DNA of 64,000 nt from Pseudonocardia humida (GTDB taxonomy: Bacteria; Actinomycetota; Actinomycetes; Mycobacteriales; Pseudonocardiaceae). Both the position numbers and the translations under genes were made by a program. Positions 1-64,000 of the stretch are shown in pieces (the first letter of the stretch is position 1; each line of letters opens with the position of its first letter). The notes beneath the pieces were generated by a model. The model was given only the letters and a program-made list of their open reading frames with translations. It ran no database searches and was not told the origin of the DNA. Location of the stretch: contig NZ_JAGSOV010000057.1 of assembly GCF_023898865.1 (NCBI RefSeq), forward strand, positions 1 to 64,000. Direction: 5' to 3'.

Positions 1-1
1 C

Positions 2-97
2 GCACGCCACCCCGACGTCCTCGCCGCCCAACGCCGCGAACGCGCCCGGGTCCGCAGCGAACGCCAACGCCGCTGGGGCCGACCTGCGGCAGCCTGA
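2..97 (+). CDS. 3' end of an unidentified gene (partial)
   Basis: The first 97 bases hold an open frame that ends in TGA at 95-97 and has the G/C-rich third positions of a real gene here. It encodes about 31 residues, rich in Arg and Gln, ending GRPAAA. The charged tail gives no clue to function, and the start lies outside the window. I do not recognise the family. It could also be chance open reading in GC-rich DNA. Confidence 0.3.
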   Translation, partial: ARHPDVLAAQRRERARVRSERQRRWGRPAAA

Positions 98-233
98 CCC
101 GGTGAACCTATGTGGTCACCGCACTAGTCCGCCGCGCGAGGTGTCGGCCGAATCCCCGATGTCGCAGCGTGCCGGCGGACCTACCGTCGGTGCGGTCCGG
201 GATGCGGCCCGGACCGCTGGGGGGGAGGCGCAC

Positions 234-755
234 ATGGAGCGCGATCGGCTGTTCATCGAGGACCTGGCCGAGACGGTGAGCGGGCTGCGCCCGCCGGCCG
301 TCGAGCCGACGCCGGGCGACGTCACGTCGCAGGCGGTGGGCGAGGAGGGCGACCAGCCCGGCGACGACGTGGTCACCACCCAGGCGCTGGGGGAGGAGGG
401 CGACCAGATCGAGGACTACCCCGACGTCGATGACGTCGAGGACCTCGACGACCAGGTCGTCACCAGCGACGCGGTGGGCGAGGAGGGCGACCAGCCCGAC
501 GACCCGCCGATCGACGTCCCGATCGACCCCGGCTGGGGGACCGGCGAGCCGGTCGTCGTCACCAGCGACGCGGTCGGCGAGGAGGGCGACCAGCCCGAGG
601 ACCTGCCGTTCGACGTCCCCATCGGGTCCATGCCGTTCGACCCCGGGCCCGGCGACGCCGGCTTCGACGAGGTCGACGACGAGTGGTCCGACGACGAGCC
701 CGACGACCTCACCGGGGACGCCTCCGACGACTACGACGCCGAGATCCCGGTCTGA
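234..755 (+). CDS. Putative multicore graspetide (omega-ester RiPP) precursor
   Basis: A 173-residue, very acidic protein with no known enzyme domain. The start at 234 is preceded by a strong ribosome binding site (GGGGGAGG at about 220-227); an upstream in-frame start at 102 lacks one. The N-terminus (MERDRLFIEDLAETVSGL) looks like a helical leader peptide. Residues 30-120 hold four near-identical 12-mers, VTSQAVGEEGDQ, VTTQALGEEGDQ and twice VTSDAVGEEGDQ, separated by Asp/Pro-rich linkers. Hydroxyl residues followed by a Glu/Asp cluster are what graspetide cores offer for ester or amide crosslinks. The next gene, 26 bases downstream, encodes an ATP-grasp ligase, the enzyme class that makes such links. 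No protease or exporter gene is adjacent. The acidic tail (residues about 125-173) contains no further copy of the core. The role is inferred from repeats plus context. Confidence 0.7.
   Translation: MERDRLFIEDLAETVSGLRPPAVEPTPGDVTSQAVGEEGDQPGDDVVTTQALGEEGDQIEDYPDVDDVEDLDDQVVTSDAVGEEGDQPDDPPIDVPIDPGWGTGEPVVVTSDAVGEEGDQPEDLPFDVPIGSMPFDPGPGDAGFDEVDDEWSDDEPDDLTGDASDDYDAEIPV
321..593 (+). repeat. Four imperfect core repeats inside the precursor gene
   Basis: The copies lie at 321-356, 372-407, 459-494 and 558-593, each 36 bases and encoding VT(S/T)(Q/D)A(V/L)GEEGDQ. The GEEGDQ segment is invariant in all four. Only the third to fifth residues and one aliphatic residue vary. Spacing between copies grows along the gene (15, 51 and 63 bases), so this is a set of conserved cores in diverged linkers, not a simple tandem repeat. 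Confidence 0.9.
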
Positions 756-781
756 CGGGCGCCCCGGGAGCGGAGCGCGCG

Positions 782-1759
782 ATGATCGGGATCATCGGTC
801 CGGCCGGCGACCCGCAGGTGGTGTGCGTGGCGGCGGCCCTGCGCCGGCGCGGCGCGGCGACCACCGTGCTCGACCTCGGGGGGTTCCCGCGCGCGCTGCG
901 GCTGAGCCTGCGCGACGGGGCGCCGGTCGCCGACGGCGTCGACCTGGCGGCGGTCGGCGCCTGGTACGTCCGCAGCCTGCCGCTGCCGCTGCCGTTCCGG
1001 GTGGCCGAGGGCGGCGATCCGGCGGTCGCGCGGCGCGACTACGCCGCCGGTCGCGAGCGGCGCTCGTTCCTGGCCGGATTCACCGCGGCGCTGGCCGCGG
1101 GTGGGGCCGCGCTGGTCAACCCGCCCGAGCGGATGGCGCAGCACTTCCGCAAGCCCGAGCAGCTCGACGCGCTGCGCGGGGCCGGTGTGCCGGTGCCCTC
1201 GACGCTGGCCACGAACGACCCGCTGGCCGTGGCCGCGTTCGCCGCCGAGGTGGGCGCCGTGGTCTACAAGCCGCTGGCCGGGGGCGGGCGGTGCCGGCGG
1301 CTGGCCGCCGCCGACCTCGTGCCCGAGCGGCTGGGTCGGCTGGCGGCGGCCCCGGTGCTGTTCCAGGCCGAGGTGCCGGGGCGCAACATCCGGGTGTACG
1401 TGGTCGGTGGCGCGGTCGCGGCGGCCTACGAGATCGTGTCCGACGAGCTGGACTACCGCGGCGCCGAGTCCGACGTGCGGCCCGCGGAGCTCACCGGCGC
1501 CGAGGACGCGGCCTGCCTGCGGGCCGCCGCCGCGTGCGGGATGCCGTTCACCGGCATCGACCTGCGGCGCCGCCCCGACGGCGGGTTCGCGGTGCTGGAG
1601 TGCAACCCGTCGCCGATGTTCGCGGGCATCCAGCGCGGCGTCGGGGCCGAGCCCGTGTCGGACGCGCTGGCCGGGTTCCTGCTCGCCGGAGCAGGCGCCG
1701 AGCGCTCCGAACCCGGCCGGGACGCCGATCAGCCGGCGTCCGCACCCGCCTTCCGGTAG
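782..1759 (+). CDS. ATP-grasp ligase, probable graspetide macrocyclase (MvdD/RimK-like)
   Basis: A 325-residue ATP-grasp enzyme. It should use ATP to activate Asp/Glu side chains as acyl phosphates and join them to Thr/Ser hydroxyls of the upstream precursor. The N-terminal part (GIIGPAGDP onward) is the pre-ATP-grasp domain. K163 in VYKPLAGGG and the PGRNIRVYVV strand (R201, R204) fit the nucleotide site. FTGIDLRRRPDGG followed by ECNPSP (E273, N275) gives the Mg2+ ligands. The start at 782 follows GGGAGCGG; a longer frame from 683 would overlap the precursor gene. The 3' end overlaps uxaC, on the other strand, by 31 bases. It could in principle be another RimK-like peptide ligase, but the repeat-bearing partner favours a graspetide role. 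Confidence 0.85.
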   Translation: MIGIIGPAGDPQVVCVAAALRRRGAATTVLDLGGFPRALRLSLRDGAPVADGVDLAAVGAWYVRSLPLPLPFRVAEGGDPAVARRDYAAGRERRSFLAGFTAALAAGGAALVNPPERMAQHFRKPEQLDALRGAGVPVPSTLATNDPLAVAAFAAEVGAVVYKPLAGGGRCRRLAAADLVPERLGRLAAAPVLFQAEVPGRNIRVYVVGGAVAAAYEIVSDELDYRGAESDVRPAELTGAEDAACLRAAAACGMPFTGIDLRRRPDGGFAVLECNPSPMFAGIQRGVGAEPVSDALAGFLLAGAGAERSEPGRDADQPASAPAFR

Positions 1760-3159
1760 GCCGCCCGCGGGAGGTTGTAGGCCAGGTCGACGGCGGTCTC
1801 CAGCGCCTCCTCCATGCCCAGCCGGTGCTCGGCGACCAGCGCGGCCAGGTAGCCGGCGTCGATGCGGCGGGCCAGGTCGTGGCGGGCGGGGATGGACACG
1901 AAGGCGCGGGTGTCGTCGACGAAGCCGGTGGTGTTGTAGAAGCCCGCGGTCTCGGTGACCGCCTCGCGGAACCGGCGCATGCCGTGGGGGCTGTCCAGGA
2001 ACCACCACGGCGCGCCCAGCCGCATCGCCGGGTAGGCGCCGGCCAGCGGGGCCAGCTCGCGGGAGTAGGTCGTCTCGTCGACGGTGAACACGACCAGCCG
2101 GAACCCAGGGTCGCGGCCGAAGGCCTCCAGCAGGGGGCGCAGCCCGCGGGTGAACTCGGCGGCCACCGGGATGTCGAAGCCCATGTCCGGGCCGAAGCGG
2201 GCGTGCACGTCGGTGTCGTGGTCGCGCAGCACACCCGGGTGCAGCTGCATCACCAGGCCGTCCTCGCGGCTCATCCGGGCCATCTCGAAGAGCATGTGCC
2301 CGGCGAAGGCCCCGGCGTCGCGGTCGTCGGCGCGCCCGGCCAGCGCGTCGGCGTAGACGCGGGCGGCGTCGGCGGGGGGCAGCGCGGTGATCGCGGTGGC
2401 GAGGTGGCCGTGATCGGTGGCCAGCGCCCCGGCCGCGGCGAACGCCCGGCGGCGCTCCCGCAGGGCCTGCAGGAACCCGTCGTAGGAACCGCAGTCGACG
2501 CCGCTGAGCTCGGCGAGCGCGTCGACGTCCGCGCGCCAGCCGGGGCGCCGCACGTGCAGCAGGGCGTCCGGGCGGAAGGTCGGCACCACCTTCTCGCCCC
2601 AGCCCTGCTCGCGCAGCAGGGCGTGGTCGGGCAGCGCGGACAGCGGGGAGTCGGTGGTGGCCAGCACCTCGATGCCGAACCGGGTGAACAGCGCCCGGGG
2701 CAGGAAGTCGGGTTTGCCCAGCTGCTCGGCGATCTGGTCGTAGAGCGCGTCGGCGGTGTCGGGCCCGGGCTGCACGGTGACGCCGAAGACGTCGGCGAGC
2801 TCGTGCTCGAGCCAGAACCGCGTGGGCGTGCCGCGGAAGAGGTGCCAGCCGGCGCAGAAGCGCCGCCAGATCTCCCGCGGGTCGGTCTGCGCGGACTCGC
2901 CGTCGACCGGTCGCACGCCCAGCTCGGCCAGCTCGGCGCCCTGCGAGACCAGCATCCGCAGCAGGTAGTGGTCGGGCACGACGAGCAGGCTCGCCGGGTC
3001 GGCGAAGGGGCGGTCCGCGGCCAGCACGGCGGCGTCGACGTGGCCGTGCATGCAGACCAGCGGCAGCTCCCGCACCTCCCGGTGGATCCGGCGGGCGATG
3101 ACGCGCGTCGCCGGGTCGGCGGGCAGGGCCCGGTCTTCGTCGAGGAGCAGCGGACGCAT
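1729..3159 (-). CDS. uxaC: Glucuronate isomerase (uronate isomerase)
   Basis: A 476-residue member of the UxaC family (close to the 470 residues of E. coli UxaC). It interconverts D-glucuronate/D-fructuronate and D-galacturonate/D-tagaturonate in the cytoplasm, the first step of hexuronate catabolism. The VCMHGHVDA motif near residue 40 is the family's metal-binding HxH strand. VVPDHYLLRML and EIWRRFCAGWHLFRGTPTR follow in the usual order. The start MRPLLLDED at 3159 has GGGAGG just upstream; a longer frame from 3195 lacks this. It is divergent from the LacI regulator and the rest of the pathway. One LacI-type operator lies 21 bases upstream of the start codon, so it is likely repressed together with the main operon. 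Confidence 0.93.
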   Translation of the reverse strand: MRPLLLDEDRALPADPATRVIARRIHREVRELPLVCMHGHVDAAVLAADRPFADPASLLVVPDHYLLRMLVSQGAELAELGVRPVDGESAQTDPREIWRRFCAGWHLFRGTPTRFWLEHELADVFGVTVQPGPDTADALYDQIAEQLGKPDFLPRALFTRFGIEVLATTDSPLSALPDHALLREQGWGEKVVPTFRPDALLHVRRPGWRADVDALAELSGVDCGSYDGFLQALRERRRAFAAAGALATDHGHLATAITALPPADAARVYADALAGRADDRDAGAFAGHMLFEMARMSREDGLVMQLHPGVLRDHDTDVHARFGPDMGFDIPVAAEFTRGLRPLLEAFGRDPGFRLVVFTVDETTYSRELAPLAGAYPAMRLGAPWWFLDSPHGMRRFREAVTETAGFYNTTGFVDDTRAFVSIPARHDLARRIDAGYLAALVAEHRLGMEEALETAVDLAYNLPRAAYRKAGADAG

Positions 3160-3180
3160 TCGACCTCCCGGCGTTGGTGC

Positions 3181-3194
3181 TGAAAAGGATTGCA
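3181..3194 (-). promoter_or_regulatory. LacI-type operator O1 upstream of uxaC
   Basis: TGAAAAGGATTGCA matches the palindromic LacI/GalR-family consensus TGNAANCGNTTNCA at 9 of its 10 fixed bases; the central C is G. It lies 21 bases upstream of the uxaC start codon in the divergent region shared with the LacI-type gene. A regulator of the right family is encoded next door, but binding is an inference. Confidence 0.5.
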
Positions 3195-3267
3195 AGAACT
3201 TCGGTCCCGAGGCAAGGCCTGTCTATCAGCGGGCACCTGGGCCAGCGCGCTAGTCCGGATTTGGGTC

Positions 3268-3296
3268 TTGACCGCAACCGCAAACGGTTTCAGACT
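3268..3296 (+). promoter_or_regulatory. Probable lacI-operon promoter with operator O2
   Basis: A TTGACC -35-like hexamer (3268-3273) is followed after 17 bases by CAGACT (3291-3296). Overlapping the spacer and the -10 is 3279-3292. Read on the minus strand it is TGAAACCGTTTGCG, again 9 of 10 fixed bases of the LacI/GalR consensus. Its centre is 98 bases from that of O1. A bound repressor would cover the promoter, which fits autoregulation and substrate induction. Confidence 0.5.
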
Positions 3297-3334
3297 CTCC
3301 CCACGCCGCAGCCCGACCACCGATGGAGGACAGC

Positions 3335-4348
3335 GTGCCCGTCACCATCAAGGACGTCGCCGCGGCGGCCGGCGTCTCGCAGTCCACGGTGTCGCGGGCG
3401 CTGTCCACGCCCGACCTGGTCAACCCCGGCACCCGCGCGCGGGTGCAGGCCGTCGCCCGGGAGCTGGGCTACCAGCCCAACCGGGCCGCCCGCGGGCTGA
3501 TCACCGGGCGCACGGCCAACCTCGGCCTGATCGTGCCGGACCTGGCCAACCCGCTCTTCGCGGCGGTGGTCAAGGGCGTGCAGGCCGCGGCGCGCGCCGC
3601 CGACTACTCGGTGTTCATCGCCGACACCGACGAGGACGCCAGCACCGAGCCCGGCCTGCTGCGCGCGCTGGCCAAGCAGGTCGACGGCATCGTGCTCTGC
3701 TCACCGCGCTCCCCGGACGCCGAGCTCACGGAGGTGGGCGCGGACACGCCGGTGGTGCTGATGAACCGGCAGGTGCCCGGCTACCCGGCCGTCACCGTCG
3801 ACAACGCCGACGGGATGCGCCAGGCGGTCGAGCACCTGGCCGCGCTCGGCCACCGGCGGATCGCCTACGTGGCCGGTCCGCGCTCGTCGTGGTCCAACGG
3901 GCAGCGCGAGCACGGGCTGCGCGTCACGACCGGGGCACTCGGCGTCGACCTGGTGCACCTGGGCCACTTCCCGCCCCGCTTCGACGGCGGGGTGGCCGCC
4001 GCCGACCTCGCCCTCGCCTGCGGGGCGACCGCGGTCGTCGCCTACAACGACATCGTCGCGCTGGGGCTGCTGAGCCGCCTGGGGGCCCGCGGCGTCGCGG
4101 TCCCGGACCGGATCAGCGTGCTGGGCTGCGACGACATCCCGATGTCGGCGATGACCCACCCCGCGCTGACCACCGTCTCGGTGCCGCAGCACGAGGCCGG
4201 TCGCGCGGCCGTGGCGATGCTGTTGGCCCTGCTGGCCGACACCGGTCCGGTCACGACCCACCGCGACCTGCCCACCCAGCTCACCGTGCGCGCCACCACC
4301 GGCGTCGCTCCCGATCCCGAACCCGGCACCGCCGACCGATCCCGATGA
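3335..4348 (+). CDS. LacI-family transcriptional repressor of hexuronate genes
   Basis: A 337-residue LacI/GalR regulator. The N-terminal helix-turn-helix reads VTIKDVAAAAGVSQSTVSRA (residues 3-22), followed by the hinge helix region ELGYQPNRAARGL. The periplasmic-binding-protein-like effector domain starts at LGLIVPDLANPLFA. I chose the GTG at 3335 because GGAGGA lies just before it; an ATG at 3323 precedes that GGAGGA. The gene leads an operon with the transporter and the catabolic enzymes, and faces uxaC. By position the inducer is probably a hexuronate or a pathway intermediate. Two operator-like palindromes in the upstream region support autorepression and control of both transcripts. 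Confidence 0.92.
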   Translation: MPVTIKDVAAAAGVSQSTVSRALSTPDLVNPGTRARVQAVARELGYQPNRAARGLITGRTANLGLIVPDLANPLFAAVVKGVQAAARAADYSVFIADTDEDASTEPGLLRALAKQVDGIVLCSPRSPDAELTEVGADTPVVLMNRQVPGYPAVTVDNADGMRQAVEHLAALGHRRIAYVAGPRSSWSNGQREHGLRVTTGALGVDLVHLGHFPPRFDGGVAAADLALACGATAVVAYNDIVALGLLSRLGARGVAVPDRISVLGCDDIPMSAMTHPALTTVSVPQHEAGRAAVAMLLALLADTGPVTTHRDLPTQLTVRATTGVAPDPEPGTADRSR

Positions 4349-4361
4349 AGGGGACACCACG

Positions 4362-5567
4362 ATGACCGTGCAATGGCGCAAGGCCCTCGCCGCAGGCGGG
4401 ATCTCGGCACTGCTGGTGCTCACCGCGTGCGGCGCCCCCAGCGCCGGGCCCGCCGCCCCGGTGCCCGCCGGGCAGGTGCCGGACCGCCCGGCCGAGCCGG
4501 TGACCCTCAACATCCTCGACGTCGCCGGCAACCTGCAGCTGACCCAGCCGATGATCGACGACTTCGTGGCCAGGAACCCCGACATCGTGTCGCGGGTGAC
4601 CACCGAGAAGGCGACGGCGCCGGAGATGGCGGGCAAGGTCAAGGCCCAGCAGGACGCCGGGCGCCTGGGCATCGACCTGGTGCTCACCGGCACCGACGGG
4701 CTGTCGGCCGGTTCCGAGCAGGGCCTGTTCACCCCGCTGCTGCCCGACTTCGCCGACCGCCTCTCCGGGATGGCCGACTACCTGGAGCCTGCCGCTGCGA
4801 TGCAGGAGCTGGCCGACAACCAGGGCGTCGTGGTCACCTACTACCCGTCCGGGCCGCTCATCGAGTACGCCCCCGACCGCGTCCCGACCCCGCCAAAGAC
4901 GGCCGAGGAGCTGCTGGCCTACGCCCAGGCCAACCCGGGCAAGGTCGGCTACGCCCGGCCGGCGAACTCCGGGCCCGGGCGCACGTTCCTGATGGGGCTG
5001 CCCTACATCCTGGGTGACTCCGACCCCAAGGACCCGGTCAACGGCTGGGAGAAGACCTGGGCCTACCTCGCCGAGCTGGACAAGACGGTCCAGTCCTACC
5101 CGTCGGGCACCACCGACACGATGAAGAACCTGGCCAACGGCACCTACGACATCGTGGTGACCACCACCGGGTGGGACATCAACCCCCGGGCGCTGGGCAC
5201 CGTGCCCGCCGAGTACCAGGTCGGGACCCTGGAGGGCTTCACCTGGGTCACCGACGCGCACTACGCGGCCGTCCCCAAGGGCGTCTCGCCGGACAAGCAG
5301 GCCGCGCTGCTGGCCCTGATCGAGTTCATGCTCACCCCCGAGCAGCAGGCCAAGGCCTACGACTCGGGCTACTTCTACCCCGGCCCGGCGATCAAGGACG
5401 TCACGCTGGACATGGCCCCGCCGGAGAGCCAGCAGGTCATCGCCCAGTTCGGCCGCCCGGAGTACGACGCGCTCATCGCCGAGCACCCGACCGCCACCCC
5501 GCTGGCCACCAAGGACATCGTGGCCGCGTTCGACCGGTGGGACCGCGAGATCGGCGGCGCACCGTGA
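4362..5567 (+). CDS. ABC transporter substrate-binding lipoprotein (hexuronate-type uptake)
   Basis: A 401-residue extracellular solute-binding protein. The signal peptide ends in the lipobox LTAC with the lipid-carrying Cys at residue 23, so the mature protein should be anchored to the outer face of the membrane. The remainder has the family 1/PotD-like fold pattern (VTLNILDVAGNLQL near the mature start; GYFYPGP and family-typical helices towards the end). It is the first gene of a four-gene importer, 13 bases behind the lacI-type gene and overlapping the ATPase gene by 4 bases. The hexuronate specificity is inferred only from the surrounding catabolic genes. Confidence 0.87.
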   Translation: MTVQWRKALAAGGISALLVLTACGAPSAGPAAPVPAGQVPDRPAEPVTLNILDVAGNLQLTQPMIDDFVARNPDIVSRVTTEKATAPEMAGKVKAQQDAGRLGIDLVLTGTDGLSAGSEQGLFTPLLPDFADRLSGMADYLEPAAAMQELADNQGVVVTYYPSGPLIEYAPDRVPTPPKTAEELLAYAQANPGKVGYARPANSGPGRTFLMGLPYILGDSDPKDPVNGWEKTWAYLAELDKTVQSYPSGTTDTMKNLANGTYDIVVTTTGWDINPRALGTVPAEYQVGTLEGFTWVTDAHYAAVPKGVSPDKQAALLALIEFMLTPEQQAKAYDSGYFYPGPAIKDVTLDMAPPESQQVIAQFGRPEYDALIAEHPTATPLATKDIVAAFDRWDREIGGAP

Positions 5568-6709
5568 GCTCGGCCGAGGCGGCCTCGCCCGGCCGGTTCA
5601 CCGAGCTGCGCCTCGACGGCGTCGGGCGCCGCTTCGCCGGCAAGGACGCGCTGGTCGATCTGGACCTGACCATCCGCGCCGGGGAGTTCATCGCGCTGCT
5701 CGGGCCCTCCGGGTGCGGCAAGTCGACCGCGCTGAACTGCCTGGCCGGGCTGCTGCCGCTGACCACGGGCAGCATCTGGCAGGACGAGCGGCGCATCGAC
5801 ACGCTGCCGGCGGAGAAGCGCGGGTTCGGGATGGTGTTCCAGAGCTACGCGCTGTTCCCGCACATGTCCGTGCGCCGCAACATCGCCTTCGGGCTGCAGA
5901 TGCGCCGGCTGCCGCGGGCCGAGGTGCGCAGGCGCACCGAGGAGGGCGTGCGGCTGGTGCAGCTGGAGGAGCACGCCGACAAGCTGCCCGGCCAGCTCTC
6001 CGGAGGCCAGCAGCAGCGGGTGGCGATCGCCCGCGCGGTGGTGCTGGAGCCGTCGCTGGTGCTGATGGACGAGCCGCTGAGCAACCTCGACGCGAAGCTG
6101 CGCCTGGAGATGCGCACCGAGATCCGGCGACTGCACCAGTCGCTCGGGCTGACCACCGTCTACGTCACCCACGACCAGGAGGAGGCGCTGTCGCTGGCCG
6201 ACCGGCTGGTCGTGCTGCGCCACGGGAGGGTGCAGCAGGTCGGCACCCCCGAGGAGCTGCACGCCCGCCCGGTCAACTGGCACGTCGCCGACTTCATGGG
6301 GTTCCGCAACCTGCTGGAACTGGAGGTCGCGCACGTCTCCGGCGGTGGGGTCGACGCCGAGGCCGCGGTGCGCGGGGAGGGGCTGACCCTGCTCGGCACG
6401 GCCACCGGGCCGGTGTCGGCGGGCGACCGGGTGGTCGCCGCCGTCCGCCCGGAGGACGTCGTGGTCGTCGACGAGGCCGGCGGCGACAACCGGATCGCGG
6501 CCACCGTCGAGGTGGTCGAGTACCAGGGCCGGGAGCTGGCCGTCGAGGTCCGCACGGCCGCGGGCCGGGCGCTGCACCTGCGCACCGAGCGGCGGCTGGC
6601 CCCGGGCGACGAGGTCACCCTGACCGTCGAGCGGGAGCGGCTGCTGGTCTACCCGCTGGCCCCCGGCGAGCAGGCCCCCGCGCCGCTGGTGGACGCGGTG
6701 ACGACATGA
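5564..6709 (+). CDS. ABC transporter ATP-binding protein (PotA/MalK-like)
   Basis: A 381-residue ATPase that powers the importer. Walker A is GPSGCGKST at residues 47-55, the signature LSGGQQQRVAIARA begins near 145, Walker B/LMDEP lies near 165-170, and the switch histidine is in YVTHDQEEA. A C-terminal TOBE-type domain follows. The GTG start at 5564 overlaps the TGA of the binding-protein gene, indicating translational coupling. The Q-loop segment FGMVFQSYALFPHMSV is typical of the spermidine/iron/sugar subfamily. It acts on the cytoplasmic side with the two permeases downstream. Confidence 0.93.
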   Translation: MSSAEAASPGRFTELRLDGVGRRFAGKDALVDLDLTIRAGEFIALLGPSGCGKSTALNCLAGLLPLTTGSIWQDERRIDTLPAEKRGFGMVFQSYALFPHMSVRRNIAFGLQMRRLPRAEVRRRTEEGVRLVQLEEHADKLPGQLSGGQQQRVAIARAVVLEPSLVLMDEPLSNLDAKLRLEMRTEIRRLHQSLGLTTVYVTHDQEEALSLADRLVVLRHGRVQQVGTPEELHARPVNWHVADFMGFRNLLELEVAHVSGGGVDAEAAVRGEGLTLLGTATGPVSAGDRVVAAVRPEDVVVVDEAGGDNRIAATVEVVEYQGRELAVEVRTAAGRALHLRTERRLAPGDEVTLTVERERLLVYPLAPGEQAPAPLVDAVTT

Positions 6710-6719
6710 GCGGGACGAC

Positions 6720-7640
6720 ATGAGCCTGACCGTCGAGCGGACCGACCCGACGCCAACCGGCCCCCGGGACCCGGGGCTGAGCCACCGGCTGGCCGAGCGC
6801 GGGGTGGACCGGACGCTGCTGCTGCTCGTGCCGGCCGTGCTGTTCGTGGCGCTGCTGTTCGTCTACCCGTTCGGCTACGGGCTGCAGCTGTCCTTCGCCC
6901 CGGCCGAGGGCGGCCCGCTGGCCAGCTACGCCACCTTCTTCTCCGACCCCTACCAGTACAACACCATCTGGATCACCCTCGGGCTGGCGCTGCCCGCGGC
7001 GCTGCTCAACGTGCTGGCCTCGGTGCCGATCGCCTACAAGATGCGCGGTCGGTTCCGCGGCAAGCGGCTGCTGACGATCGTCCTGGTGGTGCCGATCACG
7101 CTGGGCACCGTGCTCACCGCGCAGGGCCTGCTGAACTTCCTCGGCCCGGCCGGCTGGTTCAACAAGGCCGTCGTCGGGCTCGGGCTGGCCGACGCGCCGG
7201 TGCAGCTGGTCAACAACTACTGGGGCGTGTTCTTCTCGCTGGTCATCACCGGGTTCCCGTTCGCGTTCCTGCTGATCCTGTCCTACCTGTCCGGGATCGA
7301 CCCGACCCTGGAGCAGGCCGCGGCCACGCTCGGCGCGGACTGGAAGCAGCGCTTCCGCCGGATCACCCTGCCGCTGCTGGCGCCCGGCCTGGCCACCACG
7401 TTCTGCCTGGCGTTCGTGCTGGCCTTCAGCGTGTTCCCGTCGGCGGTGCTGGTCGGCAACCCCGCAGGCGAGACCCGGGTGCTCGCCCTGGCCGCCTACC
7501 AGGCCGCCTACGAGCAGTACGACTACTCGCTGGCCTCGGCGATCGCGATGGTGATGGGCGCGGTGGAGCTGCTGGTCATCGCCGTGGTGCTGGTGTGGCG
7601 CTCCCGGCTCTACGCCGGCAGCACTGGAGGGAAGGGCTGA
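6720..7640 (+). CDS. ABC transporter permease 1 (PotB-like)
   Basis: A 306-residue inner-membrane permease. The first transmembrane helix (LLLLVPAVLFVALLFVYPF) is followed by about five more. The coupling-helix EAA-type motif is EQAAATLGADWKQRFRRITLPLLAPG, which contacts the ATPase. It starts 10 bases after the ATPase gene and overlaps the second permease by 4 bases (ATGA). The arrangement of a binding lipoprotein, an ATPase and two different permeases resembles polyamine/iron/thiamine-type importers more than the usual CUT1 sugar systems, although the setting is sugar-acid catabolism. Confidence 0.9.
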   Translation: MSLTVERTDPTPTGPRDPGLSHRLAERGVDRTLLLLVPAVLFVALLFVYPFGYGLQLSFAPAEGGPLASYATFFSDPYQYNTIWITLGLALPAALLNVLASVPIAYKMRGRFRGKRLLTIVLVVPITLGTVLTAQGLLNFLGPAGWFNKAVVGLGLADAPVQLVNNYWGVFFSLVITGFPFAFLLILSYLSGIDPTLEQAAATLGADWKQRFRRITLPLLAPGLATTFCLAFVLAFSVFPSAVLVGNPAGETRVLALAAYQAAYEQYDYSLASAIAMVMGAVELLVIAVVLVWRSRLYAGSTGGKG

Positions 7641-8503
7641 TGGCGACCACCCTGGGGGCACCGGCGCGGGCGCGCCGGCGGATCGTGGGCACCCCGAGCA
7701 GCTGGCTGGTCTGGGGCGTCGTGGCGTTCTTCCTGGTCAACCTGGCCGGTGTGGTCGGCTCGGTGCTGGTCAGCTCGTTCGGCACCCGGTGGTTCGGCAC
7801 CTGGCTGCCCGAGGGCTTCACCGGCTCCTGGTACGCCTCGGCCTGGCGGGAGTTCGGGCTGTTCGACGTCGTGTGGGTGACCCTGCAGGTCTCGCTGCTG
7901 GTCGTGCTGATCTCGGTGCTGATCGGGGTGCCGGCGTCCTACGTGCTGGCCCGCCGCGACTTCCCCGGCAAGAAGCTCGTCTACTTCGCGTTCCTGCTGC
8001 CGATCCTGATGCCGCCGATCACCTACGGCATCCCGCTGGCCACCGTGCTCTACAAGTACGGCTTCGCCGGCAACATGTCCGGGGTCGTGCTGGCCAACCT
8101 GGTGCCGTCGGTTCCGTTCGTCATCCTGACCATGACCCCGTTCATCGAGCAGATCAACCCGAGCATCGAGGCGGCCGCGCGGATGTGCGGGGCCGGGGTG
8201 CGGGCGATGTTCCTGCGGGTGCTCGGGCCGTTGCTGGTGCCGGGCATCCTGGCCGCGGCGATCCTGGTGCTGGTGCGCACGGTGGGCATGTTCGAGCTGA
8301 CCTTCCTCACCGCCGGGCCGGACTCGCAGACCCTGGTGGTGTCGCTCTACTACGCCATGTCCGCGGCCGGCATCCGGGCCCAGCAGTCGGTCGACGCGAT
8401 GGCCGTCATCTACACCTCGACGATGCTGGTGCTGCTGGTCGTCGCGCTGCGCTACGTCAACCCCACCCAGCTGGTGGCCCGGGTCAAGGAGACCCCCCAG
8501 TGA
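7640..8503 (+). CDS. ABC transporter permease 2 (PotC-like)
   Basis: A 287-residue membrane permease, partner of the preceding one. Hydrophobic helices start at [21 protein letters not shown]. The EAA-type loop reads [23 protein letters not shown]. The start at 7640 is an ATGA overlap with the preceding stop and has GGAGGGAAGG about five bases upstream; a start at 7595 would overlap far into the first permease gene. Together with the lipoprotein, ATPase and first permease it completes an importer placed directly before the mannonate and altronate dehydratases. Confidence 0.9.
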
Positions 8504-8519
8504 CACCGGGGGGACGAGC

Positions 8520-9725
8520 ATGAGGATCACCGACGCCCGGGTGATCGTCACCTGCCCCGGCCGCAACTTCGTCACCCTCAAGATCATCACCGACGAGGGG
8601 CTCACCGGGGTCGGCGACGCCACGCTCAACGGCCGCGAGCTGGCGGTCGCGGCCTACCTCAGCGAGCACGTGCTGCCCGCGCTCATCGGCCGCGACGCCA
8701 CCCGCATCGAGGACACCTGGCAGTACCTCTACAAGGGCGCCTACTGGCGGCGCGGCCCGGTGACCATGGCCGCGATCAGCGCGGTGGACACCGCGCTGTG
8801 GGACATCCTGGGCAAGCGGGCCGGGCTGCCCGTGCACCAGCTGCTCGGCGGGCGCAGCCGCGAAGGCGTCACCGTCTACGGGCACGCCAACGCCGCCGAC
8901 GTCGACGCCCTGCTCGTCGAGGTCGACCGGCTGCTGGGCGAGGGCTACCGGGCCGTGCGCGTGCAAAGCGGCATCCCCGGCCTGGAGAAGGTCTACGGCG
9001 TCAGCGACGGCGCCGGCTACGAGCCGGCCGACTCGGCCGTGCCCACCGAGACCGTCTGGTCGACCGAGGCCTACCTGGACCACCTGCCCGGCGTCGTCCG
9101 GCGGGTGCGCGAGGAGTTCGGGCCCGGCCCGAAGCTGCTGCACGACGTGCACCACCGGCTCACCCCGATCGAGGCCGCCCGGCTCGGCAAGAGCCTGGAG
9201 CCCTACGCGCTGACCTGGCTGGAGGACCCGGTCCCGGCCGAGCTGCAGGAGGGGTTCCGGCTCATCCGCCGGCACACGACCACACCGATCGCGGTCGGCG
9301 AGGTGTTCAACACCGTCTTCGACAGCGCCCAGCTCATCCGCGAGCAGCTCATCGACTACATCCGCTGCAGCGTGGTGCACGCGGGTGGGATCACCCACCT
9401 GCGGCGCATCTACGACCTCGCCGCCCTGCACCACGTGCGGACCGGCGCGCACGGCGCCACCGACATGTCCCCGGTGTGCATGGCCGCCTCGCTGCAGCTC
9501 GGCATCAGCGTGCCGAACTTCGGGCTGCAGGAGCACATGCCCCACACTGCGGAGACCGATGCCGTCTTCCCGCACGCCTACCACTACGCCGACGGCTACC
9601 TGCACCCCGGCGACGAGCCGGGCCTCGGCATCGACATCGACGAGGAGCTGGCCGCCCGCCACCCCTACCGGGCGGCGTCGCTGCCGGTGAACCGGCTGGC
9701 CGACGGCACGCTGCATTCCTGGTGA
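8520..9725 (+). CDS. manD: D-mannonate dehydratase, enolase superfamily (ManD/RspA)
   Basis: A 401-residue enolase-superfamily dehydratase that removes water from D-mannonate to give 2-keto-3-deoxygluconate. Three metal ligands stand at the ends of successive barrel strands: D209 (LLHDVHH), E235 (WLEDP) and E261 (VGEVFN). The N-terminal capping domain has [14 protein letters not shown] and the [15 protein letters not shown] segment typical of RspA/ManD. Family members differ in efficiency and some also accept D-gluconate, so substrate is inferred from the neighbours. It stands between the importer and altronate dehydratase and replaces the unrelated UxuA enzyme that many bacteria use. Confidence 0.87.
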
Positions 9726-9738
9726 GAGGAGCCCGGCG

Positions 9739-11226
9739 ATGACCACCCCGACGACGAGCACGACCGATCTGCTCACGCTGCACCCCGACGACGACGTTGC
9801 GGTCGTGCTGACCGACGGCCGCGCCGGGGTCCCGGCCGGGCACAAGGTGGCCCGCCGCGCCCTTCCCGCCGGGACGCTCGTGCACAAGTACGGTCAGGTG
9901 ATCGGGGTGAGCACGGCACCGATCCGGGAGGGCGAGCACGTCCACACGCACAACCTGGCGATGCCGGGGGAGCGGTTGCGCGCCGCGGCGCCGGCCGGCG
10001 CCCCCGACGTCCGGGCCGCCGACGCGCAGGCGCGCACGTTCCGGGGCTACCTCCGCGCCGACGGGCGCGTCGGCACCCGCAACTTCATCGGCGTGCTGAC
10101 CTCGGTCAACTGCTCGGCGACGGTGGCCCGCCAGATCGCGCGGCGCTTCGAGTTCGAGCCGCTGCCCGGCGTCGACGGCGTCGTGGCCCTCACCCACGGC
10201 AGCGGCTGCGGCATGGCCGACCGGGGCCCGGGCTGGGAGGTGCTGCGCCGCACCCTGGCCGGCTACGCGCGCCACCCCAACATCGGCGGGATCGTCGTGG
10301 TCGGGCTGGGCTGCGAGGTCAACGACCTGTCGAGCCTGGTGGCCGGGCTCGGGGTGGGCGAGCACGTGCCGGTCGAGTCGTACTCGATCCAGGACGTCGG
10401 GGGCACCGCGGCCGCGGTCGCCCAGGGCGACCGCCTGGTCCGGTCGATCGCCGAGCGACTGGCCCGCGACACCCGCACCGAGGTCGGGATGGAGAACCTG
10501 GTGCTGGGCCTGCAGTGCGGCGGCTCCGACGGCTGGTCGGGGCTGACCGCCAACCCGGCCCTCGGCGTCGCCTCCGACCTGGTGGTGGCGGCGGGTGGCA
10601 CGTCGATGCTGGGGGAGACCCCGGAGATCTACGGCGCCGAGCACCTGCTGGCCGCGCGTGCCGTCGACGAGGCGGTGGCCGCCGCGCTGCTCGACCGGAT
10701 CACCTGGTGGGAGCGCTACACCGCCGACCAGGGGACCACGCTGGACGGCAACCCGTCGCCGGGCAACAAGGCGGGCGGCATCACCACGATCCTGGAGAAG
10801 TCGCTGGGGGCGGTGGCCAAGGCCGGGCGCAGCCCGCTGGTCGAGGTCGTCGACTACGCCGCCACGCCCACCCGCGCCGGGATGGTCTTCATGGACACCC
10901 CCGGCTACGACCCCGTCTCGGCCACCGGCATGGTCGCCGGCGGCGCCACCCTGATCGCGTTCACCACCGGGCGCGGCTCGGTGTTCGGCAGCCGCCCGGT
11001 GCCCACCGTGAAGCTGGCCAGCAACTCGGCGATGGCCGCCCGGATGGCCGAGGACATCGACCTCGACTGCGGGCCGGTGGCCACCGGCGGCGTCGCCCTT
11101 CCCGAGATGGGCGAGCGCGTGCTGGACGTGCTGCTGGAGGTCGCCTCCGGAAAGCCCAGCGCCAGCGAGGAGCTCGGGCTGGGCGGCGAGGAGATGGTGC
11201 CCTGGCAGCTCGGTGCGGTCCTGTGA
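9739..11226 (+). CDS. uxaA: Altronate dehydratase
   Basis: A 495-residue UxaA-family enzyme that dehydrates D-altronate to 2-keto-3-deoxygluconate in galacturonate breakdown. The N-terminal SAF-like domain (VLTDGRAGVPAGHKVARRAL) is followed by the large domain with GYLRADGRVGTRNFIGVL, THGSGCGMAD and GLQCGGSDGWSGLTANPALG. Their conserved Cys and His residues bind the iron cofactor in this family. Length matches full-length UxaA. A good ribosome binding site (GAGAGGAG) precedes the ATG, and the 3' end overlaps the next gene by 4 bases. With uxaC, it means both glucuronate and galacturonate can probably be processed. Confidence 0.92.
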   Translation: MTTPTTSTTDLLTLHPDDDVAVVLTDGRAGVPAGHKVARRALPAGTLVHKYGQVIGVSTAPIREGEHVHTHNLAMPGERLRAAAPAGAPDVRAADAQARTFRGYLRADGRVGTRNFIGVLTSVNCSATVARQIARRFEFEPLPGVDGVVALTHGSGCGMADRGPGWEVLRRTLAGYARHPNIGGIVVVGLGCEVNDLSSLVAGLGVGEHVPVESYSIQDVGGTAAAVAQGDRLVRSIAERLARDTRTEVGMENLVLGLQCGGSDGWSGLTANPALGVASDLVVAAGGTSMLGETPEIYGAEHLLAARAVDEAVAAALLDRITWWERYTADQGTTLDGNPSPGNKAGGITTILEKSLGAVAKAGRSPLVEVVDYAATPTRAGMVFMDTPGYDPVSATGMVAGGATLIAFTTGRGSVFGSRPVPTVKLASNSAMAARMAEDIDLDCGPVATGGVALPEMGERVLDVLLEVASGKPSASEELGLGGEEMVPWQLGAVL

Positions 11227-12707
11227 GCGCGGCCGGGACCGGTACCGACCTCCCGCGGCTCTCCGCGGCGACCCTCGACCGGCTGCGCCAGGGCGTGGCC
11301 CGGATCCGGCGCCACCCGGATGCCCGCATCGGGGTCGTGCACCTGGGGATCGGCGCGTTCCACCGCGCCCACCAGGCCGTCTTCACCGAGGAGGCGATGG
11401 CCGCCGACGGCGACGGGGGCTGGGCGATCCTCGGGGTGACCCAGCGCTCGCGGGCCGTCGTGGAGCGGATGCGCCCGCAGGACGGCTACTACGGCGTGCT
11501 GGAGCTGGACGAGGGCGCCGCGTCGGCCCGGGTCGTCGGCGCGGTCGCGGACGTGGTGTCGGCGCTCGACGAGCCCGACCGGGTGCTCACGGCCATCGCC
11601 GACCCCGCGGTCGGGGTGGTCGGCCTGACCGTCACCGAGAAGGGGTACCGCCGCGGCGGCGACGGCCGCCTCGACCTGCGCGACCCGGCGGTCCGCGCCG
11701 ACCTGGAGCGCCCGGACGCGCCGTCGACGGCGGTCGGGCAGCTGGTGCGCGGCCTGCAGCGGCGGGCCCGGGAGGGCACCCCGCTGACCGTCGTCTCCTG
11801 CGACAACCTCGTCGGCAACGGCGCGGTGCTCGCCGGGCTGGTCGCCGACTTCTGCGCCGCGCTGCCGCTCGCGGAGGGCGAGCCGCTGGGCGACTGGGTG
11901 CGGACCGCGGTGCGCTTCCCGGGCACGATGGTCGACCGGATCGTGCCCGCGACGACCGACGAGGACCGGGAGCGCGCCGCCGAGCTGCTCGGTGTTCGCG
12001 ACGAGGCGCTGGTCGTGGCCGAGCCGTTCCGCCAGTGGGTCATCGAGGACGCGTTCGCCGGGCCGGTCCCGGCCTGGCACCGCGCCGGCGCCACGCTGAC
12101 CACGGACGTCGCCCCCTACGAGGCGGTCAAGCTGCGCCTGCTCAACGCCACCCACTCGCTGCTGGCCTACACCGGCGCCCTGGCCGGGTACGCGACGATC
12201 GCCGAGGCCGTGCGCGACGAGCGGCTCGCCGCCGCGGCGGCGGCGCTCATGGACGAGGACGCCCTGCCGACCCTCGTCGCGCCCGAGGGCGTCGACCTGG
12301 CCGACTACCGGCGCTCGGTGCTGCACCGCTTCGCCAACCCCGCCCTGCGCCACCGCACCACCCAGGTCGCCATGGACGGCTCGGCCAAGCTGCCGGTCCG
12401 GCTGCTGCCCACGGTGCGCGAGCGGCTGCGCGCCGGGGCCGAGCCGCGCTGGGCGGCCCTCGCGGTGGCGGCGTGGATGGCCTACGTGGCCCGGGGTCGC
12501 GACGTCGCCGGGCGAGCCCTCCCGCTGGACGACCCGCTGGCCGACCGGCTGCGCGCGTCGGCGGCCGGGCCGCGCCGCGGGCTCGCCGAGCGGCTGCTCG
12601 CGGTGCCCGAGGTGTTCGACGACGAGCTGCGGGACTCGGCGGTGCTGCGCGCCCTGCTCGACGAGCACCTCCACGAGTTGCTGGACGCTGTGGTCCCCGG
12701 ACCCTGA
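11223..12707 (+). CDS. Mannitol dehydrogenase family: fructuronate/tagaturonate reductase
   Basis: A 494-residue long-chain polyol dehydrogenase. GVVHLGIGAFHRAHQAVFTE is the family's Rossmann-type N-terminal signature. TVVSCDNLVGNG and EAVKLRLLNATHS supply active-site residues, including the catalytic Lys of KLRLLN. It should reduce D-fructuronate to D-mannonate (UxuB) and/or D-tagaturonate to D-altronate (UxaB) with NAD(P)H. Since this is the only such gene here and both dehydratases are present, it may serve both branches. The GTG start overlaps the uxaA stop. It is the last gene of the operon, followed by a long hairpin. No 2-keto-3-deoxygluconate kinase or aldolase gene is in the window. 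Confidence 0.85.
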   Translation: MSAAGTGTDLPRLSAATLDRLRQGVARIRRHPDARIGVVHLGIGAFHRAHQAVFTEEAMAADGDGGWAILGVTQRSRAVVERMRPQDGYYGVLELDEGAASARVVGAVADVVSALDEPDRVLTAIADPAVGVVGLTVTEKGYRRGGDGRLDLRDPAVRADLERPDAPSTAVGQLVRGLQRRAREGTPLTVVSCDNLVGNGAVLAGLVADFCAALPLAEGEPLGDWVRTAVRFPGTMVDRIVPATTDEDRERAAELLGVRDEALVVAEPFRQWVIEDAFAGPVPAWHRAGATLTTDVAPYEAVKLRLLNATHSLLAYTGALAGYATIAEAVRDERLAAAAAALMDEDALPTLVAPEGVDLADYRRSVLHRFANPALRHRTTQVAMDGSAKLPVRLLPTVRERLRAGAEPRWAALAVAAWMAYVARGRDVAGRALPLDDPLADRLRASAAGPRRGLAERLLAVPEVFDDELRDSAVLRALLDEHLHELLDAVVPGP

Positions 12708-12740
12708 CCTCGGTGGTGGCCTCCGGCGCACCGCACAGCC

Positions 12741-12788
12741 CGAGGGTGCTCCTCACAGCCCGCCGGCGCGCTGTGAGGACCACCCTCG
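12741..12788. terminator. Long hairpin between convergent genes
   Basis: The arms 12741-12759 (CGAGGGTGCTCCTCACAGC) and 12770-12788 are complementary over 19 positions with one mismatch, enclosing a 10-base GC-rich loop. It lies between the convergent reductase and ROK genes and could end both transcripts. No T-run follows, as is usual in this group. A related hairpin with the same TCCTC(A/G)CAG core occurs at 34579-34647. Confidence 0.6.
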
Positions 12789-12852
12789 TGCGGTGAGGAC
12801 GCACTTGGCTCTGCGACGCCGCGCAGGAGCCGCCGGAGGCCCCTCAGCACCT

Positions 12853-14007
12853 TCACGCGGGTGCGTCGAACACGGCGTCGCGCGCGGTCGCGACGGCGAC
12901 GTGGATCGCGCCGGTCAGCACGGCCTCCCCGGCGACCTCGGTGGTGCGCACGGCGGGGTGCACCGGGGCGATCTTCGGGACGGCCCGCTGGATGCGCCCG
13001 GCCAGCGCCGCGCCGCCCGCCCGGCCGACGTCGCCGGCCAGCACCACCAGGCTCGGGTCGAGCACGACGCAGACGGCGGCGACCCCGACGGCGAGGCGGT
13101 CGCCGAGCTCGTCGAGCAGGGGGTGGTCGGCGGTGGCCGCCGCGGCGGCCACCGCGGCCGCCGGGTCGCTGTCGTCGAGGCCGTGCCGGGCGGCGAGCGC
13201 GCACACGGCGTGCCCGCCGACCAGCGACTGGAACGCCGCCGCGCGCGGGTCGCTGACCACCGTCGGCAGCGCCGTGCCCGGCACCGGCAGGTAGCCGACC
13301 TCGCCGGCGCCGCCGCTGGCGCCGCGGTGCAGCCGCCCGCCCAGCACGATCCCGATGCCCAGCCCGCGGCTGACCCACAGCAGCACGAAGTCGTCGGCGC
13401 CCGCGGCGCCGCCGTGCGCCTGCTCGGCCAGCGCGGCCAGGTTGACGTCGTTCTCGACGCCGACCCGGCAGCGCAGCCGCCTGCGCAGCGCTTCGGGCAG
13501 CTCGGGGCTCCACGCCGGGACGTCGACGGCGAGGTCGACGGAGTCGGTCTCCGGGTCGACGACGCCGGGGGTGCCGATCACGACGGCCTGCAACCCGTCC
13601 TCGGGCACGCCGGCCTCGGCGGTGGCCGCGGACAGCGCCTTGTGCAGGCCGTCGACCAGGTCGTCGGACCCGCCCGGGACCGCGCCCCGCCCGCGCACGG
13701 CGCCGGTGATGTCGGCGACCGCGACGGTGATGCCGTCCGGGCCGACGTCGACGCCCGCCGCGTAGCCGACGGTGGGGACCACGCAGTAGAGGGCGGCGTT
13801 GGGTCCGCGGCTGCCGGTCTGCGCGCCGACCACCTCGACCAGCCCGCGCGCCTCCAGCCTGCCGAGCAGCTGGGAGACCGTCACCTTCGACAGCCCGGTG
13901 CGCCCGCCCAGGTCGGTGCGGGTCAGCGGCCCCTCGGAGATCAGCAGGTCCAGCACGGCGCGGTCGTTCATGGCCCGCAGCAGGCTGGGTGTGCCCGGTC
14001 GTGACAC
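12853..14007 (-). CDS. ROK-family transcriptional repressor
   Basis: A 384-residue ROK regulator. The N-terminal winged helix-turn-helix (AVLDLLISEGPLTRTDLGGR, then TGLSKVTVSQLLGRLEARGL) binds DNA. The ROK sugar-kinase-like domain begins at AAGVDVGPDGITVAVADI, with a conserved GTPGVVD. The GTG start has AGGAG upstream. It is divergent from an ABC importer plus a beta-N-acetylhexosaminidase, so the effector is probably an amino sugar or chito-oligosaccharide product. The sugar-binding part lacks the usual cysteine-rich zinc motif of ROK kinases and NagC as far as I can see. A perfect palindrome in the shared upstream region is the likely operator. Confidence 0.88.
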   Translation of the reverse strand: MSRPGTPSLLRAMNDRAVLDLLISEGPLTRTDLGGRTGLSKVTVSQLLGRLEARGLVEVVGAQTGSRGPNAALYCVVPTVGYAAGVDVGPDGITVAVADITGAVRGRGAVPGGSDDLVDGLHKALSAATAEAGVPEDGLQAVVIGTPGVVDPETDSVDLAVDVPAWSPELPEALRRRLRCRVGVENDVNLAALAEQAHGGAAGADDFVLLWVSRGLGIGIVLGGRLHRGASGGAGEVGYLPVPGTALPTVVSDPRAAAFQSLVGGHAVCALAARHGLDDSDPAAAVAAAAATADHPLLDELGDRLAVGVAAVCVVLDPSLVVLAGDVGRAGGAALAGRIQRAVPKIAPVHPAVRTTEVAGEAVLTGAIHVAVATARDAVFDAPA

Positions 14008-14098
14008 TCGGTGGCTCCTCGTGGCTGGCCGGCGCGCTCCGGCTGCTGATCGTCCCGGTGTGGAGAGTATGCGCCGATCATGGCTGGTGTCTTGCTGT

Positions 14099-14113
14099 TA
14101 GGAAACTTTCCTA
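14099..14113 (+). promoter_or_regulatory. Perfect 15-bp palindrome, probable ROK operator
   Basis: TAGGAAACTTTCCTA is a perfect inverted repeat with a single central base. It lies in a locally AT-rich patch in the 189-base region between the divergent ROK gene and the binding-protein gene. The sequence resembles the AT-rich palindromes bound by other ROK repressors (established for NagC/Mlc/XylR-type proteins). TATTAG at 14112-14117 could be a -10 element overlapped by it. Confidence 0.6.
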
Positions 14114-14196
14114 TTAGTTTGCCACCAACTCGCCCACGATCGGGTGGACGGGACAGACATCCTCCGCAGCAGTACCCCCTGGCGAACGGGAGGGCC

Positions 14197-15474
14197 ATGC
14201 ACATCCGGCACCTGGTGACCGCGCTGTCCGCAGCCACCGTCGTGATCATCGCGGGATGCGGCGCACCCGCATCCGAGACACCCGAAGCGGCCGCTCCGTC
14301 GACGCTCACGGTCTGGTACATGACCGGATCGCTGCCCGACGACGTCGCCGCACAGCTCAAGAAGGACTTCGAGGGCACCCATCCCGGGGTGACCGTCGAG
14401 TACCAGGTCCAGCAGTGGGACGGCATCGGCGAGAAGCTGACCACCGCGCTGGCCGGCGACCAGCCGCCGGACGTGCTGGAGATCGGCAACACCCAGGTCG
14501 CGCAGTACGCCGCGGCCGGCGGGCTGGCCGACCTCAGCGACGCCGTCGGGACCTTCGACAACAGCGACTCGTGGCTGCCGGGCCTGGCCGAGCCGGGCAA
14601 GTGGGAGGGCAAGACCTACGGCGTGCCGTTCTACGCGGGCACCCGCACGGTCATCTACCGCACCGACATGTTCGAGCAGGCCGGGGTGGCGGTGCCGACC
14701 ACGTGGGACGAGATGCTCGCGCTCGGCGAGCCGCTGCGCGCCACCTTCGGGGCGAGCAACCCCCAGTTCATGCCGCTCTACCTGCCCGGCCAGCAGTGGT
14801 ACACGCTGGCCAGCCTGATCTGGGACGAGGGCGGCGACCTGGCCGTGCCGGCCGGTGACGGCTGGAAGGGCGCGCTGTCGACCCCGCAGGGCCAGGCCGG
14901 CATCGCCCGCTACCAGCAGCTGTACTCGGCGCTGTCGACGGCGCCCGCCGACACCGACGAGGCCACGCCGCAGCAGTACGAGATCCTGTCCCAGGACGGT
15001 GCGGCGATGATGATCGGGCTGCCCTGGGAGCTGGCCAGCGCGGTCGAGGCCGCGCCGGAGCTGGACGGCAAGCTCGCCGTGTTCGCGCTGCCCAGCAAGA
15101 CCGCGGGCAAGCCCGCCCCGCCGTTCGTCGGCGGCTCGGACCTGTCGGTCCCGCTCGGCAGCGACGCCCCCGACCTGGCGCGGGAGTTCATCGGCATGGT
15201 CGCGGGCACCGACACGCAGACCAAGCTGGCCGAGGCGGGGGCGATCCCGAACTCCAGCGCGCTCGCGGGCGCCGCGGCGGACAACGAGGTGCTGCAGACC
15301 GGCATCGAGGCGGCCGCCGTCGGACGGGCCACGCCGGTCGACCCGACGTGGGCCTCGGTGGAGACCGCGCCCAACCCGCTGAAGGACATGCTGACCCAGG
15401 TCCTGCAGGGCGTCCCGGTCCAGCAGGCGGCCACGGCCGCCGACGAGCTCATCACCGAGCGGATGAGTTCCTGA
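14197..15474 (+). CDS. ABC sugar transporter substrate-binding lipoprotein
   Basis: A 425-residue family 1 extracellular solute-binding protein. The signal peptide ends IIAGC with the lipid-carrying Cys at residue 21. The mature part begins with STLTVWYMTGSLPDDVAAQL, typical of CUT1 sugar-binding proteins, and contains PPDVLEIGNTQVAQY and a GVPFYAGTRTVIYRTD strand. The start at 14197 has GGGAGGG upstream; a longer frame from 14080 would run through the operator and lacks a signal peptide at its start. It leads a four-gene operon with two permeases and a GH3 hydrolase. Substrate is inferred to be an amino-sugar oligosaccharide. No ATPase gene is present, so a shared MsiK-like ATPase is probably used. 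Confidence 0.88.
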   Translation: MHIRHLVTALSAATVVIIAGCGAPASETPEAAAPSTLTVWYMTGSLPDDVAAQLKKDFEGTHPGVTVEYQVQQWDGIGEKLTTALAGDQPPDVLEIGNTQVAQYAAAGGLADLSDAVGTFDNSDSWLPGLAEPGKWEGKTYGVPFYAGTRTVIYRTDMFEQAGVAVPTTWDEMLALGEPLRATFGASNPQFMPLYLPGQQWYTLASLIWDEGGDLAVPAGDGWKGALSTPQGQAGIARYQQLYSALSTAPADTDEATPQQYEILSQDGAAMMIGLPWELASAVEAAPELDGKLAVFALPSKTAGKPAPPFVGGSDLSVPLGSDAPDLAREFIGMVAGTDTQTKLAEAGAIPNSSALAGAAADNEVLQTGIEAAAVGRATPVDPTWASVETAPNPLKDMLTQVLQGVPVQQAATAADELITERMSS

Positions 15475-15476
15475 CC

Positions 15477-16475
15477 GTGCGGCCCGTGACGACCACGTCG
15501 CAGGCGGCGCCGGTGCCGGCCCCCGTGACGACCCCGCCCGGTCGGGGTCCCGCGGGGCCGGTCCCGGCGCCGCCGGGCGGCGGTCGCCGCCGCGGCGGCT
15601 GGCTGCCCTACGCGCTCGTCGCGCCCAGCGTGCTGGCGCTGCTCGTGCTGCTGGGCTGGCCGGTGGTCCGCGACGTCGCCATCTCCTTCCAGCGCCTCGG
15701 CCTGGCCGAGCTGGTCCAACGCCGCACGGTGTGGATCGGTCTGGAGAACTACCGCGAGGTGCTCACCGACCCGTTCTTCTGGACCGTGGTCGTGCGCACC
15801 GTCCTGTTCACGGTGGTCAACGTCGCGCTGACGATGGCCCTCGGGCTCGCGGTGGCGCTGCTGCTGGCGGCGGTCTCGCGCGGCGTGCAGATCGGGCTGT
15901 CGGTGGCGCTGGTGCTCGCCTGGGCGGTGCCGCCGATCTCCGCGACGGTGATCTTCCAGTGGCTGTTCGACACCCAGTTCGGGATCGTCAACCAGGTCCT
16001 GACCGGGCTGGGCCTGGACTTCGCCGACCACTCGTGGTTCGCCACCGGGGTCTCCACCTTCGGCGTCATCACCGCGCTGGTCGTCTGGCAGGCGATCCCG
16101 CTGGTGGCGCTGAGCCTGTTCGCCTCGATGACCTCGGTGAGCACCGAGCTCTACGAGGCCGCGGCCATGGACGGCGCCGGCCCGTGGCGCCGGTTCACCG
16201 CGGTGACCTGGCCCGCGGTCCGGCCGATGGCGCTGGTGCTGACCTTCCTGTCGGTGATCTGGGACTTCAAGGTCTTCACCCAGGTCTACGGCATCCGCCA
16301 GGGCGGCCCCAACCGGGAGACGGTCACCATGGCGCTCTACGCCTACCAGAAGGGCATCGGCAGCCGCGAGTTCGGCACCGCCGCGGCCATCTCGGTGATC
16401 ATGATGCTGATGCTGACCGCCGGGCTGGCCTGGTACGCGCGGATGATGGTGCGCAGCGCCGAGGAGGAGCAGTGA
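15477..16475 (+). CDS. ABC sugar transporter permease, MalF type
   Basis: A 332-residue permease of the CUT1 type. After a Pro/Gly-rich cytoplasmic N-terminus come six predicted helices starting at LPYALVAPSVLALLVLLGWPV. The EAA loop reads LYEAAAMDGAGPWRRFTAVTWP, the ATPase-contact site. The GTG at 15477, two bases after the upstream stop, is the most economical start, though a second GTG lies at 15486. It overlaps the next permease by 4 bases. It works with the lipoprotein upstream and the MalG-type permease downstream. Confidence 0.88.
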   Translation: MRPVTTTSQAAPVPAPVTTPPGRGPAGPVPAPPGGGRRRGGWLPYALVAPSVLALLVLLGWPVVRDVAISFQRLGLAELVQRRTVWIGLENYREVLTDPFFWTVVVRTVLFTVVNVALTMALGLAVALLLAAVSRGVQIGLSVALVLAWAVPPISATVIFQWLFDTQFGIVNQVLTGLGLDFADHSWFATGVSTFGVITALVVWQAIPLVALSLFASMTSVSTELYEAAAMDGAGPWRRFTAVTWPAVRPMALVLTFLSVIWDFKVFTQVYGIRQGGPNRETVTMALYAYQKGIGSREFGTAAAISVIMMLMLTAGLAWYARMMVRSAEEEQ

Positions 16476-17302
16476 TCCGCAGGCGCGGCGGCCGCACCGC
16501 GATGAACCTCGTCGGGATCGCCGTGGCGCTGGTCATGGCCTTCCCCGTCTACTGGATGGCCTCCACGGCGCTCAAGCCCAGCGGCGACATCCTGTCCACG
16601 ACCCCGCACGTGCTGCCGTTCCCGCTGACCCTCGAGCACTTCCACACCGCGGTGACCAGGCCGTTCTTCCTGGACTACCTGCGCAACAGCCTGGTCGTTG
16701 TGCTGGCCGCGGTGGCCCTGTCCATCCTGACCGCGGCACCGGCCGCGCTGGCCGTCGCGCGCATGCGCTGGCGGGGGAGGCGGGCCTACCTGCTGCTGAT
16801 CATCCTGGCCCAGACCGCGCCGCTGGAGGCGCTGCTGATCCCGGCCTTCCTGGTGCTGCGCGACGCCGGGCTGCTCAACCGGCTGCCCGCGCTGGTGCTC
16901 ACCTACTTCATGGTCACCCTGCCGTTCACGATCTGGACCCTGCGCGGGTTCGTGGCGGCGATCCCCGTCGAGCTGGAGGAAGCCGCGATGACCGACGGCT
17001 GCACCCGGCTGGGCGCCTACCGGCGGGTCGTGTTCCCGCTGCTGGCCCCCGGTCTGGTCGCGACGAGCGTGTTCGCGTTCATCACCGCGTGGAACGAGTT
17101 CATGTTCGCCCTGGTGATCATGCAGGAGCAGGACAAGCTGACCCTGCCGGTGTGGCTGGCCACCTTCCGCACCGCGTTCGGCACCGACTGGGGCGGCACG
17201 ATGGCCGCCTCGACGCTGTTCACGCTCCCGGTGCTGGTGTTCTTCCTGATCGTGCAGCGCAGGCTGGTGGCGGGGCTCTCGGCCGGGGCGGTCAAGGGAT
17301 GA
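16472..17302 (+). CDS. ABC sugar transporter permease, MalG type
   Basis: A 276-residue CUT1 permease. Six hydrophobic helices begin at LVGIAVALVMAFPVYWMAST. The EAA loop reads LEEAAMTDGCTRLGAYRRVV with the normal glycine. The GTG start overlaps the preceding TGA and has GAGGAGG upstream within the previous gene. The stop overlaps the GH3 gene by 4 bases, so all four genes are probably one transcript. No ATP-binding subunit is encoded nearby, which is common for actinobacterial oligosaccharide importers. Confidence 0.9.
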   Translation: MIRRRGGRTAMNLVGIAVALVMAFPVYWMASTALKPSGDILSTTPHVLPFPLTLEHFHTAVTRPFFLDYLRNSLVVVLAAVALSILTAAPAALAVARMRWRGRRAYLLLIILAQTAPLEALLIPAFLVLRDAGLLNRLPALVLTYFMVTLPFTIWTLRGFVAAIPVELEEAAMTDGCTRLGAYRRVVFPLLAPGLVATSVFAFITAWNEFMFALVIMQEQDKLTLPVWLATFRTAFGTDWGGTMAASTLFTLPVLVFFLIVQRRLVAGLSAGAVKG

Positions 17303-18789
17303 CCCGGTCCCCGTCCCCGGAGTCGCTCTCCTCGGTCGTGGGCGACGACGAGCTGTCCCGCGCGGCGGCCGGGGTCGTGCTGGCCTCGTTCGCCGGTCCC
17401 ACCCCGCCGCCCTGGGTGCTGCGCGGGCTGGCCGACGGCCTGGCCGGCGTCGTGCTGTTCGGCAGCAACGTCGTCGACCCCGAGCAACTGGCCCGGCTGT
17501 CGACGACGCTGCGCGCCGCGGGCGACGACCCCGTCGTCGCGATCGACGAGGAGGGCGGCGACGTCACCCGCCTCGCGCACGCGACCGGCAGCCCCTATCC
17601 GGGCAACGCCGCACTCGGCGCCGCCGACGACGTCGTGCTGACCCGGGAGGTCTACCGGGCGCTGGGCTCCGAGCTCGCCGCCGTGGGGGTGACCCTCGAC
17701 CTGGCGCCGAGCGTGGACGTCAACACCGCCGCCGACAACCCGATCATCGGCACCCGGGCCTTCTCCCACGACCCGCACCTGGTCGCCCGGCACGGGGTGG
17801 CCGCGGTCGCCGGCCTGCACGACGCGGGCGTCGCGGCCTGCGTCAAGCACTTCCCCGGCCACGGCGCCACCCGCGAGGACTCCCATCTCGCGCTGCCCAC
17901 CGTCGACGTGCCGCTGGACGTGCTGCGCGAGCGGGAGCTGGTGCCGTTCCGGGCCGCGATCGAGGCCGGTGCGCCGTGCGCGATGACCGCGCACATCCGC
18001 GTCCCGGAGCTGACCGGCGAGCTGCCCGCGACGCTGTCGAGCGCGGCGCTGCAACGGTTGCTGCGCGGCGAGCTGGGCTTCGCCGGCGTCGTGGTGACCG
18101 ACGCACTGGACATGCACGCGGCCAGCGCCCGGGCCGGGATCGCCGCGGCCGCCGCCGACGCCTTCGTGGCCGGCGCCGACCTGCTGTGCCTGGGCGCCGA
18201 GCCCGGGCCCGAGGTCGTGGCCGCGGCCGTGGCGGCCGTCGCGGAGGCCGTGCGCGAGGGCCGTGCGCCGCGGGAGCGCCTCGACGAGGCCGGCGCCCGG
18301 ATCGCCGCGCTGCGCCGCCCGCCGGGCGGCGGGGTGCCGGTCGACCGGACCGCCGCCCTGCGCGCCGCCCGCGCGGCGCTGCTGGTGCGCGGGGCCGCGC
18401 CCGCCCTGCGCCGCCCGCTCGTCCTGCAGCTGCACGCCCCGGCGACGATCGCCGCCGGACCGGTTCCGTGGGGCATCGCGCCGTGGCTGTCGCCGAACGA
18501 CGGCGAGGTCCTCGACGTCGACGCGGCTGACCCGCGCCCGGGCGAGCTGCTGGCCCGGGCCGCGGACCGGTCGCTGGTGGTCGTCGTGCGCGACGCGCAC
18601 CGGTACCCGTGGATGGTGGGGCTGATCGAGCGGCTGGTCGCCGAGCGGCCGGACGCCGTCGTCGTCGAGATGGGGCTGCCGGTCTGGCGGCCCCGCCACG
18701 CCGGGGCGTACCTCGCGACCCACGGAGCGGCCCGCGCCAACGCGGCGGCGGCGCTGGAGCTGCTCGGGGTGGACGCCCCCGCCGTGTGA
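17299..18789 (+). CDS. Glycoside hydrolase family 3, beta-N-acetylhexosaminidase-like (NagZ type)
   Basis: A 496-residue GH3 enzyme. The KHFPGHG motif (K183-G189) contains the His-dependent acid/base loop typical of NagZ-type hexosaminidases, and D268 in VVTDALDMHA is the expected nucleophile. DEEGGDVTRL near residue 80 is also family-typical. There is no signal peptide, so it acts in the cytoplasm. Its gene overlaps the permease gene by an ATGA, which fits a role in splitting imported N-acetylglucosaminides. The C-terminal 150 residues form an extra domain beyond the catalytic barrel, as in other actinobacterial NagZ proteins. A beta-glucosidase role is less likely because of the KHFPGHG motif. 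Confidence 0.88.
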   Translation: MTRSPSPESLSSVVGDDELSRAAAGVVLASFAGPTPPPWVLRGLADGLAGVVLFGSNVVDPEQLARLSTTLRAAGDDPVVAIDEEGGDVTRLAHATGSPYPGNAALGAADDVVLTREVYRALGSELAAVGVTLDLAPSVDVNTAADNPIIGTRAFSHDPHLVARHGVAAVAGLHDAGVAACVKHFPGHGATREDSHLALPTVDVPLDVLRERELVPFRAAIEAGAPCAMTAHIRVPELTGELPATLSSAALQRLLRGELGFAGVVVTDALDMHAASARAGIAAAAADAFVAGADLLCLGAEPGPEVVAAAVAAVAEAVREGRAPRERLDEAGARIAALRRPPGGGVPVDRTAALRAARAALLVRGAAPALRRPLVLQLHAPATIAAGPVPWGIAPWLSPNDGEVLDVDAADPRPGELLARAADRSLVVVVRDAHRYPWMVGLIERLVAERPDAVVVEMGLPVWRPRHAGAYLATHGAARANAAAALELLGVDAPAV

Positions 18790-18921
18790 GGGGCCGGGCC
18801 CGGTAGGTCGAGGACCCGGCTGGACGCGCGGCGGGCCGTGGGGTATCTCCGGGGGCGCGGCGGGCCTCCTGTGGTGCACTCGGACCCGCCGGGCCCGGAA
18901 CCGTCGGCGGGGGAGTCGGAC

Positions 18922-21336
<2,415 letters not shown>

Positions 21337-21372
21337 GGCGAGCCTCACCTCCCGGTCAGGAGCACGCGGCGC

Positions 21373-21393
21373 GGCGACCGCATCGCGGTCGCC
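21373..21393 (+). terminator. Hairpin after the copper oxidase gene
   Basis: A perfect 9-bp stem (GGCGACCGC / GCGGTCGCC) with an ATC loop lies 37 bases after the stop codon, consistent with transcription ending before the monooxygenase-esterase gene. Confidence 0.5.
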
Positions 21394-21543
21394 AAGGGCC
21401 GCTCGACTACTCCAGATGCGGCCCGAACTCCTCTAGAGTCGCCTCAGTACGGCTGATCCATCCACCGGATCCGGTGTTCCGCGCGGTCGGAACCACGATC
21501 ACGGTGATCGCCGCAGAGCTGCGGTCGGAGAAGAGGAGCAGGA

Positions 21544-24132
21544 ATGGCCGAAACGAACGGGGCGCCGACCCAGCCCGACGTCGACGTGGTCGTCGTCGGG
21601 GCCGGCTTCGCCGGGCTCTACATGCTGCACAAGCTGCGAGGGCTGGGCTTCACCGCGACCGTGCTCGAGACCGCCGACGACGTGGGCGGCACCTGGTACT
21701 GGAACCGCTACCCCGGTGCCCGCTGCGACATCCCCACCACCGACTACACCTTCGGGTTCGACCCCGACCTGGAGTCGGCCTGGACCTGGTCGGAGAAGTA
21801 CGCCGCGCAGCCGGAGATCCTGCGCTACCTGCAGTTCGTGGCCGAGCGCTACGACCTGCGCCGCGACATCCGGTTCTCCACCAAGGTGACCGAGGCAACC
21901 TGGGACGAGACCGCGCGGCTGTGGCGCATCGGCACCGACCCCGGGCCGGGGCTGACCGCGCGGTACTACGTGATGGCCACCGGCTGCCTGTCGGTGCCCA
22001 AGGACCTCGACATCCCCGGCGCCGACCGGTTCCGCGGCGACGTGTACTTCACCAGCCGCTGGCCGCACGAGGGCGTCGACTTCACCGGCAAGCGGGTCGG
22101 CGTCGTGGGCACCGGGTCGTCGGGCATCCAGTCGATCCCGCTGATCGCCGAGCAGGCCGCCGAGCTGACGGTCTTCCAGCGCACCCCGAACTTCTCGATC
22201 CCCGCGCACAACGGCCCGCCCCCGCAGCAGAGCCTCGAGGAGATCGCCACCGACCGCGAGGGCTACCGCGACCGGGCGAAGTGGTCGCGGATCGGCGTGC
22301 CGCGCGAGCCGGCCACCGAGACCGCCGCCCAGCTGACCCCCGAGGAGCGCAAGGCCCGCTTCGACGCCGCCGTCGCGGAGGGCACGCTGGGCGGGATCCT
22401 CGCCCTGTGGGCCGACATGGGCACCAATCCCGAGGCCAACGACATGGTGCGGGACCTGATGCACGACCGGATCCGGTCGATCGTGCGCGACCCCGAGACC
22501 GCCGAATCGCTGTGCCCGAAGGACCACTACTTCGGCACCAAGCGGCCCTGCCTGGACACCGGCTACTACGAGACGTTCAACAAGCCGCACGTCACGCTGG
22601 TCGACCTGCGCAAGCAGCCGATCACCACGGTCACCGAGACCGGCATCGAGACCGCCGAGGCCTCCTACGAGTTCGACGCGATCGTCTACGCCACCGGCTT
22701 CGACGCGATGACCGGCGCCATCGTCGGCGTCGACATCACCGGGGTGGGCGGGCAGACGCTCAAGGACAAGTGGGCCGACGGCCCGCACACCTACCTCGGC
22801 CTGCAGAGCACCGGGTTCCCGAACCTGTTCCTGATCACCGGCCCGGAGAGCCCGTCGGTGCTGTCCAACATGGCGGTGTCGATCGAGCAGCACGTCGAGT
22901 GGGTCGCCGACTGCCTGCGCGACATGCGCGAGGCCGGCTTCACCACGATCGAGCCGACGCAGACCGCCGAGGACGGCTGGGGCCTGCACAACGGCGACTG
23001 CGCCGCGATCACCCTGCACCCCACGGCCAACTCCTGGTACATGGGCGCGAACGTGCCCGGCAAGCCGCGGGTGTTCCTGGCCTACATCGGCGGCGTCGAC
23101 GCCTACCGCGCGGTCTGCGACGAGGTCCGCGAGAAGGGCTACCTGGGATTCCGGCTCAACGGCGCCGAGCGCGAGCAGGAGAACGACGGCGTCATCCGCC
23201 GCCTCCAGCCCGACGTGGCGATGGTGTTGGACATGATGGCCTCGCTGGGGCTGCCGCCGCTGGAGTCGATGACGCCGGCCGATGCCCGCGCGTTCATGGA
23301 CGCGACCAGCGCCGACCGCCCCACCGGGCCCGAGGTCGGGGAGATCGTCGACGGGGTGCTGCCCGGACCGGCGGGCGACCTCGACTACCGCATCTACCGG
23401 CCCGACACCCCCGGCCCGCACCCGCTGGTCGTGTACTACCACGGCGGCGGCTGGGTGCTGGGCGGCCACGACTCCGACGACCCGCTGTGCCGCGACCTGT
23501 GCGCGCGCAGCGGCGTGGCGATCGTGTCGGTCGACTACCGGCACGGCCCCGAGGCCCGCTTCCCCGCCGCCCACGACGACGCGTGGGCCGCGCTGCAGTG
23601 GGTCGCCGCGCACGTCCCGGAGCTCGGCGGCATCCCCGGGCAGCTGGCCGTGGCCGGCTGGTCGGCCGGGGCCAACCTGGCCGCGGTGGTCGCCCAGCAG
23701 GCCCGCGACGCAGGCGGTCCGGAGCTGGCCGGCCAGCTGCTGCTCACCCCGGTGACCGACAGCGACATGTCCCGGCCCTCCTACACCGAGAACGCCGAGG
23801 GCTACGTGCTGACCAAGCCGCTGATGGAGTGGTTCTTCGACCACTACGTCGACCCGGCCGACCGCAAGGACCCGCGCATCGCACCGCTCCACGCGGACCT
23901 GGCGGGCCTGCCCCCCGCGGTGATCGTCACCGGCGAGTTCGACCCGCTGCGCGACGAGGGCAACGCCTACGGCGAGGCCCTGGAGCGGGCCGGCAACCAG
24001 GTGCGGCTGGTCCAGGCGCGCGGGCACACGCACACGTCGATGACGATGGTCGACGTGGTGCTCTCCGGGGCGTCCTACCGGGCGCTGATGGCCGAGGCGA
24101 TATCGGAGTTCTTCTCCCGCGTCCCGGCCTGA
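21544..24132 (+). CDS. Baeyer-Villiger monooxygenase fused to an alpha/beta-hydrolase (esterase)
   Basis: An 862-residue two-enzyme fusion. Residues about 1-540 form a type I Baeyer-Villiger monooxygenase: FAD motif GAGFAG near 20, NADPH motif GTGSSG near 190, and the fingerprint [12 protein letters not shown] at 163-174. Residues about 560-862 form an HSL-type esterase with HGGGW (H633-G636), the nucleophile elbow GWSAG (S707), D800 and a His at 828 or 830. The likely course is ketone to ester or lactone with O2 and NADPH, then hydrolysis of the product by the same chain. Oddly, the fingerprint His (FxGxxxHxxxW) is Phe169 here. The AGAAGAGGAG site before the ATG supports the start. No substrate clue lies in the immediate neighbours. 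Hairpins flank the gene, so it is probably monocistronic. Confidence 0.9.
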
Positions 24133-24158
24133 GCGAGCGGGGACCACCAGTCGACGCG

Positions 24159-24192
24159 GTCACCGGACGGGGAGATCCTGCCGTCCGGTGGC
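24159..24192 (+). terminator. Hairpin after the monooxygenase-esterase gene
   Basis: A perfect 10-bp inverted repeat, 24161-24170 (CACCGGACGG) and 24181-24190, with a 10-base loop and two further outer pairs, lies 30 bases after the stop codon. It may serve as terminator. Confidence 0.55.
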
Positions 24193-24212
24193 CGCGGTCC
24201 CGACCCGGCCGC

Positions 24213-24473
24213 TCAGCGGAGGTGGCTGCTGAGCACCGGCAGCGCGCCCGTTGCCATGAGGGATCGAAGGACCTCGGGTGCGGCCGGTCGCTGGATGAGG
24301 TGCCCCTGGTAGGCGTCCACACCGATGCTGCGCAACACGTCTGGTTGCGCCGCACGCGCGTGGAGGTCGTGGAGTTCGCGGACGAGATCGGCGAGTGGTC
24401 CGGGTGGGAGATGGGGTCGACGCAGCCTGCCCAGCTCGATCGGCCTCCAACCGTCGGAACTTGTCAGCGGACG
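24213..24473 (-). pseudogene. Remnant of an EAL-like (c-di-GMP phosphodiesterase-type) gene
   Basis: An open minus-strand frame without a usable start runs for 86 codons, preceded in frame by a stop at 24474-24476. Its end reads DVLRSIGVDAYQGHLIQRPA and then PEVLRSLM, which resembles the last helix-strand of EAL domains (LRxLGCDxxQGYLFxRPLP). The catalytic EAL signature and most of the barrel are missing, so only the C-terminus remains. The upstream 500 bases show no continuing homologous frame. The family assignment rests on this short motif alone. Confidence 0.4.
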
Positions 24474-24982
24474 TCAGCATCTGGCCCGGATCAACCGATG
24501 TCGTCGTGCGCCGTCCGGAAACGGTCCCGGCAAGTCCCGAAGGTTTCTGCCCGCAACGGCGACCGCCGGGACGTGAAGGTCGCGGCGAGGGCTTCGCTCG
24601 CCGCATGGTGTCCGCCCGACAGGCGGTCGCCTCGGGCGCGCCGCGTGCCGGCTCGCCTCGTGGTGGCTGCGCCGTGGCTGCTCGGTGATCGAGAAGCGCT
24701 ACCGAAGTCGACCGCAGGCGAGGGCGAACACGTGGGGCAGGACGGATGTGCGTCCACCGAGTGATCAAGTCACGGGCCTGGTAGCGGCCTCCAGGGAGGT
24801 GCCACCGAGCACGCCCACATGCGCCGGACGAGGTGGACCGCTGTGAGGTAGCGCCGGTCCGGGATGGAGCGGGCCGGCAGTGCCGTCCTCGCCGTCAGGT
24901 GCGGTAGACCTGCGACGTCAGCACGATGCGGGCCCGGATCGTAGGCTCGGCGGGTCCTGGCTCCGATCGGTGGGGAGGCGGC
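24474..24982. other. Intergenic stretch without a supported gene
   Basis: Open frames here lack gene-like codon bias and ribosome binding sites, and their translations are Arg/Pro-rich shadows of GC-rich DNA. It probably includes decayed sequence from the EAL-like gene and the promoter of the next gene. GGGGAGG at 24972-24978 is the ribosome binding site of the following gene. Confidence 0.6.
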
Positions 24983-25990
24983 ATGGGCATCCGGGTGGTG
25001 ATCACCGGGGGCGCGGGGTTCCTTGGCGCGATGCTGGCGAGGCGGCTGCTGGCCGGGCCGCTCGCGGTGGGCGGTGCCGAGCCGGCGGACGTCGACGAGC
25101 TGTTGCTGGTCGACATCGTCGAACCGCCGTCCGACCTCGTGGCCGACACCCGCGTCCGCGCCGTCGTCGGCGACCTGCACGCCGTGCTCGACGGGGGCGG
25201 TGACACCGGCGGCATCGGGGAGGTCGACGCGGTGTTCCACCTCGCCGGGGTCGTCAGCGGCGCCGCCGAGGCCGACTTCGACCTCGGCATGCGCACCAAC
25301 CTCGACGCCACCCGCGCGCTGCTGGAGTGGACCCGCCGCCACCGCGTCCCACCGGTGCTGGTGTTCACCAGCTCGCTGGCGGTGTTCGGCAGCGACCCGG
25401 CGATCGGCCCGCTCGGCGTGGTGGACGACGACACGCTCCCGCGCCCGCAGTCCAGCTACGGCGTGCAGAAGTTCATCGGCGAGCAGCTGGTCGCCGACTA
25501 CACCCGCAAGGGCTTCCTGCGCGGGCGGTCGGTGCGGCTGATGACGGTGTCGGTGCGACCCGGCCGGCCCAACGCCGCGGCGTCGAGCTTCCTGTCCGGG
25601 ATCGTCCGCGAGCCGCTGGCCGGCCAGCGCGCCGTCTGCCCGGTGCCCGCCGACACCCCCGTCGCCCTCTCGTCGCCCCGCCGCACGATGGACGGGATCC
25701 TGTGCGCGGCGTCCGTCGACGACGCGACATGGGGTAGCCGCACCGCGATGAACCTGCCCGCACTCAGCACCACACCGGCCGAGATGGTGGGGGCCCTGGC
25801 CCGGGTCGCCGGCCCCGAGACCGCCGATCTGATCGACTGGACCGACGACCCGACGATCGCCCCGATCGTGCGCAGCTGGCCCGCCGTCCTCCGCACCCCG
25901 CGCGCGGAAGGCCTCGGCCTGGTGCCCGAGGAGTCGTTCGACGACATCGTGCGCGCCTACCTGGCCGACAACCCGCGCCCGGGGGCATGA
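24983..25990 (+). CDS. denD: NAD-dependent D-erythronate dehydrogenase (SDR/epimerase family)
   Basis: A 335-residue extended short-chain dehydrogenase. The NAD site TGGAGFLGAMLA lies at residues 8-19. The catalytic Ser is in FTSSLAVFG, and the Tyr/Lys pair is in SSYGVQKFIGE. SVRPGRPNAAASSFLSGIVRE is characteristic of the DenD group, which oxidises D-erythronate to 2-keto-D-erythronate in four-carbon acid sugar breakdown. The partner genes of that pathway (isomerase, kinase, aldolase-like OtnC) are not adjacent. The gene stands alone, so another aldonate or NDP-sugar-like substrate is possible. Confidence 0.75.
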   Translation: MGIRVVITGGAGFLGAMLARRLLAGPLAVGGAEPADVDELLLVDIVEPPSDLVADTRVRAVVGDLHAVLDGGGDTGGIGEVDAVFHLAGVVSGAAEADFDLGMRTNLDATRALLEWTRRHRVPPVLVFTSSLAVFGSDPAIGPLGVVDDDTLPRPQSSYGVQKFIGEQLVADYTRKGFLRGRSVRLMTVSVRPGRPNAAASSFLSGIVREPLAGQRAVCPVPADTPVALSSPRRTMDGILCAASVDDATWGSRTAMNLPALSTTPAEMVGALARVAGPETADLIDWTDDPTIAPIVRSWPAVLRTPRAEGLGLVPEESFDDIVRAYLADNPRPGA

Positions 25991-26155
25991 GCGCCGGGCG
26001 CGCAGCTCGCCTTTCGACGACCTCGGAACCGGTAGTTCGACCCGGGACGGACGCTGGCGCACGCACCGCACCGCCTTCAGCGGACCTTCAGCGCGCTCGG
26101 GCACCGTCGTGCTCACCGGACGCACCCCGCGCCGGGTCGACAAGGGGAACTCCAG

Positions 26156-26584
26156 ATGCTGCACAACGACGCTCCGCGGACCGCCGCCTGGCTGATCATG
26201 GGCTCGACCGGGAGCACCCCGGGCGTGCTCGAGGTCGTCGGTGGCCACCTGCGCTTCACCGCCGCCGGCCGCGGCGCGCTGACCAGCGGCCAGCTCGCCG
26301 AGCTCGAGCGCCGCACCGGGCGGGCCGGGCTGGCCGCCGAGCTCGACCGGGGCAGCTCGGTCGTGCTGTTCGACGCGCCCCTGGAGGTCGTCGGCGACGT
26401 CACGTTCCCCTGGTACTACTTCGGCGGCGGGATGAAGCTGGCGGTGGCCGAGGCGCCCTACCGCTTCTCCTTCCTGCAGCCGCAGAACACCCAGGAGTGG
26501 CCCGGGGTCGACGGCATCCCGGGCGGGCGCGCCGCCGGGAAGCTCTGGCGGGCCGCGCTCGCGTCCGCCGGTTCGCGCCGCTGA
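26156..26584 (+). CDS. Conserved-looking small protein of unknown function
   Basis: A 142-residue protein with no recognised catalytic motif. Its pattern (TPGVLEVVGGHLRFTAAGRG near the N-terminus, then VVLFDAPLEVVGDVTFPWYYFGGGMKL) suggests alternating beta strands like a small PH/GRAM-type barrel, but I would not name it on that basis. AAGGGGA lies 8 bases before the ATG and codon bias is strong. It has no signal peptide or membrane segment. It lies between denD and a MOSC protein gene, both on the same strand, with gaps of 165 and 50 bases. Confidence 0.6.
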   Translation: MLHNDAPRTAAWLIMGSTGSTPGVLEVVGGHLRFTAAGRGALTSGQLAELERRTGRAGLAAELDRGSSVVLFDAPLEVVGDVTFPWYYFGGGMKLAVAEAPYRFSFLQPQNTQEWPGVDGIPGGRAAGKLWRAALASAGSRR

Positions 26585-26634
26585 GCCGCGCGCCGGACCG
26601 CGACAACCGGAGCGCCGCCGGGTAGACAAATCCC

Positions 26635-27528
26635 ATGACCGCTACCGCGACCGTGCGCTCCCTGCACCGCTACCCCGTCAAGTCGATGCTGGGCGAGACG
26701 CTGGAGCAGGCGGTGCTGGGCCCGGCCGGAGTCATCGGCGACCGCGGGTACGCCGTCATCGACGCCGAGGACGGCACGGTCGCCAGCGCCAAGCACCCGC
26801 GCAAGTGGGCCCGGCTGCTCGACCTGCGCGCGGCCTACGTCGAGGAGCCCCGCGAGGGAGAGCCCCTGCCGCCGGTGGCGATCACCTTCCCCGACGGCGG
26901 CACGCGGCGCAGCGACGACCCGGCCGTCGACGAGGCGGTCTCGGCGATCGTGGGGCGCCCGGTCCGGCTGACGGCCACGGCGCCGGAGAAGCCGGTGTTC
27001 GAGGAGCAGTGGCCGGAGATCGAGGGGCTCGCGCCCGCGGAGTTCATCACCGGCACGACGTCCTCGCACACCGACGGCGAGCCGGTCAGCACCCTGCAGC
27101 TGGCCGCGCTCGCGCCGAAGGGCAGCTTCGTCGACCTGGCCGTGCTGCACGTGCTGACCACGGCCACGCTGCGCGCGCTCGCGGCGGCCGCGCCGGGCTC
27201 GTCGTTCGACCCGCGCCGTTACCGGCCCAACGTGCTGCTCGACGTGCCCGACGCCGCCTTCGCCGAGGACGAGTGGGTGGGCGGGGCGATCGACGTCGGC
27301 GGCGCGGGCATCGCGGTGCGGATGTCGACGATGCGGTGCGTGATGACCACGCTCGCCCAGGGCGAGCTGCCCGAGGACCGCGACACCCTGCGCACGATCG
27401 CCCGGCTCAACCGGCGCACCATCGAGGGGATGGGCCGGTGGGCGTGCGCCGGCGTGTACGCCGACATCGACCGCCCGGGCACGGTGCGCCGCGGCGACAC
27501 CGCCGAGGTGCGCACCGCGCAGGGGTGA
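26635..27528 (+). CDS. MOSC domain protein
   Basis: A 297-residue protein with an N-terminal MOSC beta-barrel domain (VRSLHRYPVKSMLGE) and a C-terminal MOSC domain (FDPRRYRPNVLLDVP, then MRCVMTTLAQGELPEDRD). MOSC proteins bind the molybdenum cofactor or carry sulfur for it; the Cys in MRCVM is the conserved MOSC cysteine. It is cytoplasmic. The redox partner is not evident; the molybdopterin oxidoreductase at 54.4 kb is far away. It converges on the bkd operon with only 9 bases between stop codons. Confidence 0.87.
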   Translation: MTATATVRSLHRYPVKSMLGETLEQAVLGPAGVIGDRGYAVIDAEDGTVASAKHPRKWARLLDLRAAYVEEPREGEPLPPVAITFPDGGTRRSDDPAVDEAVSAIVGRPVRLTATAPEKPVFEEQWPEIEGLAPAEFITGTTSSHTDGEPVSTLQLAALAPKGSFVDLAVLHVLTTATLRALAAAAPGSSFDPRRYRPNVLLDVPDAAFAEDEWVGGAIDVGGAGIAVRMSTMRCVMTTLAQGELPEDRDTLRTIARLNRRTIEGMGRWACAGVYADIDRPGTVRRGDTAEVRTAQG

Positions 27529-27537
27529 GCGCGATCC

Positions 27538-28848
27538 CTACAGCTCGGCCAGCGCCGACAGCGGGTCCTCGATCGCGTCCGCCACGAACCGCAGGAACCC
27601 CGCCGCGGTGCCGCCGTCGCAGACCCGGTGGTCGAAGACCAACGAGAGCTGGGTGATGCTGCGGGGCACGACCTCGCCGCGCACCACCCATGGCCGCGCC
27701 AGGATCCGGCCCAGGCCCAGGATGGCGACCTCGGGGTGGTTGACGATCGCGGCGCTGCCGTCCACGCCCAGCACGCCGTAGTTGTTCAGCGTGAACGAGC
27801 CGCCGGTCAGCTCCGCGGCGGTGGCCGAGCCGTCGCGCGCGGCGGCGGTGAGCCGGCGGATCTCGGCGTCCAGGGCGCGCATGCCGAGCCGGTGGGCACC
27901 GCGCACGGCGGGCACGAGCAGGCCGCGGTCGGTCTGCGCGGCGATGCCGAGGTTGACCCCGTCCAGCTCGACGACCTCCCCGCGATCGGGGTCGAACCGG
28001 GAGTTCAGGGCGGGGAACGCGGCCAGCCCGGCCACCGCGAACCGGGCCACGACGGCCAGCACGCCCGGGCGCGGGCGGTCGTCGGCGAGCGCGGCGCGGA
28101 ACTCCAGCAGCGCGGTGGCGTCCACGTCGACCCAGGTGGTGGCCTCCGGGACCTCCCGGCGGCTGCGGGTCAGCGCCGCGGCCGTGGTCCGGCGCCCCCC
28201 GGTGAGCGGCACGCGCGCCCGGACCGGCAGGCCCGTGCGAGCGTCCCGGTCGGCGCCGGCGTCCGGGGCGTCCCGGGCCTGCGGGGGAGCGGGCGGTCGC
28301 GCCGCGGCGATGGCGGCCTCGACGTCGCCGCGGACGATGAGCCCGCCGGGGCCGGAGCCGGTGAGCGCGGCGAGGTCGATGCCGTGCGAGCGGGCCAGCT
28401 TGCGCACGATCGGCGACTTGACGGCCGGGCGCTCCGCGCCGCGCTGGGGGGCGGGCTGCGGTCGGGCCGCCGCCCGGCGCCGCCGGGAGCGGAGCGGCGC
28501 CTCCACGGTGCCGTAGCCGACCAGCACGTTCCCCGACCCCGCGCGCTCCTCCCGCCGGTACGCCTCGGCGGCCGGGTCGAGCTCACCGGGGTCGGCACCG
28601 GCGTCGGCGCCGTCCTCGACCGACACCAGCGGCGCCCCGACGGCCAGCGTCGCGCCCTCCTCGCCGTGCAGCTCGGCGATCGTCCCCGCGTACGGCGTGG
28701 GCACCTCCACCACCGCCTTGGCCGTCTCGACCTCGGCCACCGGCGCGTCCACCTCGACCGCGTCGCCCACCGCGACCAGCCACCGCACCAGGTCCGCCTC
28801 GGTGAGCCCTTCGCCCAGGTCGGGCAGGGTGAACACGCGCCGGCTCAC
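27538..28848 (-). CDS. bkdC: Branched-chain 2-oxoacid dehydrogenase E2, dihydrolipoamide acyltransferase
   Basis: A 436-residue E2 subunit. An N-terminal lipoyl domain carries the lipoylated K44 (VETAKAVVEV). After a Pro/Ala-rich linker comes the E3-binding domain (SPIVRKLARSHGIDLAALTG near 145). The catalytic domain ends with FDHRVCDG, where the His and Asp transfer the acyl group to CoA. The GTG start overlaps the E1beta stop by 4 bases. It is the last gene of a three-gene operon. No E3 (lipoamide dehydrogenase) gene is here; actinobacteria usually share one. Confidence 0.9.
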   Translation of the reverse strand: MSRRVFTLPDLGEGLTEADLVRWLVAVGDAVEVDAPVAEVETAKAVVEVPTPYAGTIAELHGEEGATLAVGAPLVSVEDGADAGADPGELDPAAEAYRREERAGSGNVLVGYGTVEAPLRSRRRRAAARPQPAPQRGAERPAVKSPIVRKLARSHGIDLAALTGSGPGGLIVRGDVEAAIAAARPPAPPQARDAPDAGADRDARTGLPVRARVPLTGGRRTTAAALTRSRREVPEATTWVDVDATALLEFRAALADDRPRPGVLAVVARFAVAGLAAFPALNSRFDPDRGEVVELDGVNLGIAAQTDRGLLVPAVRGAHRLGMRALDAEIRRLTAAARDGSATAAELTGGSFTLNNYGVLGVDGSAAIVNHPEVAILGLGRILARPWVVRGEVVPRSITQLSLVFDHRVCDGGTAAGFLRFVADAIEDPLSALAEL

Positions 28849-29834
28849 GCGGCGTCCCACTGCAGCTCGTCGACCGCGTCGAGGACGCGGTCGACGCCGG
28901 GCAGGTAGTGCTTCTCCAGCTTCGGCGGCGGGTAGGGCACGTCGAAGCCGGTCACCCGGCGCACCGGGGCCTCCAGGTGGTGGAAGCAGCGCTCGGTGAC
29001 CCGGGCGACGACCTCGGCGGCGACCGAGGCGAAGCCGGGCGCCTCGGCCACGACGACGGCCCGGCCGGTGCGGCGCACCTCGGCGCACACCGTCTCGTCG
29101 TCGAAGGGCACGATCGAGCGCAGGTCGACCACGCCCAGGTCGCGGCCCTCGGTGGCGGCCTGCTCGGCGGCCGACAGCGCGACCGCCACCGAGGGTCCGT
29201 AGGCGATCAGCGTCGCGTCGCGGCCCGCCCGGCGCACGACGGCCCGCCCGATGGGCGGCACGGCCACCGCGGAGTCCACCTCCTCGGTGTGGAAGTAGTG
29301 CTTCTTGGGCTCCAGGAACACCACGGGGTCGGGCAGCTCGATCGCGGCCCGCAGCAGGCCGTAGGCGTCGGCGTTGGTGGCCGGGGTGACGACGGTGAGC
29401 CCCGGGGTGTGGGCGTAGTAGGCCTCGGAGGAGTCGCAGTGGTGCTCGACGCCGCCGATCCCGCCGGCGTAGGGGATGCGGATCACCAGCGGCAGCCGGA
29501 CGCGTCCGCGGGTGCGGTTGGCGAACTTGGCCACGTGGCTGACGACCTGCTCGAACGCCGGGTAGGCGAACGCGTCGAACTGCATCTCCACCACCGGGCG
29601 CAGCCCGTTGATCGCCATCCCCACGGCCAGGCCGACGATCCCGGACTCGGCCAGCGGCGTGTCGAAGCAGCGCTGCTCGCCGAAGTCGCGGGTCAGCCCG
29701 TCGGTCACCCGGAACACCCCGCCGAGCGGGCCGACGTCCTCGCCGAAGACGACCACCGTGCCGTCCGCGTCCATCGCGTCGCGCAGCGCGTCGTTGATCG
29801 CCTGCGCCATGGTCCGCTTCCGCGCCCCCGTCAC
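28845..29834 (-). CDS. bkdB: Branched-chain 2-oxoacid dehydrogenase E1 beta subunit
   Basis: A 329-residue transketolase-fold subunit that pairs with E1alpha to decarboxylate branched-chain 2-oxoacids with thiamine diphosphate. TMAQAINDALRDAM, VFGEDVGPLGGVFRVTDGL and FDTPLAESGIVGLAVGMAI are family-typical, as is VVVAEAPGFASVAAEVVARV in the C-terminal domain. The GTG start overlaps the E1alpha stop; an internal ATG at 29810 would also be possible but leaves no overlap. Leu, Val and Ile degradation is the known route, and in actinobacteria it also supplies branched primers for fatty acids. Confidence 0.92.
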   Translation of the reverse strand: MTGARKRTMAQAINDALRDAMDADGTVVVFGEDVGPLGGVFRVTDGLTRDFGEQRCFDTPLAESGIVGLAVGMAINGLRPVVEMQFDAFAYPAFEQVVSHVAKFANRTRGRVRLPLVIRIPYAGGIGGVEHHCDSSEAYYAHTPGLTVVTPATNADAYGLLRAAIELPDPVVFLEPKKHYFHTEEVDSAVAVPPIGRAVVRRAGRDATLIAYGPSVAVALSAAEQAATEGRDLGVVDLRSIVPFDDETVCAEVRRTGRAVVVAEAPGFASVAAEVVARVTERCFHHLEAPVRRVTGFDVPYPPPKLEKHYLPGVDRVLDAVDELQWDAA

Positions 29835-30889
29835 GACCCCTCCAGCTCCAGCTCGGCGCGCAGCCCGGCGCGCTGCTCGACCAGCTGCGCGGTGGGCGTG
29901 GCGTAGACGTGCGCGAACATCTCGTCGGGATCGGCGGCGCGTTCGCGGTTCATCCCGTCGCGGACGCGGGCGGCCAGCTCCTCGGCCGCGGCGGCGCACT
30001 CGGCCTCCAGCGCGTCGGTCAGCGCGCCCTCGGCGAGCAGGTGGGCCCGCAGGCGCAGCAGCGGGTCGCGCCGAACCCATTCGGCGACCTCGTCGTCGTC
30101 GCGGTAGCGGCTGGCGTCGTCGGCGTTGGTGTGGGCCTCCACGCGGTAGGTGTCGGCCTCGACGAGGGTCGGACCGCCGCCCTCGCGGGCGCGCCGCACG
30201 GCCTCGCCCAGCACGACGGTCAGCGCGGCGAGGTCGTTGCCGTCGACCCGCACCCCCGGCATGCCGTAGCCGACGGCCTTGGCCGCCAGCGACGGCGCGA
30301 CCGACTGGCGGGCCAGCGGGACCGAGATCGCGTACTTGTTGTTCTGCACGAGGAACACCACGGGGGCGGCGAACACGGCCGCGAAGTTGCACGCCTCGTG
30401 GAAGTCGCCCTCGCTGGTCGCGCCGTCCCCGCACAGCGCCATGACCACGGTGTCCTCGCCCTTGAGGCGAGCGGCGTGCCCGACGCCCACGGCGTGGGGC
30501 AGCTGGGTGGCCAGCGGCGTGGCCTGCGGCGCCACCCGGTGGGCGACGGGGTCGTACCCGCAGTGCCGGTCGCCGCGCAGCATGGTCAGCACCTCGACCG
30601 GGTCGACCCCGCGGGCCGCGATGGCGGCGGCGTCGCGGTAGGTGGGGAAGAGCCAGTCCCGCGCTTCCAGCACCGACACCGCCGCGACCTGGCAGGCCTC
30701 CTGGCCCCGCGAGGAGGGGTAGACGGCCAGCCTGCCCTGGCGCACCAGCGCTCCGGCCTGCTCGTTGAGCCTGCGGGCCAGCACCATGGCCCGGTAGCCG
30801 GCCAGCAGCTCGGCGGTGGGCGGCGGGGCACCCGCACCGGGCGCCAACCCGCCGTCCCGCTCGATGAACCGGACCGTCCCGGTCTCCAC
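29831..30889 (-). CDS. bkdA: Branched-chain 2-oxoacid dehydrogenase E1 alpha subunit
   Basis: A 352-residue E1alpha. The thiamine diphosphate motif runs from GDGATSEGD (residues 154 on) to NN at 183-184. YPSSRGQEACQVAAV and ADTYRVEAHTNADDASRYRD match the family; the latter is the loop near the active site. I chose the GTG at 30889 because GGAGG precedes it and the family's N-terminal region begins soon after; a frame from 30970 exists but has no such site. It is the first gene of the operon and faces the AsnC-type regulator across 174 bases. Confidence 0.9.
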   Translation of the reverse strand: METGTVRFIERDGGLAPGAGAPPPTAELLAGYRAMVLARRLNEQAGALVRQGRLAVYPSSRGQEACQVAAVSVLEARDWLFPTYRDAAAIAARGVDPVEVLTMLRGDRHCGYDPVAHRVAPQATPLATQLPHAVGVGHAARLKGEDTVVMALCGDGATSEGDFHEACNFAAVFAAPVVFLVQNNKYAISVPLARQSVAPSLAAKAVGYGMPGVRVDGNDLAALTVVLGEAVRRAREGGGPTLVEADTYRVEAHTNADDASRYRDDDEVAEWVRRDPLLRLRAHLLAEGALTDALEAECAAAAEELAARVRDGMNRERAADPDEMFAHVYATPTAQLVEQRAGLRAELELEGS

Positions 30890-30954
30890 CAGGCCACCTC
30901 CCGCTGCGCCGATCGAGCTGAGAAGACGATGCGCCGAATCCTGTCCGGCCGACC

Positions 30955-30966
30955 GGTCGATCGACC
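30955..30966. promoter_or_regulatory. Palindromes in the bkd/regulator divergent region
   Basis: GGTCGATCGACC is a perfect 12-bp palindrome overlapping a second one, CGACCGGTCG (30950-30959). They lie about midway between the divergent bkdA and AsnC-type regulator genes. They are candidates for the regulator's binding site, but short palindromes of G/C are common in such DNA. Confidence 0.3.
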
Positions 30967-31063
30967 ACAATCAGGCCCGGGTCGCGGACGGATGGTCGCA
31001 GTGGCACCGGGGGGCGACCGTTCGTCCAGGGGAGCCGGTGCCAGGCGGGGAGGGACGAGACGG

Positions 31064-31531
31064 ATGGCGCAGCCGGGGGCCGCGGGGCGCGCGGTCGACG
31101 ACGTCGACCGGCGGATCGTGGCCGCGCTGCGGGCCGACGGGCGGCTGTCGGTGCGCGCGCTCGCCGAACGGGTCAACATCTCCCGCGCCGCCGCCTACGC
31201 CCGGTTGCAGCGGCTCACCACCACCGGAGTCATCACCGGTTTCACCGCGACCGTCGACCCGGTGCGCGTCGGGCTGGGCACCTCGGCCTACGTGACCCTG
31301 TCGGTGCGCCAGCACGTGTGGCGCGACCTGCGCGAGCGGTTGCGGGCGATCCCGGAGGTCCGGCACATGGCCCTGGTCGGCGGGGAGTTCGACGTGATCC
31401 TGCTGGTGCGGGCGGCCGACAACGACGCGCTGCGCCGGGTGGTGCTCGAGCGCCTGCAGGCGATCCCGGGCGTGCTGTCCACCCGCACGTCACTGATCTT
31501 CGAGGACATCGAGAACACCGGCGCCGGGTGA
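31064..31531 (+). CDS. bkdR: Lrp/AsnC-family regulator, probable BkdR
   Basis: A 155-residue feast/famine regulator. The helix-turn-helix is at DDVDRRIVAALRADGRLSVR, then ALAERVNISRAAAYARLQRL. A RAM effector domain follows (VTLSVRQHVWRDLRERLRAI to IPGVLSTRTSLIFEDI). GGGAGGGACGAG precedes the ATG. Its position opposite the bkd operon matches the known arrangement of bkdR in other bacteria, where it responds to branched-chain amino acids. It probably forms dimers or octamers, as the family does. Confidence 0.85.
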   Translation: MAQPGAAGRAVDDVDRRIVAALRADGRLSVRALAERVNISRAAAYARLQRLTTTGVITGFTATVDPVRVGLGTSAYVTLSVRQHVWRDLRERLRAIPEVRHMALVGGEFDVILLVRAADNDALRRVVLERLQAIPGVLSTRTSLIFEDIENTGAG

Positions 31532-31548
31532 ACCCGCCCGGGTGACCC

Positions 31549-31854
31549 TCAGCGGGCCGGGTCCGAGGGGCGCACCAGCACCCACGTGGCCACGCCCATC
31601 AGCGCGAGCAGGCCGAACAGCACCCACCACGACGGCGGCGCCGCGACCAGCACGAGGACGACCCCGATGACCGCCGCGACGACCGCCGGGCGCCGCCCGC
31701 GGGGTAGGGCCACGGTGGTGTAGCCGTCGCCGCGCATGCGGCGGGTGAAGGCCGGGTCGCTGCCGGCGAGGTCCTGCTCGATGCGCTCCAGCGCGCTGCG
31801 CTCGCGGGGAGACAGGTGGTGGTCGTCCGGGCCGGACGGGTGCGGGACGGGCAT
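31549..31854 (-). CDS. DUF3040 small membrane protein
   Basis: A 101-residue protein with the DUF3040 N-terminal signature LSPRERSALERIEQDLAGSD and then PAF, and two predicted helices near the C-terminus (AVVAAVIGVVLVLVAAPPS and WWVLFGLLALMGVATWVLV). The family is restricted to actinobacteria and has no known function. It converges with the bkdR gene and shares the direction of the GAF-ANTAR gene. Confidence 0.85.
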   Translation of the reverse strand: MPVPHPSGPDDHHLSPRERSALERIEQDLAGSDPAFTRRMRGDGYTTVALPRGRRPAVVAAVIGVVLVLVAAPPSWWVLFGLLALMGVATWVLVRPSDPAR

Positions 31855-31926
31855 GAGCGGACCTCTCGCGTCGCTACCGACCGGACTCCCCTCGGCGCGC
31901 CGACCCGAAACCTCACCCGAGCGGGT

Positions 31927-32763
31927 TCACCCGTCCAGGGTCCCGGTCTCGCTGACCCGGCGGGCCACGTCCACCAGCTTGGTGTTGGTGTGCTGGGACC
32001 GCAGCCGCAGCAGGGTGAAGGCCTCCTCGGCGGTGATCCGGTGCTCGCGCATCAGGATGCCCTTGGCCTGCCCGATCAGGTCGCGGTTGGCCATGGCCAC
32101 GCGCATCTGCTCGGCCAGCCGCGACTCGGCCAGCGCGATCGCGGTCAGCGCGGCCAGCAGCCGGGCCACCGGTTCGGCGCCCTCGCGGAACGCGCCGGGC
32201 TCGGTGCCGTAGAGGCTCAGCGTGCCCAGCACGTCGTCGTCGACGTAGAGGGGGAGGCAGAGCATGGTGGCGACGCCGAGCTCCGAGGCGACCTCGCGGA
32301 ACCGGGGCCACCGGGTGTCGGCGGGGACGTCGTGCAGGCGCACGACGATCTGCTTGCGCGCCGCGGTGAGGCAGGGGCCGGAGCCGAGGTCCTGCTGCAG
32401 CTCGTCGAGCGTGCGGGGAACGGCGTCGGTCGTGGCGACGATCTCCATGTCGCCGCGCTGCCCGGTGACGATGACCCCGCAGCTGTGGGCCGCCTCGACC
32501 AGGCTGACCGCCTCGCTGGTGACGGTGGTGACGAGCTCGCGCGGGCCGGTGGCCGGCACGCGCAGCGTGCGGGCCAGCCGCTCGGCGATGGACCATGCGC
32601 GCACCGGCTCGGTCCGGCCGGGCCCGGCCCCGTCGTGCCCGGCCCCGTCGCGCCTGCTCCCGTCGTACTCGACGATCCCGTCGTGCCCGGCGCCGCCATG
32701 CTCGAGACCGAGGCCGGCCACGGCGTCGCGGACCGCACCCGCCTGCCCCCGCGGTTCCTGCAT
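31927..32763 (-). CDS. GAF and ANTAR domain protein, probable RNA-binding antiterminator
   Basis: A 278-residue regulator. A GAF sensor domain (about 75-205; GSGPCLTAARKQIVVRLHDV and LCLPLYVDDDVLGTLSLY) precedes an ANTAR three-helix domain (about 210-270) with NRDLIGQAKGILMREHRITA and EAFTLLRLRSQHTN. ANTAR domains bind paired hexaloop hairpins in nascent RNA. The start at 32763 has GGAGGACGGG upstream; a GTG at 32820 is weaker. The N-terminal 60 residues are low-complexity Gly/Asp-rich. It is divergent from a sigma factor gene. Confidence 0.87.
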   Translation of the reverse strand: MQEPRGQAGAVRDAVAGLGLEHGGAGHDGIVEYDGSRRDGAGHDGAGPGRTEPVRAWSIAERLARTLRVPATGPRELVTTVTSEAVSLVEAAHSCGVIVTGQRGDMEIVATTDAVPRTLDELQQDLGSGPCLTAARKQIVVRLHDVPADTRWPRFREVASELGVATMLCLPLYVDDDVLGTLSLYGTEPGAFREGAEPVARLLAALTAIALAESRLAEQMRVAMANRDLIGQAKGILMREHRITAEEAFTLLRLRSQHTNTKLVDVARRVSETGTLDG

Positions 32764-32948
32764 CGCCCGTCCTCCAGGTCCGTCCGGCTGTCGTTGCGAC
32801 CGCGAGACCCTATCGGGCACCGGTCGGCGCCCGCGGTCGTCCGTTCGGGGCGCGCCTTCTCCGACATCGAACTACAGTCGAGCTCGCGGGCCCACCACAG
32901 CGCGCACCGGGTGCAGAATCGCCGCCCCTCGCCGAGCACGGAGGCGAC

Positions 32949-33767
32949 GTGTCCGCAGCCGGTGCCACCCAGCTACGCCCGGCCCCGCAGCGCGGGTCGG
33001 GCTACGCCCATCTGAGCCCCCTGCTGCGGCGGATGGCTGAGCTCCCCGCGTCCGACCCGTTGCGCGCCGGCCTGCGCAACGAGGTGGTGCTGGCCCTGCT
33101 GCCGGTCGTGCGCAACATCGCCAACCGGCACGCCGCCGCGGTGCCCGCCGCCCGCGAGGAGCTGGTCCAGGTCGGCACCGTGGGCCTGATCACGGCGATC
33201 GACCGCTGGGACCCGGAGCTGTCCCCGGACGACGTGCTGGGCTACGTCGTGCCGTGCGTGCGCGGCGAGATGCTGCGCCACTTCCGCGACCGCACGTGGG
33301 CGGTGCGGGTGTCGCGCCGGCTCAAGGACCTCAGCGTGGCGATCAACCAGGCGCTCGGGCCGCTGGCGCAGAGCCTGGGCCGCCCGCCCAAGCCCAGCGA
33401 GCTTGCCGAGCGCATCGGGGTCGACGTGGCCGAGGTCGTGGAGGCGCTGGAGGCGCAGGACAGCAGGCACGCGACGAGCCTGGACGCCCTGCTCGACCCC
33501 GAGACCGGCACCGGCGACCGGTTCGGCGGCCCCGACCCCGCCCTCGACCACGTCGAGGACCTGCACGCGCTGGGCCCGCTGCTGGACGCCCTGCCCGAGC
33601 GGGAGCGCACGATCCTGATGCTGCGCTTCTTCGGCAACCGGACCCAGACCCAGATCGCCACCCAGCTGGGCATCTCCCAGATGCACGTCTCCCGGCTGCT
33701 CACGCGCACGCTGCGCGAGCTGCGCGGGGCGCTGCTCGGCGACGGCATGGCGGTGGGCCCGGCCTGA
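32949..33767 (+). CDS. RNA polymerase sigma factor, SigB/SigF type
   Basis: A 272-residue group 3 sigma-70 factor. Region 2 spans LRNEVVLALLPVVRNIANRH to GEMLRHFRDRTWAVRVSRRL. Region 3 holds LGRPPKPSELAERIGVDVAE. Region 4 holds ERTILMLRFFGNRTQTQIAT then QLGISQMHVSRLLTRTLREL. The GTG at 32949 follows a good GGAGG. Such sigma factors control general stress or developmental genes in actinobacteria and are usually held by an anti-sigma factor. No anti-sigma or anti-anti-sigma gene is adjacent; the divergent gene is a GAF-ANTAR protein. Confidence 0.9.
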   Translation: MSAAGATQLRPAPQRGSGYAHLSPLLRRMAELPASDPLRAGLRNEVVLALLPVVRNIANRHAAAVPAAREELVQVGTVGLITAIDRWDPELSPDDVLGYVVPCVRGEMLRHFRDRTWAVRVSRRLKDLSVAINQALGPLAQSLGRPPKPSELAERIGVDVAEVVEALEAQDSRHATSLDALLDPETGTGDRFGGPDPALDHVEDLHALGPLLDALPERERTILMLRFFGNRTQTQIATQLGISQMHVSRLLTRTLRELRGALLGDGMAVGPA

Positions 33768-33893
33768 GCGCGACCGCCGCGCCCACCCGGCCGGTCCGGG
33801 CGCGCCGTCCGGCCCGGGTTGACGGCCGGTGCGGACCGGCGCGAGCGTGGGGTCGACCCTCGCAGCCGAGGGCGAGCGGAAGGGGAGCGCGAC

Positions 33894-34454
33894 GTGGCCG
33901 AGACACCCAGCACCGACCTGACCGGGACCGCACCGCAGCGGGAGTTCTGGCGCGACCTCACGCCCATCGAGCAGGTGTTCCGGCCCGGGGCGCTGCCCGA
34001 GGCCTACATCGCCGACGCGCCGACCGAGGACGAGCGCTACTACGTGCCGTTCTCCGAGACGGTGGGCTCGCGGCCGCTGTGGATCTCGCCGAGCCAGAAC
34101 CGCTGGTGCGACGTCCTCTACGCGCGCGGCGCCGGACTGGTCAACCGCCACTACCACCCGCAGCAGGTCTTCGCCTACACGATCTCGGGCAAGTGGGGCT
34201 ACCTGGAGCACGACTGGGTGGCCACCGCGGGCGACTGGGTCTACGAGGCGCCGGGCGAGGCGCACACGCTGGTCGCCTACGAGCACGAGCAGCCGATGAA
34301 GGTCACCTTCAACGTCACCGGGCCGCTGATCTGGCTCGACGAGCGGGGCGAGCCGAACGGCACGTTCGACGTGTTCGACTACATCGCGCTCTGCCGCGAG
34401 CACTATGAAGCGGTCGGCATCGGCGCCCACGTGGTGGACGCGCTGATGCGCTGA
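33894..34454 (+). CDS. Cupin protein, 2,4'-dihydroxyacetophenone dioxygenase-like
   Basis: A 186-residue single-domain cupin. Metal ligands fit NRHYHPQQVFAYTISGKWGY (HxH and Gln) and GEAHTLVAYEHEQ (His). Similarity of layout to the dihydroxyacetophenone dioxygenase family suggests C-C bond cleavage of an aromatic ketone or a related reaction, but the substrate is open. GTG start at 33894 with AAGGGGAG upstream. It follows the sigma factor gene by 127 bases, so the two may be separate units. Confidence 0.7.
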   Translation: MAETPSTDLTGTAPQREFWRDLTPIEQVFRPGALPEAYIADAPTEDERYYVPFSETVGSRPLWISPSQNRWCDVLYARGAGLVNRHYHPQQVFAYTISGKWGYLEHDWVATAGDWVYEAPGEAHTLVAYEHEQPMKVTFNVTGPLIWLDERGEPNGTFDVFDYIALCREHYEAVGIGAHVVDALMR

Positions 34455-34578
34455 ACCGCCGCGACGGCTCGCCGATCCGGACGGGCTCCCCGCTGATCCG
34501 GCCGGACCGAGGTGACCGGCTGTGCCGCTCCCGCGGCCCTCGACCGGGCCCGGACGGTCCCAGGGCGGGGGGCGGGCG

Positions 34579-34647
34579 TCCTCGCAGAGGGGTGTGGTCT
34601 TCGCAGGGGTTGCCGCATCTGCGAGGACCACACAGACCCTGCGAGGA
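34579..34647. terminator. Nested long hairpin between convergent cupin and hsp20 genes
   Basis: An outer perfect 9-bp stem (TCCTCGCAG at 34579-34587, complement at 34639-34647) encloses an inner 15-bp stem (34592-34606 with 34619-34633, one G-U wobble). The inner arm again contains TC(C/T)TCGCAG. The region 34455-34833 between the convergent genes holds no supported gene. The core matches the hairpin at 12741-12788, which suggests a family of intergenic palindromes acting as bidirectional terminators. Confidence 0.55.
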
Positions 34648-34833
34648 AGCTCCGGAGCGCCGGCGAGCGAGATCAACACCGGTCGAGAGCCACCTGCGGA
34701 CTCCTCCGAGCGCCGGCCGGATCCCTGGCGTCCCCCGGGCCCTGCCCACCCGTGACGGTAGGGGCGAGCCCCTGGGTGCCCCGTGCACGACGACGGGCCC
34801 GTCCCCGGTGGGACGGGCCCGTTCGACTGCGGG

Positions 34834-35310
34834 TCAGGCCGCCTCGGACGCGGTCCCCTCGCCGGACTCCACGGCGGCCGGGGCGGACCCGGTCACCGGG
34901 ATGCGCCGCGCGCCGGGCGCGTCGGCGTGCGCGCCGGCCACCCGGACGGTCAGGACGCCGGCGTCGTAGGACGCGGTGACCGCGTCGGCGCCGACGTGCG
35001 CCGGCAGGGTGAAGGTGCGGCGGAACGAGCCGTAGCGGACCTCGCGGACGGTGCGCCCGTCCCGGTCCTCGTCGTGCTCGTCACGGCGCTCGCCGCGCAC
35101 GACCAGCCGGTCGCCGTCGACCGAGACCTCGACGTCCTTCTGCACGTCCAGGCCCGGCAGCTCCAGCCGGACCAGGGCGTCGTCGCCGTCGCGGGTGACG
35201 TCGGCGGCGGGGGTGAAGCCACCGGGAGCCTGGCTGAAGGCCCGGCGGACGAGCGAGTCGAACTCGCGGTCGAACGCGAACGGGCGGCTCCACAGCGAGA
35301 GCGTGCTCAT
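34834..35310 (-). CDS. hsp20: Small heat shock protein Hsp20
   Basis: A 158-residue alpha-crystallin-type chaperone. The crystallin domain spans about 42-130 (FTPAADVTRDGDDALVRLEL, then LPGLDVQKDVEVSVDGDRLV and GSFRRTFTLPAHV), and the C-terminal RIPV is the I/V-x-I/V-like anchoring motif. The start at 35310 has AGGAGGC upstream. A HAIR-like inverted repeat about 60 bases upstream suggests HspR control. It should hold unfolded proteins in the cytoplasm. Confidence 0.92.
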   Translation of the reverse strand: MSTLSLWSRPFAFDREFDSLVRRAFSQAPGGFTPAADVTRDGDDALVRLELPGLDVQKDVEVSVDGDRLVVRGERRDEHDEDRDGRTVREVRYGSFRRTFTLPAHVGADAVTASYDAGVLTVRVAGAHADAPGARRIPVTGSAPAAVESGEGTASEAA

Positions 35311-35368
35311 GGTGTCTCTGCCTCCTCCTGCTTCCGGCCGGACCTCTCCGGCCGTCACTGGAGTAAAC

Positions 35369-35387
35369 ATGAGCGCCCCGCGCTCAA
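35369..35387 (-). promoter_or_regulatory. HAIR-like operator upstream of hsp20
   Basis: On the minus strand TTGAG-N9-CTCAT matches the HspR-associated inverted repeat (core TTGAG-N9-CTCAA) with one mismatch. The inner bases extend the symmetry (TGAGCG...CGCTCA on the plus strand). A weaker copy with the same spacing, GTGAG-N9-CTCAG, lies at 35399-35417, centred exactly 30 bases further upstream and running into the stop of the neighbouring dehydrogenase gene. Confidence 0.5.
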
Positions 35388-35413
35388 TTCCCGGTGGCGT
35401 GAGCACCCGCCGC

Positions 35414-36349
35414 TCAGCGCTCCACGAGGTTCGTCAGCGGCTCGCCCGCCTGCAGCGCGTCCAGGTTCTGCTGGATCAGCGCCGCCGCCCCGAGCGGGCG
35501 TCCCCCGGCCGCGTGCGGGGTGATGATGATCCGCGGCTCGTCCCACAGCGGCGAGTCGGCCGGCAGCGGCTCGGTGGCGGTGACGTCGAGGGCGGCCCCG
35601 GCCAGCCGGCCGCCCCGCAGGGCCTCGAGGAGGGCCTGCTCGTCGACGGTGCTGCCGCGCCCGACGTTGACCACCCACGCCGCCGGGGGCAGCAGCGCCA
35701 GCCTGCGGGCGTCGAGCGCCTTGTCGGTCGACGGGGCGGTGGGCAGGATCATGATCAGGATGTCGGCGGTCGGCAGCACCGCGTCGACGTCGTCGACCAC
35801 CTGGTAGCCGTCGACGGTCCGGGCCGAGCGCGCCACGCCCACGACCTCGGCGCCGAGCGCGCGCAGCAGCGGCGCGACGGTCTTGCCGATGCTGCCGAAG
35901 CCCCAGACGACGACCCGCGCGTCGCGCAGGGTGGTCAGGCCCCGGGAGTTGTCCAGCGGCTGCAGTCCGCCGATCTCGCGGGCCCAGCGGTGCCCGATCT
36001 GGGCCCGCACCGCCAGGTGCAGGTGGCGGGCGGCGGCGAGGGCGAGCGCGAGCGTGTGCTCGGCGACGGTCGCGTCGTGCAGGGAGCGGCCGGAGGTGAT
36101 CGGCACGTCGGCGGCGAATCCCGCGCTCAGCGTGGCCCCGGGGCCGGCCGCGAGGTCCTGCACCCACCGCAGCCCGGTCAGCCTGCCGGCCGCGTCGCGC
36201 AACTGGTCGGCGGAGTTCCCCCAGGCCACCAGGGCCTCGGCGTCGGTGTGCTCCTCGGGGACGGGCTCGGTGGCGGAGTAGACGACGACGGTGGCGCCGC
36301 TGATCGCCGCGTCGTCGAGGGGGACGGTGTCCGGCACCAGGATCTTCAT
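35414..36349 (-). CDS. D-2-hydroxyacid dehydrogenase, NAD-dependent
   Basis: A 311-residue enzyme of the D-isomer specific 2-hydroxyacid dehydrogenase family. The Rossmann motif is VVVWGFGSIGKTVAPLLRAL. Catalytic Arg lies in VNVGRGSTVDEQAL, Glu in DVTATEPLPADSPLWD, and His in ITPHAAGG. It reduces a 2-oxoacid or oxidises a D-2-hydroxyacid with NAD(P); substrate unknown. The ATG has GGGAGGAC upstream. It lies 56 bases downstream of a binding-protein gene in the same direction, so the two may be cotranscribed. Confidence 0.87.
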   Translation of the reverse strand: MKILVPDTVPLDDAAISGATVVVYSATEPVPEEHTDAEALVAWGNSADQLRDAAGRLTGLRWVQDLAAGPGATLSAGFAADVPITSGRSLHDATVAEHTLALALAAARHLHLAVRAQIGHRWAREIGGLQPLDNSRGLTTLRDARVVVWGFGSIGKTVAPLLRALGAEVVGVARSARTVDGYQVVDDVDAVLPTADILIMILPTAPSTDKALDARRLALLPPAAWVVNVGRGSTVDEQALLEALRGGRLAGAALDVTATEPLPADSPLWDEPRIIITPHAAGGRPLGAAALIQQNLDALQAGEPLTNLVER

Positions 36350-36405
36350 CGTGCTGTCCTCCCACGCCGGGGCTCCCGGGGCAAGCCCTGGCCGCCCCGG
36401 GGCGG

Positions 36406-37494
36406 CTACGACGGGGTCGTCGTGAGCAGGTCGTTGGTGAACCAGTCGGCCGGCTCCAGCCCGGCGGGCACCAGCCCGACCCGCGCGGACTCGTCGTATA
36501 TCCGTTCCCAGCGCTCCGGCACCGTGCGCAGCAGGTCGCCGTTGGCCTGCCAGCTGGCGATGTAGTCGCGCAGGGTGGCCTTGGCCAGCTCCGGCTGCCC
36601 CAGGATGGGGATGTCGTAGTGCGTGCCGAGCTGCTCCAGCGTGCGGTCCAGCGACTCGTCCTCGATCACCGTCTGCATCGCGGCCCGGATGGCGCGCAGG
36701 TAGCGGGCCACCGCGTCGCGCCGGGCGGGGTCGGCCAGCGCGCGCTGCGAGGCGATGTACATCTGGGTGCCGGAGGCCGTCGAGTCGAACGGGTCGAGCA
36801 CCACCGCGTCGGGTTCCTGCTGCTGCAGCAGGATCGCGTTGTCCATCGTGTCGACGTAGGCGTCCACGCGACCGTTGCGGACGTTGTCGAGCACGCCGGG
36901 GCCGAGCGCGACGGTCTGCTTGCGCACGTCGCTCTCGGCCACCCCGCCCGCGGCGGCGAGCGTGTCGACCAGGGCCTCGCTGGCCCCGCCGAGCGAGGCC
37001 AGCCCGACCACCCGTCCGCGCAGGTCGGCGGGGGTGCGCACCGGGTCGTCGGCCAGCGACACCACGCGCAGCGTCGAGCGCTGCGACGGCTGGGCCACGG
37101 CGGTCACCGCGTCGCCGCGCCCGCCGATGGCCGCCATCGCCTCGCTGTCGCCGATGCGGGTGACCAGCCCGGTGCCGCCGAGCACGTTCTGGATCGCGCC
37201 TGCCGAGCCCTGGACGTACTGGAACTCGACCCGCAGCCCTTCGCGCTCGAACAGCCCGGTGATGTCGGCGATCATCTCCGGCGTGTAGGTGAGGCTCTGG
37301 ATCGGCACGACGTTGATGAACGTCACCGGGAACAGGACCGGCCGATCGGCCGTGGCCCGGGCCGGGGAGGCCCCGCCGCAGCCGGCCAGCACCACGGCCA
37401 GCGCGGCGGCCGACGCCGCCCACCCGGTTCGACGACGGACCGGGGCGTGGTCGCGGGGGACCGGACGAAGCACCATCGCGTCGGGGGAGCGCAT
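36406..37494 (-). CDS. ABC transporter substrate-binding lipoprotein, NMT1/SsuA-like
   Basis: A 362-residue binding protein. The long N-terminal region ends in the lipobox VVLAGC with the lipid-carrying Cys at residue 39; a start at residue 7 would give a more usual signal peptide. NVVPIQSLTYTPEMIADITG and the GLRVEFQYVQGSAGAIQNVL segment match NMT1/THI5-like proteins that bind sulfonates, nitrate or thiamine precursors. No permease or ATPase gene is nearby, so it is an orphan. GAGGAGG precedes the start. The 270 bases upstream carry an interrupted repeat CGGATG-N10-CATCCG (37636-37657) of unknown role. Confidence 0.82.
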   Translation of the reverse strand: MRSPDAMVLRPVPRDHAPVRRRTGWAASAAALAVVLAGCGGASPARATADRPVLFPVTFINVVPIQSLTYTPEMIADITGLFEREGLRVEFQYVQGSAGAIQNVLGGTGLVTRIGDSEAMAAIGGRGDAVTAVAQPSQRSTLRVVSLADDPVRTPADLRGRVVGLASLGGASEALVDTLAAAGGVAESDVRKQTVALGPGVLDNVRNGRVDAYVDTMDNAILLQQQEPDAVVLDPFDSTASGTQMYIASQRALADPARRDAVARYLRAIRAAMQTVIEDESLDRTLEQLGTHYDIPILGQPELAKATLRDYIASWQANGDLLRTVPERWERIYDESARVGLVPAGLEPADWFTNDLLTTTPS

Positions 37495-37766
37495 CGGTGC
37501 GACCTCCTCTCTGCGCGGCAGCGGTGCGGCGCGAGGGTGATCGAATGATCGCCGGAGGGGTAGGAGTGGTGATCCGCGCGACACCACGGACCATTGACGG
37601 TCGTCCTGCACCGTGCGTGGCGGCCCGCGCCGCGACGGATGTCGCAATCCGCATCCGCCGCTCGGGCGGACGGGCTGCCCACCTCGACCGATGGTCGGGT
37701 GACGGTCGTCTCCGCCGCCACGGCGACGGCGTGGTGATTGCGCGCGCAAGGTGGCTGCGATGTCGG

Positions 37767-39065
37767 CTATCGGGTGATGTTCGGCCGGCCCCGGAGCGTC
37801 GTGCCGCGAAGGGCGACAGCAGGATCACCGGCAGTGACGACACGGGATCCGCTGCCGTGCCAGTGCACGATGTCCAGCGCGACCGCCACGGCCACGCTGT
37901 TCTCCCGGATCGGCCGGGGCAGCAGCTCGTCGGCGCGGGCGAGGCGGCGCAGCAGGGTGTTGCGGTGGGTGTAGAGCGCCGCGGCGGCCTGCGCGGCGTG
38001 GCAGCGGGCGTGGATGTAGGTGCGCACGGTGCGGCGCAGCTCGGGTGGGGCGGTGGCGAGGTCGCCGAGGGTGTCGGTGACGAAGCGGTCGGCGGCCTCG
38101 GGGTCGGTGGTGGCCAGCGAGACCAGCTGCACGGCGTCGAACGCGGCGACGCGCTGGTCGGAGCGCAGGCGGGCGATCAGGCGCTGGGTGGTGAGGGCAT
38201 CGAGGTGGCTGCGGCGGAAGCCCTCCACGCCGTGGGCGGTCGGGCCGAGGGCCACGCGGACGCCGGGCAGCCCGGCGAGTGCGGCGTGCAGGCCGTCGGT
38301 GGACGGGGGACGGCCGGGAATCCAGGCCCAGACGGTGGCGGCGCGGGCGACCACGGCGAGCGGGCGCGCGGTCCGGTCCGGGCCGGCCAGCGCCTCGGCG
38401 GCGCGTTCGAGGTCGGCGAGGTCGGAGTCGTCGGTGTCGTTCCAGACGACCGCGGCGGTGTGCGAGCGGTCGAGCCGGTAGCCCAGCCGGGCCGACGCGC
38501 GGTCCGGGGTGATGGGTGCGCCGTCGAGCACGAGGGAGACCACCTCCCGCCGGTCGGCGTGGGTGCCCCCGGCGATGGCGTCGCGCTCGGAGCGCATCTG
38601 CGCCGAGATCGCCGCAACGGTGGCGTCGACCAGCCCGGCGATCGAGCGCGACGAGACGTCGAGCAGCTCGCGCAGCTCGTCGGGGTCGGAGGTGAGGGTG
38701 AACGCGACCGACATCCAACGCAGCCAGGCCGCGTTCTGGCCCTGCCGGTAGGCGTGCAGGACCGACTCGTCGAGCCCGCGGCGGACCAGGTCGCGGGCGA
38801 TGCCGGGGGTGTCCGGACCGATGCTCGCCGGCACCGGCGCGCCCGGGTCGCGCTGGTTGGACAGCGCCCAGTGCCGCAGGCTCGAGCGCAGCGTCCGCCG
38901 GATGGCCGCGTTGAGCACGGGGTCGTCGGCGACCTGGCGCATGCCCGGACCGGCCAGGGTGGAGTCCTCGATCTCGGTGAGCCACTCCGGCGGGGCGTCC
39001 AGCGCGATCTCGGCCCCGCGGCGCAGCAGCCTGCGGATCGGTTCGGCGGGGCGCGTCCAGGCCAC
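37767..39065 (-). CDS. PucR-family transcriptional regulator
   Basis: A 432-residue regulator with the C-terminal PucR helix-turn-helix (LRRTVRTYIHARCHAAQAAA, then ALYTHRNTLLRRLARADELL). The central part (about 160-300) resembles the CdaR GGDEF-like domain (SARLGYRLDRSHTAAVVWND), and the N-terminus is helical. The start is uncertain: GTG at 39065 gives VAWTRPAEPI, while a GTG about 33 bases upstream is also open. It is divergent from the P450 gene across 160 bases, which makes that P450 group a possible target; it also lies upstream of the orphan binding-protein gene. Confidence 0.82.
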   Translation of the reverse strand: MAWTRPAEPIRRLLRRGAEIALDAPPEWLTEIEDSTLAGPGMRQVADDPVLNAAIRRTLRSSLRHWALSNQRDPGAPVPASIGPDTPGIARDLVRRGLDESVLHAYRQGQNAAWLRWMSVAFTLTSDPDELRELLDVSSRSIAGLVDATVAAISAQMRSERDAIAGGTHADRREVVSLVLDGAPITPDRASARLGYRLDRSHTAAVVWNDTDDSDLADLERAAEALAGPDRTARPLAVVARAATVWAWIPGRPPSTDGLHAALAGLPGVRVALGPTAHGVEGFRRSHLDALTTQRLIARLRSDQRVAAFDAVQLVSLATTDPEAADRFVTDTLGDLATAPPELRRTVRTYIHARCHAAQAAAALYTHRNTLLRRLARADELLPRPIRENSVAVAVALDIVHWHGSGSRVVTAGDPAVALRGTTLRGRPNITR

Positions 39066-39225
39066 CGGACCACGGTACGCAGGTGGTGCGAACCGCACCA
39101 GCACCGGGCGCAAACCGGTGCGCGACGCCCTTGGAGCCGGTCGGTGCGGTGGCCACGATGGACGGCGACACCATCGACGACACCGATGGCGACACCGATG
39201 ACGACGGCGAGCGGGGGAGCGGGCG

Positions 39226-40554
<1,329 letters not shown>

Positions 40555-40612
40555 TCCCACCGAGCCCCTGAACTCGGTGGCGCCGAGGTGGGGGCGGTCG
40601 GAGGATCGGTCG

Positions 40613-41371
40613 ATGGGCACGTACGAGGACCTGGTCGCCGAGGGCGCGGCCGCGCCGGTCGAGGGCTGGGACTTCTCCTGGCTCGAGGGCCGGGCCACCG
40701 AGCAGCGGCCCTCGTGGGGCTACCAGCGCACGATCGCCGACCGGCTGCCGCGGGTGGCGGCCGCGCTGGACGTGCAGACCGGCGGCGGTGAAGTGCTGGC
40801 CGGGGTGCCGGCCTACCCGCCGGTCATGGTGGCCACCGAGGGCTGGCCCCCGAACGCGGCGCGGGCGGCCCGGCTGCTGCGACCCCGCGGGGTCGCCGTG
40901 GTCGCGGTGGCCGACGCGCCGGCGTTCCCGTTCGCCGACGCCCGGTTCGACCTGGTGACCAGCCGGCACCCGGTGCGGCCGTGGTGGGCTGAGATCGCCA
41001 GGGTGCTGCGCCCAGGCGGGCGCTACCTGGCCCAGCACGTGGGTCCGGCGAGCATGCTCGACCTGATCGAGTGGATGCGGGGGCCGCTGCCGGCGGTCGA
41101 CCGGCACGACCGCGACCCCGAGGTCGAGGCCGCGCAGGCCCGGGCGGCCGGGCTGGAGGTGCTCGACGTCCGCTGCGAGCGGCTGCGGGTCGAGTTCTTC
41201 GACATCGCGGCCGTCGTGCACCTGCTGCGCAAGGTGATCTGGTGGGTGCCCGACTTCGACGTCGAGCGCGACGACCGGCAGCTGCGCGGCCTGCACGACC
41301 GCATCCGCACCGACGGCTCGTTCGTCGCCTGGTCGAGCCGCGTGCTGATCGAGGCGCGCCGGCCCGGCTGA
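40613..41371 (+). CDS. Class I SAM-dependent methyltransferase-like protein
   Basis: A 252-residue protein. ALDVQTGGGEVLAGVPAYPP sits where class I methyltransferases bind SAM (D-x-G-x-G-like, here DVQTGGG). FADARFDLVTSRHPVRPWW and ARVLRPGGRYLAQHVGP are post-I motifs. A GGAGGA ribosome site precedes the ATG. The following part, FFDIAAVVHLLRKVIWWVPD, is typical of the SAM-methyltransferases near aminoglycoside/secondary metabolism genes but does not identify the substrate. It follows the P450 gene by 58 bases. Confidence 0.82.
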   Translation: MGTYEDLVAEGAAAPVEGWDFSWLEGRATEQRPSWGYQRTIADRLPRVAAALDVQTGGGEVLAGVPAYPPVMVATEGWPPNAARAARLLRPRGVAVVAVADAPAFPFADARFDLVTSRHPVRPWWAEIARVLRPGGRYLAQHVGPASMLDLIEWMRGPLPAVDRHDRDPEVEAAQARAAGLEVLDVRCERLRVEFFDIAAVVHLLRKVIWWVPDFDVERDDRQLRGLHDRIRTDGSFVAWSSRVLIEARRPG

Positions 41372-41381
41372 ACCGGCCGGG

Positions 41382-42125
41382 TCAGCCCCGGCCGATGAAG
41401 GGCATCGCCGTGGCGGTGATCGTCAGGAACTGGACGTTGGCGTCGAGGGGGAGCCCGGCCATGTAGCGGACGGCGTCGGCGACGTGCACCGGGTCGAACG
41501 TGGGCTCGGGGCGCACCGAGCCGTCGGCCTGCCGGGCGCCGGTGGCGATGCCTGCGGTCATGTCGGTGGCGGCGTTGCCGATGTCGATCTGGCCGCAGGC
41601 GATGCCGAACGGGCGCCCGTCGAGCGAGAGCGACTTCGTCAGGCCGGTGATCGCGTGCTTGGTGGCGGTGTAGGCGATGCTGCCCGGGCGCGGCGCGTGC
41701 GCGGAGATCGAGCCGTTGTTGATGATGCGGCCGCCGCCGGGCCGCTGGGCGCGCATCACCGCGAACGCCTCGCGGGCGCACAGGAACGAGCCGGTCAGGT
41801 TGGTGTCGACGGTGGCCAGCCACGCGTCGACGCCGATCTCGTCGGGGGTGCCTGCCGGGCCGAAGCCGCCGGCGTTGTTGACCAGCAGGTCGAGCCGGCT
41901 CCAGCGGTCGACGACGGCGCCGAAGAGCGCGGCGACCGAGGCGGGGTCCGCGACGTCGGTGGGCACCGGGAGCGCGGCGTCGTCGTGGCCCTGCGCGGTC
42001 GCGGCCAGCGGCTCGGCCCGCCGGCCCGCGAGGCCGACGCGCCAGCCGTCGGCGAGCAGGGCGGCGGCGATCACGCGGCCCAGTCCGCTGCCGGCACCGG
42101 TGACGATCGCGACGGGGTCGGGCAC
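41382..42125 (-). CDS. Short-chain dehydrogenase/reductase
   Basis: A 247-residue classical SDR. The NAD(P) motif is [12 protein letters not shown] (residues 9-20), NNAG is present in [11 protein letters not shown], and the catalytic Ser, Tyr, Lys are in NNGSISAH and YTATKHAI. It acts as a cytoplasmic oxidoreductase of unknown substrate. The GTG start has GGAGGAG upstream. It converges on the methyltransferase gene with 10 bases between stops. Confidence 0.9.
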
Positions 42126-42201
42126 GGGGTCTCCTCCGGTTCGGGCGGCTGTGCACCCCGATCCTGCGTGAGCGCGCCCGCGCCCGCCTCGCGGGGGCGC
42201 G

Positions 42202-44949
42202 TCAGAGGGTGCGCAGACCGATGCCGCACGCGGCGAGCACCTCGGGCAGCACGGAGACGGTGAAGCGGTCGTAGTCCTTCTCGTCCTCGTCCAGCTCCGA
42301 CCACGGCACGAGCCACGGCGAGGCGAACCGGGCGGGGGCGCGGGCGGCCAGCGTCCAGCCGCTCTGCAGGCGCTCGGCGGTGTAGCGGCCGTGCTCCATC
42401 TCGGCGAGGAACTCGCGCTGGTCCGCGGTCACCGTCGACGGCCAACCGGTGGGCAGCGGGCCGGGGGCGCCGGGGTCGATGCGCAGCCCGACCGCGGCCA
42501 GCTTCGTGGTGATGTCGTCGACCACGGCCCGGTTGGACTCGCGCAGCCACGGGGAGAGCTTCGACCACGGCCGCATCGAGGGGTCGTTGATGGCGCGCCG
42601 GTCGCGGCGGCGGGCGGTGTAGCGGCGGTGCAGCTCCTCGGCGATCCCGTCGCGCTCGTCGGCCGGGCCGGGCCAGCGGCCCGGGTGCAGGAACGCGCGC
42701 ACGGTCGTCCGGTCGACCGGCAGCGGGACGACGCCCACGGCCCCGTTGAGCAGGGTGCGGGCCAGGTCGGGGCCACCGGGGAGCTGGACCCAGCCGACGG
42801 TGGCGCCGATGGCGCGGGCCAGCAGCACCTCGTCGGTCGCCGCCCCGGGCAGCACGAGGACGCGGACCGAGGCGGCGGCATGCCGCGCCCGGACGGCGGC
42901 CCCGAGCAGGTCCAGCAGGCGGGTGCGGCCGCGACGGTGGTCGTCGCCGGCGACGGCCGCCACCCCCGTCCCGAACCCGGCCGCATCCTGGGCCGTGCCG
43001 GTGGCGAAGACCCGTGGCGGGTCGAGCCGCTGGTCCAGGGCGGTGGTGAGCAGGTGGTGGGCCTGCTCGTCGAGCTGGTCCGGGTCGCCCAGCAGCACGA
43101 CCGGGCGGTCGCCGACGTCGAGTCCGCCCGCGGGCGGCAGGGCCCGTCGCGCGTCGGTGTCGCCGAGCACCGCGCGTCGCAGCAGGACGAGGCGGTCGAC
43201 GTCGTCGGTGGGGTCGACGGCGCGGTGGTCGCGGCCGAGCAGCGCGGCGTCGGTGCGCAGGCGGGCGACCTCGCACCACACCTCGAACGCGCGGTCGGAC
43301 TCGCCCAGCGCGTCGGCCGCGGCGCGCAGCGCGGTCGGGTCGGTGAAGTCGATCCGCAGGCCGGCGCGGACGAGCGCGGCCGGGCGCTCGACCCCCAGCG
43401 CGTGCAGCAGCGCCAGCTCGGGGGAGTCGACCGGGACGAGCGCGCTGCGGCGCAGCGGCGCGCCCCGGGACGCGGTGCGCTCCAGCAGCTCCTCCGCCTT
43501 CCCGGTCCAGCTCCGCCGGTCGGCCTCGTCCAGCGCGTTCCACGTCGCGACGCTGCTCCGCGCCGGCACCGGACCGCGGGGCTCGGCCTCGAACAGGGCG
43601 CGGCCCAACCGTGCGACGTCGCGGTTCGCGCGCAGGGCGGGCAGGGTGTAGGCCCGCTCGGGGGCGGGGTGGAGCCGCAGCGACGACAGCGTGTCGCGGC
43701 GCTGGCGGGCCTGCCGGGCGATCTCCTCGCCGAACGGGTTGGACGCGGACTCGGTGACCAGCGCGACCGGCACCGGCGGGCCGAAATGGCGGGCCAGGGT
43801 CAGCGCGATGCCACCGCCCGCGAGGTCGGTCGGCACGGCCACGACCACCTGCCGCACCGGGCGGTAGCGGTGCAGGTGGCGGGTGGTGTCGGGGTCCAGC
43901 TCGACGGCCTGCGCGAGCTGGACCTCGAAGGGCTCCAGCTCGAGCAGCTGCAGCTCGCTGCCCAGCAGCCGGGCCAGCCCGGCGCAGCGCACCGCGGAGT
44001 CGGGGCCGAACACCGCGATGCGCGGCGGCGGGGCCCACGGCGCGTCGAGCAGCCGGACGCGCTGGCGGCGGTACAGCTCCAGCACGAACGCGTCCACCAG
44101 CGGGCCCGTCCCGAACAGCAGCACGGCCTCGCCGGGCTCGCCGGCGCGCGCGGGCGGTCGGTCGGGCACCAGGTCGAGCTCGTCGAGCACGTCGGTCGCG
44201 GTGAGCGTGGCGGCGTTGAACGTGTTGACCGCGACCCCGGTGCGCACGCCGCCCTGTTCGAGTGTGCCGGCCAGCCCCGGGTCGTCGACCTCGACGTGGA
44301 TGTCGCGCACGGGCGGGCCCAGGCCCAGCAGCGCGGCGGCGACCGCGGAGTTGCGGACCGTGTCGCCGGTGATCACCGCGACCTCGGCCGCCCGCGCGAC
44401 CGCCGCGGCGCGCAGGGACCCGGGGCCGGTCCCGTCGCCCACGACGGTGTGCACGAGCGGCCCGTCGATGCTCTCCAGGGCCTGCGGGTCGGGGTCGACG
44501 ACGACCACGACGTCGCGGCGCCACCACCGCCTGCGCCAGGCCCGCCGCCACGCCGGCCCGGTGTCGGCGCCGGCGGTGGACGCGGCGACCAGGGCCGCGG
44601 CCCGCTCACCCGCGCCGAACACCACCAGCGCCGGCCGCGCGGCGAACCGGACCAGCGCGCCGCCGATGCGGTCGCGGAACAGCACGAGCACCCCGCGGGC
44701 CAGCAGCAGGGGCGCGAGCAGCGCGGCGACCCACAGCCACCACGGCGCCTGCGTGCCCTCGGGCAGGTCGACGTTGAGGGTGAACAGTCGCGCTCCCCGG
44801 TAGAGCGCCTCGGGCCAGGACAGGGTGCGCGGGTCGTCGGTGAGCTGGCGGAGGTTCAGGTAGCCGGACACACCGGTCGCGTAGACGGCGCCCGTGAGCG
44901 CGACCCACAGTGCGGCTCGCCGCCGGCCCGCACCCGGTCCGTGCGCCAT
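42202..44949 (-). CDS. Membrane-anchored TrkA/RCK-like protein with C-terminal RyR domain
   Basis: A 915-residue protein. Two hydrophobic helices lie near the N-terminus ([17 protein letters not shown] and [20 protein letters not shown]). Next is a Rossmann/RCK-type segment ([49 protein letters not shown]) and a second, weaker one ([19 protein letters not shown]). The middle 300 residues are not recognised. The last 130 residues match bacterial RyR domains: [38 protein letters not shown] (851 on), and [23 protein letters not shown] parts bind nucleotides or NAD and gate ion flux in Trk/Kch proteins; bacterial RyR domains are predicted ligand-binding modules in conflict and signalling systems. 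Only two helices are visible, too few for a full K+ channel subunit. The ATG at 44949 has GGGGAAGG 8 bases upstream. A SLOG-type gene lies 1.9 kb away. Confidence 0.75.
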
Positions 44950-45185
44950 CGTCACCGCCTTCCCCGTCCGGCTGTGGACTGTGGTCGCCGGCGCACTCTC
45001 CGTCGTTACCCCGGCGACGTCGCGTGACCGAGCCCGCCCAGCATGCCGCGCGCGGCGCCCGCGCGGGGGCGGATCACCGAGGATCTCGACCGCGGCCCGG
45101 CGCCGTGGTGGTATGGGGTGCGCCCGGCTGCGGGCCGCACCGGCGACAGCACCGACGCTGCTGCTGCGGAGGGAGGCCCGGTCGG

Positions 45186-45584
45186 ATGGCCGATCAGATC
45201 CCGTTCGTCGACTACCTGGTCCTCGGCGACGAGCCGCACCTGGTGGCGCGGGAGTGCGCGGGCTGCGGCGCCCGCTACTTCGACCGCCGGATCGCCTGCG
45301 CGGCCTGCGGCACCCGCGACTTCAGCCCGGTGCCCGTCGCGCGGACCGGGGAGGTGCGGGCGTTCACGATCGTCACCTTCGCCGCGCCCGGGGTGCCGGT
45401 GCCGTTCGTGGCGGCGCTGGTGGACTGCGACGGCACGAGCGTGCGCGGCAACCTGGTCGGCGTGCCGCCCGACCCCGGGCACGTGCACCTGGGGATGAAG
45501 GTCGCGCTGACGACATACGTCGCGGGCACGGACGGGACCGGCGTGGACGCGGTCAACTACGGATTCGCACCGGTGGAGGCCTGA
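45186..45584 (+). CDS. Zn-ribbon OB-fold protein (DUF35 type), thiolase partner
   Basis: A 132-residue protein. An N-terminal zinc ribbon has C24, C27, C38 and C41 (ECAGC, IACAAC). An OB-fold follows, with the segment TGEVRAFTIVTFAAPGVPVP. Such proteins bind acyl-CoA and form complexes with thiolase-like enzymes. Here it lies directly before a thiolase gene with 2 bases between stop and start, so the two very probably work together. GGAGGGAGG precedes the ATG. Confidence 0.85.
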   Translation: MADQIPFVDYLVLGDEPHLVARECAGCGARYFDRRIACAACGTRDFSPVPVARTGEVRAFTIVTFAAPGVPVPFVAALVDCDGTSVRGNLVGVPPDPGHVHLGMKVALTTYVAGTDGTGVDAVNYGFAPVEA

Positions 45585-45586
45585 GC

Positions 45587-46786
45587 ATGTCCGACGAGCT
45601 GTGGATCCTCGGCATCCACATGACGAAGTTCGGCAAGCACCCCGACCTCGACCTGGTCGACCTGGCGGGTCGGGCCGCGCTGGCCGCGCTGGCCGACGGC
45701 GGGGTCGCCATGGCCGACATGCAGGTGCTGGCCGCTGGCAACCTGCTCGGCGGCGCGGGCAGCATCGGTCAGCAGGTGCAGAAGCAGATCGGGCAGACCG
45801 GCATCCCCGTCTACAACGTCCAGAACGCCTGCGCGACCGGGGCCACCGCGCTGCGCACGGTGTGCATGGCGATCAAGGCGGGCGAGGCCGACATGGGCCT
45901 GGCCGTCGGGGTGGAGAAGCTGTCCGGCGCGGGCCTGCTCGGCGCGCGCCCGCGCACCGAGCAGGAGGGACCGTGGCAGCGCTCGGGCCGCTTCGGCGCG
46001 GTCGCCCCGATCGACGGGTTCATCGGCACCGAGACGATGGCCGGCGTGTTCGCGCAGGTCGGCATGGAGTACGGGCACCGCTACGGCGGCACCGACTTCG
46101 AGCTGTTCGCGCGGATCAGCGAGAAGAACCACGCGCACTCCACGCTCAACCCGCTGGCCGCGTACTCGAAGCGGATGAGCCTGGAACAGATCATGAACGA
46201 CGTCATGATCGCCTACCCGAACACCCGCCCGATGTGCTCGGCGAACTGCGACGGCGCCGCGGCGGCCGTGGTGGTCAGCGGCGCGAAGCTGCGCACCCTG
46301 GACCCCGACCAGCGCCGCCGCGCGGTGCGGATCCGGGCGTCGGTGCTGACCTCGGACCCCTGGCAGGAGGCCTGCCAGGTGCTGCCCGACGTCAACACCC
46401 TCACGCGCAACGCCGCGACCCGGGCCTACGAGCAGGCCGGGGTCGGCCCGGAGGACCTCGACCTGGTGGAGCTGCACGACTGCTTCGCGACCGCGGAGCT
46501 GGTGCACTACGACAACCTGATGCTGTGCGAGCGGGGCGGCGCGGTCGACTTCTTCAACTCCGGGGCGACGTGGCGCGACGGGCGGATGCCGGTCAACGTC
46601 TCGGGGGGCCTGCAGTCCAAGGGCCACCCGATCGCCGCGACGGGCATCGCCAACGTCTGGGAGGTCGCCACCCACCTGCGCGACGAGGCGGGCCCGCGCC
46701 AGATCGAGGGCGCCCGGATCGGGCTCGCGCACGTCATCGGGCTGGGCTCGGCGTGCGGGGTGCACATCCTGGAGAAGGCCGCCTGA
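45587..46786 (+). CDS. Thiolase-family acyl-CoA acyltransferase (SCP-x type)
   Basis: A 399-residue thiolase. The catalytic Cys is C82 (NACATG). The later His and GHP motifs are in ELHDCFATAELVHYDNLML and GGLQSKGHPIAATGIA. The near C-terminal GLGSACGVHIL carries the second conserved Cys. It lacks the C-terminal SCP2 domain of SCP-x. With its DUF35 partner it could cleave or form 3-ketoacyl-CoA, for instance of steroid side chains or fatty acids. No other beta-oxidation gene lies beside it. Confidence 0.88.
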   Translation: MSDELWILGIHMTKFGKHPDLDLVDLAGRAALAALADGGVAMADMQVLAAGNLLGGAGSIGQQVQKQIGQTGIPVYNVQNACATGATALRTVCMAIKAGEADMGLAVGVEKLSGAGLLGARPRTEQEGPWQRSGRFGAVAPIDGFIGTETMAGVFAQVGMEYGHRYGGTDFELFARISEKNHAHSTLNPLAAYSKRMSLEQIMNDVMIAYPNTRPMCSANCDGAAAAVVVSGAKLRTLDPDQRRRAVRIRASVLTSDPWQEACQVLPDVNTLTRNAATRAYEQAGVGPEDLDLVELHDCFATAELVHYDNLMLCERGGAVDFFNSGATWRDGRMPVNVSGGLQSKGHPIAATGIANVWEVATHLRDEAGPRQIEGARIGLAHVIGLGSACGVHILEKAA

Positions 46787-46883
46787 GACCGCCGACCGCG
46801 ACCCCCGACCCGACCGCGTGGTGATCACGTCCGGGCCGTCGGCGCTGGCTACAGTTCGGGCCGGCGCGACGACGGGGGAGGGC

Positions 46884-47594
46884 ATGGGCGGCGACGGACC
46901 CGCGGTCCTGCGGGTCGCCCGGGTGCCCGACATCGCCGCGGTGCTCGCCGGCGCGGGCGTCCCGCTGGGCGTGCCGGTGCTCGTCCTGGTCGGCGGCGCG
47001 GGCGACATGGACGACGAGCACGAGCGCCTGCTCGGGGCCCTGCTGCGCGACGCGGTGCTCCCGGTGGTGGCCGGTCTGGGCGCGGCCGTCGTCGACGGGG
47101 CCACCGAGGTCGGGGTCATGCGGGCGGTCGGTCGGGCGCGGGCCGCGGCGGGCGCGGTGTTCCCGCTGATCGGGGTGGCGGCCGAGGGCACCGTCGTCGC
47201 CCCCGGCCACCCGCCGCCCAGCGCCGACGCGGTGGCCCTGGACCGCCACCACACCCACGCGGTGCTCGTGCCCGGCACGGCGTGGGGCGACGAGTCCCCC
47301 TGGCTGGCCGACGTGGCCGGCGCGGTCGCGGGAACGCGTCCGTCGGTGACGCTGCTGGCCAACGGCGGGGACATCGCCTACCTCGACCTGGAGCACAGCG
47401 TGGACCGCGGGCGTCCGGTCCTGCTGCTGGCCGGCACCGGCCGCACGGCCGACGCCGTGGCGACCGCGGGTCCGGGCAGCGACCCCCGCGCCCGCAGGGC
47501 CGCCGCGTCGCGGCTCGTCGCCGCGGTCGGGATCGACGACGCCGTCGCGGTCGGGGCGGCCGTGCGCCGGGCGCTGGGCGCACCCGCCGGCTGA
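46884..47594 (+). CDS. LSDAT-type SLOG domain protein (TRPM-like nucleotide sensor fold)
   Basis: A 236-residue single-domain protein. VPVLVLVGGAGDMDDEHERL is the first Rossmann strand and its GG loop. VVDGATEVGVMRAVGRAR is the DGxTxxGVM element. GVAAEGTVVAPG, HTHAVLVPGTAWGDESPWLA, TLLANGGDIAYLDLEHSV and LLLAGTGRTADA complete the pattern of the LSDAT branch of the SLOG superfamily, which includes the N-terminal regulatory region of TRPM channels. These domains are thought to bind nucleotides or NAD derivatives. The start at 46884 has GGGGGAGGG. A RyR-domain membrane protein lies close by. No effector domain is fused here. Confidence 0.75.
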   Translation: MGGDGPAVLRVARVPDIAAVLAGAGVPLGVPVLVLVGGAGDMDDEHERLLGALLRDAVLPVVAGLGAAVVDGATEVGVMRAVGRARAAAGAVFPLIGVAAEGTVVAPGHPPPSADAVALDRHHTHAVLVPGTAWGDESPWLADVAGAVAGTRPSVTLLANGGDIAYLDLEHSVDRGRPVLLLAGTGRTADAVATAGPGSDPRARRAAASRLVAAVGIDDAVAVGAAVRRALGAPAG

Positions 47595-47640
47595 TCGCCC
47601 CGCCCGCGCGTCGATACCGCCGCGCGTCGATACTGCGCCG

Positions 47641-47973
47641 ATGGCGTACGACCTCGACCTGGTCCACCGGCTGCGCGAGATCCTGGCCGCCGAACCCGAC
47701 GTCGTGGAGAAGCCGATGTTCGGCGGGCTCGGGTTCATGGTGGCCGGCCACCTGACCGTGACCGCCAGCGGCCGCGGCGGGCTGATGCTGCGCGTCGACC
47801 CGGCCCGGGCCCAGGACCTGCTCGCCGATCCGCGGGCGAGCCGGGTGGTGATGCGCGGGCGGGAGATGGCCGGGTGGCTGCGGGTCGACCTCGACGCCGC
47901 GGCCGATGACGACGACCTGGACCGGTGGGTCGGGCTCGGTCTGGCCCACGTCCGCACCCTGCCGCCCGAGTAG
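47641..47973 (+). CDS. TfoX N-terminal domain protein
   Basis: A 110-residue protein with the TfoX/Sxy N-terminal pattern: EKPMFGGLGFMVAGHLTVTA, LMLRVDP, then GREMAGWLRV near the end. Unlike Haemophilus/E. coli TfoX it lacks the C-terminal domain, and a competence role is not implied; stand-alone members are common in actinobacteria without known function. A short direct repeat (GCGCGTCGATAC twice) lies just before the start. Confidence 0.8.
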   Translation: MAYDLDLVHRLREILAAEPDVVEKPMFGGLGFMVAGHLTVTASGRGGLMLRVDPARAQDLLADPRASRVVMRGREMAGWLRVDLDAAADDDDLDRWVGLGLAHVRTLPPE

Positions 47974-47981
47974 CCCGTCGA

Positions 47982-49247
47982 TCACTGCGCGTCGAGGTGG
48001 ACCACGGTCCCCGTGCGGCGGGCGCGTTCGGCGGCCCAGACGATCCGGTGGCTCCCGACGGACTCGTGGGGCCCGGACAGGATCGGTGCGGGGTCGCGGG
48101 TGGCGCAGGCGGTGACGAACGCGGCCACCAGGTTGCGGTCGCCGTCGGAGTGCGCGGAGACCGGGTCGAAGTCGGTCTCGCCCGGCGTGAGGACCTGCAC
48201 CGGCGCGCGCGGGCCCCGACGGAAGTCGTGGACGGTCAGGCTCGCGCCGTCGCCGTCGATGCAGCCGTCGGTGCCGAAGATCCGGGTGCGCCGGTTGCCC
48301 ATGTCGGTGAAGGCGGTGACGGTGTGGGTGGCGGTCACGCCGTTGGCGTAGTCCAGGGCGACGACCTGGTGGTCGACGACGTCGTTGTCGCAGTCGTAGA
48401 CGCAGCGCCCGTAGGGCCCCTCCTCCAGCGCGGCGCGCACGGTCTCGGCGGTCGGGGTGGGGGTGAGCACGGCCAGCGGCCACCGGTCCCAGCCGCTCTC
48501 GCCCAGGCGGCTCGGGTAGAGCCGCAGCGCGGAGTAGGAGCAGTCCGGCTCGACCGCGCAGTCGGTGCACCGCGTGCCGGCGCCGGGCGGGCGGTTCTCC
48601 GGGCGGAAGTGGCTGAGCCGGCCGAACGAGGCCACCGAGGTGGGGTGCGAGCCGATGACGTGGCCGAGCCAGTCGAGGTCGTGGCAGCACTTGGCCATCA
48701 GCAGCGAGGACGACTCGTCCTCGCGGCGCCAGTTGCCGCGCACGTAGGAGTGCGCGAAGTGCCACCAGCCCACCGGCTCCAGGTGCTGCACCGACACGAC
48801 CCGCCCGATCCGCCCGGACGCGACGAGGTCGACCAGGGCGCGGGTGTAGTCGGTGTAGCGCAGCGAGTGGCAGACGGCGAACAGCACGCCCGCCCGCTCG
48901 ACGGCCTCGGCCATGCGCACGGCGTCGGCCTCGGTGGGGGCCATCGGCTTCTCGCACAGGATGTCCAGGCCCAGCGCGGCGAAGCGCTCCACCGGGTCGG
49001 CGTGGTCGGCGTCCTGGGTGGCGACGACCACCGCGTCGACGTCGGCCGGGGCGGCGTCGGCGAGCTCGCGCCAGCCCGGGAAGCGCGCGTCGACGCCGAA
49101 CCGCTCGGCCAGGATCGCCCGCCGCCGCGGGTCGGGCTCGGCGACGGCGACGACCGTCCCGCCGGCCTGCTCGATGCGGGCGCTGTGGCCGTAGCCGCGG
49201 CTCCCGGCGCCGACGACGGCGAACCGGACCGGGCGGCGGGAGTCCAT
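47982..49247 (-). CDS. Gfo/Idh/MocA-family oxidoreductase
   Basis: A 421-residue sugar-type dehydrogenase. The NAD(P) site is FAVVGAGSRGYGHSARIEQA, the catalytic Lys is in CEKPMAP, and a His/Asp-bearing segment KCCHDLDWLGHVIG follows in the C-terminal domain. An unusual cysteine cluster, CTDCAVEPDC, suggests a bound metal or disulfide and occurs in a subset of the family. No transporter or other sugar gene is adjacent, so the substrate is open. It converges on the TfoX-like gene with an 8-base gap. The start ATG has only a weak ribosome site. Confidence 0.87.
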   Translation of the reverse strand: MDSRRPVRFAVVGAGSRGYGHSARIEQAGGTVVAVAEPDPRRRAILAERFGVDARFPGWRELADAAPADVDAVVVATQDADHADPVERFAALGLDILCEKPMAPTEADAVRMAEAVERAGVLFAVCHSLRYTDYTRALVDLVASGRIGRVVSVQHLEPVGWWHFAHSYVRGNWRREDESSSLLMAKCCHDLDWLGHVIGSHPTSVASFGRLSHFRPENRPPGAGTRCTDCAVEPDCSYSALRLYPSRLGESGWDRWPLAVLTPTPTAETVRAALEEGPYGRCVYDCDNDVVDHQVVALDYANGVTATHTVTAFTDMGNRRTRIFGTDGCIDGDGASLTVHDFRRGPRAPVQVLTPGETDFDPVSAHSDGDRNLVAAFVTACATRDPAPILSGPHESVGSHRIVWAAERARRTGTVVHLDAQ

Positions 49248-49461
49248 GCCCCGACGTTCGCAGAGGAGCCATCGCCTGTGAAGGACCCGGCTCGGTCGTC
49301 CTGCCCGCTCGACGGCCCACCTGTGCGGGGCGGGTCCGTGGCGGGTGAACATCGGCTGAACCATGGGGCCCGTCCGACCCTGCGCTGGCGGTCGGGGCGC
49401 CCGCCGCGCAGGATCGACCGAGGTGTGCCGTCCGGGCACCGGAACCGCGGGGAGGACCAGG

Positions 49462-50454
49462 GTGACGTCAGCAGACCAGGTGGTGGAGTCGTTCCGGTGG
49501 ACGCCGCGGGCGGCCGGGCACTCCCAGCGCAGCCGCCACGAACTGCGGGCCGCGCTGAAGTCCGCCGACCTGCTGACCGGGCTCGACGGGCTGACCGTGC
49601 GCGAGCTCGACGACGACGAGACGCTGCTGCTGGGCCCGGACGGCCAGGAGATCGACACCTGGCGCCAGGACTACCCCTACGCCGAGCGGATGCCCCGCGA
49701 GGAGTACGAGGTGCGCAAGCGGGCGCTGCAGATCGAGCTGCTGAAGATGCAGTCCTGGGTCAAGGACACCGGCCAGCGGGTCGTCGTGCTGTTCGAGGGC
49801 CGCGACGCGGCGGGCAAGGGCGGCACGATCAAGCGGTTCATGGAGCACCTCAACCCGCGCGGCGCCCGGGTCGTGGCGCTGGAGAAGCCCACCGCGCGCG
49901 AGCAGGGGCAGTGGTACTTCCAGCGCTACTTCAGCCAGCTCCCGGCGGCCGGCGAGATCATCCTGTTCGACCGGTCCTGGTACAACCGCGCGGTCGTCGA
50001 GCCGGTGATGGGGTTCTGCACCCCCGCCGAGCACGAGGAGTTCACGACCCAGGTCCCCGGCCTGGAGTCCGCGCTCGTGGACAGCGGCATCCACCTGGTC
50101 AAGCTGTGGTTCTCGGTGTCGCGCGCCGAGCAGCGCACCCGGTTCACCATCCGGGTGATCGACCCGCTGCGGCAGTGGAAGCTCAGCCCGGTCGACCTGG
50201 CCGCCCTGGAGCGCTGGGACGACTACACGCGGGCCAAGGAGCAGATGTTCGCCCGCACCGACACGCCCGCGGCACCGTGGACGGTGGTGCGCAGCAACGA
50301 CAAGAAGCGCGGCCGGATCGCCGCGCTGAGCTGGGTGCTCTCCGGACTGGACTACCCGACCAAGGACCTCGACGCGGTCGGCACCCCCGACCCGCTGCTG
50401 GTCGGGCCGCCTGCGCAGGTCTACGAGGCCAGCGAGCGCCTGCTCGCGAGCTGA
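49462..50454 (+). CDS. ppk2: Polyphosphate kinase 2
   Basis: A 330-residue PPK2. Walker A reads GRDAAGKGGTIKR (113-125), and the lid/Walker B region contains FDRSWYNRAVVEPVMGFC. It transfers phosphate between polyphosphate and ADP/GDP, thereby making NTPs or polyphosphate. The single-domain length places it in the one-domain, nucleoside-diphosphate-using class. The GTG start has GGGGAGGA close upstream. It lies divergent from the Gfo/Idh/MocA gene with 214 bases between them. Confidence 0.92.
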   Translation: MTSADQVVESFRWTPRAAGHSQRSRHELRAALKSADLLTGLDGLTVRELDDDETLLLGPDGQEIDTWRQDYPYAERMPREEYEVRKRALQIELLKMQSWVKDTGQRVVVLFEGRDAAGKGGTIKRFMEHLNPRGARVVALEKPTAREQGQWYFQRYFSQLPAAGEIILFDRSWYNRAVVEPVMGFCTPAEHEEFTTQVPGLESALVDSGIHLVKLWFSVSRAEQRTRFTIRVIDPLRQWKLSPVDLAALERWDDYTRAKEQMFARTDTPAAPWTVVRSNDKKRGRIAALSWVLSGLDYPTKDLDAVGTPDPLLVGPPAQVYEASERLLAS

Positions 50455-50604
50455 TCGTCCCGCGCGTTCGCCCGGTCGGGCGCACCGCTTACGGCGCCTC
50501 CGGCACGGTTGTGCTCCGTGGCCTCGGCCCAGGTGTGGTGGCGGGTCTTGTTCGCCTCCGGCGGCACCTCCGGTGGGGCCTCGGCCCCGGCTGCGGCAAC
50601 CACG

Positions 50605-51141
50605 CTATTCGTTCGTCATCGCAGCAGGACCACTCACGGGAGCGAGCGAATGAAAGGACCGCTCGGCGTAGACGAGACGACGCCCCCGATGGCCCGCCCC
50701 CGACACGCCGGTGACGAACGCCGCCACCAACACCGAGTCCCCGACATCGAGCACGCGGTGCACGCGGCACCGCAGCGCCGTCCCGACCCCGCGCAAGCGG
50801 GGCTCGCCCTCGTCGGTCAGCTCCCACTGCGTCCCCGGACCGAACCGATCAACGCCGGGCGCAGCGAACCGGCGAGCGAGCGGCGCGTCCTCGGCGTCGA
50901 GCAGGTGCACGAGCACGGACGTGCCCCCCACGATGCCCGGAGTCGCGCGAGCCCCGGCCGTCAGTGAGAAGGACACCGCGGGCGGCCGCACCGACACCGA
51001 GGCGACCGAGGACGCGGTGACGCCGACGGGACCGTCCGCCGACAGCGCCGTGATGATCGCGACCCCGGCCGGGTGGGCCCGGAACGCGGCTCGGAACGCG
51101 TCGGCGACGGGGTGCTCGGCCGCCAGCGGCGCCCGGGTCAC
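50605..51141 (-). CDS. Flavin reductase-like, FMN-binding split-barrel protein
   Basis: A 178-residue protein of the flavin reductase-like family. [20 protein letters not shown], then [20 protein letters not shown] and [11 protein letters not shown] are family-typical and form the FMN site. It may reduce free flavin with NAD(P)H for a two-component monooxygenase, or merely bind FMN; no oxygenase partner is adjacent. The GTG start overlaps the superoxide dismutase stop by 4 bases, so the two are coexpressed. Confidence 0.87.
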
Positions 51142-51752
51142 GATCGCTCTTCGCGACCCGTCGCACGGGCGAAGCGGGCCGCGGCGTCGGCCCAGTCGAC
51201 GACGTTCCACCATGCGCCGACGTAGTCCGGCTTGACGTTGCGGTACTGCAGGTAGAAGGCGTGCTCCCACATGTCGAGCAGGACGATCGGGGTCTGCCCG
51301 GCGGGCAGCTGGGACTGCTGGTCGTAGAGCTGGTGGACCAGCAGCCGACCGCCGAGCTGCTCCCAGGCCAGTACGGCCCAGCCGGAGCCCTGGATGGTGG
51401 TGGCGGCGGCGGTGAAGTGGGCGCGGAAGGCGTCGAAGGAGCCGAAGTGCTCGTCCAGGGCGGCGGCGAGCTCGCCGGTGGGCTTGTCGCCGCCGTCGGG
51501 GGAGAGGTTCTGCCAGAACATCGAGTGGTTGACGTGCCCGCCCAGGTTGAACGCCAGGGTCTTCTCCAGTCCGACGATGGAGCCGTAGTCGCCGGTCTCG
51601 CGCGCGGCGGCGAGCTTCTCGAGGGTCTGGTCGAGCGCGGTGACGTAGGTGTTGTGGTGCTTGGAGTGGTGCAGCTCCATGATCTCGCCGGCGATGTGCG
51701 GGGCGAGGGCGCCGTAGTCGTAGGACAGGTCGGGCAGCGAGTACTCGGGCAT
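51138..51752 (-). CDS. sod: Superoxide dismutase, Fe/Mn type
   Basis: A 204-residue cytoplasmic Fe/Mn superoxide dismutase. Metal ligands can be placed at H28 (ELHHSKHH), H76 (VNHSMFW), D160 and H164 (LDMWEHAF). It converts superoxide to O2 and H2O2. Metal preference cannot be settled from the sequence alone. It forms a two-gene unit with the flavin reductase-like gene. The ATG at 51752 was chosen over an upstream GTG-type extension because the fold begins at MPEYSLPDL. Confidence 0.95.
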
Positions 51753-51837
51753 GGCACGAGCCTGCGACCTCAACTCGGGTCGAGGTCCAGCCCGGTGTGA
51801 CGGGGGTCATCGCGGGTGCCCTCGGGTCGAGCGCTCT

Positions 51838-52644
51838 TCACCCGAGGAGCGCGAAGATGCTCTGCACCCCGACCGCGAGGCCGACCGCGCCGATCATTAC
51901 CGCGAACGCCCGGGCGAGGGTGGGTCCGGGCAGGCGGTCGGCGACCAGCTTGCCGGCGAGCGTGGCGACGACGGCGGCCAGCGCGAACGGGCCCACCACC
52001 GTCCAGTCCGGTTCCGGCCCGCCCATCCGCGGGGCCAGTGCCGCCGCGGCGTTGACCGCGATGACGACCAGCGACGTCCCGATCGCCCGCGGCGTGGTCA
52101 GTCGCAGCACGACCACCAGCACCGGCACCACCAGGAAGCCGCCGCCGACCCCGAGGAGGCCGGTGAGGAACCCGGTGCCTGCGCCCCACAGCGCGATCGG
52201 CACGAGGGCTCGCGCGCGCCGGGTGGCGACTCCCCCCGTCCGGACGTCGCCGGACGGGGCTTCGTCGACGGGCCCGGCCGGGTGCCGACGGGCGTCGAGC
52301 AGCATGGCCGCGGCGGCGGTGAGGGTGAGCGCGGCGACGCCCAGCAGCAGGACCGGTCCGGGCACCGCGCGGTTGGCCAGCGAGCCCAGCACCGCCGTGG
52401 GGATCCCGACCAGCCCGAACCCGAGCCCGGTCGGCCAGTCGACGTCGCCGCTGCGGGCGCGGGCGAGGCCGCCGACCAGCGCGGCCGCCCCGACTATCAC
52501 GATGCTGCCGGTCGTGGCGTCCGGTACCGGCTGGCCGAGCAGGTAGACCAGCACCGGCACGGTGAGCACGCCGCCCCCGCCGCCCAGGCCGCCGATCACG
52601 CCCCCGACGAGGAGTCCCAGGCCGGCCGCGAGCAGCCCGATCAC
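51838..52644 (-). CDS. TauE/SafE-family (DUF81) membrane transporter
   Basis: A 268-residue protein with about eight membrane helices in two halves, each starting with the repeated Gly-rich element (GGVIGGLGGGGGVLTVPVLV and TGLLGVGGGFLVVPVLVVVL). The family exports sulfite, sulfoacetate and related organic anions, though many members are uncharacterised. Its GTG start has GAGGAGG upstream. It lies near superoxide dismutase but separately, 85 bases beyond the sod start. Confidence 0.88.
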   Translation of the reverse strand: MIGLLAAGLGLLVGGVIGGLGGGGGVLTVPVLVYLLGQPVPDATTGSIVIVGAAALVGGLARARSGDVDWPTGLGFGLVGIPTAVLGSLANRAVPGPVLLLGVAALTLTAAAAMLLDARRHPAGPVDEAPSGDVRTGGVATRRARALVPIALWGAGTGFLTGLLGVGGGFLVVPVLVVVLRLTTPRAIGTSLVVIAVNAAAALAPRMGGPEPDWTVVGPFALAAVVATLAGKLVADRLPGPTLARAFAVMIGAVGLAVGVQSIFALLG

Positions 52645-52721
52645 GTGGCCGGCCTCCTCGGGTGCGTCGCAGTCTTCCCAACTCGCGGGAGAATCCCCTT
52701 CAATGTCCGGTCATTTGCGCA

Positions 52722-52738
52722 CGCCGTCAAGGACGGCG
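52722..52738. terminator. Short hairpin in the region upstream of the TauE gene
   Basis: CGCCGTC-AAG-GACGGCG is a perfect 7-bp stem with a 3-base loop. It lies in a 320-base stretch (52645-52966) that otherwise holds only weakly supported small frames. It may be a terminator or a regulatory hairpin; no direction is indicated. Confidence 0.3.
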
Positions 52739-52800
52739 ACTGTGACCTCGCCGTCGGGAGCGGGTTGCGGCTCCGGCTGCGGCGGTGGTGCACTGGTCGG

Positions 52801-52908
52801 GTGAGCAGGAGCCCCGAGCAGCGCCCCGGCTTCTGCCTGTGCCTGCTGGCGGCCGACCAGCTCTCGGTCGACGACCGGCGCTGTCGAGCGGTGCCGCTGC
52901 TGCCCTGA
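52801..52908 (+). CDS. Possible small protein (35 residues)
   Basis: A GTG-started frame encodes 35 residues with three Cys (FCLCLL and RRCRA) and the G/C-rich third positions of real genes. The ribosome site is weak (GGTCGG). It could be a small peptide, or chance. The next small frame on the same strand starts 58 bases after its stop. Confidence 0.25.
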   Translation: MSRSPEQRPGFCLCLLAADQLSVDDRRCRAVPLLP

Positions 52909-52966
52909 CCCTCCGATGCGAGGCCGGGTGGCGCCGCCACCGCCCGCAGACACCGGAGGACCCGCC

Positions 52967-53155
52967 ATGCCCGCCGCACCCGACGCCGCCCCCTACCGCA
53001 GGCAGCCGTCCCCACCGCCCGAGGCCGGCGGTGACGTGCCCGCCGCCGAGCCGGGGGAGCGGCCCGCCGCGGAGGCGGCCCCGGACGGCGTCCGCCTGCG
53101 CGACCGCATCGGGCGGGCCGTCCGTGCCGCGCACTCGGCGTCGGTGCCGTTCTGA
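52967..53155 (+). CDS. Possible small protein (62 residues)
   Basis: An ATG with a good GGAGGA site 10 bases upstream starts a 62-residue protein, rich in Pro, Ala and Gly in its first 40 residues and ending in a basic helix-like segment, VRLRDRIGRAVRAAHSASVPF. The ending with a hydrophobic Phe resembles small peptide precursors, but I see no modifying enzyme nearby except distantly. Function unknown. It converges on the AraC-type gene. Confidence 0.4.
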   Translation: MPAAPDAAPYRRQPSPPPEAGGDVPAAEPGERPAAEAAPDGVRLRDRIGRAVRAAHSASVPF

Positions 53156-53228
53156 CCCGGCGCGTCACCCCGGCGGGCTCGACCCGCAGCGGGCCGGCCC
53201 CGGCCGCGGTCGTCGGAGTCCGCGGGCC

Positions 53229-54197
53229 TCACCCCGCGGGGGCGAGGCGGGCGCGGTAGTCGCTGGGCGAGCAGCCGTAGGTCGTGCGGAACGCCCGGCT
53301 GAACGCGGCGAGGTCGGCGAAGGCCCACCGGCGGGCGATGTCGGTGACCGAGTCGCCCGCCCGGCGCCGGTCGGTGAGCTCGCGGCGGCAGCGCTCCAGG
53401 CGCAGCCGGCGGATCCGCCGGGCCACGGTCTCCCCGGTGGCCGCGAAGAGCCGGTGCAGCTGACGGGTCGACACGAAGTGCGCCCGCGCGATGGTGTCGG
53501 GGCCCAGGTCGGGGTCGGCCAGGTGGGCGTCGATGTGGGCGCACACCTCCCGCAGCAGGGCCCGCTGCGGCGCGTCGGGCGGCGCCGACGGCTCGGCGTG
53601 CTCGATCGCCAGGGTCGCCACCAGCTCGCCGACCTCGTCGGCGACCCGCACGGCTCCGGCCGGGCTGAGCTGGGGCGCGGTGAGCAGCCCCCGCAGGACG
53701 CCGCCGACGATGCCGCTGAGGCCGTGCCCGCCGGGCAGCCGGATCGCGGTGGCCCCGGCGGACTCCGCGGCGGTGAGCCCGATCGCGGCCCGCGGCCAGG
53801 TGAACACGTCGAGCTCCCAGCGGTGGCTCAGGTTCCAGGAGAACGGGCGCCCGGTCTCGTAGACGGCGAAGTCGCCGGTCGCCAGCACGGTGCGCCTGCC
53901 GTCCTGGGTGAGCACGCCGATGCCCCGGGTGACCATCCCGACCTGCAGGAACTCCCGGGAGTCCGCGCCGGCCAGGCCGGGGGTGCGCCGGCAGACCTGC
54001 GGCACCGAGCGGACCCGGGAGACCTGCAGGTGACCGACGGTGGCGCTGTGGACCTCGCCGGTGAACTCGCCGAAGCGGCGGTCCGGGGCCATGTCGAGGG
54101 CGACGAAGTCGTGGCGGATCGCTTCGCGCCACTCGTCGAACCGACGGGTCGCGCGCACGCGCCCGTCGCCGGGTGCCGATCCCGCGGCCAGGACCAC
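53229..54197 (-). CDS. AraC-family transcriptional regulator
   Basis: A 322-residue regulator. The C-terminal double helix-turn-helix runs from AHIDAHLADPDLGPDTIARA to the family signature FADLAAFSRAFRTTYGCSPS. The N-terminal part (EFLQVGMVTRGIGVLTQDGR, FAVYETGRPFSW) resembles the AraC_binding_2 cupin-like sensor. I chose the GTG at 54197 because GGAGG lies 7 bases upstream; a longer frame from 54317 lacks one. The gene is divergent from the molybdopterin oxidoreductase, its likely target. Confidence 0.87.
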   Translation of the reverse strand: MVLAAGSAPGDGRVRATRRFDEWREAIRHDFVALDMAPDRRFGEFTGEVHSATVGHLQVSRVRSVPQVCRRTPGLAGADSREFLQVGMVTRGIGVLTQDGRRTVLATGDFAVYETGRPFSWNLSHRWELDVFTWPRAAIGLTAAESAGATAIRLPGGHGLSGIVGGVLRGLLTAPQLSPAGAVRVADEVGELVATLAIEHAEPSAPPDAPQRALLREVCAHIDAHLADPDLGPDTIARAHFVSTRQLHRLFAATGETVARRIRRLRLERCRRELTDRRRAGDSVTDIARRWAFADLAAFSRAFRTTYGCSPSDYRARLAPAG

Positions 54198-54399
54198 GCC
54201 ACCACCTCCGCGCTCCCCGTCGGTGCCGTGGGACAGCGCACCACCAGCAGGTTCCCAGCGCGTTGCGGCCCGGTCAAACGGTCGCGACGCGATGGTCAGG
54301 TCGCTGGTCGCCAACAACCGGGCGCTGACGGCCTAACCGGGCCCGCGTGCGGGCGGGCGACGCTGGGGGTTCCCGGACACCACCACGCCAGGAGCCGCC

Positions 54400-56544
54400 A
54401 TGACCCTCGCCGACCTGCCCCTCACCGACGTCAGCGAGCTGGGCGGGTCCGGTGTGCGACGCGCGGTGTGCCCGCACGACTGCCCGGACGGCTGCTCGAT
54501 GCTCGTCACGGTCGAGAACGGCAGGGCGACCGGCGTGCGCGGCGACCCCGAGCACCCGTTCACCCGCGGCGGGCTGTGCGTGAAGGTCAACAACTACACC
54601 GACCGGGTGTACAGCCCGGACCGGGTGACGACACCGCTGCGCCGGACCGGGCCCAAGGGCAGCGGCCGCTTCGAGCCGATCGGCTGGGACGAGGCGATCA
54701 CCACCGTCGCCGACCGGTTCACGGCGGTGGCCGCCGAGCACGGCCCCGAGGCGATCATGCCGGTCAGCTACCTCGGGACCCAGGGCACGATCAACGGCCT
54801 CAACGTCGGCGACCCCTTCTTCAACAAGCTCGGCGCCACCGTCGCCGAGCGCACCTTCTGCGACTCCGGCGCCTCCACGGCCTACGTGATGAGCCTGGGC
54901 CCGACCGCGGGCGTCGACCCGGAGAGCCTCGTGCACTCCCGCTACATCGTCATCTGGGCCTGCAACATGGTCTCCACGAACCTGCACCTGTGGCCCTACG
55001 TGCTGGAGGCCCAGCGCCGGGGAGCCAAGGTCGTGGTGATCGACCCGGTGCGCCACCGCACCGCGCGCCGCGCCGACTGGCACATCCCGATCCGGCCGGG
55101 CACCGACGGCGCGCTGGCCATGGCGATGATCCACGTGATCCTGGCCGAAGGGCTGACCGACGCGGAGTACGTCGCCGAGCACACCGTCGGGGCCGAGGAG
55201 CTGGCCGAGCGGGCCCGCGACTGGACGCCGGTGTGGGCGGAGGGGGAGACCGGGATCCCCGCCGCGGACATCCGCACACTGGCCCGCGAGTACGCCGCCG
55301 CGCAGCCGTCGATGATCCGGATCGGGGTGGCCATCGAGCGCGCATCGGGCGGCGGGCAGACCGTCCGGGCGATCTCCTGCCTGCCCGGGCTGGTCGGGGC
55401 CTGGCGGCGGCCCGGCGGCGGCCTGCTGGCCCTGCCGCTGTGGGCGTTCCCGGTGAACTGGGACGCGCTGACCCGGCCCGATCTGCTGCGCCCCGGCACC
55501 CGGGTGGTCAACCAGTACCACCTGGGTCGGGCGCTGACCGGGGAGATGGGTCTGGACCCCGGCATCCACGCGCTGACGGTCTACAACGCCAACCCGGTGA
55601 TCGTCTGCCCGGACCAGGAGCGGCTGCTCGCCGGGCTGGCCCGCGAGGACCTGTTCACCGTGGTCAGCGAGCAGTTCCTGACCGACACCGCGCTCTACGC
55701 CGACATCGTGCTGCCGGCCACCACCCAGCTCGAGCAGCTCGACGTCATGTTCTCCTGGGGGCACCTCTACCTCGGGCTCAACCGGCCCTCGATCCCGCCG
55801 GTCGGCGAGGCCGTCAGCAACACCGAGCTGTTCCGCAGGCTCGCCGCGGCCATGGGCTTCGACGACCCCTTCTTCCGGCGCACCGACGAGCAGATGATCG
55901 TCGACGCCTACGACTGGTCGGCGCCCGCGCTGGCCGGGATCACCCCGCAGACCCTGGCCGAGACGGGCTGGGCGCGGCTGAACCTGCCCGACGCCGACCA
56001 CTACGCCCCGCACGCCGAGGGCGGGTTCCCGACACCGTCGGGCAAGCAGGAGTTCGCCTCCGCCGCGGCCGCCGGCGGCAACTTCGTGCTCCCGCTGTTC
56101 CGCCAGGGCTCCACCGAGTTCCAGCCCGGCGGCGAGGTCGACCCGCTGCCGCACTACATCCCGCCGCGCACCGCCTCGCCCGCCTACCCGCTGAGCCTGA
56201 TCTCGCCCAAGGCGCACGCGTTCCTCAACTCCAGCTACGCGAACCTGGCCGTCCAGCAGCGCAGGCAGGGCGAGCCGACCGCGCTGGTGCACCCCCGCGA
56301 CGCCGCCGCTCGGGGGATCGCCGACGGCGATCTGATCCGGGTGTTCAACGAGCGCGGCGAGTTCGTCGTGCGGGCGGTGGTGTCCGACGAGGTGGCCGAG
56401 GGGGTCGTGCTGTCGTCGATGGGCGGCTGGCGGGCCCAGGCCAAGGGGCTGACCACGGTGAACGCGGTGAACCCCGTCGAGTTCGCCGACCTGGGCAACG
56501 CGCCGACCTTCTCCGACACCCGGGTGGACGTGGCACCGGCCTGA
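54400..56544 (+). CDS. Molybdopterin oxidoreductase (DMSO reductase family)
   Basis: A 714-residue catalytic subunit. The N-terminal 4Fe-4S motif has C24, C28, C32 and C60 (CPHDCPDGC and GGLCVK). Mo-bis-MGD domains follow (VIWACNMVSTN, VYNANPVIVCPDQERLL, LPATTQLEQLDV), and a C-terminal MGD-binding barrel begins near 590. C154 in TFCDSGAST is a candidate Mo-binding region residue, but I cannot confirm the ligand. No signal peptide is visible, so it should be cytoplasmic. No iron-sulfur or membrane partner subunit is encoded next to it. CAGGAG precedes the ATG. It is divergent from an AraC regulator. Confidence 0.87.
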   Translation: MTLADLPLTDVSELGGSGVRRAVCPHDCPDGCSMLVTVENGRATGVRGDPEHPFTRGGLCVKVNNYTDRVYSPDRVTTPLRRTGPKGSGRFEPIGWDEAITTVADRFTAVAAEHGPEAIMPVSYLGTQGTINGLNVGDPFFNKLGATVAERTFCDSGASTAYVMSLGPTAGVDPESLVHSRYIVIWACNMVSTNLHLWPYVLEAQRRGAKVVVIDPVRHRTARRADWHIPIRPGTDGALAMAMIHVILAEGLTDAEYVAEHTVGAEELAERARDWTPVWAEGETGIPAADIRTLAREYAAAQPSMIRIGVAIERASGGGQTVRAISCLPGLVGAWRRPGGGLLALPLWAFPVNWDALTRPDLLRPGTRVVNQYHLGRALTGEMGLDPGIHALTVYNANPVIVCPDQERLLAGLAREDLFTVVSEQFLTDTALYADIVLPATTQLEQLDVMFSWGHLYLGLNRPSIPPVGEAVSNTELFRRLAAAMGFDDPFFRRTDEQMIVDAYDWSAPALAGITPQTLAETGWARLNLPDADHYAPHAEGGFPTPSGKQEFASAAAAGGNFVLPLFRQGSTEFQPGGEVDPLPHYIPPRTASPAYPLSLISPKAHAFLNSSYANLAVQQRRQGEPTALVHPRDAAARGIADGDLIRVFNERGEFVVRAVVSDEVAEGVVLSSMGGWRAQAKGLTTVNAVNPVEFADLGNAPTFSDTRVDVAPA

Positions 56545-56587
56545 CGGTGCGCGCGCTCACCGACGGTGGGCGGGCACGATCGACGAC

Positions 56588-57958
56588 ATGGGTGCTGACG
56601 ACATCGGGCTGCTGCGCACCGCCGCGGAGCTCGCCATCGACCACGTGGCCGGGGTCGACGAGCGGGCCGCCGCACCGACCGCGGCGGCGGTGGCCGGGCT
56701 GGCCGCGTTCGACGAGGAGCTGACGGCGGCCGGTCGGCCCGCCGCGGAGACCCTGCGGCTGCTGGCCGAGGTCGGTGGCCCGGCCACCGTGGCCAGCACG
56801 GGGGCCCGGTACTTCGGGTTCGTCACCGGGGCCACGCTGCCGGTGGCCCTGGGCGCGGCGTTCCTGACCGACGCCTGGGACCAGAACGCCGCGCTGCCGG
56901 TGATGTCACCGGTCGCCGCGGCACTGCACGGCGTCGTGCGCGGCTGGCTCGTCGAGGTGCTCGGGCTGCCGGGGGCGACCGACGTCGGGTTCGTCACCGG
57001 CGCCACGATGGCGAACGCCGCCGGGCTGGCCGCGGCGCGCGACGCGCTGCTGGCCGGGGCCGGCTGGGACGCCCAGGCCGACGGCCTGTTCGGGGCGCCG
57101 CCGATCACCGTCGTCGTCGGCGGGAACGCGCACTCCACGCTGCGGAAGTCGCTGGGCCTGGTGGGGTTGGGGCGCGAGCGCGTGCTGGTGGTGCCCGCCG
57201 ACGACCAGGGCCGCATGCTCCCCGACCGGCTGCCGGAGGTGGACGGGCCGGTGCTGCTGTGCGCCCAGGCGGGGGAGGTCAACACCGGGGCGTTCGACCC
57301 GTTCGAGCCGCTGGCCGACTGGGTCGCCGAGCGCCGCGGCTGGTTGCATGTCGACGGTGCGTTCGGGCTGTGGGCGCTGGCCGACCCGCAACGCGCCCAC
57401 CTGGTCCGCGGCCTGGTCCGCGCCGACTCGTGGGCGACCGACGGGCACAAGTGGCTCAACGTCACCTACGACTGCGGCATCGCGTTCGTGGCCCGCGAGG
57501 GCGCCCTGCGCCGCAGCTTCGCCTCGGTGGCCGGGTACCTGCCCCCCGATGAGGGCTTCGAGGCGATGCACCACACCCCGCAGTCCTCGCAGCGCGCCCG
57601 CCAGATCGAGGTCTGGGCGGCGCTGCGCACGCTGGGCCGCGACGGGCTCGCCGAGCTGGTGCGGCGCACCTGCGCGGTGGCGGCGGTGGTGGCCGAGCGG
57701 CTGGCCGGCCACGGGTTCACCGTGCTCAACGACGTCGAGCTCAACCAGGTCCTGGTCCGCCCGCCCGCCCCCGTCGACGCCGCCGCGCTGGCCGCGGCGG
57801 TGCAGGCCGACGGGCGGGTGTGGTGCGGGCCGACGGACTGGCGGGGCGCACCCGCGCTGCGGATCAGCGTGTCGTCCTGGAAGTCGACCCCAGCGGACGG
57901 CGCCGCCGCAGCCGACGTCGTCGCCGAGTGCGCCGCTTCGCTCGCGGCCCACGAGTAG
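56588..57958 (+). CDS. PLP-dependent decarboxylase family protein (group II)
   Basis: A 456-residue fold type I PLP enzyme of the aromatic L-amino acid/glutamate decarboxylase group. The Schiff-base Lys is K288 in TDGHKWLN; HVDGAFG gives the Asp that holds the pyridine N. GFVTGATMANAAGLAAARDA and VGGNAHSTLRKSLGLVGLG are family-typical. The product may also be an aldolase or other PLP chemistry, as the group is diverse. It starts 43 bases after the molybdopterin oxidoreductase gene in the same direction; the ribosome site is weak. Confidence 0.82.
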   Translation: MGADDIGLLRTAAELAIDHVAGVDERAAAPTAAAVAGLAAFDEELTAAGRPAAETLRLLAEVGGPATVASTGARYFGFVTGATLPVALGAAFLTDAWDQNAALPVMSPVAAALHGVVRGWLVEVLGLPGATDVGFVTGATMANAAGLAAARDALLAGAGWDAQADGLFGAPPITVVVGGNAHSTLRKSLGLVGLGRERVLVVPADDQGRMLPDRLPEVDGPVLLCAQAGEVNTGAFDPFEPLADWVAERRGWLHVDGAFGLWALADPQRAHLVRGLVRADSWATDGHKWLNVTYDCGIAFVAREGALRRSFASVAGYLPPDEGFEAMHHTPQSSQRARQIEVWAALRTLGRDGLAELVRRTCAVAAVVAERLAGHGFTVLNDVELNQVLVRPPAPVDAAALAAAVQADGRVWCGPTDWRGAPALRISVSSWKSTPADGAAAADVVAECAASLAAHE

Positions 57959-58419
57959 CGCGTTCCGGCGGATTCGCACGTATCCGGGACGTGTTCTCGG
58001 CCAATCGGGCCGGTGCATTCCATGATCGTTGTGAGGCGACGGGTGCGGTTCGGTCGCCGCGCGGTTGCTCCGCTTCCGTGCGGCACCTGGACCGTGTGGT
58101 GCTGGGGGTCGTGGAACGTCTGCCGAGATCGGCCGGGGCCGAACAGGCGCCGCCAAGTGCTCCCCGGGTATCTCGGATCTGTCGGTGAAAAGCGCTCACT
58201 ATCTGCAGGAGAATCGGTACCCACGGTGACGCCTGGCGGTCGACCCCACCGGACGGTCGCTCAGGCGAGGCGCGCTGACCTGCAAGGACAACGATTCTCC
58301 CATGATCGGGCACTGGCCTTGCCTTCTCCGGGGCCGGTCCGGAACACTCGCGGGGCTGCCGGTGCGCCGCCCCCAGCGAACGCTCCCCATTGCGCATTCG
58401 CGCAGGAGAAAGGCTCGTC
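57959..58419. other. Long upstream region of the roadblock island
   Basis: No supported gene is present. The stretch is less GC-rich than its surroundings at several points (for example GGTGAAAAGCGCTCACTATC near 58180) and should hold the terminator of the decarboxylase gene and the promoter of the roadblock/DUF4388 genes. CAGGAGAAAGG at 58403-58413 is the ribosome site of the first gene. I could not define a -35/-10 pair with confidence. Confidence 0.5.
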
Positions 58420-58836
58420 ATGAACCTGACGCAAGTGGTGAACAATACCCTGAAAGCATTTCGGCGCGACGTCCCCGAATACCTGGCCTCCGGGGTCGTC
58501 GACCTCACGACGGGCATGCTGCTCGACGCGGACACCATCGACGACCACCCGCGCGACATCCTCGACATGCTCGCCGCGGCCACCGCCGACCTGTTCGAGG
58601 GGCGCACGATCACCCAGATCGAGCAGATGTGGCGGGAGCAGCGCGGCTCGCTCGAGGACGGGGGGCACTACTTCCAGGAGATCCTGATCTACAGCAACAA
58701 CCTGGTGCACCTGTTCATCCGCAGCCCCTCCAACCCCGAGATCGTCGCGGCCGTGGTCTGCCGGCGCAACGTCAACATCGGCATGTTCTTCGCCACGGCC
58801 CGGCACGCCGTGCGCGAGCTGGAAGAGGCGCGCTGA
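58420..58836 (+). CDS. Roadblock/LC7-like regulatory protein (island gene 1)
   Basis: A 138-residue protein of alpha/beta character that resembles roadblock-type domains. VVNNTLKAFRRDVPEYLASG is the first helix. VVDLTTGMLLDADTIDDHPR is the first strand pair. Then LDMLAAATADLFEGR, a helical QIEQMWREQRGSLEDGGHYF insertion and a final strand set with NLVHLFIRS. It is longer and more diverged than the other three roadblock proteins nearby. A good CAGGAG site precedes the ATG. It overlaps or abuts the next gene, with which it probably forms a pair. Confidence 0.7.
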   Translation: MNLTQVVNNTLKAFRRDVPEYLASGVVDLTTGMLLDADTIDDHPRDILDMLAAATADLFEGRTITQIEQMWREQRGSLEDGGHYFQEILIYSNNLVHLFIRSPSNPEIVAAVVCRRNVNIGMFFATARHAVRELEEAR

Positions 58837-58850
58837 CCAGCGGCCAGGCC

Positions 58851-59828
58851 GTGCGGTGGGCCGCGGTGCGCGACGTACTGCGCCGTGCCGAGGACGGCGC
58901 GCTCGTCTTCGAGGAGTGGCCGTCCGGCGCGGTGTACCTGCTCGACGGCTGCGTCGCGCACGTGGAGACCTCCGACGTCCCCGACCTCGGCGAGCGCCTC
59001 GTCGCGGCGGGCAGGCTGTCGGCCGCGCAGTGGGCGGCGGTGCCGGCCGGCGTCGACGACGGGGATCGCCTGGCCGACCTGCTGTCCCGGCACGGCGTGG
59101 ACCGTCACGAAGTGGCCGCGTTGACCGAGTCAGTACTCGTGGACTCGATCTTGGCCCTGCTGGCCGGGCCGACCGCGGGTGCCGGACCCGGCCGGTTCCT
59201 GGCCGGCGCCCGGCCCGCCGTCGACGCGGAGCTGCGCCTGGACGAGGCGGCCGTGCAGGACGTGCTCGCGCAGCGCCCGGAGGGTTCGATGCGCTCCGGC
59301 ATCCGGTCGACCTCCGTGGTCGAACCGGCGCCGCCGGCGTGGCGCTGGCGGGTCCTCACCGCCGACGAGTGGCGCGTGCTGTGCCGCATCGGGGAGCGCG
59401 CCCGGATCCGCGACCTCGCCCGCGCCGAGGGCCTCGGCGTCTACGAGGTCGTCGACCAGGTGGCCGAGTTGGTGCGGGCCGGCCTGTGCGCGGTGCGGCC
59501 CGACCCGACCGGACCCGACCCGCGGCCCTGGTCGGCCGACGGGCCCCCGCGGCGGGAGGCGTCGGGCGCGGGTGGGAGCGGTGTCGTGGAGCCCGCGGTC
59601 GGGACGGTGGAGGGGTCCGTCCCGGCCGGCGGGGCTGAGCGCGCCGTGGACGGGCCGGTCGACGGGGACCCGCTCGCCGCGCTGCCCCGGCGGGTGCCGG
59701 GCGGAGCGCTCTCGCCCGCCACCGTGCTGCAGAAGTCGCTGGCGGTGCGCCCGCTCGGCATCGACGTGCCGGAGCCGGACGAGTGGACGCTGCGCCGGTT
59801 GCTCGGCAGCCTCCAGCAGATGGACTGA
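58851..59828 (+). CDS. DUF4388/PATAN-like protein with winged-helix-like C-terminus (island gene 2)
   Basis: A 325-residue protein. The N-terminal 60 residues (GALVFEEWPSGAVYLLDGCV, GERLVAAGRLSAAQWAAV) match the beta-rich DUF4388/PATAN pattern, where a G-xxL...G-x-V-x-F-xDG loop recurs. Residues about 170-220 (LTADEWRVLCRIGERARIRD, then LARAEGLGVYEVVDQVAELV) look like a winged helix. The tail is low-complexity Gly/Pro. The start is uncertain: GTG at 58851 is given, but a CTG at 58833 would overlap the preceding TGA by 4 bases as do others here, with GGAAGAGG in front. Two paralogues follow. Confidence 0.6.
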   Translation: MRWAAVRDVLRRAEDGALVFEEWPSGAVYLLDGCVAHVETSDVPDLGERLVAAGRLSAAQWAAVPAGVDDGDRLADLLSRHGVDRHEVAALTESVLVDSILALLAGPTAGAGPGRFLAGARPAVDAELRLDEAAVQDVLAQRPEGSMRSGIRSTSVVEPAPPAWRWRVLTADEWRVLCRIGERARIRDLARAEGLGVYEVVDQVAELVRAGLCAVRPDPTGPDPRPWSADGPPRREASGAGGSGVVEPAVGTVEGSVPAGGAERAVDGPVDGDPLAALPRRVPGGALSPATVLQKSLAVRPLGIDVPEPDEWTLRRLLGSLQQMD

Positions 59829-59864
59829 GCAGGGACGACGAGGACGGGAACGGTACGGCTCGCC

Positions 59865-60227
59865 ATGATCACCACGGATGCGCTGCTGCGGCAGGTGGGC
59901 CGCCTCGACGGCGTGCTCGCGGCCTGCGTCGTCGATCCGTCGACGGGCACCGTGGTCGGGGCGACGCAGCAGCGCGCCGAGGTCGCCGTCCCGGTGGTGG
60001 CGGCGGGCGCGGCCGACGTGGTGCACGTGCTCGGCCTGATGACGGCGGGCCTGGCGCTCGGCGGCGAGGTGGAGGACGTCGTGGTCACCGCCACCGCGCA
60101 CTTCCACATCCTGCGCGTGCTGCCGGTCGGCCCCGACCAGGGGCTGGTGCTGATGGTCACCCTCGAGCGCGCCCGCACCAACCTGGCCATGGCGCACCGC
60201 GAGATCCGCGCCGCGGCGGCACCGTGA
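59865..60227 (+). CDS. Roadblock/LC7 domain protein (island gene 3)
   Basis: A 120-residue protein that is entirely one roadblock domain: LLRQVGRLDGVLAACVVDPS (helix then strand), TGTVVGAT, a central helix VVAAGAADVVHVLGLMTAGL, then VEDVVVTATAHFHILRVLPV and a final helix LERARTNLAMAHREIRAAAA. Roadblock proteins dimerise and act as scaffold or as partner of small GTPases (MglB, CvnB). The gene overlaps the next by 4 bases (GTGA), so the two are likely translated together. Confidence 0.85.
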   Translation: MITTDALLRQVGRLDGVLAACVVDPSTGTVVGATQQRAEVAVPVVAAGAADVVHVLGLMTAGLALGGEVEDVVVTATAHFHILRVLPVGPDQGLVLMVTLERARTNLAMAHREIRAAAAP

Positions 60228-61045
60228 GCGCCCCCGGGGTCGGGCGGCCGACCGAGTACCTGGAGGGCGGCCGCGCGATCGTCGAGGCGCTCGCCGCCGC
60301 GGCCGGGGCGGGCCGCACCGGGACGGCCTGGCTGATGGGCGGGAATGTCGGCTCCCTGTATTTCCGGAATGGCCTCGTGGTGGGCGCCGAGCTGGAGGGC
60401 GCGGCGTGGGTGCGGACCATGCTGGTCAACTCCGGACGGCTGTCCCCGGAGGCCTGGCACGATTTCGCGCGGGACGGGCCGGGGGGGCGGCCGGAGCCAC
60501 CACCGCCGATGCCCGACGCCGTCGGTCTGGGTGCGGCGGAGTGGGCGGTGCTGAGTCGCGAGGCGATCGTGGAGGCCGCTTTCGAGCTGCTCCCGCCGAG
60601 CCGCCCGGAAGTCGCCGCGGACATGGTGTTCCAACCGGACGACATTCCCGCGTGGACCGCGTCCGGGGATCCCGTGGAATTCGTCTGGTTACGCCGGGAG
60701 ATGGACCGACGCCAATCCGTCTTGGATCGCCTGCGGGCTGTCGTCACGCCCGAGTCGACGATCGCCCGGATGCCCGCGGAGCGGATCGGCCCGGTCCAGG
60801 TGTCGGCTCCGCAATGGCGGTTGCTGTCCGCGCTGTCCGATGGCGCGACCCCGCGCTCGGTGGCCCGCCGGCTCGGCGCCGGGGTATTCGCGACGACGAT
60901 TCTCACGGTCCAGTTGATGCGCCTGGGAATGGTGGGCCGGCGCGACCGGTCCGGCGTGTGGCAACCACCGGCGCAGGCGTTCCCGCGGGCCTTGTTCGGG
61001 GTCGCGCCCGCGGCCGCGGGCGGCGCGGCGACGCCGCGGGGCTGA
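60224..61045 (+). CDS. DUF4388/PATAN-like protein with winged-helix-like C-terminus (island gene 4)
   Basis: A 273-residue paralogue of the protein at 58851. TGTAWLMGGNVGSLYFRNGL, VVGAELEGAAWVRTMLVNSG forms the N-terminal beta-domain. The middle is helical (REAIVEAAFELLPPSRPEVA), and SAPQWRLLSALSDGATPRSV, ARRLGAGVFATTILTVQLMR is a likely winged helix. It starts with GTG overlapping the roadblock gene and ends before a strong terminator hairpin. The same ordering, with the DUF4388-like protein and roadblock protein adjacent, recurs at 61977-63313. Confidence 0.65.
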   Translation: MSAPGVGRPTEYLEGGRAIVEALAAAAGAGRTGTAWLMGGNVGSLYFRNGLVVGAELEGAAWVRTMLVNSGRLSPEAWHDFARDGPGGRPEPPPPMPDAVGLGAAEWAVLSREAIVEAAFELLPPSRPEVAADMVFQPDDIPAWTASGDPVEFVWLRREMDRRQSVLDRLRAVVTPESTIARMPAERIGPVQVSAPQWRLLSALSDGATPRSVARRLGAGVFATTILTVQLMRLGMVGRRDRSGVWQPPAQAFPRALFGVAPAAAGGAATPRG

Positions 61046-61155
61046 CCCCGTCGGGAAGACCGCGGTCGCGGTGGCGGGCGGGTGGCGAGGTCGTCGACCG
61101 TCGCGGACCGAACCTCATCGATGCTGGTCAGGAAGCTGAACGGGCGGGAAGGCGA

Positions 61156-61183
61156 CGACCCCGTGGCCGGAGCCACGGGGTCG
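61156..61183. terminator. Strong hairpin between convergent island genes
   Basis: CGACCCCGTGGC and its complement form a perfect 12-bp stem around a CGGA tetraloop. It lies between the plus-strand DUF4388-like gene ending at 61045 and the minus-strand roadblock gene ending at 61332, and can end transcription from both sides. The 286-base gap holds no supported gene. Confidence 0.75.
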
Positions 61184-61331
61184 CATGGGGGAGTACGGCG
61201 TGCGGAGCGGGACCGGCCGAGGCCGGGGGAGCCCGCGACGCAACTCTTCGACGTCCTCCCGGCGTCGTCGCCCGAAGGCTCGCCCACACCGGTTCCGGGC
61301 CGGTCGCCCGGCGGCGGAACGGCGCTGTGGA

Positions 61332-61700
61332 CTAGACGCTCAGCTGGTTCTCGATCTGGCGCAGTTGGTGGCGGGCCATGGCCAGGTTCGCCTTGCCGCG
61401 GTCCAGCGCGAGGTACATGAAAAGCGACGCGGACCGGTTCGAGGTGAGCAGCCGGATCAGGTGGTACTGCCGACCGAGGGTGATCAGGATGTCCTCGATC
61501 TCGTCGTTCAGCTCGAGCGAGGCCATGGTGCGCATCTTGGCCCGGATCACCTCGGTGTTGCCCGCGGCGGCGACCTCGAGGTTCAGGTACCGGCCACCTC
61601 CGAGCGAACCCAGGGCCATACCGCTCTCGTAGTCGACCAGAGCCACGCCGAGCGCGCCCTCGATCTCCATGGCCTGCTTCAGCGAGGTTTCGATGTCCAT
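61332..61700 (-). CDS. Roadblock/LC7 domain protein (island gene 5)
   Basis: A 122-residue single roadblock domain encoded on the minus strand. SLKQAMEIEGALGVALVDYE, SGMALGSLG, then AAAGNTEVIRAKMRTMASLE and IEDILITLGRQYHLIRLLTS end with the helix LDRGKANLAMARHQLRQIEN. Its C-terminal helix closely resembles that of the roadblock protein at 59865 (ERARTNLAMAHREI), so the two are paralogues. The start at 61700 has CGGAG upstream; the upstream extension from 61751 lacks one. It is divergent from the third DUF4388-like gene. Confidence 0.85.
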   Translation of the reverse strand: MDIETSLKQAMEIEGALGVALVDYESGMALGSLGGGRYLNLEVAAAGNTEVIRAKMRTMASLELNDEIEDILITLGRQYHLIRLLTSNRSASLFMYLALDRGKANLAMARHQLRQIENQLSV

Positions 61701-61976
61701 ACCAGTGGCTCCGTTCGGCGATACTTCCGGCAGACCGCGGGAGACTAGCATGAAACGTTGTGGGGTCCACTGGCCCTATACGCAGAACTGCTCGGCAACA
61801 ACCCGTGATTGACCGGACCCGCAGCGTGACAACGGTCCGCCGGCGTCCGATAATTCGCCCCCGACAATTACCCGGAGGACTCGGGATGCCACACTGTCGG
61901 CGGTGGCCGGGCGGTCGGGGTCGGCCCGATCAGGAATGGGGGATGCGGTGGACGTCGAGACGCCTCGGGGATCCCG

Positions 61977-62897
61977 GTGATCACCTGGCCGGCGCTCGCC
62001 GACGCCGTGCGCCTGTGCGCCTCCCGCCCCGCGGGCGCCCTGCACGTGGCGGGGCGGCCGGGCGGGGTGATCCGGCTGCGCGAGGGTGCGGTGGTCAGCA
62101 CGTGGACGGGCGGTACCCCGCTCGCCGTGCCGTCACCCACCCCCGGGTCGCGCCCGCAGGCGGCGACGGCGGGCCCGCTGGCCCGCCTCGCGATGACCGA
62201 CGCCGTCTTCGTGATGGCCGCGGGCCGGGTCACCGCGCTGCGCACCGAGGACGACCCGGGCGCGGTGCCCGAGGGCGTCCGGATGGACCTGGACGTGCTG
62301 CTGCGCGAGGTCGACCGGCGCATCCGCCGGGTCATCGGCCCGGACGGGATTCTGCCCCCCGAGGAGACGGTGGTGCGCAGGCTGGGTCGCTCGGGGTCGT
62401 TCACGCTGTCCCCGACACCGCAGGAGAGCCGGCTGCTGGCGGCGCTGGACGAGCAGCGCCGCGGTGAGGCCGCGGCCGGCCCGATGGGCAGCGCGCCGCG
62501 CCTGGAGCCGGTGCGCGACGGGCGCACGGTCCGCGAACTCGCCTTCGCGCTGGGCCGCGGGGTGTTCGGGGTCCTGCTGGACGTGCAGCGGCTGGCGGCG
62601 ATGGGCGCGGTGGCGCTGTCCGCGGTCCCCCAGTACGAGCCGGCCCCCGCCCTGCTGGTGCGGGCCCGCCGCGACCTCGACGAGCTGTCGGTCGCGACGG
62701 TGTCGGCTGCGCTGCGCAGGCGCCGCGCCGAGCTCGCCGGGCAAGGACGGATCCCCGAGCCGCCGGGGCCCTCGGCCCAGTCGGCCCCCACGCTGGTGAG
62801 GCGGGTGCCGGGCGCCGATTCGGCCGACCGGCCGCGCAGGCGCGCGCCATGGCACCCACGAAGGCTGCCGGACGAGGGGAACGGGAACGGGCAGTGA
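61977..62897 (+). CDS. DUF4388/PATAN-like protein with winged-helix-like C-terminus (island gene 6)
   Basis: A 306-residue paralogue of the two above. AGALHVAGRPGGVIRLREGA, VVSTWTG is the beta-domain; VRMDLDVLLREVDRRIRRVI is the helical middle; TPQESRLLAALDEQRRGEAA and TVRELAFALGRGVFGVLLDV, QRLAAMGAVAL match the winged-helix-like end. A GTG starts it. A short upstream frame (ATG at 61943) stops at 61981 overlapping the start, which could be coupling or chance. Its end overlaps the roadblock gene by 4 bases. The C-terminal 60 residues are Arg/Pro-rich. Confidence 0.6.
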   Translation: MITWPALADAVRLCASRPAGALHVAGRPGGVIRLREGAVVSTWTGGTPLAVPSPTPGSRPQAATAGPLARLAMTDAVFVMAAGRVTALRTEDDPGAVPEGVRMDLDVLLREVDRRIRRVIGPDGILPPEETVVRRLGRSGSFTLSPTPQESRLLAALDEQRRGEAAAGPMGSAPRLEPVRDGRTVRELAFALGRGVFGVLLDVQRLAAMGAVALSAVPQYEPAPALLVRARRDLDELSVATVSAALRRRRAELAGQGRIPEPPGPSAQSAPTLVRRVPGADSADRPRRRAPWHPRRLPDEGNGNGQ

Positions 62898-63313
62898 GCG
62901 GATCGGTGGCACGGGTGGGCGCGAGGAGCATGGTGATGGACACGGAGTCGTTGTGTGCCGAGCTGCGGGAGCTGCTCTCGGAGGTCATCGGGGTCTCCGG
63001 GGCGTTGATAGCCACCGGTGACGGCATGCTCATCGCCGCGGAGTGCGAGGACAGCCTGCACGCCGAGTCGATCGCCGCGCTCGCCGCGGCGACCTCCGGC
63101 GTGGGCGCCCAGTTCGCCTACCTCATGCGACTGGGCGAGCTGGGCGGCACGGTCGTGCAGGGCAACAAGGGCTGCGTCGCGGTGCACCCCATCGGCGAGA
63201 ACGCGATCCTGGTGCTCTACGGCAACGACGGCCCGAACGTCGCGCGCCTGCACCTGGCGGTGCGCCAGGCGCTACCGCGCGTCGAGGCGGCCCTGATGGC
63301 CTACCAGCGGTGA
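62894..63313 (+). CDS. Roadblock/LC7 domain protein (island gene 7)
   Basis: A 139-residue protein with a roadblock domain. TESLCAELRELLSEVIGVSG, ALIATGDGMLIAAECEDSLH, AESIAALAAATSGVGAQFAY, then LGELGGTVVQGNKGCVAVHP, IGENAILVLYG and the closing helix NVARLHLAVRQALPRVEAAL. This one is closest to CvnB/MglB-type roadblock proteins. The GTG start overlaps the stop of the preceding gene by 4 bases. Two hairpins follow, ending the operon. No GTPase gene follows, as would be expected in a conservon. Confidence 0.85.
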   Translation: MSGSVARVGARSMVMDTESLCAELRELLSEVIGVSGALIATGDGMLIAAECEDSLHAESIAALAAATSGVGAQFAYLMRLGELGGTVVQGNKGCVAVHPIGENAILVLYGNDGPNVARLHLAVRQALPRVEAALMAYQR

Positions 63314-63323
63314 CGATCCACCT

Positions 63324-63392
63324 CCGCTGAGCATGATCAGCGGGGTTCGAGAGCGGGTCTCCTGCCGCTGGGCGGGACGAGACCCGCTCTCG
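63324..63392 (+). terminator. Two hairpins after the roadblock operon
   Basis: CCGCTGA-GCATGA-TCAGCGG (63324-63343) is a 7-bp stem with 6-base loop. A second, perfect 14-bp stem pairs 63348-63361 (CGAGAGCGGGTCTC) with 63379-63392 across a 17-base loop. The rest of the gap to 63648 holds further short repeats such as GGGACGAGA and no supported gene. Confidence 0.6.
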
Positions 63393-63648
63393 CCCCCCAT
63401 CCTCTGGGACGAGGGCCACTTCCGCTCCAGCGCCCGGCCCTTCCGGCGCTCCGCATGAGCGAACGGCGCACTTGCCCAACGACGCTGGGCCGCCGCGCCA
63501 CTCGCCCGCGGTGGGACGAGAGTCGCGTTCGCTCCACCCCGGTGCGACGCGGCGCGGTCGCCCCACCTCGCTGAGGGAGAGCGCCGTTCGCTCGACGCGG
63601 ACCCGGCCGAACCCAACGCCGACTCGTCCGAACCGCTCGATGCGAGGC

Positions 63649-64000
63649 TCAGGGCATGGGGGCCGGGGAGGGCAGCGACATCAGCTCCTCGCGCATCGCC
63701 GCGGTGTCGGGGTGGCTGTTGCCCAGTTGGCGCTCGCTCTCCTGGACGGCCTGCACCAGGGCGTCGCGCGCTTCGTCCACGCGCCCTGCGGCGGCGTGCA
63801 GGCTGCCGGCGCACGAGCACAGGGCGGTGGTCACCGCGTGGTGGGTGCCGTGGGCGGCGACGGCTTCGCGGAGGGCGGGCAGCACGATGCTCTCGGCGCC
63901 GCGCATGTCGCCGCTGTCGGCACGGGTGAGGCCGAGGCCCAGCCGGGAGAGCAGGGTGTGGGGGTGGGTGGGGCCGAGCACGGCGGTGCGTTGGGCGGTG
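63649..64000 (-). CDS. TPR repeat protein (5' end outside window)
   Basis: The last 117 codons of a minus-strand gene. TAQRTAVLGPTHPHTLLSRL, GLGLTRADSGDMRGAESIVL, REAVAAHGTHHAVTTALCSC and VQAVQESERQLGNSHPDTAA repeat with the TPR_10/TPR_12 (kinesin light chain-like) period of about 42 residues. Such arrays in actinobacteria are often the C-terminus of NB-ARC or other STAND NTPases, but the rest is outside the window. It ends MSLPSPAPMP. The stop is at 63649-63651. Confidence 0.8.
   Translation of the reverse strand, partial: TAQRTAVLGPTHPHTLLSRLGLGLTRADSGDMRGAESIVLPALREAVAAHGTHHAVTTALCSCAGSLHAAAGRVDEARDALVQAVQESERQLGNSHPDTAAMREELMSLPSPAPMP

Follow-up and report, generated by a model that had tools for sequence, protein, structure and literature searches.

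A putative plesiocin-type graspetide locus with four tandem cores in Pseudonocardia humida

We found that two adjacent genes of the actinobacterium Pseudonocardia humida, which encode an acidic repeat protein and an ATP-grasp ligase, most probably make a plesiocin-type (group 2) graspetide with two nested esters in each repeat, eight in all. The gene pair, the core motif, the membership of the ligase in the clade of PsnB, the conserved pairing with a precursor and the selection on the cores are direct observations. The locus lies in a stretch of 64,000 nucleotides (hereafter the window; contig NZ_JAGSOV010000057.1, positions 1 to 64,000) that starts at a contig end, and the genes upstream of base 1 are outside the view.

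The precursor gene and its repeats

The features of the locus are listed in Table 1. The precursor carries the pattern VT(T/S)xAxGEEGDQ four times, the repeats being, in order, VTSQAVGEEGDQ, VTTQALGEEGDQ, VTSDAVGEEGDQ and VTSDAVGEEGDQ. The original prediction had described four such repeats in a 173-residue acidic protein with an ATP-grasp gene 26 bases downstream and a long Asp-rich tail; the sequence confirmed all of these, the last 53 residues holding 15 Asp. The same prediction had placed the T(S/T) pair six to ten residues before the E-E pair; the two pairs are in fact separated by four residues, so that the hydroxyl residues precede the first Glu by 6 and 5 positions. All four repeats fit, in tandem, the pattern T[T/S]xxxxEE. 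We take TTxxxxEE to be the core motif of plesiocin (group 2), and our full-text literature search did not find it in print as a group motif.

Table 1. Features of the precursor-ligase locus (window positions; cores start at the first residue of each T(T/S) pair, residues 31, 48, 77 and 110)
Feature	Position	Strand	Remarks
GGAGG ribosome-binding-like sequence for precursor	224..228	+	seen in the sequence; similar GGAGG before the aligned start in L038
Graspetide precursor gene (putative)	234..755	+	173 aa, four cores, 33% Asp+Glu, 0 Lys, 0 Cys
Leader motif LFIEDLAETV (residues 6-15), which the ligase may recognise	249..278	+	LFI-x-DL-x-x-TV in all four Pseudonocardia precursors
Core 1, TSQAVGEE (residues 31-38)	324..347	+	
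Core 2, TTQALGEE (residues 48-55)	375..398	+	
Core 3, TSDAVGEE (residues 77-84)	462..485	+	
Core 4, TSDAVGEE (residues 110-117)	561..584	+	
Asp-rich C-terminal tail (residues 121-173)	594..752	+	fast-evolving remainder; not in the shortest relatives, L040 and L063
PsnB-type ATP-grasp ligase (graspetide synthetase, putative), 325 aa	782..1759	+	26-base gap after precursor

Among 20,000 shuffles of the residues, none reached the four observed matches of the TTxxxxEE type (the maximum was three, in 5 shuffles), and none contained more than one GEEGDQ against the four observed (8 shuffles had a single one). A genome-wide search (8.29 Mb) with the back-translated GEEGDQ pattern gave five hits, the four of the precursor and one on contig C34, in a frame that holds this single GEEGDQ only. 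The precursor has a calculated pI of about 4.05 and, untagged and unmodified, a calculated mass of 18,313.8 Da.

The frame of the precursor runs from the ATG at 234 to a stop codon ending at 755 and is open 5' of this ATG as far as a GTG at 102. As the precursor of Pseudonocardia lacus (L038) begins with the same MERDRLFIEDL, preceded by a similar GGAGG, the true start is likely to be 234 rather than the upstream GTG.

A search with NCBIfam and Pfam models named no family for the precursor, and the microviridin leader PFFARFL was not found in it. Against PDB sequences, the whole protein matched only collagenases (best E 0.019), which we took as chance, and neither the leader with the first two cores nor the core pair of a relative (L062) gave a meaningful match. 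A profile (A2) matched designed alphaRep proteins (E 4e-09); we regarded this match as an artefact of composition and repeats because the top single stretch in the alignments shown reached at most 14.4 bits.

The ligase and its relatives

In the PDB sequence search, the nearest solved relative of the ligase was PsnB (7drm; 188 bits, E 2.3e-54), with 40.4% identity over 285 aligned positions; the entry titles of 7drm, 7drn, 7dro and 7drp give PsnB together with its precursor. The second was 9bou (54.7 bits), followed by two microviridin ligases and then by RimK/LysX chains, the four nearest sequences being PsnB, PruB and the two microviridin ligases. The ligase scored 101.1 bits with the NCBIfam graspetide ligase model TIGR04187 (GRASP_SAV_5884), below its cut-off of 350, and fell far short of both microviridin models (TIGR04184/TIGR04185; MvdD 43.8 of 475 bits, MvdC 41.5 of 425). 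The ligase had originally been assigned to the MvdD type, and this assignment is not supported, as its clade is that of PsnB.

Our tree of 26 ligase rows combined the window ligase and its relatives with three PDB fragments and with graspetide-type homologues found in the genus, the family and the phylum, the outgroup rows being hand-picked from the search results at these three levels. The window ligase and PsnB fell into a clade of seven rows with support of 100/99, together with ligases from three other Pseudonocardia, from the genome G489 and from a plasmid of Halocatena salina; within this clade, the five actinobacterial rows were grouped at 100/98. Fifty-seven positions are invariant in all seven ligases, including K163, R204, E273 and N275. 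In the alignment, R204 falls on position 233 of the chain sequence in 7drm; if the tag offset is 20, it would presumably correspond to Arg213 of PsnB, to which we ascribe recognition of the acidic partner. The predicted structure of the ligase was poor from the single sequence (pLDDT 37.7) and weak from four rows (pLDDT 49.9). When the latter was compared with known folds, the four PsnB entries came first (Z 12.8-13.4), in effect a tie with RimK at 12.4, and this ranking of a weak model lends weak support to the PsnB identity. On the clustering with PsnB, the window ligase fits group 2, the plesiocin type, and a ligase of the graspetide-synthetase type is encoded beside the precursor.

A precursor with TTxxxxEE cores lies directly upstream of the ligase in all six readable loci of the clade, the window included and PsnB's own locus and precursor set aside, with a gap of -1 to 74 bases. 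The number of repeats is four in the window, six in P. lacus (L038), three in Pseudonocardia sp. OFTM178 (L039), two in P. eucalypti (L040), four in G489 (L062) and one on the H. salina plasmid (L063). Homologous ligases accompanied by a repeat protein, and repeats conserved among relatives, were two of the checks put forward with the original prediction, and both came out in its favor (six of six loci and 20 repeats, respectively). Over these 20 repeats, core position 1 is T in 19 and A in one, position 2 is T in 16 and S in four, position 7 is always E and position 8 is E in 19 and D in one, counts that are partly built in because the regular expression that collected the repeats limited position 1 to T/S/A, position 2 to T/S, position 6 to G/D and positions 7 and 8 to D/E, and limited position 4 also. 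Position 3 is variable, with Q in six repeats, L in five, D in four, H and M in two each and F in one. The cores of L062 are TTLAIGEE (twice), TTLAVDED and ATLAIDEE. Near the N-terminus, LFI-x-DL-x-x-TV is present in all four Pseudonocardia precursors, and related leaders are found in L062 (MYISDLPESL) and L063 (HFIEEL); recognition of such a leader by the ligase is, we assume, a trait of the plesiocin type (group 2).

As a control, frames shorter than 400 aa were scanned in 14 loci of ligases outside the clade. Four of them (L047, L055, L057 and L059) had one core match each, and no locus had a second. The leader pattern matched in none of the 14; the form used was too narrow, as it failed to pick up the genuine precursor of L060/L062 as well. 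One core-like match was likewise seen in a short frame of L017. Isolated core-like matches therefore arise by chance in unrelated short frames.

The case of the H. salina plasmid (NZ_CP096022.1; L063 3465-5457) is that of an archaeon: a 39-aa ORF with a single TTMAMGEE core, missing from the listed annotation, precedes a PsnB-type ligase, and the gene after the ligase has, by eye, the look of an M50-type membrane peptidase (HEAGHYLAARPYF).

Other graspetide-type loci were seen during the scan. In 12 of 16 distinct loci (L010/L045, L011, L046, L047, L048, L050, L051, L054, L055, L057, L058 and L059), whose ligases are sister to the PsnB clade or score similarly, a Lys/Glu-rich ORF (11-21 Lys within the richest 60-aa stretch) lies upstream of the ligase; L052, L053 and L061 have no such upstream ORF, and in L056 a Lys-rich ORF lies downstream. 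Several of these ORFs then carry, by eye, a motif like FIGPELRPDL, and they may be precursors of graspetides with Lys-Glu/Asp isopeptide links and a C-terminal recognition motif. The genome of the window itself contains a second graspetide-type ligase (G000:C11:35255-36226; L031, L036), which scored 300 bits with TIGR04187 (cut-off 350) and whose nearest tree row is from G021. The ORF upstream of it weakly matched TIGR04186, a model of ATP-grasp-modified RiPPs (E 0.022, below cut-off), and an ABC transporter-like match lies just downstream, at 37432.

Selection, distribution and genomic surroundings

Between the window and P. lacus, dN/dS was 0.227 for the ligase, 0.281 for the first 16 codons of the precursor (with few changes), 0.088 for the cores (44 codons) and 1.0 for the linkers and tail (105 codons); the alignment-paired repeats of the two species need not be orthologous. 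Nonsynonymous differences numbered 5 at about 102 sites in the cores and 46 at about 241 sites elsewhere (Fisher P 4e-4, on rounded counts). Synonymous differences were denser in the cores (12 at 30 sites) than in the linkers (14 at 73 sites; P 0.044), so that the core dN/dS is somewhat lowered and the contrast is partly an effect of dS. On these figures, purifying selection acts on the cores, and the linkers and tail drift.

In the P. lacus precursor (L038 5328-5975), repeats 1-4 are near-identical in DNA, and both core glycines are encoded by GGT in repeats 1-4 and by GGC or GGG in repeats 5 and 6. The near-identity of the first four repeats and their common GGT codons suggest a recent tandem duplication in this species, and the comparison points to tandem duplication as the way in which repeat number changes.

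Ligases of this type were sporadic in the genome samples, which overlap one another. Within the genus, 4 of 62 genomes had one (E below 1e-100), and 23 had any ligase match at 1e-3. In the family, 18 of 390 genomes matched at 1e-30, the same four with more than 590 bits and the other 14 with 141 bits or less. The phylum sample gave three of 396 genomes, that of the window, G489 (444 bits) and G616 (118 bits); the class sample gave one of 394 at 1e-40, the genome of the window, and the family of G489 gave one of 146, G489 itself. The genome contig collection (115 stretches) yielded three loci, all from Pseudonocardia, no relative was found among the 27 stretches of viral contigs tested, and one of 72,556 plasmid records, an archaeal one, had a relative.

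By eye, the downstream neighbors common to the window and P. lacus are a uronate-isomerase-like gene, a LacI-type regulator and an ABC transporter, and the pairs of the other carriers have different neighbors. Since the neighbors differ among most carriers and the distribution is patchy, the pair seems to behave as a self-contained two-gene unit. An apparent cluster for the use of sugar acids was seen directly downstream of the pair, at 1729-11226 of the window (uronate isomerase-like gene, LacI regulator, ABC transporter and dehydratases, by eye); its first genes also lie 3' of the P. lacus pair and, by eye, not of the pairs of the other carriers.

When the ORF lists were inspected by eye, no NHLM-type transporter or peptidase was seen beside the pair in the first 20 kb of the window or in the P. 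lacus locus, and no oxygenase gene was recognised beside the pair. A sugar-type ABC transporter (by eye; its ATPase gave 104 bits) lies about 2.6 kb downstream, at 4362-8503, and in L038 a transporter-like ORF spans 2158-3627. Contig C84 carries the only C39 peptidase domain of the genome, together with a below-cut-off match to an NHLM-like transporter; no link between these and the precursor-ligase locus was found.

Proposed product and comparison with known systems

We propose that the ligase would recognise the N-terminal LFIEDL leader and, with ATP, would phosphorylate the side chains of the Glu residues in each T(T/S)xAxGEE core. The phosphorylated Glu residues would then be joined to the two hydroxyl residues of the core as nested esters, the first Thr to the second Glu and the second Thr/Ser to the first Glu, and the end product would be an acidic string with four stapled hairpins. 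Because the precursor has no Lys, amide links via Lys are excluded and only esters are expected; eight ester links, with a mass change of about -144 Da, are predicted. The original prediction of a multicore precursor with two links per repeat is supported; its choice between ester and amide links stands for the esters and falls for amides via Lys. The loop residue at core position 3 sets the specificity of plesiocin, and Gln or Asp at this position argues for a target other than that of plesiocin.

The ester chemistry, the nested connectivity and the distributive action would be taken over from PsnB and plesiocin. In the passages available of the cited papers, PsnA2 and PsnB expressed in E. 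coli gave two lactones per repeat (PMC9484694), plesiocin has nested rings and is reported to become more potent as the number of cyclised motifs grows (PMC13097080), and PsnB acts distributively (PMC5934393). As plesiocin and the microviridins are described as serine protease inhibitors in part of PMC13097080, protease inhibition is our best guess for the function. With less confidence, we suggest that the hairpins form a multivalent protease inhibitor and that genes elsewhere in the genome serve its export or release. We also entertain, tentatively and with more doubt than belief, the idea that the uncut 173-residue protein is itself a polyvalent, ester-stapled acidic string, which with Gln/Asp loops in place of a hydrophobic residue has a target different from that of plesiocin, and in which repeat number (two to six in one genus) is a dial of avidity set by tandem duplication.

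Other readings of the locus seem much less probable. In a graspetide of different connectivity, the extra acid of GEEGD(Q/E) or the Asp-rich linkers would take part in the links, and we consider this improbable. Of the 15 Pseudonocardia repeats, 14 do continue as GEEGD or GEEGE and one as GEEGG, and many Asp residues lie close to the cores; however, the corresponding stretches are GEEGDD, GEEAGA, DEEVDD and DEDGLS in L062 and GEEVGD in L063, so the extra acid is not kept across the clade. Moreover, each core offers only two hydroxyl residues and no Lys, and a dN/dS of 1.0 leaves no visible constraint on the linkers and tail.

That there is no cross-linking, and that a RimK-like ligase adds amino acids such as glutamate chains to an acidic repeat protein, is very unlikely, although the RimK ATP-grasp domain is the only Pfam family that scored above cut-off (30.6 vs 21 bits) and RimK comes level with PsnB when the weak model is compared with known folds. 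The PsnB match of 188 bits contrasts with at most 28.2 for any RimK/LysX chain, the tree clade holds PsnB, and selection acts on the Thr/Ser and Glu of the core, not on the C-terminus. The sporadic occurrence of the ligase (in four of the 62 genomes of the genus) might suggest a functionless locus that has decayed or whose repeats arose by chance, but the selection pattern contradicts this (ligase 0.227, core 0.088), the frames are intact and the pairing holds in all six readable loci, and we give this reading hardly any credence. A plesiocin-type product with nested esters accordingly remains the reading that we prefer.

This locus extends the PsnB-type branch to a few Pseudonocardia and to another actinobacterial lineage. 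One genus provides natural precursors of two, three, four and six repeats with a varying loop residue; because the potency of plesiocin rises with motif number, valency and target choice could be probed with this natural series. One survey of graspetides, in the part of PMC8939145 consulted, limited its candidate set to 150 aa, and such members may be missing from it, as the precursors of 173 and 215 aa exceed this limit. In the passages returned by our literature search for graspetides and Pseudonocardia, only other clusters are treated; the 21,584 graspetides predicted in PMC13097080, as stated in the portion available, may include the window locus.

We place the locus in a known family, as a convincing new relative, and do not regard it as a new kind of system. 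Plesiocin and PsnB are, we assume, a group 2 system of Plesiocystis pacifica, and the window pair resembles them in having a single ligase, 40% identical to PsnB and in one supported clade with it, and several tandem cores per precursor, with two hydroxyls and two Glu in each core where plesiocin has two esters per repeat. It differs from plesiocin in its acidic linkers of varying length, its 53-residue Asp-rich tail, its GEEGDQ and its Gln/Asp at core position 3, where plesiocin presumably has Leu, as L062 has. The four-fold repetition had been thought distinctive, but plesiocin itself is described, in the passages at hand, as tetravalent with two esters per repeat (PMC12291112).

The lack of a transporter or protease gene had likewise been thought distinctive. 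According to parts of PMC13097080, groups 27, 28 and 35 also consist of a synthetase and a precursor only, whereas group 2 clusters often include an NHLM-type transporter; the case for this claim is mixed, and the window pair, at a contig end, differs modestly from most group 2 clusters in this respect. Corallotide (group 15), described in the same source with Lys-Asp isopeptide links and hydroxylation (PMC13097080), shares a large precursor with several repeated motifs, which are modified in corallotide; unlike it, the window precursor is free of Lys, and inspection by eye revealed no oxygenase gene beside the pair. In the multicore microviridin AMdnA/AMdnC, one ligase serves several cores in one precursor, with two lactones per core (PMC5934393, in part), as a single ligase would here, but the window ligase matches the MvdD and MvdC models poorly and its leader is without PFFARFL. 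Plesiocin already shows four repeats with two links in each, and groups 27, 28 and 35 already show minimal sets made up of synthetase and precursor. Specific to this locus are the sporadic actinobacterial branch, the duplication-driven repeat number, Gln/Asp at position 3, the long acidic linkers and tail, and a neighborhood in which no NHLM-type exporter was seen.
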